This document shows positions 1 to 32,257 of a stretch of DNA of 32,257 nucleotides, in pieces. Position numbers and translations under genes: made by a program. Below the pieces are notes generated by a model. It was not told the origin of the DNA, did not search any database, and saw only the letters and a list, made by a program, of their open reading frames with translations. Positions within the stretch are counted from its first letter, which is position 1, and the number at the start of each line of letters is the position of its first letter. The DNA comes from Vulcanimicrobiia bacterium (GTDB lineage: Bacteria > Vulcanimicrobiota > Vulcanimicrobiia > Eremiobacterales > Eremiobacteraceae): positions 1 to 32,257 of the forward strand of contig JANWLL010000144.1 of NCBI GenBank assembly GCA_025450855.1, written 5' to 3'.

Positions 1-359
1 CGGCCGAGCACTTTCGCTTCCGGTTGCAAGATGACCGCGATGTCGAGTGTCTGGTCTTGGAACACGTTTTCTCCCGCGAGAACCGCCGAGCTGAATCCCG
101 GCGCCGTCACCGTCACGGTGTATGTGTCCGGCGAGATGTTGACGATCGAGAAGAACCCCTTCGCGTCGGTGACGGTCTTGTAGCTCCCCGTCGCCGCCGC
201 CGCCGATACGTGCGCTCCGGCGACCGGGGCGCCTTTGTCATCCTTGATCGTGCCGGTGAGGCTTCCGGTCGAGCCGGCGTTCGCCGGCGTCGCGCTCAGC
301 AGCGTTCCGAAGACCGCTGCCGCTGCGAAAAGCGCGAAACAGCGAGTGGTTGATCGCAT
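1..359 (-). CDS. Carboxypeptidase-regulatory-like domain protein, probable TonB-dependent receptor (partial, 5' part)
   Basis: An open frame runs on the minus strand from an ATG at 359 off the left edge without a stop, so only about 119 N-terminal residues are present. The start is supported by TGGAGGATGTC just upstream. Residues 1-29 form a signal peptide (basic start, hydrophobic alanine/leucine/phenylalanine core, cleavage near TPANA-GS). Then comes a transthyretin-like beta fold typical of CarboxypepD_reg (PF13620): GSLTGTIKDDKGAPVAGA, a TDAKGFFSI turn and a YTVTVTAPGF strand. In diderm bacteria this plug-preceding domain is usual at the N-terminus of TonB-dependent outer-membrane receptors, but the barrel lies outside the window, so a secreted non-receptor protein remains possible. 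It is divergent from the epimerase gene. Confidence 0.75.
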   Translation of the reverse strand, partial: MRSTTRCFALFAAAAVFGTLLSATPANAGSTGSLTGTIKDDKGAPVAGAHVSAAAATGSYKTVTDAKGFFSIVNISPDTYTVTVTAPGFSSAVLAGENVFQDQTLDIAVILQPEAKVLG

Positions 360-521
360 GACATCCTCCAAGCGACGACGCGAAGCGCCGCGACATGCCT
401 GGGTTCGACAAGTCGCGTGAGTCCCTACCGTGCTCGCGCAAACCTGGGCATTGTACTGCGAAGCGCGGCAGAACAAGGACGCGCGAGGATGCAAGCGGCC
501 GCGAGCGTGGAAGCGAACATC

Positions 522-1556
522 ATGGCACGAGCGTTTCCAAGCGGCGCGCCGGTTCTGCGTTGCTCGCCGCTCTTGTTGCACCTCCGCCACACGTTCACGA
601 TCTCGCGATCGTCGGAGGACGTCGCGCAGTCCGTGCTCCTCGAACTCGACGATGGCGAGCTCACCGGGCTCGGCGAGTGCGCGCCGTCCGGACGTTACGA
701 AGAGAGTCCGGCGCTCGTCACGCGCCAGCTGCTGGCCGCCGACTTTCGCGATGTCGACCTCTTCGAATTCGACGTCGCGCTTGGGCGGCTCGGCGGCGAA
801 GAGCGCGGTGCGATGTGCGCGCTTGATGTCGCCCTTCACGACCTCGCCGGCAAGCGGCTCGGCGTACCCGTCTACCGACTGCTCGGTCTCGATCCCGGCG
901 CCGCCAAGGAGACGTCGTTCACGGTCGGCATCGCCGACATCGACACGATGGTCGCGAAGACCAAAGAAGCGGCGCACATGCCGATCCTCAAGGTCAAGGT
1001 CGGCGCCGGCAACGAGATCGAGACGCTCGAGGCGCTGCGCTCCGTCTACCGCGGGCGCATCAGGATCGACGCGAACGAGGGCTGGGAACCGGAGCAAGCT
1101 GTTCGATTGCTCGACGAGCTCGCGCGCTTCGATGTCGAATTCTGCGAGCAGCCAGTTCCCGCGGGCGCTCCCGAGCGGCTGCGCTTCGTACGCGAGCGGT
1201 CGAAGATCCCTATCATGGCGGACGAGAGCTGTCGCATTCCGGCGGATATCGCGCCGCTCGCGGGCTGCGTCGACGGCATCGTCATCAAGCTCGTCAAGTG
1301 CGGAGGCATGCGCGAGGCGGTCGCGATGACGCACATCGCGCGCGCGCTGGGAATGAAGATCATGATCGGGTGCATGATCGAGTCGTCGATCCTCGCGACG
1401 GCCGGCGCGCACCTAACTCCACTCGTCGATTACGCCGACCTCGACGGACCGTTGCTCGTCACCGACGATCCCTATGACGGCGTCGTTTTCGACGGCGCAC
1501 AGATGCGTCTGCCCGATGCTGCGGGGCTGGGGGTGGCGCTCCGCGCCTCGGCGTAG
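522..1556 (+). CDS. dgcA: Enolase-superfamily epimerase/racemase: N-acetyl-D-glutamate racemase (DgcA-type) or L-Ala-D/L-Glu epimerase
   Basis: A muconate-lactonizing-type enolase-superfamily enzyme of 344 residues, normal for the family. The chemistry is visible: KVK (K157/K159) supplies one acid/base lysine, D183 (RIDANEGW), E209 (FCEQPV) and D234 (MADES) are the Mg2+ ligands, and IKLVKCGG (K256) supplies the opposite-face lysine. GCMIESS near the C-terminus is typical of dipeptide epimerases and DgcA. The ATG at 522 was chosen because family homology begins right after it; an ATG at 489, with AAGGA ten bases upstream, would add 11 residues. The gene lies 8 nt before a DUF1611 gene. That pairing is the one described for D-glutamate catabolism, where DgcN acetylates D-Glu and DgcA racemises N-acetyl-D-Glu. 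Context favours DgcA; dipeptide epimerase is the alternative. Confidence 0.85.
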   Translation: MARAFPSGAPVLRCSPLLLHLRHTFTISRSSEDVAQSVLLELDDGELTGLGECAPSGRYEESPALVTRQLLAADFRDVDLFEFDVALGRLGGEERGAMCALDVALHDLAGKRLGVPVYRLLGLDPGAAKETSFTVGIADIDTMVAKTKEAAHMPILKVKVGAGNEIETLEALRSVYRGRIRIDANEGWEPEQAVRLLDELARFDVEFCEQPVPAGAPERLRFVRERSKIPIMADESCRIPADIAPLAGCVDGIVIKLVKCGGMREAVAMTHIARALGMKIMIGCMIESSILATAGAHLTPLVDYADLDGPLLVTDDPYDGVVFDGAQMRLPDAAGLGVALRASA

Positions 1557-1564
1557 ACCGCCGC

Positions 1565-2611
1565 ATGATGCATGAGAAGCGGCGCTATGCGATCCTCACG
1601 GAGGGTTATCTCACCGATAGGCATGCGAAGACCGCGCACGGCGTCATGCAGTACGGGCGCGACGACATCGTCGCCGTCATCGATTCGACGTACGCAGGCA
1701 AGAACGCGATCGACGTCGTTCCGCACCTCGGCCGCTCGTCTCCGATCGTGGCAAACGCGCGCGAGGCGCTCGCGCTGGGGCCGACGTCGCTGCTCCTCGG
1801 CGTCGCGACCGCGGGCGGCGTCGTGCCGCCTGCGTTTCGCGTCCAGATCCTCGACGCGATCGACGCGGGCGTCGAGATCGTCAGCGGCTTGCACGAGTTC
1901 CTCAACGACGACGAGGAATTCGTCGCGCGCGCCAAGGCGAGCGGCGCTAAGCTCTGGGATGTCCGCGAAGTTCCAGACGGCATCCCGCTCTTCTCGGGCG
2001 AAGCGTATCGCGTGCCGCAGACCGTCGTGCTCGCCGTCGGCAGCGACTGCGCGATCGGCAAGATGACCGTCATGCTCGAACTCGAGCGCGCCGGCCGAGC
2101 CGCGGGCGCCCGCCCCGAGTTCGTCGCGACCGGCCAGACCGGCATTCTCATCGCCGGCAAAGGAATCGCGGTCGATCGCGTCATCTCCGATTTCGTCGCG
2201 GGCGCGGCCGAGCGACTCGTCCTTTCCGTGGGTCAAACCACCGATGTCACGCTCGTCGAGGGCCAAGGGAGCATCCTTCATCCGGCCTACGCACCGGTCA
2301 CGCTCGGCCTGCTCTACGGCTGCGCTCCGGATTGCTTCGTGTTGTGTCACGATGCGGCGCGCAACCGCATCGAGGAGTTCGACGTGCCGATCCCCGATCT
2401 GAAGACGCTAGCAGCGATGCACGAATCGTGGGTCGCGCCGATCAAGCCTGCACGCTGCGTCGCCGTCGCGCTCAACACGCACAAGCTCGATGAAGGCGCG
2501 GCGCGCGCCGCCATCGACAATGCCGAGCGCGACACGGGTCTTCCGGCCGACGACGTCGTCCGTTTCGGCGCCGATCGATTGTGGCGCGCGATCGCGAAGG
2601 CGGCGGCGTGA
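1565..2611 (+). CDS. dgcN: DUF1611 P-loop protein, probable D-glutamate N-acetyltransferase (DgcN-type)
   Basis: A 348-residue protein with an N-terminal Rossmann-like half (about 1-150) and a P-loop half. The Walker-A-like loop GSDCAIGKMT is at 159-168, followed by the QTG motif near 191 and VEGQGS at 231-236, all characteristic of DUF1611. In marine Proteobacteria and haloarchaea a member of this family (DgcN) was reported to transfer an acetyl group to D-glutamate, handing N-acetyl-D-Glu to DgcA, whose homologue lies immediately upstream. The substrate here is inferred from that pairing. The start is one of two tandem ATGs (1565 or 1568), with no strong Shine-Dalgarno. Its TGA overlaps the GTG of the next gene, so translational coupling with the binding protein is likely. 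Confidence 0.8.
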   Translation: MMHEKRRYAILTEGYLTDRHAKTAHGVMQYGRDDIVAVIDSTYAGKNAIDVVPHLGRSSPIVANAREALALGPTSLLLGVATAGGVVPPAFRVQILDAIDAGVEIVSGLHEFLNDDEEFVARAKASGAKLWDVREVPDGIPLFSGEAYRVPQTVVLAVGSDCAIGKMTVMLELERAGRAAGARPEFVATGQTGILIAGKGIAVDRVISDFVAGAAERLVLSVGQTTDVTLVEGQGSILHPAYAPVTLGLLYGCAPDCFVLCHDAARNRIEEFDVPIPDLKTLAAMHESWVAPIKPARCVAVALNTHKLDEGAARAAIDNAERDTGLPADDVVRFGADRLWRAIAKAAA

Positions 2612-4236
2612 GAGCGCGAACGGGCGTCGTCATCGTCACGCTTTGTGCCGTCGTCGCGGCCGCCGGCTGTTCGAAGGTCGGCACGGCGACGAACACGTCG
2701 TCGCAAAACGTCAACCCGTGGACCGAGCGCGGCGTGCTCCGCATCATCGCGAATCAAGAGCCGAACTCGCTGCTCCGTCTTTTCTCGAATCAGGCGGCCG
2801 CCGACGACATGACCGCACTGCTCTTCGAGCCGATGTTCCGCTACGATGAGCGCGGCAATCCCGTACCCGCACTCGCCACGACGTTCCCGACGGAGCAGAA
2901 CGGACTCATCAGCAAAGACGGCTTACGCATCACGTTCAAGCTTCAGCCAAAGGCGCGTTGGTCGGACGGTCATCCCGTCACGGCTGACGACGTCATCTTC
3001 ACTTGGCACGCGATCGTCGACGGCAACAACCCGGTGGTGACGACCGCCGGCTACGACGGCATCAAGACGATGATCGCGGACGATCCGCATCAAGTGACGA
3101 TGGTCTTGAAGAAGCCGTACGGTCCCTCGGTCTTCCTTTTCTCGGAAGGCTCGTTCCCGCCGCTGCCGGCACACTTGCTCGCGCGCTTTCCACGCATCGA
3201 TCGTCTGCCGTACGACGCGAACCCGGTCGGCGACGGGCCGTATATCCTCAAGCAGTGGGTGCACGGCTCCGATCTCATCTTCTCGCCGAATCCTCTATAC
3301 TGGCGCGGAGAGCCGAAGCTCAGCGAAGTCGATATCCGCGTCATCCCCAACTCGGTGACCGACGTCAGCGAATTGAAGACGCACGAGATCGACGTGCTCG
3401 ACGGCGTCTCGAAGAATCTCATCGGCCAGTTGGGCTCGATCGACGGCATCCGCGTCGTCAAGCAGTTGACGGCGAACTACCGGCATCTCGACTTCAACCT
3501 CCACAACCCGATCCTCGCCGACGTCACCGTGCGTCGCGCGATCGCTACGTCGATCGATTTCGACAAGATCATCAGCGACGTCTATCACGGCCTCGGCCAG
3601 CGCGGCTCGACGGTCATCCCGCCGATGTCGTGGGCGGCCAGCGATCTCAAGCCGCTGCCGTACGATGCCGCTGCGGCGCGCGCATCGCTCGACGCCGACG
3701 GCTGGAAGGTCGGTCCCGGCGGCATCCGCGCGCGCGACGGCGTACGCCTTTCGCTCTCGATGTCGACCGCGACGGAGAACTTGCCGAACCAGATGGCCGA
3801 GCAGATCGTCGCCGCGGAGCTGCACGACGCCGGCATCGACGTGACGATCAAGAATTACGCGACGTCGGTGCTCTTCGCACCGGACGGCCCGCTCTACGGC
3901 GACAGGTACGACATGGCGTGGATCGTCAACACGGACGGGACCGATCCCGACTTCCTCGGCGGCATCGGCTGCGACTACTGGCCGCCGCGCGGCGCGAACA
4001 CCGATTTCTACTGCAACCACACGGTCGATGCGCTGCTCAGGGATGCGCAGGTGCACTACGACTTCGCTGTGCGCAAGCGGGACTACGACCGAGCGTCGAA
4101 GATCCTCATCGACGAGGCGCCGTACGTCGTCGTCTATTGGGATGTCAACGTCGTCGCGGAGAACTCGGACGTCAAGAACTTCAAGCCGTCGCCCTTCATC
4201 ACCGACTTCTGGAATGCATGGGAATGGGAGATCTGA
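2608..4236 (+). CDS. Peptide ABC transporter substrate-binding lipoprotein (SBP family 5)
   Basis: A 542-residue extracytoplasmic solute-binding protein of the DppA/OppA type. The N-terminus is a lipoprotein signal: basic VRARTG, hydrophobic core, lipobox AAAGC with the lipidated Cys at about residue 21. Family-5 landmarks follow in order: NSLLRLF, the LLFEPMFRYDERGNPVPALA segment, FKLQPKARWSDGHPVTADDV, VGDGPYILKQW, and a C-terminal RDYDRASKILIDEAPYVVVYWD stretch. The start is GTG at 2608, overlapping the dgcN stop as GTGA and preceded by GAAGG at suitable spacing; an upstream GTG at 2581 would spoil the signal peptide. No permease or ATPase genes accompany it, so it must share a transporter encoded elsewhere. 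Peptide or muropeptide fragments are the likely ligand (inference from neighbours). Confidence 0.9.
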   Translation: MRARTGVVIVTLCAVVAAAGCSKVGTATNTSSQNVNPWTERGVLRIIANQEPNSLLRLFSNQAAADDMTALLFEPMFRYDERGNPVPALATTFPTEQNGLISKDGLRITFKLQPKARWSDGHPVTADDVIFTWHAIVDGNNPVVTTAGYDGIKTMIADDPHQVTMVLKKPYGPSVFLFSEGSFPPLPAHLLARFPRIDRLPYDANPVGDGPYILKQWVHGSDLIFSPNPLYWRGEPKLSEVDIRVIPNSVTDVSELKTHEIDVLDGVSKNLIGQLGSIDGIRVVKQLTANYRHLDFNLHNPILADVTVRRAIATSIDFDKIISDVYHGLGQRGSTVIPPMSWAASDLKPLPYDAAAARASLDADGWKVGPGGIRARDGVRLSLSMSTATENLPNQMAEQIVAAELHDAGIDVTIKNYATSVLFAPDGPLYGDRYDMAWIVNTDGTDPDFLGGIGCDYWPPRGANTDFYCNHTVDALLRDAQVHYDFAVRKRDYDRASKILIDEAPYVVVYWDVNVVAENSDVKNFKPSPFITDFWNAWEWEI

Positions 4237-5246
4237 TAGCGTTGGTCTACGCCGCACTCTGGATCGTCGCGGCGAACTCGGACAAGCCGGCGTTCACGAC
4301 GGCCGTCCATGAGGTCGCGGGCGGCTTCTCGTCGGCGATCGCGTCCTGGAACGTGAGCACGAGCGGCGACGCGTGGATCGGCGTGCAGATGCGCGCGCGC
4401 GTCGGCGATCGATGGACGCGCTGGTACGACATGGGCCACTGGAGCTCGGCGCTCGACGACGGTCATCGACATTCGATCGATAAGCAGACGGATGCCGACG
4501 GCGAGGTCGATACAGACACGCTGAATCTGATCCATCCCGCGACTGCCGTGCAAGTGCGCGCGGATCTTCATCCTTCGTCCGCCGGCACGATGCCCCAGCT
4601 CCGCATGCTCGCCGTGACGACCGATAGCGGCGCGCAGGCTTCGCAAAGCGATGCGATGGCGGCCGACGTCGGCGCGTGGGGCACCGACATCGACGTGCCG
4701 CAACTGACACAGCGTGTCGGATCGCGAGGCGGTGCGTATGGCGGCGGCGGCGGTTCGTGGTGTTCGCCGACGAGCGTCGCGATGGTCATGGGTTACTGGG
4801 CGCACAAGCTCGACAAACCGCAATGGGTCGTCGACGTGCCGACCGCGGCGAAGGGGACGTACGATCCCGTCTACGACGGCTGCGGCAACTGGCCGTTCAA
4901 TGTCGCATACGCATCCGAGCACGGCCTCGCCGGTTACATCGAACGTCTCTCGTCGCTCGCGCAGGTCGAACGGCTTGTCAAGCGCGGCATCCCGGTGATC
5001 GCGAGCATCAAGGTCGCTCAAGGCGAGCTCGACGGTACGCCGTATGGGACCACCGACGGGCATCTGCTCGTCGTGCGCGGCTTCACCGCCGACGGTGACG
5101 TCATCGTCAACGAGCCGGACGGCGATCTCGGCGCGATCCGCCGCATCTACAAGCGGGCCCAGTTCGCGCACGTATGGCAGCACGGCTCCCACGGCGCGGT
5201 CTACATCATCGCCCCACCGCAAGACTTGCCCCACCAACCGATCTGA
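4224..5246 (+). CDS. Exported C39-like (papain-fold) peptidase
   Basis: A 340-residue protein starting with a short hydrophobic export segment (MGDLIALVYAALWIVAANS). Residues about 25-135 form a beta-rich accessory domain (GGFSSAIASWNVSTSGDAW; VRADLHPS). The C-terminal half matches the peptidase C39_2 family (PF13529): DVPQLTQRVG, nucleophile C180 in GGSWCSPTSVAM, H280 in GTTDGHLLVVRGF, and an N296/D299 candidate third residue in VIVNEPDG. It starts at ATG 4224 (4218 is also possible) inside the end of the binding-protein gene. A secreted cysteine peptidase encoded last in a peptide-binding/D-Glu cassette would release peptides for uptake; that role is inference. The palindromic element at 5263-5286 lies 17 nt past its stop and may limit read-through. 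Confidence 0.82.
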   Translation: MGDLIALVYAALWIVAANSDKPAFTTAVHEVAGGFSSAIASWNVSTSGDAWIGVQMRARVGDRWTRWYDMGHWSSALDDGHRHSIDKQTDADGEVDTDTLNLIHPATAVQVRADLHPSSAGTMPQLRMLAVTTDSGAQASQSDAMAADVGAWGTDIDVPQLTQRVGSRGGAYGGGGGSWCSPTSVAMVMGYWAHKLDKPQWVVDVPTAAKGTYDPVYDGCGNWPFNVAYASEHGLAGYIERLSSLAQVERLVKRGIPVIASIKVAQGELDGTPYGTTDGHLLVVRGFTADGDVIVNEPDGDLGAIRRIYKRAQFAHVWQHGSHGAVYIIAPPQDLPHQPI

Positions 5247-5247
5247 C

Positions 5248-5670
5248 TCAGAGACCTTGGGAGCGGTCGAGATTTATCTCGACCGCCGCGGCGCGAGCTC
5301 GCTTCGTCGAATAGATCATCCGCAGCACGACGCACGTCAGGAGTAGACCGCCAAGACCCCCCGCGAAGAAATCGACCAAGAAACTGTCGCTCGGAACGTC
5401 GGAGCTCCCCAAGTATCGGATGAAGCCGATCTCGGCCGCGATCGTCGCCGGTATCGCGCAGACGAGGACCAACCACATCGGCACGTCGCGGACCAGGGTG
5501 AAATAGCAAATCGGGAAAGCGACGATTCCGAACAGGGACCCGAAAATAGCAGCGACTAGAGCGACTGGATCGTAACCGTGCCGCGGAATAACGATGATGA
5601 GCGCGCCCGCGAGCGCGCCGCCTACGGCACCCGCGATCACCGCTTTGGCTATCGCTTTGACCGTCTTCAT
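5248..5670 (-). CDS. Small integral membrane protein of unknown function
   Basis: A 140-residue protein that I do not recognise. It has a basic N-terminus (MKTVKAIAK) and four hydrophobic segments, roughly residues 8-28, 33-60, 64-86 and 100-118, then a basic cytoplasmic-looking tail (STKRARAAAVEINLDRSQGL). The last part of that tail (AVEINLDR) is encoded by the palindromic element at 5263-5286, so the original C-terminus may have been replaced by repeat insertion. It converges with the C39 peptidase gene and ends 2 nt from it. Base composition is visibly less GC-rich than its neighbours, and no Shine-Dalgarno is evident before the ATG. The gene is real as judged by its membrane pattern; function unknown. 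Confidence 0.6.
   Translation of the reverse strand: MKTVKAIAKAVIAGAVGGALAGALIIVIPRHGYDPVALVAAIFGSLFGIVAFPICYFTLVRDVPMWLVLVCAIPATIAAEIGFIRYLGSSDVPSDSFLVDFFAGGLGGLLLTCVVLRMIYSTKRARAAAVEINLDRSQGL
5263..5286. repeat. 24-bp palindromic repeat element, copy 1
   Basis: Perfect inverted repeat: arm GCGGTCGAGAT, two-base centre TT, arm ATCTCGACCGC. It lies within the 3' end of the small membrane protein gene and 17 nt after the C39 peptidase stop. A second copy with the same arms but centre GG lies at 5844-5867. The similarity extends a few bases past each side (GCG before, TCCC after), in opposite orientation for the two copies. It could fold as an 11-bp RNA hairpin; there is no T-run, so it is not a classical terminator. 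Confidence 0.85.
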
Positions 5671-5793
5671 CTGGGCGAAAATTCGACAGCGTCTATGAGC
5701 ATGCTTCGCGATCGACGAGGGGTCGGACCGGATTGAACCCTCGATGCTACATCAGTAGCAGTCCGTTCGTCGGCTTCCTGGGAAGAGCACCTA

Positions 5794-5810
5794 GCCGAGC
5801 TTCGCTCGGC
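5794..5810. repeat. Perfect 7-bp hairpin with TTC loop
   Basis: GCCGAGC, loop TTC, GCTCGGC; the flanks TAG and CTA extend the pairing with one bulge. It lies in the gap between the DehI-like gene and the small membrane protein gene. It may be a REP-type element or a weak terminator for the long glycan operon; there is no T-run on either side. Confidence 0.55.
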
Positions 5811-5843
5811 CTACTACCTGAATAGACGCAAGGGCAGACCGCG

Positions 5844-5867
5844 GCGGTCGAGATGGATCTCGACCGC
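5844..5867. repeat. 24-bp palindromic repeat element, copy 2
   Basis: Same arms as copy 1 (GCGGTCGAGAT and ATCTCGACCGC) with centre GG instead of TT. It lies just after the stop codon of the DehI-like gene (TAG at 5883-5881) on the minus strand, so it would form a strong RNA hairpin immediately after the end of the long aspS-containing operon. Its flanks (GCG before, TCCC after) match copy 1 in inverted orientation. Confidence 0.85.
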
Positions 5868-5880
5868 TCCCTATTTGGAA

Positions 5881-6716
5881 CTACGTGGGTTCGGGGCCGA
5901 GGCCGCGGCGGGCGATCGCGATGTCGACGATGAGGCCCGGCAAAAGCGAACAGAAGACGTCGTTGACCGACTTCACCGCGTCGAACTCCCCATCGGGCAT
6001 GTTCAACGGATATGGCAGGTGCTGCGCCGCCTCTTGCGCCGCGGCGTCGAGCTTGTTGCACAGATCGCGGCGACGGACGTCGGAGAGCGTCGGCTTCACG
6101 TCAGACCAGACGACGTCGAGCCAGTCCGGATACGCGCCGAGCGCGCGATACGCCGTGCTCACGAACGAGAGACCGGCCGCGCGCTGCATCTCATCGAACG
6201 CGGTGCGCACGCGCAACGGCGCTTCGCGTTCGTCCGCCATCGGCACTTGCAGTCCGCGGAAATCCCTTACCAGCCGATCGCGGTCGTCCTGTCGCGGCGG
6301 TTGCGAGACGCCGCCACCGCCGATCGGTTCGCCGCCGAGCGCGACGCGCAGCGCTTGCGAGACGATCGCCAGTTTCGGGAGCAAGCCGTGGAAGATCTCG
6401 ACGATGTCGCGGAGCTTGCGCAGATCCGCGTCGCCGTAATTGCGCGCATGGAGCTCGGCTGCATGGTCACTGACCGGCCAGCTCCCGACGCCGTCGTCGG
6501 CGACGCCGGCGACGCGGCGCCCCTGCTCGATGAACGGCGGTGCCAGCATGCTCGGACGAAGCCGCCGCCACGCGTAGTCGAGGAACTTCGGCGTCGCGGC
6601 ATATGCTTGGAACATCGAGTCGACGAACGAGACGCGCATCGACTCTTTGAAATCGCGGTACGCCTCTTTGATGCGATCGTCGGAGACGTCGGCATCGCGG
6701 ACGATGGGGATGCTCT

Positions 6717-6720
<4 letters not shown>
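5881..6720 (-). CDS. DehI-family (halocarboxylic acid dehalogenase-like) protein
   Basis: A 279-residue, largely helical soluble protein resembling the DehI family (halocarboxylic acid dehydrogenase/dehalogenase DehI family in annotations). The N-terminal IPIVRDADVSDDRIKEAYRDFKESMRVSFVDSMFQAY is characteristic. An internal duplication is visible: AATPKFLDYAWRRLRP (41-56) against GAYPDWLDVVWSDVKP (195-210), and GLLPKLAIVSQALRVALG (112-129) against SLLPGLIVDIAIARRGLG (258-275). This fits the pseudo-dimer of DehI. Characterised members hydrolyse D- and L-2-haloacids; most genomic homologues are uncharacterised, so the substrate is open. The ATG overlaps the aspS TGA as ATGA, making it the last gene of the operon. 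Confidence 0.7.
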
Positions 6721-8482
<1,762 letters not shown>

Positions 8483-8486
<4 letters not shown>

Positions 8487-9427
8487 CGCTTCGATGCTCC
8501 TACGGGCTCGCGCAGCGCGCGCTTCACCCCGGTGACGTAGTGATATTGATATGCGATCTGCCGCGCCACGTACGGCCACGTGTTCTTCTTCGGCGCCTCG
8601 ACGGACGCACCGGCTCGCTCGATCGCTTCGCGCACCGGCTTCGCCGCAGCGAGCAGCGAGTGGAGCGCGAGCGAGACGGGCGTCATCCCAAGGTTCGCTT
8701 TGACGGCGAAATCGGGATGCTTGCGATAGAAGCGGACGGTCGAGACGCCGGCGAGCTCCATACGCCCGATCTGCTCGCCGTATCCCACCGGATGCCAATG
8801 ATAGTTGACCGCCGCGGGATCGTAGCGGATCTCGACGCCGCTCTTCTCGAGCCGGTACCCGAGTTCGAGGTCCTCGTGACCGTATCCGGTGAAGGACTCG
8901 TCGAATCCGCCGACCGCTTGTAGGTCGTCGCGCCGCACCGACGCGTTGCCGGTGAGGAAATAGAGCCACGAAAGCTTGTCCCTCGTCCGCGGATGGAGCG
9001 GCTTGCGGGTGGCCGGCTCGTCTCGTTGCTGCCGGTAATCGTCGAGCGATCGCACTTGCAGCTCGCAGCCGACCACCGCCAGCCGCTCGTCCTTCGTCAC
9101 GTGACCGAGCACGTGACGTTCGATGAGGTCGCGCGACGCGATGATGTCCGCATCGGTGAAGAGCACGACAGGCGCCCGGGCCGCCGCGATGCCCGCGTTG
9201 CGGGCAGCCGCGCGCCCTGTGTACGGGCCGGGCACGTAGCGCAGACGCTGAGCGCCTGCCGCCGCGATCGTCGAACGGACGAACGCCTCCGTTCCGTCGT
9301 CGCTTCGCGAATCGGCGATGACGATCTCGTACGCACGTGGATCAGCCGTCTGGTCGAGCAGCGACGGCAGAACGACGCGCAGCGTGTCGATCCGGTTGTA
9401 GGTCGGCACGACGACCGAAAGTTCCAT
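8483..9427 (-). CDS. Family 2 glycosyltransferase (GT-A fold) no. 1
   Basis: A 314-residue GT2 enzyme. It begins at once with the fold signature MELSVVVPTYNRIDTLR, then VIADSRSDDGT, the GRAAARNAGIAAA helix and the metal-binding FTDAD (D92/D94). The acceptor half has the galactosyltransferase-like VGGFDESFTGYGHEDLELGYRL segment with the ED catalytic-base candidate. No membrane spans, so it probably works at the cytoplasmic face on a lipid-linked glycan. The ATG at 9427 was chosen from the fold start; there is no obvious Shine-Dalgarno, and the 17-nt gap to the upstream gene is unusually AT-rich. Its TGA overlaps the TTG of aspS. Donor sugar cannot be told from sequence; context suggests LPS core or a related glycan. 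Confidence 0.88.
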
Positions 9428-9444
9428 ATATATTATCGATGTCT

Positions 9445-10479
9445 TCAGAGAGCCGGGCGCGCGTCCGCGGCCGGCGTTTTCTCCTCGGCCAACCGCTGTG
9501 CGGCGGTCGTGATGTCGTCGATGAGCGGATCGGCCGCAGCTCCCGCAGGCTGCTTGCAGAGCGCGACGCTCGGCACTTGCCAAGGCGCCCACTCCTGCGA
9601 GCTGAGCCGGAAGTACTGACGCTCGAAGACCGCGACGACGGGCACGCCGACCGCGCTCGCCACGTGCGTCGCGCCGGTGTCGACGGTGACGACGACCGAA
9701 CACCGCTCGAGCGCCGCGGCCCATCGCAGCAGCGGTAAGCCGTCGAGCCACGTGATGTTGGGAGCGGAAACGGCGCCGCGAAGCCGCGCCGCCGCATCAG
9801 GCACGTCATTTCCGTAGGTCACCAGCACGTCCCTCCGCAGCGATGCGAGGCGCCGCAGGAGCTTCACCGTCGCTTCGAAGCCGAAATTCGACTGGAACCA
9901 ACGCGGCGCGAGGTTGAGCGCGATCGCTCCTCCCGCCACGGCGTTGCGCGCGAACGCGCGGTCGTCGTCGCCGAGCCGCAGCACGAGCCGATCGGTCGTG
10001 AAGCTGCCGCCGGCGAGCGCGACGAGCGAGAGCACTTGATGGACCTCATGCGCGACAGGTCGATCCGGGTACCGGTCGGCGAGTTCGGGATCCGCTTCCG
10101 AGATGCAATGATCGGTCAAAAGCCACCACGCGGCGAGGCGCGAGAAATATCTGCGGCGATAGACGTAGCCGATCCGTCGCGGGGCACGCGTCCACGCAGC
10201 CAGCCGGTAGTCGGCGGTTCTCGGCGCCAAGGCGACGACGAGATCCGCCCCTGCGCCGACCTCGCGCGCGATCGTGCGAGCGGTCGAGACCGTCGCCGAC
10301 TTTCGCAGGACGTGCACGCAATCGACGTCGGGACTATGACGGAGCACCGGTTCCGTGTAGTCCGTGACGATCGCCTCGATCTTCGCTTCGGGCCACGACT
10401 TGCGCAGCGAGGCGATGGCGGGCGTCGACAAGACGAGGTCGCCGACGCGATCCGTCCTGATGATGACGATGCGTTTCAT
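9445..10479 (-). CDS. Family 9 glycosyltransferase (ADP-heptosyltransferase-like) no. 1
   Basis: A 344-residue GT-B enzyme of the LPS heptosyltransferase family. The N-terminal domain opens with RTDRVGDLVLSTPAIASLRK (8-27), the classic GT9 loop with the catalytic Asp in the GD pair. The C-terminal nucleotide-sugar domain carries VDTGATHVASAVGVPVVAVF (266-285), the ADP-heptose binding signature. GT9 enzymes add heptose from ADP-heptose to the LPS inner core at the inner membrane. The heptose kinase and adenylyltransferase genes upstream in the same run support this donor. The start ATG overlaps the preceding gene's TGA as ATGA. It could act in another heptose-containing glycan instead of LPS. 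Confidence 0.88.
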   Translation of the reverse strand: MKRIVIIRTDRVGDLVLSTPAIASLRKSWPEAKIEAIVTDYTEPVLRHSPDVDCVHVLRKSATVSTARTIAREVGAGADLVVALAPRTADYRLAAWTRAPRRIGYVYRRRYFSRLAAWWLLTDHCISEADPELADRYPDRPVAHEVHQVLSLVALAGGSFTTDRLVLRLGDDDRAFARNAVAGGAIALNLAPRWFQSNFGFEATVKLLRRLASLRRDVLVTYGNDVPDAAARLRGAVSAPNITWLDGLPLLRWAAALERCSVVVTVDTGATHVASAVGVPVVAVFERQYFRLSSQEWAPWQVPSVALCKQPAGAAADPLIDDITTAAQRLAEEKTPAADARPAL

Positions 10480-11399
10480 CGCGAACCGTCCGAAGCCGCG
10501 ATCTCCTCGAAGTACGCCGCTCGTGCGAGGCGGTGCGCGGCCCAGCGTTGGACGGGCGCAGGGACGTTCGTCGGCGTGTCGCCGCCGGCACCCGAGAGGC
10601 GCTCGAGGACGCGCGGCCAGCCTGCAGCGCGCGCGACTCCGCTCCAAAAGCGGATCGGCGCCACTTGACCCGTCGCGAGGGCGACGCGCCAGTGCGGATG
10701 CTTCCTCAGGAATTGGACGGCCGTGCGGCCTTGCGCGCGCGCTTGGCGCACCATGCTCGGCACGTTCGCGCGCGGAACGGGCGGCTTGAAGTGATAGACG
10801 ATCGCGTCGCGCGCCAGCATCGACGGTACGCCCATCGTGCGCAGTCGGAAGCCGAGTTCGAGATCTTCCCAGCCGTACTCGCGGAAGCGCTCGTCGAATC
10901 CGCCCGCCTCTTGCACGAGCGCGAGCGGCAGCGAAACGTTCGTCGTCCAGAAGTACGCGCCGGAATAGTTGCGCCACGAATATCTCGCGGGGGGAAGGTG
11001 ATCGAAATCGTCGACGTTGATGACGCCTGCGCGGCAGATCGAACGCGGATGCTCGCGATGGAAACGCACGTGTGCCGCCAGCAACCCCGGCGTCGCAAGG
11101 ACGTCGTCGTCCATGAACAAGACGTACTCGCCTCGCGCTCGCGCGATGCCCGCGTTGCGTCCGCGCGCCAAGCCGGCGTTGCGCTGCCGGACGACGTGGA
11201 GCGAGCACGTCGGCTGGAGCTTCGATATGACCGATTCGTACGATCCGTCGGTCGACCCGTCGTCGACGAGAACGATCTCGTAGTCGCCCGGATCGAGGTC
11301 CTGATCGAAAAGCGCGGTCAGCACGCGGCCGAGCAGCGCTTTGCGATTGTACGTGCACAGCTGGACCGTGAGGACGGGCGTTTTCGCAGCTGCGCTCAT
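10476..11399 (-). CDS. Family 2 glycosyltransferase (GT-A fold) no. 2
   Basis: A 307-residue GT2 enzyme. LTVQLCTYNRKALLGRVL leads to IVLVDDGSTDGS, RNAGLARGRNAGIARARG and the metal-binding FMDDD triad at 97-99. The acceptor part has AGGFDERFREYGWEDLELGFRL, so it belongs to the same subgroup as the other two GT2 genes here; the three are probably paralogues. It is flanked by GT9 genes on both sides with 4-nt ATGA overlaps at both ends, consistent with sequential sugar additions by enzymes made in fixed ratio. No signal peptide or membrane span. Donor and acceptor are unknown. Confidence 0.88.
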   Translation of the reverse strand: MSAAAKTPVLTVQLCTYNRKALLGRVLTALFDQDLDPGDYEIVLVDDGSTDGSYESVISKLQPTCSLHVVRQRNAGLARGRNAGIARARGEYVLFMDDDVLATPGLLAAHVRFHREHPRSICRAGVINVDDFDHLPPARYSWRNYSGAYFWTTNVSLPLALVQEAGGFDERFREYGWEDLELGFRLRTMGVPSMLARDAIVYHFKPPVPRANVPSMVRQARAQGRTAVQFLRKHPHWRVALATGQVAPIRFWSGVARAAGWPRVLERLSGAGGDTPTNVPAPVQRWAAHRLARAAYFEEIAASDGSR

Positions 11400-12451
11400 G
11401 CGCGCGCCGACCCCGCGCTCGTCGCTCCCGAAGTCTTCGGCACGAGCGTGCGAGCGGCGTCGACGACGACGGCCGGCGACAGCGCTCCGTAGCATGCGAA
11501 ATCCGGACAATTCTCTTTGCGGTGCCACGTAGGGCACGGATACGACGGCCGCACGACCGCGACGCGGGAGCCGAGCGGCGCCCAACGATCCGGCAGATCC
11601 GTCCGCAGCGCGAATATGCCCACCGTCGGTGCGCCGAGCGCGGCGGCTATGTGCATCGGCCCGGAATCCAGCGCGACGACGAGAGCCGCGCGTCCGAGCA
11701 GCGCGGCAAGCGCCATAACGTCGGTCTTTCCGGCGACGAGCGCAACACGGCTGCGCATCGCCGTCGAGATTCGTGCAATCGTCGACGCGTCGGCCGCGCT
11801 GCCCGTGAGGACGACCGGAAGATCGAACTCGGACGCGATCGCGTCGCCGATCGCCGCAAATCGTTCGGTCGGCCACGTGACGCGATCGAGATCGAGACCG
11901 CGAGCGGCGTGCAGGACGGCGAACGGCCCGGCGATGTGAGCGGCGGCCAGGACGGCGTCGGCGCGCGTCGCATCGCCCGCGCGCGGGTGGATATCGATCG
12001 TGAAATCGCCGGGCTCCGCCGTCGCGCCGAGCGCGCGAGCGTAGTCCATCTGGACATCCGTCCAGTGGCTCGTCACGTCACCGTTTTCCGTTCTCACCGT
12101 AACCCGCTTCGTGTACGACCACGAATAGAGACGCCGCGCCTGTCCGACGCGCACCGGGATACGCGCTCGCCGCAGCGCGCTCGCGATCCGCGCGGTCGAC
12201 CAGAAGACGACCGCGTGGGTGAACGATCTCGATGCGAGCGCCGCGCCGAGATCGCCGGCGCTCATGGATCCGTCGTCCGCGATGATGTCACGCACGTCGG
12301 GCCGGTCTTGGAGGATCGGCGCCGCGTACGGCGTCGTGACGACCGACAGCGGCGTGCCGAAATGTCGCGACAACGCGTGAATCGCAGGCGTCGCGGCGAG
12401 GAGATCGCCGATCCCGCCGCCCGAGCAGATCGCGACGACGCTGCGCGTCAG
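11396..12451 (-). CDS. Family 9 glycosyltransferase (ADP-heptosyltransferase-like) no. 2, apparent CTG start
   Basis: A 351-residue GT9 protein if started at CTG 12451. ICSGGGIGDLLAATPAIHALSRH (8-30) is the N-terminal GT9 motif; ALDSGPMHIAAALGAPTVGIF (260-280) is the donor-site signature. A C-terminal YPCPTWHRKENCPDFACYGALSP segment carries three cysteines typical of many GT9 proteins. There is no ATG, GTG or TTG in frame between the upstream gene and the start of homology. The first plausible initiator is CTG, which overlaps the preceding TGA as CTGA and is preceded by GTGGGG about seven bases upstream. Role: adding heptose or a similar sugar to the LPS-like core. Confidence 0.85.
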   Translation of the reverse strand: MTRSVVAICSGGGIGDLLAATPAIHALSRHFGTPLSVVTTPYAAPILQDRPDVRDIIADDGSMSAGDLGAALASRSFTHAVVFWSTARIASALRRARIPVRVGQARRLYSWSYTKRVTVRTENGDVTSHWTDVQMDYARALGATAEPGDFTIDIHPRAGDATRADAVLAAAHIAGPFAVLHAARGLDLDRVTWPTERFAAIGDAIASEFDLPVVLTGSAADASTIARISTAMRSRVALVAGKTDVMALAALLGRAALVVALDSGPMHIAAALGAPTVGIFALRTDLPDRWAPLGSRVAVVRPSYPCPTWHRKENCPDFACYGALSPAVVVDAARTLVPKTSGATSAGSARA

Positions 12452-13485
12452 GACACGACCCCACGGGGCACGATCAGATCGGCGAGCGCGCTGCCGGCGG
12501 AGACGCCGAACTCTTGCGCTGCGGTCGCCGTCGCGTTCTCCGGTTGGACGAGGCAGCGAGCGGCTGCGGCCCACGGACGCCACTGACGTGAGAGTTGCGG
12601 GAACCGGACCGGTCCGAAGACGTCGACCACGGGAACTCCGAGCATTCCTGCGGCGTGAGCGGCGCCGGTATCTGGTGTGAGCAACGCGCCGGCCGAGCCG
12701 ATGGCGCCCAACCACCGGCGCAGCGTCGCCGTCTCGGCCGCGATGATGGTGCCGGCGTCGCGGCATCGCGCGGGCACTGCTTCCATGACCGCGCGTGCGT
12801 GCCCCGCGTCGTCGGGACCGGCGAGCAGCACGCAACGTTGAAACGGCGAGGCATCGAGCGCGGCGACCGCCATGCGAGCGAGCGCGCGCGCATCCCATCC
12901 GCGCTCGAACCATTTGCGCGCGACTTGAAGGCCAAGCGCTCCCATCGTGCGCGTCGATGCGTCGGTCTCGACGTCGAGCCACCGCCGGAGAATCGCCGGA
13001 TCCGCGGACGGCGGCGCATCCGCGCCGAGCCGCAGCGCGAGGCGATGGATCGCGTTCACCTCGTGCTCAGGTTCCTCGACCCACGCCGCCGGCCGATAGA
13101 CCGCATACGTCAAGTGCCAGAACTGCCAGACCGACTTGAACGGCTTCTCGAGGCGATGCCAAAAGCCGGCGCGCTTGTGCGCGCCAGACTTGGAGCCGAG
13201 CGTATATCCTATCGGCTCTTCGGTCGCGACGAGCGCGTCGGTATAATCCTGCTCGCGCAGTTCGGCCGCCAATCGGATCCGCTCGGCGGCATCATCGTCG
13301 CGTTCGAGGACGTGGACGCGGGCGACTCGATCGCGCGAGAACAGCGCGGCGTTGCGCGGCGAGCAGAGCGCGCCGAACGTCGCACTTGGAAACGCGGTGC
13401 GCAACGCTTCGAGCGCGGGCACGCAGACGAGCGCATCGCCGATGCCGTCGAGACGGATGAGAAGAAAGCGGCGTTCGTCAGCCAT
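12448..13485 (-). CDS. Family 9 glycosyltransferase (ADP-heptosyltransferase-like) no. 3
   Basis: A 345-residue GT9 enzyme. RFLLIRLDGIGDALVCVPALEALR (6-29) is a textbook heptosyltransferase N-terminus; LLTPDTGAAHAAGMLGVPVVDVFGPVRFPQLSRQWRPW (268-305) is the donor-binding loop. It has a longer mid-section than its two GT9 neighbours (AVYRPAAWVEEPEHEVNAIHRLALRLG). The ATG at 13485 lies inside the end of the upstream GT2 gene (8-nt overlap). It probably uses ADP-heptose produced by the kinase/adenylyltransferase pair encoded upstream. The family is certain; sugar specificity and linkage are not. Confidence 0.88.
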   Translation of the reverse strand: MADERRFLLIRLDGIGDALVCVPALEALRTAFPSATFGALCSPRNAALFSRDRVARVHVLERDDDAAERIRLAAELREQDYTDALVATEEPIGYTLGSKSGAHKRAGFWHRLEKPFKSVWQFWHLTYAVYRPAAWVEEPEHEVNAIHRLALRLGADAPPSADPAILRRWLDVETDASTRTMGALGLQVARKWFERGWDARALARMAVAALDASPFQRCVLLAGPDDAGHARAVMEAVPARCRDAGTIIAAETATLRRWLGAIGSAGALLTPDTGAAHAAGMLGVPVVDVFGPVRFPQLSRQWRPWAAAARCLVQPENATATAAQEFGVSAGSALADLIVPRGVVS

Positions 13486-14362
13486 CGCTTCGAAGCGCGA
13501 GGCGCATCGCGTCGAGATATGCCGCGTCGACGAGCGCTTCAGCCGCGAAGCGTCCGAGCGGCGAGCGAGCCGCGTCCGGATCCGCGGCGAGGCGCGCATA
13601 CCATCGACGAAGCGGCGGCGCCTCGAGAAGCGCGGCACGCGCGAAATTGAGCGCGTACGCGCCCGTCGCGAGCCGCACGGGCAACGTCGGCGACTTGCGG
13701 ATGAAGCGCGCGGCCATCGCTCCCTTCTCGGTCGCGAGCGCGATGCGCGTGTCGAGCGGCTGCGCCGAAGCCGGCTTGACGTGATAGATGTGGGCGCCCC
13801 ACGACCAGACGCGCCGCGCGCCCCGCTCTCGAAGCCGCACGCCGAGATCCGTGTCCTCCCAGCCGTATAGATCGTAGCGCTCGTCGAAACCGCCGGCTGC
13901 GTCGAGTTCGACGCGCGAGACGCTCACGTTGCACGTGCAGAAAAACGCGCGCGAGAAGTTCTTCGCCGATGGTTGCGGGAGATCGCCGTCGCCTTCGACG
14001 TTGATGATCGGACCCGATACGACCCTTTTCGGATCCGCGTCGCGCGCTGCCAGATGTGCCTCGACCCAGCCGCGCGGCGGCAGCGTGTCGTCGTCGCAGA
14101 ACAAGATCGACGCACCGCTCGATGCCGCGATGCCGGCATTTCGAGCCCTGCCTCGATTCGGTTCGGCGACGGGGATCCCGCGGATCGCCAAGCCGGCGCG
14201 TGCGGCCGCCGCGACGACGGCCGGCGTTCCGTCCGTCGATCCGTTATCGACGACGACGACCTCGAAGCGGCCTGCGGCGGATTGAACGCTCAGACGTTCT
14301 AGGCACCCGCGCAGCAGGCCCGCGCGATTTCGCGTGGCGATGACGACCGAGGCGTCGGGCAT
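13478..14362 (-). CDS. Family 2 glycosyltransferase (GT-A fold) no. 3
   Basis: A 294-residue GT2 enzyme. DASVVIATRNRAGLLRGCLERL leads to VVVDNGSTDGT, PNRGRARNAGIAASSG and FCDDDT with the metal-binding DDD at 90-92. The acceptor-side segment AGGFDERYDLYGWEDTDLGVRL matches GT2 no. 1 and no. 2. The start at ATG 14362 is one base after the TGA of the LpxB-like gene. It follows an enzyme that probably makes a lipid-linked disaccharide-type product, so it may act early on that acceptor; this is inference from order only. Confidence 0.88.
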   Translation of the reverse strand: MPDASVVIATRNRAGLLRGCLERLSVQSAAGRFEVVVVDNGSTDGTPAVVAAAARAGLAIRGIPVAEPNRGRARNAGIAASSGASILFCDDDTLPPRGWVEAHLAARDADPKRVVSGPIINVEGDGDLPQPSAKNFSRAFFCTCNVSVSRVELDAAGGFDERYDLYGWEDTDLGVRLRERGARRVWSWGAHIYHVKPASAQPLDTRIALATEKGAMAARFIRKSPTLPVRLATGAYALNFARAALLEAPPLRRWYARLAADPDAARSPLGRFAAEALVDAAYLDAMRLALRSDG

Positions 14363-14363
14363 G

Positions 14364-15599
14364 TCAGAGAGCGACCTCGAGCGGCTCATCCGCCGCGACC
14401 GCAAGCGCCTCGGCGGCCATCCGATCCGAAGCGCCCGCATCGCGCGCGTAGATGCGGCCGAGCGCCTCGCGTGCGGTCGCCAGGCCGGCGTCATCGTCGA
14501 ACATCAGCGATGCTGTCGCCGCCACATCATCGGGTTTCAGGACGCCGCGCATCTCCGGCACGATTTCTCGATCCGCGTCGATGTTCGGCTGGGTGACGAA
14601 GCGGAAACGGCGTTCCGCCGCGCGCACGATCATCGATTTGAGCGGCCGACCCACGAGCGGCACGAGATGGAGATAGCCGGCGACGCCGTTCATGACGATG
14701 AGGTCGGCACGATTGAGCGGCACGACGACGAGCATCGGACGCGCGAGCGCCGCGGACTCGATGCACTTCGTGCCGGGAATCGTCAAGACGAGCCGCGTCG
14801 CAGACAGCGCTCTGTAGTCGACCGACCGGTCGAGCATGAAGCGCTCTCCGTCGGCTTCGACCGATCTGCCGTCGCCCGCGAGCGTGGCGCCCATGCCGCC
14901 CATGCGCGGATCCGGCCGCGCTTCGAGCGCCGCCCGCAGCTCGTCGTCACCGTTGAACGGCGAGAGGACGAACGTGATGGCGATCCCGGGCTTTCGCCTG
15001 CGGATGCTCCGCGCGACGGCGATGAAGAACGGGAGCGCATGCTTGATCTCCATCGGTCTGCTGCCGGGCAGTATGCAGATGCCGTCGCCGCGCCGATCAT
15101 CGGGCGGCGCTGACAACGAACCAAAGACCGCGTCGGGAACGAGATTGCCGACCGTCTTCACGCGATCCGGCGGCGCGCCGGCACGCCGGAGCTCCGCGGC
15201 GTTCCGTTCGTCGAGCGCGAAGAAGCGCACGAACGATTGGCAATAGCTGCGACGCGTGAATTTGTACGTCATCGGCTTCACGCCCAGGCGCCGCGCGATC
15301 GTCGTCGCGTGGAAGAGGTCGCCGCCGAGATATTGGAGCGCGCCGCCTCCGCGTTCCATGCCTTTCACCGCTTTGCGAAGCAGGAAGCGCCCGTAACCTT
15401 TCGGGTCGACGACGTCCGCCGTCGGGAACATCGACGACGTGAGCTCCGCTTCGCGGCCCGTGGCATACGGGCACGGCACGAAGACGACCGTCACGCGGGC
15501 GTCCGGTGCCTTCCGATAGACGGCGCGCAAGAACGGACGTGCCCATCCCATGAGCTCGCCGGGACCGTTCGTCGTGACGACGAGTCGCGGTGCGGTCAC
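14364..15599 (-). CDS. Lipid-A-disaccharide synthase-like glycosyltransferase (GT19-like)
   Basis: A 411-residue GT-B protein resembling LpxB. The N-terminal glycine-rich loop reads TTNGPGELMGWARPF (9-23), the form seen in LpxB-related proteins, rather than the GEASGD of E. coli LpxB. Other hallmarks are ILPGSRPMEIKHALPFF (176-192) and VLTIPGTKCIESAALARPMLVVVPLN (271-296). LpxB joins UDP-diacylglucosamine to lipid X at the inner membrane; this variant may make a related lipid-linked disaccharide. No lpxA, lpxC or lpxD gene accompanies it here. The start is GTG at 15599, overlapping the preceding stop as GTGA. Annotating it plainly as lpxB would overstate the evidence because the N-terminal motif differs. 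Confidence 0.75.
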   Translation of the reverse strand: MTAPRLVVTTNGPGELMGWARPFLRAVYRKAPDARVTVVFVPCPYATGREAELTSSMFPTADVVDPKGYGRFLLRKAVKGMERGGGALQYLGGDLFHATTIARRLGVKPMTYKFTRRSYCQSFVRFFALDERNAAELRRAGAPPDRVKTVGNLVPDAVFGSLSAPPDDRRGDGICILPGSRPMEIKHALPFFIAVARSIRRRKPGIAITFVLSPFNGDDELRAALEARPDPRMGGMGATLAGDGRSVEADGERFMLDRSVDYRALSATRLVLTIPGTKCIESAALARPMLVVVPLNRADLIVMNGVAGYLHLVPLVGRPLKSMIVRAAERRFRFVTQPNIDADREIVPEMRGVLKPDDVAATASLMFDDDAGLATAREALGRIYARDAGASDRMAAEALAVAADEPLEVAL

Positions 15600-16087
15600 G
15601 GAGATGCGCTCTCGCGGATGCGTCGCACGATATCGGTCGTCGACGATGCGGCCACGTGCGGCGCGAGGACGATCTTGCCGCCGACCTCGGCGACCGCGCC
15701 GGCTTCGGGCAGCTCTTCCAGTCCGTATTGCGCGCTCTTCACGTGGATGTCCGGACGAAGCGCGCGAATCGTCGCGTCCGGCCGCTGCTCGTCGAAGATG
15801 CAGACGAAGTCGACGCTGGCGAGCGCAGCGACGACTTCCGCGCGCTCCGCAGCCGGAACGATCGGCCTTCCAAGACCCTTGCCGAGCGAGCGAACCGACT
15901 CGTCGGAGTTGACGCCGACGACGAGCATCGCGCCGAGACCGCGCGCGAACTCCAGATAACGCACGTGCCCGATGTGTAGCACGTCGAACACGCCATTGGT
16001 GAAGACCACCGGGCTGTGCGTCGCGCGTCGCTGCGCGACAGCTTCCGCGAGCGCTTCGCGCGTCAGCACTTTATCAGCTGCGCGCAC
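15596..16087 (-). CDS. rfaE2: D-glycero-beta-D-manno-heptose-1-phosphate adenylyltransferase (HldE C-terminal domain as a separate protein)
   Basis: A 163-residue nucleotidyltransferase of the cytidylyltransferase fold. FTNGVFDVLHIGHVRYLEFARGLG has the HIGH motif at 38-41, followed by VGVNSDESVR and the C-terminal ASSTTDIVRRIR segment typical of HldE domain II/HldC. It transfers AMP from ATP to heptose-1-phosphate to make ADP-heptose precursor for GT9 enzymes. In E. coli this domain is fused to the kinase; here it is a separate gene right after it. The GTG at 16087 overlaps the kinase end by 14 nt; a GTG at 16069 would give no overlap. The usual VKGGDY-type substrate loop reads VKSAQYGLEELPE, a variation worth noting. 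Confidence 0.88.
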   Translation of the reverse strand: MRAADKVLTREALAEAVAQRRATHSPVVFTNGVFDVLHIGHVRYLEFARGLGAMLVVGVNSDESVRSLGKGLGRPIVPAAERAEVVAALASVDFVCIFDEQRPDATIRALRPDIHVKSAQYGLEELPEAGAVAEVGGKIVLAPHVAASSTTDIVRRIRESASP

Positions 16088-17144
16088 GTCGCGCCGTCGC
16101 TCTGGCGGGCCGCCGCTTTTGCGTCGGCGGGAACGGCACCGGTTTCGCGACGCCTTCGTGTTCGGCGAAGCGGACGATCTCTGCGGCCGTCGCCGTCGCC
16201 GTACCGAGCTTCTCCACGACGACGCCTGCGGCGAGCGTCGCGAGCGACACCGCCCGCTCGATCGGCGCGCCGACGGCCAGCGCGAGCGTCAGCGTCGAGA
16301 TGACCGTGTCGCCGGCACCGCTGACGTCGTAGACCTGCCTCGCGACCGCCGGCACGGTGAAGGCGCGGGCGCTCTTAGAGAACAGCGTCATGCCATGCTC
16401 GCCGCGCGTGATGAGGACGTATTTGCAACCGGTCCGTTTGATGAGCGCGGCCGCCGCGCGTGAGAGATCGCGATCGGACGCGATGGTCACGCCGGCCGCG
16501 GCGCCTGCTTCCACCGCGTTCGGCGCGATGCAGTCTATTGAAGCGAACGCATCGAGGTTCTGGGGCTTCGGATCGCCCGCGATGACTGGGCGATGCGAAA
16601 AGGCGCGAAGGGCCTGAGTGACGGGCAAGCCGATGAGACCCTTGCCGTAATCCGAGATGATGATGCCGTCGACCTCGCCGTCGAGCTCGAGCAAGGAGCG
16701 TCGCAGCCGGCCGGCAAGCGCGCCGTTCACCGGCGCGGTCGATTCGCGGTCCGCGCGGACGAGCTGCTGGTGGTGGGCGACGATACGCGTCTTCTGCGTC
16801 GTCGGACGGCGCGCGACCCGCTGCACGCCGCTCGTGTCAGCGTGCAGGCGCGCGAGCATGTCCAAGACGCGCTCGCCCGCTTCATCGTCGCCGACGATAC
16901 CGATGGTCCGCACCTTCGCGCCGAGCGCCGCGAGATTGTTCGCGACGTTACCCGCGCCGCCGAGCGTGTACGAGTGGTCGTCGACCTCCACCACCGGCAC
17001 CGGAGCCTCGGGCGAGATCCGCCGCACGCGGCCCCACAGCCACTCGTCGAGCATGAGATCGCCGACGACGGCGATGCGCCGGCCGCGCATCCGTTCGAGA
17101 AGATCGGACACCCACCGGTCGCGAGGGCTCAGGCTTCGATCCAA
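16074..17144 (-). CDS. rfaE1: D-glycero-beta-D-manno-heptose-7-phosphate kinase (HldE N-terminal domain as a separate protein)
   Basis: A 356-residue PfkB/ribokinase-fold kinase. RIAVVGDLMLDEWLWGRVRRISPEAPVPVVEV (23-54) is the HldE/RfaE substrate region, GGAGNVANNLAALGA (62-76) is PfkB signature 1, and DVSGAGDT (273-280) holds the catalytic Asp279 and anion hole. It phosphorylates heptose-7-phosphate at C1 in ADP-heptose synthesis; gmhA, gmhB and hldD are not in the window. The TTG at 17144 is well supported by AGGA six bases upstream; it lies inside the end of accB (16-nt overlap). The C-terminal tail (PTQKRRPARATARRARS) is strongly basic and looks disordered. Confidence 0.9.
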   Translation of the reverse strand: MDRSLSPRDRWVSDLLERMRGRRIAVVGDLMLDEWLWGRVRRISPEAPVPVVEVDDHSYTLGGAGNVANNLAALGAKVRTIGIVGDDEAGERVLDMLARLHADTSGVQRVARRPTTQKTRIVAHHQQLVRADRESTAPVNGALAGRLRRSLLELDGEVDGIIISDYGKGLIGLPVTQALRAFSHRPVIAGDPKPQNLDAFASIDCIAPNAVEAGAAAGVTIASDRDLSRAAAALIKRTGCKYVLITRGEHGMTLFSKSARAFTVPAVARQVYDVSGAGDTVISTLTLALAVGAPIERAVSLATLAAGVVVEKLGTATATAAEIVRFAEHEGVAKPVPFPPTQKRRPARATARRARS

Positions 17145-17563
17145 AAGAGTTCCTGGCCGAGCGAGACGAGCGCACCATCTTCGACGCAGATCTTCGCTAT
17201 CGTGCCGTCGAACTCGCTGACGATCTCGTTCATCAATTTCATGGCTTCCAGGATGCAGAGTACCTGCCCTCCGGTCACCGAGTCGCCGACGGCGACGAAC
17301 GGTTTTGCTCCAGGCGCGGGCGAGCGATAGAATACGCCGACGAGCGGCGCGAGAACTTTGCGGACGTTCGCAGGCGCTTCCGGCACGCGCGATGCAGCGC
17401 GCGCCTTCGACGCGGCCGGCCCCGGTTGCGCGGCGAGCGGTGCGCTGCGCGCGGACATGCGCGCGTCGACGTCGACGCCGTCGCGCCGGATGCGTACGCG
17501 GTCGAGTCCGAATCTCTGCATGACGTCGACGATCGCGCGCAAGACTTTCGCGTCGAGCTCCAT
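17129..17563 (-). CDS. accB: Biotin carboxyl carrier protein of acetyl-CoA carboxylase
   Basis: A 144-residue BCCP. The C-terminal biotinyl domain (about 70-144) ends the hallmark CILEAMKLMNEI, with K109 the biotinylated lysine, followed by GTIAKICVEDGALVSLGQELFWIEA. An Ala/Pro-rich linker (about 38-67) joins it to a short N-terminal domain (MELDAKVLRAIVDVMQRFGL). It carries CO2 on biotin between AccC and the carboxyltransferase in the first step of fatty acid synthesis. The usual partner accC is not adjacent; instead accB sits between hisS and the heptose kinase. The start ATG at 17563 (a GTG directly precedes it) has GGAAAG upstream. Confidence 0.93.
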   Translation of the reverse strand: MELDAKVLRAIVDVMQRFGLDRVRIRRDGVDVDARMSARSAPLAAQPGPAASKARAASRVPEAPANVRKVLAPLVGVFYRSPAPGAKPFVAVGDSVTGGQVLCILEAMKLMNEIVSEFDGTIAKICVEDGALVSLGQELFWIEA

Positions 17564-17569
17564 CACTGC

Positions 17570-18844
17570 TTACTTTCCGAGCCGGCCCAAGAGCGCGGCT
17601 TCGAGATCGACGAGCTTGACGCGAGCGCGTTCGCGCGTCGAAAGATCTTGAACGGTCGCGTCGCCCGCTTTGCGTTCGTCTTCTCCGACGATGGCGGCGA
17701 ACCGGGCGCCCGCATCGCCGGCCGCGCGCAGCTGCTTCTCAAGCTTGCGTCGCGTGTAGTCCATGTCGGCGGCGACGCCGCGCTTGCGAAGCGCGTACAT
17801 CGGCGGCACGAGCAGCCGGGTCGAGTCCGGGTCGAGCGCGATGAAAGCGACGTCGATGCCGCCGCGCGACCCGACGCCGTCGGTCGCTCCCACGCTTGAC
17901 TGCTCGACGATGAGCAGCCTATCCATGCCCATGCCGAATCCGACGCCCGGCGTCGGCGGCCCGCCCATCGACTCGACGAGCCCGTCGTAGCGGCCGCCGC
18001 CGCATACCGCGTTCTGCGAACCGAGCGCATCGGAGCTGAACTCGAAAACCGTGCGCGTGTAGTAGTCGAAGCCACGCACGATGAGCGGGTTGCGTCGCCA
18101 CGCGATGTGCATCGCATCGAGTAGCGCGAGCACGCCGTCGAAGTGCGCACGACACGCATCGCACAAATAGTCGCCGATCTTCGGCCCGTCGGCGACGAGC
18201 GTCTTGTCCGATGGGTCCTTCGAATCGAGGATGCGCAGCGGATTGCGAGCGAGCCGCTCCCTGCTCGTCTCCGACAGCGCATCGCGGTGTGCATCGAGAT
18301 AGGCGACGAGTGCGGTTCGGTAGTCGGCGCGACACGTCGCGCAGCCCATCGAGTTGACCTCGAGCGTCACTTCGTCGATGCCGCTGCTGCGGATGACTTC
18401 GAGCGCGAGCGCGATGACTTCCGCATCCCCTTCCGGTCCTTCGACGCCGAAACACTCGACGCCGAACTGATGCGCTTGCCTGAAGCGCCCCTTTTGCGGA
18501 CGTTCGTACCGGAAGAACGCGCCGCGATAGTAGAGCTTCACCGGCGGCGTGCGCAGCAGATCGTGTTCGAGAACCGCGCGCACCGCGGGCGCGGTCAGCT
18601 CAGGCCGCAGGGTGATGCTGCGTCCACCCCGGTCTTCGAACGTGTACATCTCTTTGTCGACGACGTCGGTCGTCTCGCCGAGCGTGCGCACGAAGACGTC
18701 CGTGCTCTCGAAGATCGGCGTCCGGATCTCGCCGTAGCCGAAGCGGGAACAGACCTCGTCGATCCGGCGCTCGAGGGCTTGCCAGCGCTTCGAGTCCGGG
18801 GGGAGGATATCGAAAGTTCCGCGCGGGGCCGAAAAGTTTTTCAA
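17570..18844 (-). CDS. hisS: Histidine--tRNA ligase
   Basis: A 424-residue class II synthetase of normal HisRS length. APRGTFDILPPDSKRW opens it; motif 1 is around EIRTPIFESTDVFVRTLGETTDVVDKEMYTF; motif 2 is YYRGAFFRYERPQKGRFRQAHQFGVE; the two histidine-specific signatures are LIVRGFDYYTRTVFEF and GGGRYDGLV; motif 3 is GFGMGMDRL. The C-terminal anticodon domain covers about 325-424. A CATC-RADY / CDACRAHF cysteine pattern sits in the insertion domain. TTG 18844 places the start just before homology; a GTG at 18886 would add 14 residues of poor quality and overlap the divergent permease start. It is the first gene of the long minus-strand operon. Confidence 0.94.
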   Translation of the reverse strand: MKNFSAPRGTFDILPPDSKRWQALERRIDEVCSRFGYGEIRTPIFESTDVFVRTLGETTDVVDKEMYTFEDRGGRSITLRPELTAPAVRAVLEHDLLRTPPVKLYYRGAFFRYERPQKGRFRQAHQFGVECFGVEGPEGDAEVIALALEVIRSSGIDEVTLEVNSMGCATCRADYRTALVAYLDAHRDALSETSRERLARNPLRILDSKDPSDKTLVADGPKIGDYLCDACRAHFDGVLALLDAMHIAWRRNPLIVRGFDYYTRTVFEFSSDALGSQNAVCGGGRYDGLVESMGGPPTPGVGFGMGMDRLLIVEQSSVGATDGVGSRGGIDVAFIALDPDSTRLLVPPMYALRKRGVAADMDYTRRKLEKQLRAAGDAGARFAAIVGEDERKAGDATVQDLSTRERARVKLVDLEAALLGRLGK

Positions 18845-18857
18845 TGCCGTTTCAAAA

Positions 18858-18876
18858 GGCCGGGCTATGCCCGGCC
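18858..18876. promoter_or_regulatory. Perfect 8-bp palindrome in the divergent hisS/permease spacer
   Basis: GGCCGGGC, spacer TAT, GCCCGGCC: a perfect inverted repeat lying between the proposed starts of hisS (18844, minus) and the permease (18886, plus). It could be an operator shared by the two divergent units or an RNA hairpin in either 5' leader. No good -35/-10 pair is visible around it. Confidence 0.5.
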
Positions 18877-18885
18877 GCGACCACA

Positions 18886-19746
18886 ATGACGTTCCGAACG
18901 GCTACTTTTCCGCTTGTCGTGGCCGCACCCGCCATCGCCGGCATGCTTTTGCCGGTCGCGTCGCACATCGATGCGCGCGATGCGGCCGGACGGATCGGCA
19001 CGGTCTTCGCATGGTGGTCGTCGATCGTGCTCGCATCGCTTCCGTACGTAACGCTCGGCGCGATTTTCGCATCCATCAGAGAGCTGCTGCCGCAACGCTG
19101 CGCACGCATCGTGGCGCTTGCCGCGATCGTCGCGCCCGGCTGCGACTGCGCAAGCGCCGGCTACGCGTCGGCCTTCGTCCGCGAGTCGCCCGCGCTCGCC
19201 GGCTTCGTGCTCGTGTGGAGCTCGGCCGCCGGACCGGCCGCGCTACTCGCCACGTACAATGCGCTCGGAGAGCACCTTCTCCTCGCACGGCTGGCGGGCG
19301 CCGTCGCCGCGGCGACTCTGACGGCGGCTATGTGGAGCTTCGACCGTTGCGGCGCTCGCGCCGAAGACCGGCGTGCGTGTCACCGGCGACATGAGCCCGC
19401 GGAACCGTTGTGCGGTCGCCTCGCGTCTGCGCTCGGCGCGCTCGCCGTGTCCGCGTCGTTTGCGACCGTCGCTTTGACGATCTTCGGTCACAACGCCGTG
19501 CTGTCGTCGCCGATGATCGCGGCCGCCGGCGGCGCGCTCATGTCGCCCTGCTCGACGGCGGATGCCGTGATCGCGCGCGTGCTCGTCCATCGATCGCCGT
19601 CGCAGATCGCGTTCGTCCTCGCAGCGCAGACGATCGACATCCGCCAGCTCGCGACGTTCGCTCGCGTTTTCGGCGCGCGCCGCTGCGCGCTCGCGGCTGT
19701 TGCCGGCGCGGCAGGTTGCGCGGTCGGCGCTCTGTGCGCGACGTGA
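18886..19746 (+). CDS. Putative permease, DUF318/YraQ-like, component 1
   Basis: A 286-residue polytopic membrane protein with two similar halves separated by a cytosolic charged loop (DRCGARAEDRRACHRRHEP). Each half has a cysteine motif between membrane segments: APGCDCASAGYASAF in the first and LMSPCSTADAVIARVL in the second. That layout fits the DUF318 (YraQ/ArsP-like) permease family, whose substrates are mostly unknown (organoarsenicals for ArsP). ATG 18886 is preferred over 18844 because a hydrophobic segment follows at once. Its TGA overlaps the GTG of the next gene, which encodes the usual partner. The HIDARDAAG region near residue 35 is probably a periplasmic loop. Confidence 0.75.
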   Translation: MTFRTATFPLVVAAPAIAGMLLPVASHIDARDAAGRIGTVFAWWSSIVLASLPYVTLGAIFASIRELLPQRCARIVALAAIVAPGCDCASAGYASAFVRESPALAGFVLVWSSAAGPAALLATYNALGEHLLLARLAGAVAAATLTAAMWSFDRCGARAEDRRACHRRHEPAEPLCGRLASALGALAVSASFATVALTIFGHNAVLSSPMIAAAGGALMSPCSTADAVIARVLVHRSPSQIAFVLAAQTIDIRQLATFARVFGARRCALAAVAGAAGCAVGALCAT

Positions 19747-20348
19747 GCGGCGCGCGTCGCGCGGTCGCGTTCGTTGCCGGTGCTTCCATCGCGAGCGCAG
19801 CGACCGGCGCGACCAAAGTCCTCACCTCGATGCCGTCGTGGGCGACGCTGCTCACCGGATCGCTCCTCGTATGGTGCGCGCTTCGCAGAGCATCCGACGC
19901 GACGCCGCGGAGTCGAGCGATGGCATATGCCGCGTCTGGCGTGTGCGCAGCGCTCATGCTGCCGACCTCGCCACCGCCTGCGCCCGGTACGGTCAGCACG
20001 CGACCGGCGTCGACAGCGATGCGCGGCGATCTTTTCGAAGCGCTCGATCGACTCGATTCTGCGCCGAGCGCTATGCTCGGGAGCGCGATCTCCGTCGCCG
20101 GAACCTGGACACCTGCGTCGAGCGATGAGCTGGCGACTGTGTCGCGGCGCGTCGTCAGCTGCTGCGCCGCAGATGCGGTCGACGTCGGATTCGACGTCCG
20201 GCTTTCGCAGTATTCGCGCGTCGCTGCCGGCACGTGGGTCCGCGTCGATGGAATCGTCGGCGAGCGCGTCGTCGACGGCGATGTCCGGTTCGTTCTAGAA
20301 CAATCGCGAGTACGCGGCCTAGAAGACGACGTGAAAATCGCTCGTTGA
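19743..20348 (+). CDS. DUF1980/TIGR03943 (YcgQ-like) permease partner protein
   Basis: A 201-residue protein with two N-terminal membrane segments (about 8-22 and 30-48, then a third at 60-75) and a soluble C-terminal domain. The domain has the RRVVSCCAADAVDVGFDVR motif characteristic of the DUF1980 family that partners DUF318 permeases, followed by a beta-rich end (GTWVRVDGIVGERVVDGDVRFVLEQ). The double cysteine may bind a metal or thiol. It starts at GTG 19743, overlapping the permease stop as GTGA, so the two are made together. The complex's cargo is unknown. Confidence 0.72.
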   Translation: MSGARRAVAFVAGASIASAATGATKVLTSMPSWATLLTGSLLVWCALRRASDATPRSRAMAYAASGVCAALMLPTSPPPAPGTVSTRPASTAMRGDLFEALDRLDSAPSAMLGSAISVAGTWTPASSDELATVSRRVVSCCAADAVDVGFDVRLSQYSRVAAGTWVRVDGIVGERVVDGDVRFVLEQSRVRGLEDDVKIAR

Positions 20349-20408
20349 TGCCATAATTACGGCCACGATACGAATGTCCGGCGGTAAACGCCCCGCGGTA
20401 ACGCAATC

Positions 20409-20559
20409 AAGGAGGATGCGAGAGTTCGAGGCAGACCTCGAGCACATCGCGCGAGTATCTAAGATGCTCGCGCTTGGCTTTTGGTTCGCGGCGCTTGCAG
20501 CGACCGCCGGTCTCGCGTACGTCTTGCTCGTGTGGATGCCGCGGCACAATCTGTTCTAG
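20409..20559 (+). CDS. Tiny single-span membrane protein (start uncertain)
   Basis: An ORF whose product is MREFEADLEHIARVSKM followed by a single transmembrane helix (LALGFWFAALAATAGLAYVLLVW) and MPRHNLF. The coding part most likely begins at ATG 20416 (47 residues); the feature start includes a strong AAGGAGG at 20409-20415, which abuts that ATG without the normal spacing. ATG 20374 would give 61 residues but has no ribosome site and lies near a possible promoter (TTGATG at 20345, GATACG at 20367). Acidic/amphipathic N-terminus, short tail outside. Its TAG overlaps the TAG of the convergent purH gene in the tetranucleotide CTAG. Function unknown. Confidence 0.5.
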
Positions 20560-22124
20560 TGTAAGAAGTACCGCCGCGACGCGAACACGAGCGGCACGCC
20601 GAGACGTTCCGCTGCCGCGATGACCTCTGAGTCGCGGATAGATCCGCTTGGCGCGACGACCGCGCCGATGCCCGCCGCGGCCGCCGCCTCTATCCCGTCG
20701 GCGAACGGGAAGAACCCGTCCGTCGCGAGCACGGCGCCTCGCACGGCGTCGCCGGCTCGCCTGCACGCGAGCTCGACCGCCGCGACGCGATTCGTCTGAC
20801 CGCCGCAGACACCGAGCGTCACTTCGTCCTTGACGACGACCGCCGCATTCGACTTGATCTGACGCACGGCGCCGAACGCGAAGAGCAGATCGCGCCATCG
20901 CGCCTGCTCGGGCGCGCTGCGCGTGACGACCTTCCAGACATCGGGCGGCGCATCGGGATCCGGATATTCGAAGAGCACGCCGCCGAGCGCGGACCGGATC
21001 TTCGGCGCGCGCAGGAGCGCGGCGGGGAGCTGCGGTTCGAACTCGAGCAGGCGCAAGTTCTTTTTCGTGGCCAAGAGCGCGCGAGCGTCGTCGTCGTAAC
21101 CCGGTGCCGCGACGACTTCCAAGAATCGCGCGCGGAGCAGTTCCGCAGCTGCCTTGTCGATGCGGCCCGAGCACGCGACGATGCCGCCGAATGCGGAGAT
21201 CGGATCCGCGCCGAGCGCCGCCTCGAGCGCTGCGGCCGCCGACCCGCGCGCGGCATACCCGCACGGCACAGTGTGCTTGACGATCGCCGCCTGGACCGCG
21301 CGATGGGTGCGAGCCGACGCCGGAAATCCGCCCGGCTCGTCGACCGGCGCGAGCAGCCGCAGGCATGAGTCGACGTCGAGCAGGTTGTTGTACGAAAGCG
21401 TCTTGCCCGACAGCTGTTTCGGATGCGCTGGAGCGCCTGCGCCGAGGTAGAACGCCGCTCGCGCCCACGGATTTTCGCCGTAGCGGAGCGCGAGCTCTCG
21501 CGGCAGCGACAACCGGAGCGTCGCCGGCGGCTCGCTCGTCGCGCTATCGGACGGAGCGAAAAACCGGGCGATCGCCGCATCGTATTCTTCGCAGCGCGCG
21601 AAAGCGGCGGCGGCAAGCTCGCGCCGCCCGGCGACCGACGACCCGCCGCTCTCGAGCGCGGACATGAAGTCGTCGTACTGCCGCGGATCCGAAAGGACCG
21701 TGACGTCGGCATAGTTCTTCGCCGCGGCGCGCAGCAAGGTGACGCCGCCGATGTCGATGTTCTCGACCGCCTCGGCCTCCGCAGCGCCGCCGGCGACGAC
21801 TCGCTCGAACGGATAGAGCGTCACCGCGACCACGGAGAACGCCGGCAAGTCGTAGCGCTCGAGCTCCGCGACGTGTGACTCGTCTGCGCGCGACGCGAGG
21901 ATGCCGGCGAAGACGTTCGGGTGGAGCGTCTTGACGCGGCCGCCCAGCAGCGGCGGAAATCCGGTGAGATCGCCGACTTCTTCGCATTCGATGCCGAGCT
22001 CTCTGATCGCCGCAGCGGTGCCGCTCGTCGCGACGAGTCGGAAGCCGCGCGACCGAAGTGCGGCAGCGAGCTTGTCGAGGCCCTGCCGGTCTGACAGGGA
22101 GAGCAGTGCGGCGGAGACGGGCAC
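20556..22124 (-). CDS. purH: Bifunctional AICAR transformylase/IMP cyclohydrolase
   Basis: A 522-residue enzyme of normal PurH length for the last two steps of IMP synthesis. The N-terminal MGS-fold cyclohydrolase (about 1-195) shows ALLSLSDRQGL, ATSGTAAAIRELG, GRVKTLHPNVFAGILA and NIDIGGVTLLRAAAKN. The AICAR transformylase part shows LRYGENPWARAAFY, KTLSYNNLLDVDSCLRLL, the catalytic KH in VKHTVPCGYA (usual KHANPCG, so Asn is replaced by Val), SNAAVVVKD and the C-terminal SIRDSEVIAAAERLGVPLVFASRRYFLH. The start is GTG at 22124, 1 nt after the smc TGA. It overlaps the convergent small membrane gene at the stop codon. Confidence 0.95.
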   Translation of the reverse strand: MPVSAALLSLSDRQGLDKLAAALRSRGFRLVATSGTAAAIRELGIECEEVGDLTGFPPLLGGRVKTLHPNVFAGILASRADESHVAELERYDLPAFSVVAVTLYPFERVVAGGAAEAEAVENIDIGGVTLLRAAAKNYADVTVLSDPRQYDDFMSALESGGSSVAGRRELAAAAFARCEEYDAAIARFFAPSDSATSEPPATLRLSLPRELALRYGENPWARAAFYLGAGAPAHPKQLSGKTLSYNNLLDVDSCLRLLAPVDEPGGFPASARTHRAVQAAIVKHTVPCGYAARGSAAAALEAALGADPISAFGGIVACSGRIDKAAAELLRARFLEVVAAPGYDDDARALLATKKNLRLLEFEPQLPAALLRAPKIRSALGGVLFEYPDPDAPPDVWKVVTRSAPEQARWRDLLFAFGAVRQIKSNAAVVVKDEVTLGVCGGQTNRVAAVELACRRAGDAVRGAVLATDGFFPFADGIEAAAAAGIGAVVAPSGSIRDSEVIAAAERLGVPLVFASRRYFLH

Positions 22125-22125
22125 G

Positions 22126-25100
22126 TCAGGCGCTCGCCTGCTCCAGCGCGAGCGACAGGATGTTCGAGATGCCCGGCTCGCCCATCGTGACGCCGTAGAT
22201 GCGGTCGGCGAGCGTCATCGTCGCTTTGTTGTGCGTTATGATGATCGTCTGGGCCCGGTCGGCGAGCTCGCGCAGCAGCGATCCGAAGCGGCCGATGTTC
22301 GCCTCGTCGAGCGCCGCGTCGATCTCGTCGAAGATGTAGAACGGGCTCGGCCGCACTTGCAGGATCGCGAAGATGAGCGCGACCGCCGTCATCGCGCGCT
22401 CGCCGCCCGATAGCAGGTTGAGGCTTTGCATCTTCTTGCCGGGCGGCTGCACGGCGATCTCGATCCCCGCTTGCGTGGGGTCCGGGGAATCGGCGAGCCA
22501 GATCTTGCCGACGCCGCCGGTGAAGAGCCGTGCGAACGTCTCCGAAAACGCGACCGCGACCTTGTCGAACGTCTCGTTGAACCGGCGCAGCGACTCGGCG
22601 TCGATCTCGGCGATGACGGAGAGGATGCTCTCGCGCGCCTTCTGCAGATCCGCGAGCTGGCCGCGGAGGAATTCGCGCCGTTCGAGCAGCGCGGCTTGGT
22701 CTTCGAGCGCATTCAGGTTGACGTTGCCGAGGCGCGCGACTTCGTCGCGCAGCCGGCGGATCTCGGTATCCGCTTCGCCTTCAAAATTCTTGTGCCGTTC
22801 CCCGACGGCGGTGCACTCTGCGTCGGTCGCCGGATTTTGCGCGAACGTCTCTTGGAGGAGCGACAGCTCCGCATCGATCTCCGCGAGGCGGATGCGATGC
22901 GTCTGCTCTTCGAGCGAACGCTCGCGCTCGCGGGCTTGGGCGGCGTCGACTGCTTCCGAGGCCGCCCTCGCCCGAGCGCCGAGCTCGTCGCGCTTCCCGC
23001 GCAGCGCTTGGACCTGGGCTTCGACTTCTTGCAGCTGCCCTTCGGCTTCGACTTTCTTGCGCGAAAGGTCGGCGGCATCTGTGCGCATCGAATCGCGTTC
23101 CGCGCGCGCGCCCTCGAGCGCCGCAGCCCGCTCTTCTTGCGCGATCTTGCTCGCGGCGAGATCGGCGCGCGCCGACTCGACGTCGTCGCCGGCTTGAGCG
23201 ACGCGCTCGACGAGCGCGGCTGCTTCCGCCGCGGACGTGCGGTGCGCATCGCGGAGGTCGGAGAGCGTCGATTGAAGTTTATCCGCTTCGCCGGCCGCGC
23301 GGGCGCGATCCGACTCGAGTTTCGCGGCCGCTTCTCGCGCGGTGCGAGAGCGCTCGTCGTAGCGCTTGGCCTCGGCTCGCGCGGCATCGAGATCGGCCTT
23401 CGCCTTGACCATCGCGTCGGCGAGCGAGTTCCGGCGCGCTTCGATCTCGGCTGACTCTTCAGCGGCGTGATCGAGCGCGCTTCGCACGTCCCTGCGCTGC
23501 AACTCGGCGTCGACGCGGGCGGCTGCCGCGCGTTCGACGTCCGCGGCAGCCTGCGCCGCCGCGGCTCGCGCCTCGGTCAGACGTTTTTCTGCCGCATCGA
23601 CGAGAGCGCCGGCGGCGTCGCGTTCGCGACGCAGCTCTTCGGCCAAGACGCGCCGCGCAAGCGGACCGGTTTCGCCGTCGCCCGTTCCTCCGGTGATGGC
23701 GGGGCCGCGGACGATCTCGCCGTCGAGCGTCACGACGGCCGTGTCGGGCGCGCTTTGCGCGAGTGCGAGCGCGTCGGGGAGCGTGCGTACGATGACGACG
23801 TCGCCGAGTGCGTGCTCTATCGCGTCGCGGACGTCGTCGCGGCAGCGGACGAGATCGATCGCTTTGCCGACGTACCCGGGCGCTTTCGACGCGTCGGGCG
23901 CGAGCGGTAGCGGCCGCTGGCGCGCGAGGTCGAGCGGCCGCAGCGTCGCCCGGCCGGCGCGTTTGCTCTTCAGATAGTCGATCGCGGCTCGAGCGTCCGC
24001 CGACGTCTTCGTCAACACGTCGTGCGCTTTCGCGCCGAGCGCGACGTCGATCGCCGCCGCGTATGCCGCATCGACTTCGATGAGGTCGGCGATCGTGCCG
24101 ATGGCGCCCCGCAGCGACGACTCGCGCGCGGCGGTGACGGCGCGAACGCCCGGCGGCGCCCCGGCGCCCGCTTCCTCGAACTCCTTGTGCGCGGCGAGCC
24201 GCGCGCCCAGCTCGACGACTTTCGCGCGTGCCGCTTCTACCGACGAGCGCTCTTTGTCGACGTCCGCACCGCGCGCATCTCGCAGCGCGGCGGCGTCGAC
24301 CGCTGCCTTGCTGAGCGCTTCGATGCGGCGCGCGAGCTCCTCGGTCGTCGCGCGCAGCTCCGACGTCCGGCTTGCGACGCTGTCGCGATGCGCGTCGGCA
24401 GCCCGCGCTTCGCCGTCGAGGTGCGAGACGTTTTCGACTAGGCGTTCGCAGTGAGCCGCCGCGGCGTGCGAGGCGGTGTCGCTTTCCGCGGCGTCGGCGG
24501 CAGCCGCAGCTCGGCGATCTTCGACGGCACGAAGCGCCGAATACGCAGCTTCCCACGCTTGCGAGCCCGTGCGTTCCGCCGCTGCGGCTCGTTCTGCGCC
24601 GCCGAGCGCGTCGTCGCGCCGTTTGCGCGATGCGGCCAGCTCGCGGACGAGCGTTTCGATCCGTTCGCCGGCGGTCTGCACCGCGAGCTCGGCGCCGCTG
24701 GCGTCGCGCGCATGATCGAGGCAGCGGCGTTCCGCATCCTCGGCCCGTGCTTGCGCTGCCGCGTGCGAGGTCGCGGCCGTTTGGACGAGCGCGGCGGTCT
24801 CCGAGTACGCCGCAGTCCGCTCGTCGAGCGCGACCGTCGCTTGATACTCTTCGTAGCGCGTCTCGTTGAGCTCGGTCTGGATGCGTTCGCGTTGCGCCTT
24901 CTCGCCGGCTTGGCGCGTGTCGTCGGAAGCGAGGACGTCGGTGAGCTTCCCGCGCTCCTCGCGGCGCGCGGCAGTCTTGCGGACGTACGACAGGATCTCG
25001 AGATCGCGGAGCAGCTGCGTCGCCTTGCGATAGCGCTTCGCGCGGCGGACCTGCGATTCGATCGCCGGCACTTGCTGCTCGATCTCGGCGAGCACGTCGT

Positions 25101-25680
25101 TGACGCGGAGCGCGTTCGCTTCGGTCTGGTCGAGGCGACGCTGCGCCTCGCGCTTGCGCGCCTGGTACTTGCTCGTGCCCGCAGCCTCTTCGAAAAGCTC
25201 GCGCCGCTCGGCCGGCTTCGCCGAGAGGATCGAGTCGATCTGACCTTGCGAGACGATCGCCGACGCGTCCGGGCCGAGGCCGGTGCCGAGCAGCAGGTCC
25301 ATGATGTCGCGCAGCCTGACCTGGGTGCGGTTGAGGAAGTACTCGCTCTCGCCCGTCCGGTAGCAGCGGCGCGTGACCGAGATCTCTGCGAACGGCATCG
25401 GCAGCGTGCCGTCGGCGTTGTCGAAGGTGAGCGTCACCTCGGCCATGCCGAGCGGCCGGCGGTGCGTGTTGCCCGCGAAGATGACCTCGTCCATGCGGGC
25501 ACCGCGCAGCTGCTTGGCGCTCTGCTCTCCGAGCACCCAGCGCGCGGCGTCGACGAAGTTCGATTTGCCCGAGCCGTTGGGTCCGACGATCGCCGCGATG
25601 CCGGGTTCGAAGACCAGGCGCGTCCGCTCGGCGAACGTCTTGAAGCCGAAGAGATCGATGCTCTTTAGGTACAGGTAAGC
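22126..25680 (-). CDS. smc: Chromosome segregation ATPase SMC
   Basis: An 1184-residue SMC of typical length. N-terminal head: YLKSIDLFGFKTFAERT and Walker A GPNGSGKSN (34-42), with QSAKQLRG and the QGQIDSIL Q-loop. Long Ala/Glu/Arg-rich coiled coils flank a hinge (about 480-640: AARESSLRGAIGTIADLIEVDAAYAAAIDVALG, VVTLDGEIVRGPAITGG). C-terminal head: ABC signature LSGGERAMTAVALIFAIL and Walker B FYIFDEIDAALDEANIGRF. It forms the condensin ring with ScpA/ScpB, which are not in the window. TTG 25680 is chosen because family homology starts there; TTG 25704 would add eight residues. It belongs to a conserved fabF-rnc-smc neighbourhood, here interrupted by one gene. Confidence 0.96.
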   Translation of the reverse strand, partial: AYLYLKSIDLFGFKTFAERTRLVFEPGIAAIVGPNGSGKSNFVDAARWVLGEQSAKQLRGARMDEVIFAGNTHRRPLGMAEVTLTFDNADGTLPMPFAEISVTRRCYRTGESEYFLNRTQVRLRDIMDLLLGTGLGPDASAIVSQGQIDSILSAKPAERRELFEEAAGTSKYQARKREAQRRLDQTEANALRVNDVLAEIEQQVPAIESQVRRAKRYRKATQLLRDLEILSYVRKTAARREERGKLTDVLASDDTRQAGEKAQRERIQTELNETRYEEYQATVALDERTAAYSETAALVQTAATSHAAAQARAEDAERRCLDHARDASGAELAVQTAGERIETLVRELAASRKRRDDALGGAERAAAAERTGSQAWEAAYSALRAVEDRRAAAAADAAESDTASHAAAAHCERLVENVSHLDGEARAADAHRDSVASRTSELRATTEELARRIEALSKAAVDAAALRDARGADVDKERSSVEAARAKVVELGARLAAHKEFEEAGAGAPPGVRAVTAARESSLRGAIGTIADLIEVDAAYAAAIDVALGAKAHDVLTKTSADARAAIDYLKSKRAGRATLRPLDLARQRPLPLAPDASKAPGYVGKAIDLVRCRDDVRDAIEHALGDVVIVRTLPDALALAQSAPDTAVVTLDGEIVRGPAITGGTGDGETGPLARRVLAEELRRERDAAGALVDAAEKRLTEARAAAAQAAADVERAAAARVDAELQRRDVRSALDHAAEESAEIEARRNSLADAMVKAKADLDAARAEAKRYDERSRTAREAAAKLESDRARAAGEADKLQSTLSDLRDAHRTSAAEAAALVERVAQAGDDVESARADLAASKIAQEERAAALEGARAERDSMRTDAADLSRKKVEAEGQLQEVEAQVQALRGKRDELGARARAASEAVDAAQARERERSLEEQTHRIRLAEIDAELSLLQETFAQNPATDAECTAVGERHKNFEGEADTEIRRLRDEVARLGNVNLNALEDQAALLERREFLRGQLADLQKARESILSVIAEIDAESLRRFNETFDKVAVAFSETFARLFTGGVGKIWLADSPDPTQAGIEIAVQPPGKKMQSLNLLSGGERAMTAVALIFAILQVRPSPFYIFDEIDAALDEANIGRFGSLLRELADRAQTIIITHNKATMTLADRIYGVTMGEPGISNILSLALEQASA

Positions 25681-25756
25681 CAACCGTCCGCCGGTGTCCG
25701 CCAACTGTACCGGCGCCTTACGCCGTGAGGGTTCGCGCTCGCCGCGCGGCGCTCAT

Positions 25757-26329
25757 TCATCGTCCCACCCGATCGACTGGCTCGGTCGTTCTCGCCACCT
25801 CAACGTGCATGCGTCGCGCGCCTCGCGGATACGCACCGTCAGGGTGACGCGCCTCGAAGTCTTCGCACAGTACCGCGAGGTACTCGAAATTTTCTAACAA
25901 CGCCGGTGCGTCCAACGAGCGCCGCCTGAGCGCGATGATGGGCATCATCCCTGTCCAACTCGAGAGGATCGGCCCTGAGAAGAGATCGCAGGCGATCTCT
26001 TTGTCGATGAGGCCGTACTTGCAAAATGCTCCTAGGTTCTCATAGATGTTGCCGATGATATTGAGACTCGAAAGCCCGTCGTCCATGATTCTGTGCTCGA
26101 CCCGCGCCGCGAACTGCGGCTCCTTCGCGAGACGAGGCAGCTCATCTTGGATGAAGCGCCGCGCACACCGGAATTCGTTTGATTCGAAAAGTTCCTGGAT
26201 CCCGTTGATCGCACTGATCTGATTGCTGCTGCGCAAGTGACGCAACTGAATGATGGCCGCGAGCGCGCTCGCGGCGATCACGACAAAGGTTCCGACCGAG
26301 GCGAGCGCGCTTATCAGCTCGAGACTCAT
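25757..26329 (-). CDS. DUF4760-like membrane-anchored protein
   Basis: A 190-residue protein with an N-terminal membrane helix (LISALASVGTFVVIAASALAAIIQL) and a helical cytoplasmic domain resembling DUF4760-type proteins: RSSNQISAINGIQELFESNEFRCARRFI, NIIGNIYENLGAFCKYGLIDKEIACDLF and a tryptophan-containing LSSWTGMMP. No catalytic motif is visible. Its base composition is visibly lower in GC than rnc and smc on either side, and it uses codons such as AAA, ATT and TTT that those genes avoid. It interrupts the frequently conserved rnc-smc pair, so recent insertion is likely. Function unknown; the family assignment is tentative. Confidence 0.6.
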   Translation of the reverse strand: MSLELISALASVGTFVVIAASALAAIIQLRHLRSSNQISAINGIQELFESNEFRCARRFIQDELPRLAKEPQFAARVEHRIMDDGLSSLNIIGNIYENLGAFCKYGLIDKEIACDLFSGPILSSWTGMMPIIALRRRSLDAPALLENFEYLAVLCEDFEARHPDGAYPRGARRMHVEVARTTEPVDRVGR

Positions 26330-26348
26330 CGAGCTATCCGCTGCTGAT

Positions 26349-27080
26349 CTATCCCCTCAAGGTTGATGGCTCGGTTCCCCGTCGCCGCTGGGTCCGCTTG
26401 GGGATCGTGCTCAACGCCTGCGCCGCGGCTCGCGCTTGCGCCTGTTTCTTCGTCGCTCCCGTGCCGGTTCCCATCACCTTGCCGCCGACCGCGACCTCGA
26501 CGGTGAACGCTTTCGCGTGCGCGGGTCCGGCTTCACCGGTCACCGCGTACAGGGGCGCGCGCTTGAAGCGCGCCTGCGCGTACTCTTGCAGCTCCGTCTT
26601 CGGGTCCGATCCATCCGGCGTATCTGCGTACGCCAGATGCTCGCGCGCTACGAAAGCCTCGGCCGCGACGAATCCTTCGCTGAGATAGACGGCGCCGACG
26701 AGCGCTTCGAAGACCGCAGCGAGGACCCTCGGCCGCCGTTCGCCGCCCGCAGCCGCCTCGCCCTTTCCAAGCAAGAGCAGCGGGCCGACGTCAAGCCTGC
26801 GCGCGGTTTGCGCAAGCGCTTCGCGCGACACGAGCGACGCACGCCGGCGCGAGAGCGAGCCCTCCGGTTCGCTTGGAAAGCGTTCGTAGAGATCGCGCGC
26901 GACGACGTGTCCGAGCACGGCGTCACCGAGGAATTCAAGCCGCTCGTTCGAGATCGCCGCCGCACCGGGCCGGGAGCGTTCGTGCGCGAACGAGTCGTGT
27001 GTGAGCGCGACGTCGAGCAGTTCGCAGGCGCCTTTGGCCGCTTCGCGCAGCCCGGCACGCTTGCCGAACGATCGTAGCAC
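26349..27080 (-). CDS. rnc: Ribonuclease III
   Basis: A 243-residue RNase III. The family signature NERLEFLGDAVLG is at 45-57 with the catalytic Glu/Asp ligands, and AAVFEALVGAVYL carries the second acidic pair. The C-terminal dsRNA-binding domain runs from DPKTELQEYAQARF through FTVEVAVGGKVMGTGTGATKKQAQARAAAQAL. It cleaves double-stranded RNA in rRNA and mRNA processing. The start is taken as GTG 27080, which gives a normal N-terminus (LLDVALTHDSFAHE after about 20 residues); no well-spaced Shine-Dalgarno is visible. It starts 16 nt beyond the fabF stop. The last residues (KRTQRRRGTEPSTLRG) are a basic tail. Confidence 0.93.
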   Translation of the reverse strand: MLRSFGKRAGLREAAKGACELLDVALTHDSFAHERSRPGAAAISNERLEFLGDAVLGHVVARDLYERFPSEPEGSLSRRRASLVSREALAQTARRLDVGPLLLLGKGEAAAGGERRPRVLAAVFEALVGAVYLSEGFVAAEAFVAREHLAYADTPDGSDPKTELQEYAQARFKRAPLYAVTGEAGPAHAKAFTVEVAVGGKVMGTGTGATKKQAQARAAAQALSTIPKRTQRRRGTEPSTLRG

Positions 27081-27096
27081 CCTTCGCCGCGAAAGA

Positions 27097-28347
27097 TTAT
27101 GCGTCAACGTGTCGTTTGAAGACGAGCACGGCGTTGTGGCCGCCGAAGCCGAACGAGTTCGAGATCGCCACGTCGACATCGGCCTTGCGCGCGAGGTTCG
27201 GGACGCAATCGAGGTCGCATTGGGGGTCGAACGTGTGATAGTTGATCGTCGGGGGTATGATGCCGCGTTGAAGCGTGAGGACGGTGCAGATGCCTTCGAG
27301 CGCACCGGCAGCCCCGAGCGCATGACCGAACATCGACTTGTTCGCGCTCACCGGGAGCTTTTTCGCGCCCTCGCCGAAGACGGCTTTGATCGCCTGCGTC
27401 TCCGACGCATCGCCGAGTCCGGTCGACGTCGCGTGCGCGTTGATGTAGCCGACGTCTTCGGGCTTGACGCCGGCGTCGCGCAGACCGCGGATCATGGCGA
27501 GCTTGACGCCGCGCGCGTCCGGATCGGGCGCTACCATATGGTAGGCGTCGGATGATTGGCCGTAGCCGATCATCTCCGCGTAGACCTGCGCTCCGCGCTT
27601 CATCGCCGCGGTCCGCTCCTCGAGGACGAGCGCGCCGCCGCCTTCGCAGATGACGAAGCCGTCGCGCTCGGCGTCGAACGGGCGGCTAGCCGTCGCCGGA
27701 TCGTCGTTGCGGGTCGAAAGCGCGCGCATCGCGCAGAAGCCGCCGACCGCGATCGGACTGATAGGCGCTTCCGAGCCGCCGCAGATCATCGCTTCGGCTT
27801 CGCCCGATTGCACGGCTCGGAACGCGTCGCCGATGGCGTTGTTCGACGACGCGCACGCGGACACGGTCGTCATCGTCGGCCCGTGGATATTGAGCGCGAT
27901 CGATATCATGCCCGGGGCCATGTTCCCGATCATCATCGGGATGAAAAACGGCGACAGCCTGTCGGAACCTTGTTCGAGCAGCACTTTATGCTGCGATTCG
28001 AGCGTGATGATGCCGCCGATCCCCGACCCCATGATGCAGCCGATGTCGTCGCGGTTCGCGTCGGTGATCTCGAGCTTCGAATCGGCGAGCGCCTGTTGTG
28101 CCGCGACGAAAGCGAACTGCGTGAAGCGATCCATTTTGCGGGCGTCTTTTTTGTTGATGAACGCCGTCGGCTCGAAACCCTTCACTTCGGCCGCGAATCT
28201 CGTCGGCAGCGGGCTCGCGTCGAAAAGCGTGATCGGACCCACGCCGCTGCGTCCAGCCGCGACATTGGACCAGAACTCTTCGACGGTGATGCCGAGCGGG
28301 GTGACGGCGCCGAGTCCTGTCACGACGACGCGCCTGGGGGCCTGCAT
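27097..28347 (-). CDS. fabF: Beta-ketoacyl-ACP synthase II
   Basis: A 416-residue KAS II of normal length. RRVVVTGLGAVTPLG opens the thiolase fold; C165 in TVSACASSNNAIGDA is the acyl-accepting nucleophile; H305 in NAHATSTGLGD and H342 in NKSMFGHALGAAGALE complete the Cys-His-His triad, with K337 conserved; SNSFGFGGHNAVLVF closes the fold. It condenses malonyl-ACP with acyl-ACP in fatty acid elongation. acpP, which usually precedes fabF, is absent: the 346 nt before the ATG carry no ORF on this strand. It begins the fabF-rnc-(insert)-smc-purH run. accB, in the same pathway, lies in the neighbouring operon. Confidence 0.96.
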   Translation of the reverse strand: MQAPRRVVVTGLGAVTPLGITVEEFWSNVAAGRSGVGPITLFDASPLPTRFAAEVKGFEPTAFINKKDARKMDRFTQFAFVAAQQALADSKLEITDANRDDIGCIMGSGIGGIITLESQHKVLLEQGSDRLSPFFIPMMIGNMAPGMISIALNIHGPTMTTVSACASSNNAIGDAFRAVQSGEAEAMICGGSEAPISPIAVGGFCAMRALSTRNDDPATASRPFDAERDGFVICEGGGALVLEERTAAMKRGAQVYAEMIGYGQSSDAYHMVAPDPDARGVKLAMIRGLRDAGVKPEDVGYINAHATSTGLGDASETQAIKAVFGEGAKKLPVSANKSMFGHALGAAGALEGICTVLTLQRGIIPPTINYHTFDPQCDLDCVPNLARKADVDVAISNSFGFGGHNAVLVFKRHVDA

Positions 28348-28521
28348 GATGCTTCGTAATCAGGTTTGTCGGCGCGCGGTTCCTGCCGCGTTGACGTCGT
28401 CGAACCGCATCGTCATGCGCGATCGATGCGTCGCATCGCGACTCCGCTGTCGACGCGCACCATCGATCGAGCTGATGATGGCGCTCAAGTTTGAAAAACG
28501 GCGGCCGATGATTGGAGAAGG
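28348..28521. other. Intergenic region between fabF and the lysine-rich mini-gene
   Basis: No ORF with coding character is seen. The region presumably holds divergent promoters for fabF (minus) and the mini-gene unit (plus), but no convincing -35/-10 pair was recognised. A palindrome with arms CGATGCG and CGCATCG around a single T lies at 28424-28438 and could be an operator. Confidence 0.4.
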
Positions 28522-28623
28522 GGGAATCCTTCACGGAAAGAAGGTTCCCGCTCGTAGACCTTTCGGAGTCTCCATACTCTCCGGAAGCGCGCGAAACCCG
28601 GCGGACCTCCGCAAACGACCGGG
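28522..28623 (+). ncRNA. Candidate structured 5' leader (three consecutive stem-loops)
   Basis: Three helices can be drawn by eye. P1: GGGAA-(T)-CCTT 28522-28531 with AAGG-TTCCC 28541-28549. P2: CTTTCGGAG 28560-28568 with CTCCGGAAG 28579-28587 (nine pairs, one G-T). P3: CCCGG 28597-28601 with CCGGG 28619-28623, enclosing a short CGG/CCG helix. An A-rich single strand (GAAGAAAAAAAG) follows, then the GGAGGTGA ribosome site of the mini-ORF. I match it to no known riboswitch class. It could be a regulatory leader, part of a small RNA or coincidence. Confidence 0.4.
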
Positions 28624-28677
28624 AAGAAAAAAAGAGGCGTCCAGTAACGCCCCGTGCGCCCCGGAAAACAAGTGGGG

Positions 28678-28744
28678 AGGTGACGTTCACATCATGGCCG
28701 CGAAGAAGAAGACAGCGAAGAAGACCGCAAAGAAAAAGAAGTAA
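28678..28744 (+). CDS. Lysine-rich 16-residue mini-ORF with strong ribosome site
   Basis: The coding part is ATG 28694 to TAA 28742-28744 and encodes MAAKKKTAKKTAKKKK. The feature start includes the ribosome site GGAGGTGA (28678-28685), the best in this window, 8-10 nt before the ATG. Ten of 16 residues are lysine and the rest Ala/Thr/Met, the composition of histone H1-like C-terminal tails. A perfect intrinsic terminator follows after 35 nt, so the ORF is a self-contained transcription unit. Possible roles: nucleic-acid-binding peptide, ribosome-associated basic peptide, or a leader peptide sensing lysine or poly-Lys translation. It may instead be the remnant of a longer H1-like gene. Nothing is known that decides between these. 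Confidence 0.55.
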
Positions 28745-28779
28745 CCGCTAAGGTTATTTCGTCAACGGTGAAAATGAAG

Positions 28780-28808
28780 GGGGCGCTGGTGTGCAGCGCC
28801 CCTATTTT
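28780..28808 (+). terminator. Intrinsic terminator of the mini-gene
   Basis: GGGGCGCTG (28780-28788), loop GTGTG, CAGCGCCCC (28794-28802), then TATTTT. A perfect nine-base-pair stem with a T-rich tail in the plus direction. In the minus direction an A-rich stretch lies on the other side, so it may also slow transcription arriving from the right. Confidence 0.88.
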
Positions 28809-28838
28809 GTCGTCTTTTTCTAGTGTTTTTCGCTATTT

Positions 28839-29825
28839 TCAACGCCAGCAGTCCGCGATCGTCGCCGCCGCCTTATCGTTGCTCGTCATCGGCGGCAAGC
28901 CGAAGAATCGTTCGATCGTCGCGAGCACGTCGTAGTGCGTGATGTGCTCGGCGTCGACGCCTTGCTTGGTCATCGCGCCGAAGAAAAGCGTCGGGATGTG
29001 GTTCGTATCGCCATGCGCGTGATGCCCGCCCTCATCCCAGGTTATGATGACGAGCGTCGAGTTCTTCGGGTCGGATGCCCAGTCGACGAGCGGTAGGATG
29101 TTGATGCCAAGCCACTGGTCGGCGTCCAGGGCAAGGCGCTCCGAGCTCCCCCCGAGGCCCGTGCCGTGCATGTCGTCGCTCACATTCGGCGTCACCATCG
29201 CCAGGGTCGGGAGGTCGGCGTAGTGATCCGGATTCGGAAACGCCGAGAACGGTTGATTAAGGCCGTCGTCCAGCAGATAGCCGTGCGTGTCGGCGACGAT
29301 CCGGCTCGGGTGGCCGGCTTTCGTGAAGAACGCCCACGGCGAGTGGCGCTTGTAGTAGGCGCCGAAGATCGGTCCGCCGCGACCGAAGCATCTGACGTAT
29401 CCGGCTTTCGGAAGTCCTTCGGAATAGCCGACGAACGTGTGATGCGCGGCGATGAGTTCGCTCGCGATCGTCGGCATGAGCGCCTCGAGCCCCGCGTTGA
29501 CGGGTAGATCGCCGACCGCGTCGGGACTGTCGGAACAATGATCGCCGTCGGTGTTCGTCTGACCGGTGAAGATGGCGAAGTAGTTGGGCAGGCTCGGATG
29601 CGCGACGGCATGCGAATCGGTGAAGAGCGTGCCGCGCTCGAGAAGCGACTGCATCACCGCAAGGCGCTTATCGTTGACGATCGTGTCGTAGTCCCGGTTT
29701 TCCTCGAAGACGACGACGATATGTTTCGGCGCAGGCGGGAGCGCTAAGGCCGATGCCGGCGGCGCAGCACCGGAGAGGGTCAGCACCGACGCAAGGGCGA
29801 GAGCGACTCGATTCATGGCTGCCAT
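28839..29825 (-). CDS. Secreted phosphoesterase (acid phosphatase/phospholipase C-like, PF04185)
   Basis: A 328-residue exported enzyme. MAAMNRVALALASVLTLSGAAPPASA is a signal peptide. The mature part opens with KHIVVVFEENRDYDTIV, the phosphoesterase-family metal/nucleophile region, followed by HPSLPNYFAIFTGQ, NTDGDHCSDSP, a central PNPDHYADLPTLAMVTPNVSDDMHG, and the C-terminal ITWDEGGHHAHGDTNHIPTLFFGAMTK metal-binding block. Members hydrolyse phosphomonoesters or phospholipid head groups outside the cytoplasm, often under phosphate limitation. ATG 29825 or 29816 both give a signal peptide; neither has a clear ribosome site. It is separated by about 100 nt from creD and so may have its own promoter. 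Substrate unknown. Confidence 0.82.
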   Translation of the reverse strand: MAAMNRVALALASVLTLSGAAPPASALALPPAPKHIVVVFEENRDYDTIVNDKRLAVMQSLLERGTLFTDSHAVAHPSLPNYFAIFTGQTNTDGDHCSDSPDAVGDLPVNAGLEALMPTIASELIAAHHTFVGYSEGLPKAGYVRCFGRGGPIFGAYYKRHSPWAFFTKAGHPSRIVADTHGYLLDDGLNQPFSAFPNPDHYADLPTLAMVTPNVSDDMHGTGLGGSSERLALDADQWLGINILPLVDWASDPKNSTLVIITWDEGGHHAHGDTNHIPTLFFGAMTKQGVDAEHITHYDVLATIERFFGLPPMTSNDKAAATIADCWR

Positions 29826-29925
29826 GATAGTAGCACTACCTGAACAAATCGTAAACGCGCGTGGATAGCCGAAGGTCGCTCTTCTTCTTAACCGTGGCGG
29901 CTGAGGTCGTTCCAAGCGTAAGCGT

Positions 29926-31134
29926 CTAGGTCGACGGTTCCACGCTAGCCCTAGCTTCGGCTCGCACCACCCGTGGCCCGTTCGCGAACACCTGGTTCCA
30001 GTCGATCCGCGCCGTCATCTGCATCGTCGCGAAGAGCGTGATGATGCAGCCGATCGTGATCGCGAGGCCGCTGTAGCCCGGGTTGAACAGCGCCAGCGAG
30101 AACAGCACGAGATAGAAGAATTGGGCGAGCCCGGCGTCGACCGCGGCGAACCGCATGCCGACGACGATCCGTAGGTAGGTGATCGTCAGGAACATCGAAA
30201 CGGCCGCGCAGAGCGCGAATGCCCATCCGAGCGGTATCCGGTCAACCGTGTACGCGAAGAGCAGGTGGAACGCGAAGAACGACGCCGCGAGGAAGAAGTA
30301 ATGCATCGGATGGAGATCGATGCGCTTGGTCGTGCACAAGATCATCAGCACGAAGAAGTAGAACAGGAGTGAGAGCGGCGCCCACCCCGAGAGCCGTTCT
30401 GCGACCGGCCCCGGCTGCAACGGCTCGGGCATCCGCATGCCGATGCCCCATCCCGAGACGAGATCCTGGTATTGCCAGGTCAGGCGCCACCCGTCGGCCG
30501 TCTTCGTCTCTTGCGTGGGGGCGAGCGACTGCGGAGGGAAATCGAACCCGCCGAAGTCGGTCGTCATCGTCAGCGAGAAATTCTTGATCGCGTCAATCCC
30601 CGCGCCGAATTGATATGCCCACTTTCCGATGCCTCGCGACCGGTAAGCGACCGTCACCTTCACGGGCTGATCGCCTCGAACAGGAATCGCCGCCGTGACA
30701 GCCGCCGTGGTCGTCGTGAATGATGCCGGGCGACCATCGACGATAACGCGGACATCATCGTAGATCGCATTGGGCGAAGGGAATGGGAACGCGAGCATCA
30801 TGCTCTTGGCAGACGCGGGAGCCACGACCGAGTAATCGCCCGAGAAACCGACTTGATAGGTATTATGCCAAAGCAGCCCTTTCGGGCGCTGCTCGAGCTG
30901 CAAGTCCGTGCTGATGTCGGTAGCGTCGATCGACACCGCTTCCAGGCGTTTGCCCTCGTCCGCTGTGAAGGTCGGGGCGCTTTGCGTCTGCTCGGGACCC
31001 CACAGCGCGCCGAGGTCTGCTTGCTGTTCGGAATCGGCTTGATGGGTGCGGCTGTCGAGCACCTGGGCTAGAACGCCCCACGACATCCATGCGACGATGA
31101 GGATCGCCGTTATGCATACGAGACGCGCTGCCAT
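29926..31134 (-). CDS. CreD-like inner-membrane protein
   Basis: A 402-residue membrane protein related to CreD (PF06123). One N-terminal span (about 5-25), a large periplasmic beta-rich domain (about 50-240: GDYSVVAPASAKSMMLAFPFP, GRPASFTTTTAAVTAAIPV), then about five closely spaced spans from 255 on (LLFYFFVLMILCTTKRIDLHPMHYFFLAASFFAFHLLFAYTVDRIPLGWAFALCAA), ending with the CreD-like ARIDWNQV. CreD affects envelope integrity and, in some bacteria, beta-lactam response; the mechanism is unclear. The ATG at 31134 is preceded by GTGAGG, which lies in the middle of a palindromic operator. Two operators and a promoter upstream indicate tight repression by a regulator not encoded here. Confidence 0.72.
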   Translation of the reverse strand: MAARLVCITAILIVAWMSWGVLAQVLDSRTHQADSEQQADLGALWGPEQTQSAPTFTADEGKRLEAVSIDATDISTDLQLEQRPKGLLWHNTYQVGFSGDYSVVAPASAKSMMLAFPFPSPNAIYDDVRVIVDGRPASFTTTTAAVTAAIPVRGDQPVKVTVAYRSRGIGKWAYQFGAGIDAIKNFSLTMTTDFGGFDFPPQSLAPTQETKTADGWRLTWQYQDLVSGWGIGMRMPEPLQPGPVAERLSGWAPLSLLFYFFVLMILCTTKRIDLHPMHYFFLAASFFAFHLLFAYTVDRIPLGWAFALCAAVSMFLTITYLRIVVGMRFAAVDAGLAQFFYLVLFSLALFNPGYSGLAITIGCIITLFATMQMTARIDWNQVFANGPRVVRAEARASVEPST

Positions 31135-31137
31135 CGG

Positions 31138-31158
31138 TTACTTTGCCTCACAAAGTTA
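31138..31158 (-). promoter_or_regulatory. Palindromic operator 1, over the creD ribosome site
   Basis: TTACTTTG, spacer CCTCA, CAAAGTTA: inner arms ACTTTG/CAAAGT are perfect and the outer bases nearly so. It starts four bases upstream of the creD ATG. The ribosome site of creD (GTGAGG on the minus strand) falls inside its spacer. Same half-sites and spacing as operator 2, about 29 bp away. Confidence 0.75.
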
Positions 31159-31166
31159 ATGCCTGC

Positions 31167-31187
31167 TTACTTTGTATCACAAAGTAA
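31167..31187 (-). promoter_or_regulatory. Palindromic operator 2, over the creD -10 element
   Basis: Perfect inverted repeat TTACTTTG, spacer TATCA, CAAAGTAA. Its centre is about 29 bp from that of operator 1, close to three helical turns, so bound dimers would sit on the same face. It covers the predicted -10 of creD. It is not the cre tag (TTCAC direct repeats) used by CreBC. Confidence 0.8.
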
Positions 31188-31199
31188 GACGCAGTGCAA
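31171..31199 (-). promoter_or_regulatory. Predicted creD promoter
   Basis: On the minus strand a -35-like TTGCAC (31199-31194), 17 nt, then a -10-like TACAAA (31176-31171). Transcription would start near 31164, giving a leader of about 30 nt that contains operator 1. The -10 is not a strong match, but its position under operator 2 fits a repressible promoter. Confidence 0.5.
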
Positions 31200-31277
31200 G
31201 GGGCTGTGAGGCCCGCTATTCGCACGATTTCACCCGATCGACCGGCGGGGCGGGGTGTGGGCAAACCGCTACGTCAA

Positions 31278-31307
31278 TTGACGCTGAGTCCCGGCTTTTG
31301 CTATACT
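31278..31307 (+). promoter_or_regulatory. Sigma70-type promoter for rpmA-obgE
   Basis: TTGACG (31278-31283), 18-nt spacer, TATACT (31302-31307): five of six matches at each hexamer to the consensus. Transcription would start around 31314, leaving a leader of about 80 nt before the rpmA ATG. It is the clearest promoter in the window. Confidence 0.75.
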
Positions 31308-31392
31308 CGGTTGGCGTTTTACGATCGGCGGATACGCTCAAGCGCGTCCCGCATCTCACAGACTCGGGGTTAACACAATCGTGTCCTTCCTT

Positions 31393-31680
31393 ATGAGAAT
31401 CGATCTTCAGCGCTTCGCCCACAAGAAGGGCCTCGGCTCGTCGCGCAACGGCCGGGACTCGAACGCGAAGCGGCTGGGCCTCAAGAAGTTCGGCGGCGAG
31501 ACCGTCGCGGCCGGAAACATCATCCTGCGCCAGCGCGGCACGCGGTTCTTCCCGGGCACCAACGTCGGCATGGGCAAAGACAACACGCTGTTCGCGATGG
31601 TCGGCGGCACGGTCAAGTTCGCGCGCCGCGGCAAGGACAAGCAGGTCGTCGCGATCGAGCCCGCGCCAGTCGAGGCGTGA
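31393..31680 (+). CDS. rpmA: 50S ribosomal protein L27 with N-terminal extension
   Basis: A 95-residue L27. After MRIDLQRFA comes the normal L27 start [27 protein letters not shown], then [28 protein letters not shown] and [20 protein letters not shown]. The extension resembles the LNLQFFA leader of Firmicutes L27, which the cysteine protease Prp removes to free the N-terminus that reaches the peptidyl-transferase centre. Cleavage is predicted between FA and HKKG, with FFA replaced by RFA. ATG 31393 starts the leader; GTG 31381 would add four residues. It is preceded by its own promoter, not by rplU or prp as is usual, and followed by obgE. Confidence 0.95.
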
Positions 31681-31714
31681 CCGGCGACGCCCTTAAGCTA
31701 GGTCAGATCCGGCG

Positions 31715-32257
<543 letters not shown>

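Follow-up and report, generated by a model that had tools for sequence, protein, structure and literature searches.

Within the window analyzed here, a 32,257-nt stretch of a contig from a Vulcanimicrobiia bacterium of the family Eremiobacteraceae, a 16-codon lysine-rich open reading frame (ORF) follows a structured leader of ~170 nt and is closed by its own terminator, which raises the question of what so small a gene is for. The first-pass annotation had described a self-contained unit made up of a leader with three consecutive stem-loops, the best Shine-Dalgarno sequence (SD) of the window, the 16-residue ORF, and a terminator, with fabF on the opposite strand. All of these elements were recovered in place (Table 1), the three stem-loops as P1, P2, and P3, and fabF runs divergently from the unit at 27097-28347 (-). 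The annotation had overlooked the hairpin at the stop codon, the promoter-like element 5' of the leader, and the conservation of the unit. Together, the promoter-like element, leader, SD, ORF, stop-codon hairpin, and terminator form a transcription unit at 28485-28808 (+). It is conserved and, by its evolutionary signature, translated, and on comparative sequence grounds it is confirmed as real and self-standing.

Table 1. Features of the mini-gene unit, in positions of the 32,257-nt window
Feature	Position	Strand	Basis or remark
Promoter-like element TCAAGTTT-N11-GCCGATGA	28485..28511	+	Resembles sigma-28/FliA promoters; putative function
Leader stem P1 (GGGAAUCC...GGUUCCC)	28520..28553	+	Folding and inspection of relatives
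Leader stem P2 and C-rich stretch CUCCAUACUCUCC, candidate anti-Shine-Dalgarno	~28552..28579	+	RNAalifold
Leader stem P3, three-way junction	28580..28665	+	Covariation
P3a, inner hairpin of P3	28597-28623	+	
P3b, inner hairpin of P3 (GGCGU-loop-ACGCC)	28636-28651	+	Loop sequence strongly conserved
Extended Shine-Dalgarno GGAGGTGA	28676..28683	+	Retained in 12/12 orthologues
Mini-gene ORF, ATG...TAA, 16 aa, MAAKKKTAKKTAKKKK	28694..28744	+	K-rich ORF in 12/12 orthologues
Hairpin over stop codon (UAACC...GGUUA)	28742..28756	+	Folding of orthologues
Intrinsic terminator GGGGCGCUG...CAGCGCCCCUAUUUUG	28779..28808	+	Stem 28779-28802, then TATTTTG

Both the SD and the ORF stand out in the window. The extended SD, 10 nt from the ATG, occurs nowhere else on either strand (shuffle mean, 0.51). 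No other ORF of 10-30 aa in the window reaches ≥45% Lys, and none appeared in 40 Markov (dinucleotide-composition) shuffles. With a model of the leader as query, a single copy of the unit was found in each of 12 of the family's 14 genomes; the 103 other genomes searched within the class had none. Named records with the unit are mostly Candidatus Eremiobacterota assemblies, the others being a MAG under the title Proteobacteria and an unidentified bacterium, and a conserved-DNA scan of genome contigs returned the unit's family plus chance matches that lacked a K-rich ORF, many of them in Streptomyces. The locus is syntenic, with smc, rnc, and fabF on the opposite strand and the unit divergent from, and adjoining, fabF in most genomes. 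In two genomes (G003 and G012), other genes are inserted between the two, so that fabF lies ~1.8 kb off and the unit is intact; since the terminator, SD, and ORF also read on the + strand, an RNA belonging to fabF on the other strand was rejected as an explanation.

The orthologous ORFs are K-rich in all 12 genomes, span 12-19 codons with frame-preserving indels, and start with ATG or GTG; their peptides include, besides that of the window, MATKKKAKKPAKKAAKKKK, MAKKKAAKKTAKKGKKK, MAKKKAKKAKKK, and MAKKKAKKKATKKKKH. Where the distance from SD to start was measured, it was 10 nt with one exception. Differences among the orthologues are mostly synonymous, as between G003 and G010, where five codon differences are synonymous and none is nonsynonymous, and the coding constraint read from these comparisons is clear. 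Further downstream, the orthologues that were folded place the stop-codon hairpin on the stop codon or immediately behind it, its arms by inspection differing but remaining complementary in most, and the terminator is in each orthologue examined a strong hairpin with a stretch rich in U (usually CCCCTTCTTTA) behind it. The first-pass annotation had proposed a comparison with relatives, to be read against two adverse outcomes, a lack of stem and ORF conservation or an ORF that is a truncated copy of a longer H1-like gene. In that comparison, the leader stems covary, the ORF is conserved with synonymous changes, and the ORF is short in 12/12 orthologues.

Several measures point to a folded leader. 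The interval 28480-28830 folds with z = -4.6 relative to dinucleotide shuffles, none of 100 being equally stable, and the consensus energies (alifold) of two MAFFT alignments of 11 orthologues (G009 left out) lie 5.3 and 5.8 SD below column-shuffled controls, with 0/200 as low; these controls retain gap patterns and rough conservation, not dinucleotides. Among 12 sequences, the covariation score of P3 is 0.153, compared with 0.037-0.071 when the partner is slid, and no shuffle of 500 scored as high. When the P3 structure is imposed on the same number of sequences, 82% of cells pair versus 28-47% after sliding. By inspection, the arms of P1 differ in several relatives yet stay complementary (GGACG/CGUCC, GGAAGU/ACUUCC), and this region folds poorly in G005 and G006. 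Taken together, the sequence comparisons support well the view that both the leader structure and the gene are real. RNAalifold also pairs the C-rich stretch beside P2 with the SD; because these pairs are mostly invariant or one-sided, it is only by inference that CUCCAUACUCUCC can hide the SD. Like known SD-sequestering leaders, this one is a conserved, folded 5' UTR immediately before the SD, with a predicted anti-SD pairing (clearest at a second locus, described below). It is unlike them in being confined to one family of Ca. Eremiobacterota, in putatively controlling a mini-gene, and in matching no Rfam family: the covariance-model scan suggested earlier, run on the whole window at gathering scores, matched no known class.

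Upstream of the leader, CCGATG(A/G) is found at a similar distance in 10/12 orthologues, with an AAGT/ATGT-like -35 in many, and the -10 element is absent from 2/12. The sigma-28 promoter consensus is TAAAGTTT-n11-GCCGATAA (PMC2859248). A TAAAGTTT-N11-GCCGATAA-like site and a FliA-type sigma factor are both present in the genome, a matter of resemblance only, and a FliA_WhiG-type sigma scores above the NCBI cut-off in 57/61 genomes of the class. A strict sigma-28-like pattern has four sites in 14 genomes, three of them at a window-type unit; a relaxed pattern has 10 sites, four at such a unit, with one site in the window's genome. Because the element is not evident as a broad regulon in these 14 genomes, the putative sigma-28 assignment of the window unit stays a lead. 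A flagellar link was also considered and rejected since, despite the FliA_WhiG-type sigma, no flagellin was found in the 14 family genomes; Vulcanimicrobium alpinus, a member of the phylum, is likewise without flagella (PMC9758169).

The peptide kind is not restricted to this locus. A second K-rich mini-gene lies behind an XdhC-like gene (by reading of the translation) in 11/14 family genomes, its SD held in a conserved hairpin, CACUCCAUU-loop-AUGGAGGUG, and in most genomes the sequence CUCCGCA is common to the loop of that hairpin and to P3a of the window unit (spotted by eye). Mismatches in the SD hairpin (L167, L159-L169) could make it an RNA thermometer. At this second locus, genus g4 alone has a GCCGATRR element, which lends weak independent support. 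One family genome, G007, has neither mini-gene under the patterns used. With the same limitation, K-rich mini-genes were found in 21 of ~99 genomes of a sister family, for example MAAKKKAPKKKPSKKGKKK, mostly with the SD GGGGGTG and with their own terminators. Tandem leader-ORF-terminator arrays also occur there, with three units in G109 and two each in G049 and G020; within the arrays read (L147, L151, L153), the leaders are mutually similar and most units have their own GGAAC-N18/19-GTT motif. Other classes of the phylum contain MAAKKAKAKSKKKK-like ORFs with an SD and a terminator. As a separate observation, locus L172 (G004:C32:3332) encodes a 51-aa K/R-rich protein (MAKKKAATKKRKRRVAAVALLGVRKRRKTVKRRRRR...) behind an identical strong SD and with a terminator after it, possibly a longer member.

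As a control, 14 other genomes reached via chance loci yielded one further case, in a MAG deposited as Proteobacteria bacterium. In this unrelated lineage, deposited under that name, 58/101 genomes searched, the MAG included, contain the same Lys/Ala ORF of 18 codons (MAAKKKAAKKKAAKKKKQ in most), the variation of which is mostly synonymous. At the four loci read (L201, L218, L219, L221), it lies ~80 nt downstream of an apparent B12-type ribonucleotide reductase gene, with which it may be co-transcribed. Overall, the mini-proteins measure 12-26 residues and occur patchily, in one to three copies per genome. Common descent is not provable, because the peptides are too short and low in complexity, and the copies at different loci and in different phyla may be convergent; our claim is of a recurrent kind of gene, not of a proven homologous family. 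Searches of Pfam and NCBIfam with three representative mini-proteins of 20-25 aa gave zero matches, and no description of these mini-genes was found in the literature.

The sister-family copies offer a hint as to control. GGAAC-N17-19-GTT occurs ≤260 nt upstream in 17/22 of these genes, where 0.2 would be expected by shuffling, mostly as GGAAC-N18/19-GTT placed ~64 to 99 nt upstream of the start. Three of the 17 (G096, G097, and the second gene of G088) have the match at a greater distance, and for the last it is the promoter of the upstream neighbor. As the motif was first spotted by eye within the 22-gene set, six genomes fetched later and lying outside that set (G064, G059, G014, G112, G114, G024) are the cleaner test; all six have the motif, at -91 to -96. 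It matches the -35 GGAA(T/C) and -10 GTT of SigH-type stress ECF sigma factors (PMC6338062). Most sister-family copies thus resemble members of SigH-type ECF stress regulons in having the motif in front of them, a likeness from which the window unit departs, having a sigma-28-like element instead. Since similar unannotated mini-genes turn up across the phylum as well as in a single unrelated lineage, they may represent a class of tiny proteins with a positive charge, probably abundant and often under stress control.

We therefore return to what the window unit may do. We put the probability at about 60% that it is a complete, monocistronic gene whose product is an ultra-small polycationic protein, one that would be regulated, strongly translated, and active through its charge. 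Among the readings offered before, a basic mini-protein thus fits best. An alternative sigma factor would start a short transcript just upstream of P1, and the leader would fold and tune translation, probably through making the SD accessible or masking it. The very strong SD would then yield many copies of a polycation of 12-26 residues, and the terminator would close the unit. The product would be comparable to a free-standing histone H1 tail or a protamine-like polycation, which, when cells are stressed or growing slowly, may coat or condense one of their polyanions, whether DNA, RNA, or polyphosphate. DNA binding is a property of Lys-rich H1-like tails, and AlgP, itself H1-like, is associated with granules of polyphosphate (PMC9239181); binding of nucleic acid or polyphosphate is accordingly the function that we infer for the peptide.

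The elaborate covarying leader, the conserved loop of P3b, and the stop-codon hairpin would also suit a dual-function or structural RNA, in which the ORF would serve chiefly to load ribosomes onto, or to stabilize, a folded RNA that is itself the main product. We consider this unlikely. A conserved unpaired targeting region was not recognized, and K-rich peptides of this kind are encoded again at other loci and in further families, behind leaders unlike that of the window unit, which, together with the clear coding constraint, argues that the peptide is the common element. The third option of the first-pass annotation, a dual-function RNA, is for this recurrence not favored.

A strong SD fits an abundant protein, and an accessory mini-protein of the bS22/eL41 or bL37 type, either part of the ribosome or associated with it, would be such a product. 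These proteins are similarly ultra-small, extremely basic, and missed by annotation; Borrelia bS22, 61% Lys/Arg, was revealed by cryo-EM density (PMC10618245). The peptides described here differ from them in being almost lysine only, with arginine nearly absent and no constant motif, and in varying in length (12 to 26) and in copy number (one to three), and they are missing from many relatives. These differences, along with the ECF-type promoter motifs of the sister-family copies, make a ribosomal role improbable. A PDB sequence search with one 20-aa representative, a short and low-complexity query, found no chain at E up to 10.

More doubtful still is attenuation of a downstream gene by a leader peptide that senses lysine or stalls. 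Consecutive Lys codons with a terminator behind them are what such an attenuator would look like, and a lysine- or translation-sensing leader peptide had been among the earlier options. The terminator is, however, kept where the downstream gene changes or is convergent. That neighbor is either convergent, coding for a phosphoesterase or a desaturase, or a PLP enzyme gene on the same strand (names from reading the translations); it is the convergent arrangement that the window's genus and G010 have, and in the other genomes the gene is a different one. No conserved downstream gene was found across the family genomes with the unit; the unit therefore stands alone and should not be an attenuator. 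Tandem arrays in the sister family argue the same way, and no alternative antiterminator was seen in an unsystematic look. We regard attenuation as very improbable.

Least credible is a remnant of a longer H1-like gene or functionless, slippage-prone AAG-repeat DNA: long H1-like AAKK proteins do occur in some sister-family genomes (L010, L015), but 12 genomes all retain the SD, the leader, and the terminator along with an ORF of the same short length class, and substitutions are mostly synonymous. The earlier remark that Lys-rich repeats usually form H1 tails, not complete tiny genes, was a good instinct; in these relatives, complete tiny genes are widespread. Like the bacterial H1-like proteins AlgP and Hc2, the mini-proteins are Lys/Ala-rich, low-complexity, and presumably disordered polycations that vary in length through repeat-like indels. 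In AlgP, however, a 154-aa KPAA repeat region stands behind an N-terminal domain, where the mini-proteins total 12-26 residues, and Hc2 has 165-237 aa, where the mini-gene is a complete 16-codon ORF with its own leader, SD, and terminator. A type I toxin peptide (hydrophobic, membrane-spanning, with an antisense RNA) was discarded, as only Lys, Ala, and Thr follow the start Met in MAAKKKTAKKTAKKKK.

Genes this short fall under the usual cut-offs of gene callers, and their products are poor sources of tryptic peptides. A recurrent class of charged, apparently stress-controlled proteins could for these reasons have escaped notice, and belonging to such a recurrent, unannotated kind makes the window unit more interesting than its sequence alone could show. 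More tentatively, and with the odds somewhat against so broad a statement, several phyla may possess polycationic mini-proteins of 12-26 residues that are induced by stress, transcribed separately, and unannotated. Each would amount to a protamine or H1 tail reduced to its minimum, with the remaining protein absent, and in the window's family a new structured leader RNA, perhaps bound by the peptide itself or by a small ligand, would gate its synthesis. The mini-gene offers a testable minimal case of charge-based control of chromatin, RNA, or polyphosphate in bacteria, and the leader is a candidate new leader-RNA family with a single defined target.

Elsewhere in the window, the ORF at 31381-31680 (+) reads as ribosomal protein bL27 (rpmA). 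Its N-terminal stretch presumably resembles the cleaved N-terminus of bL27 in Firmicutes, where the cleavage needs the protease Prp.
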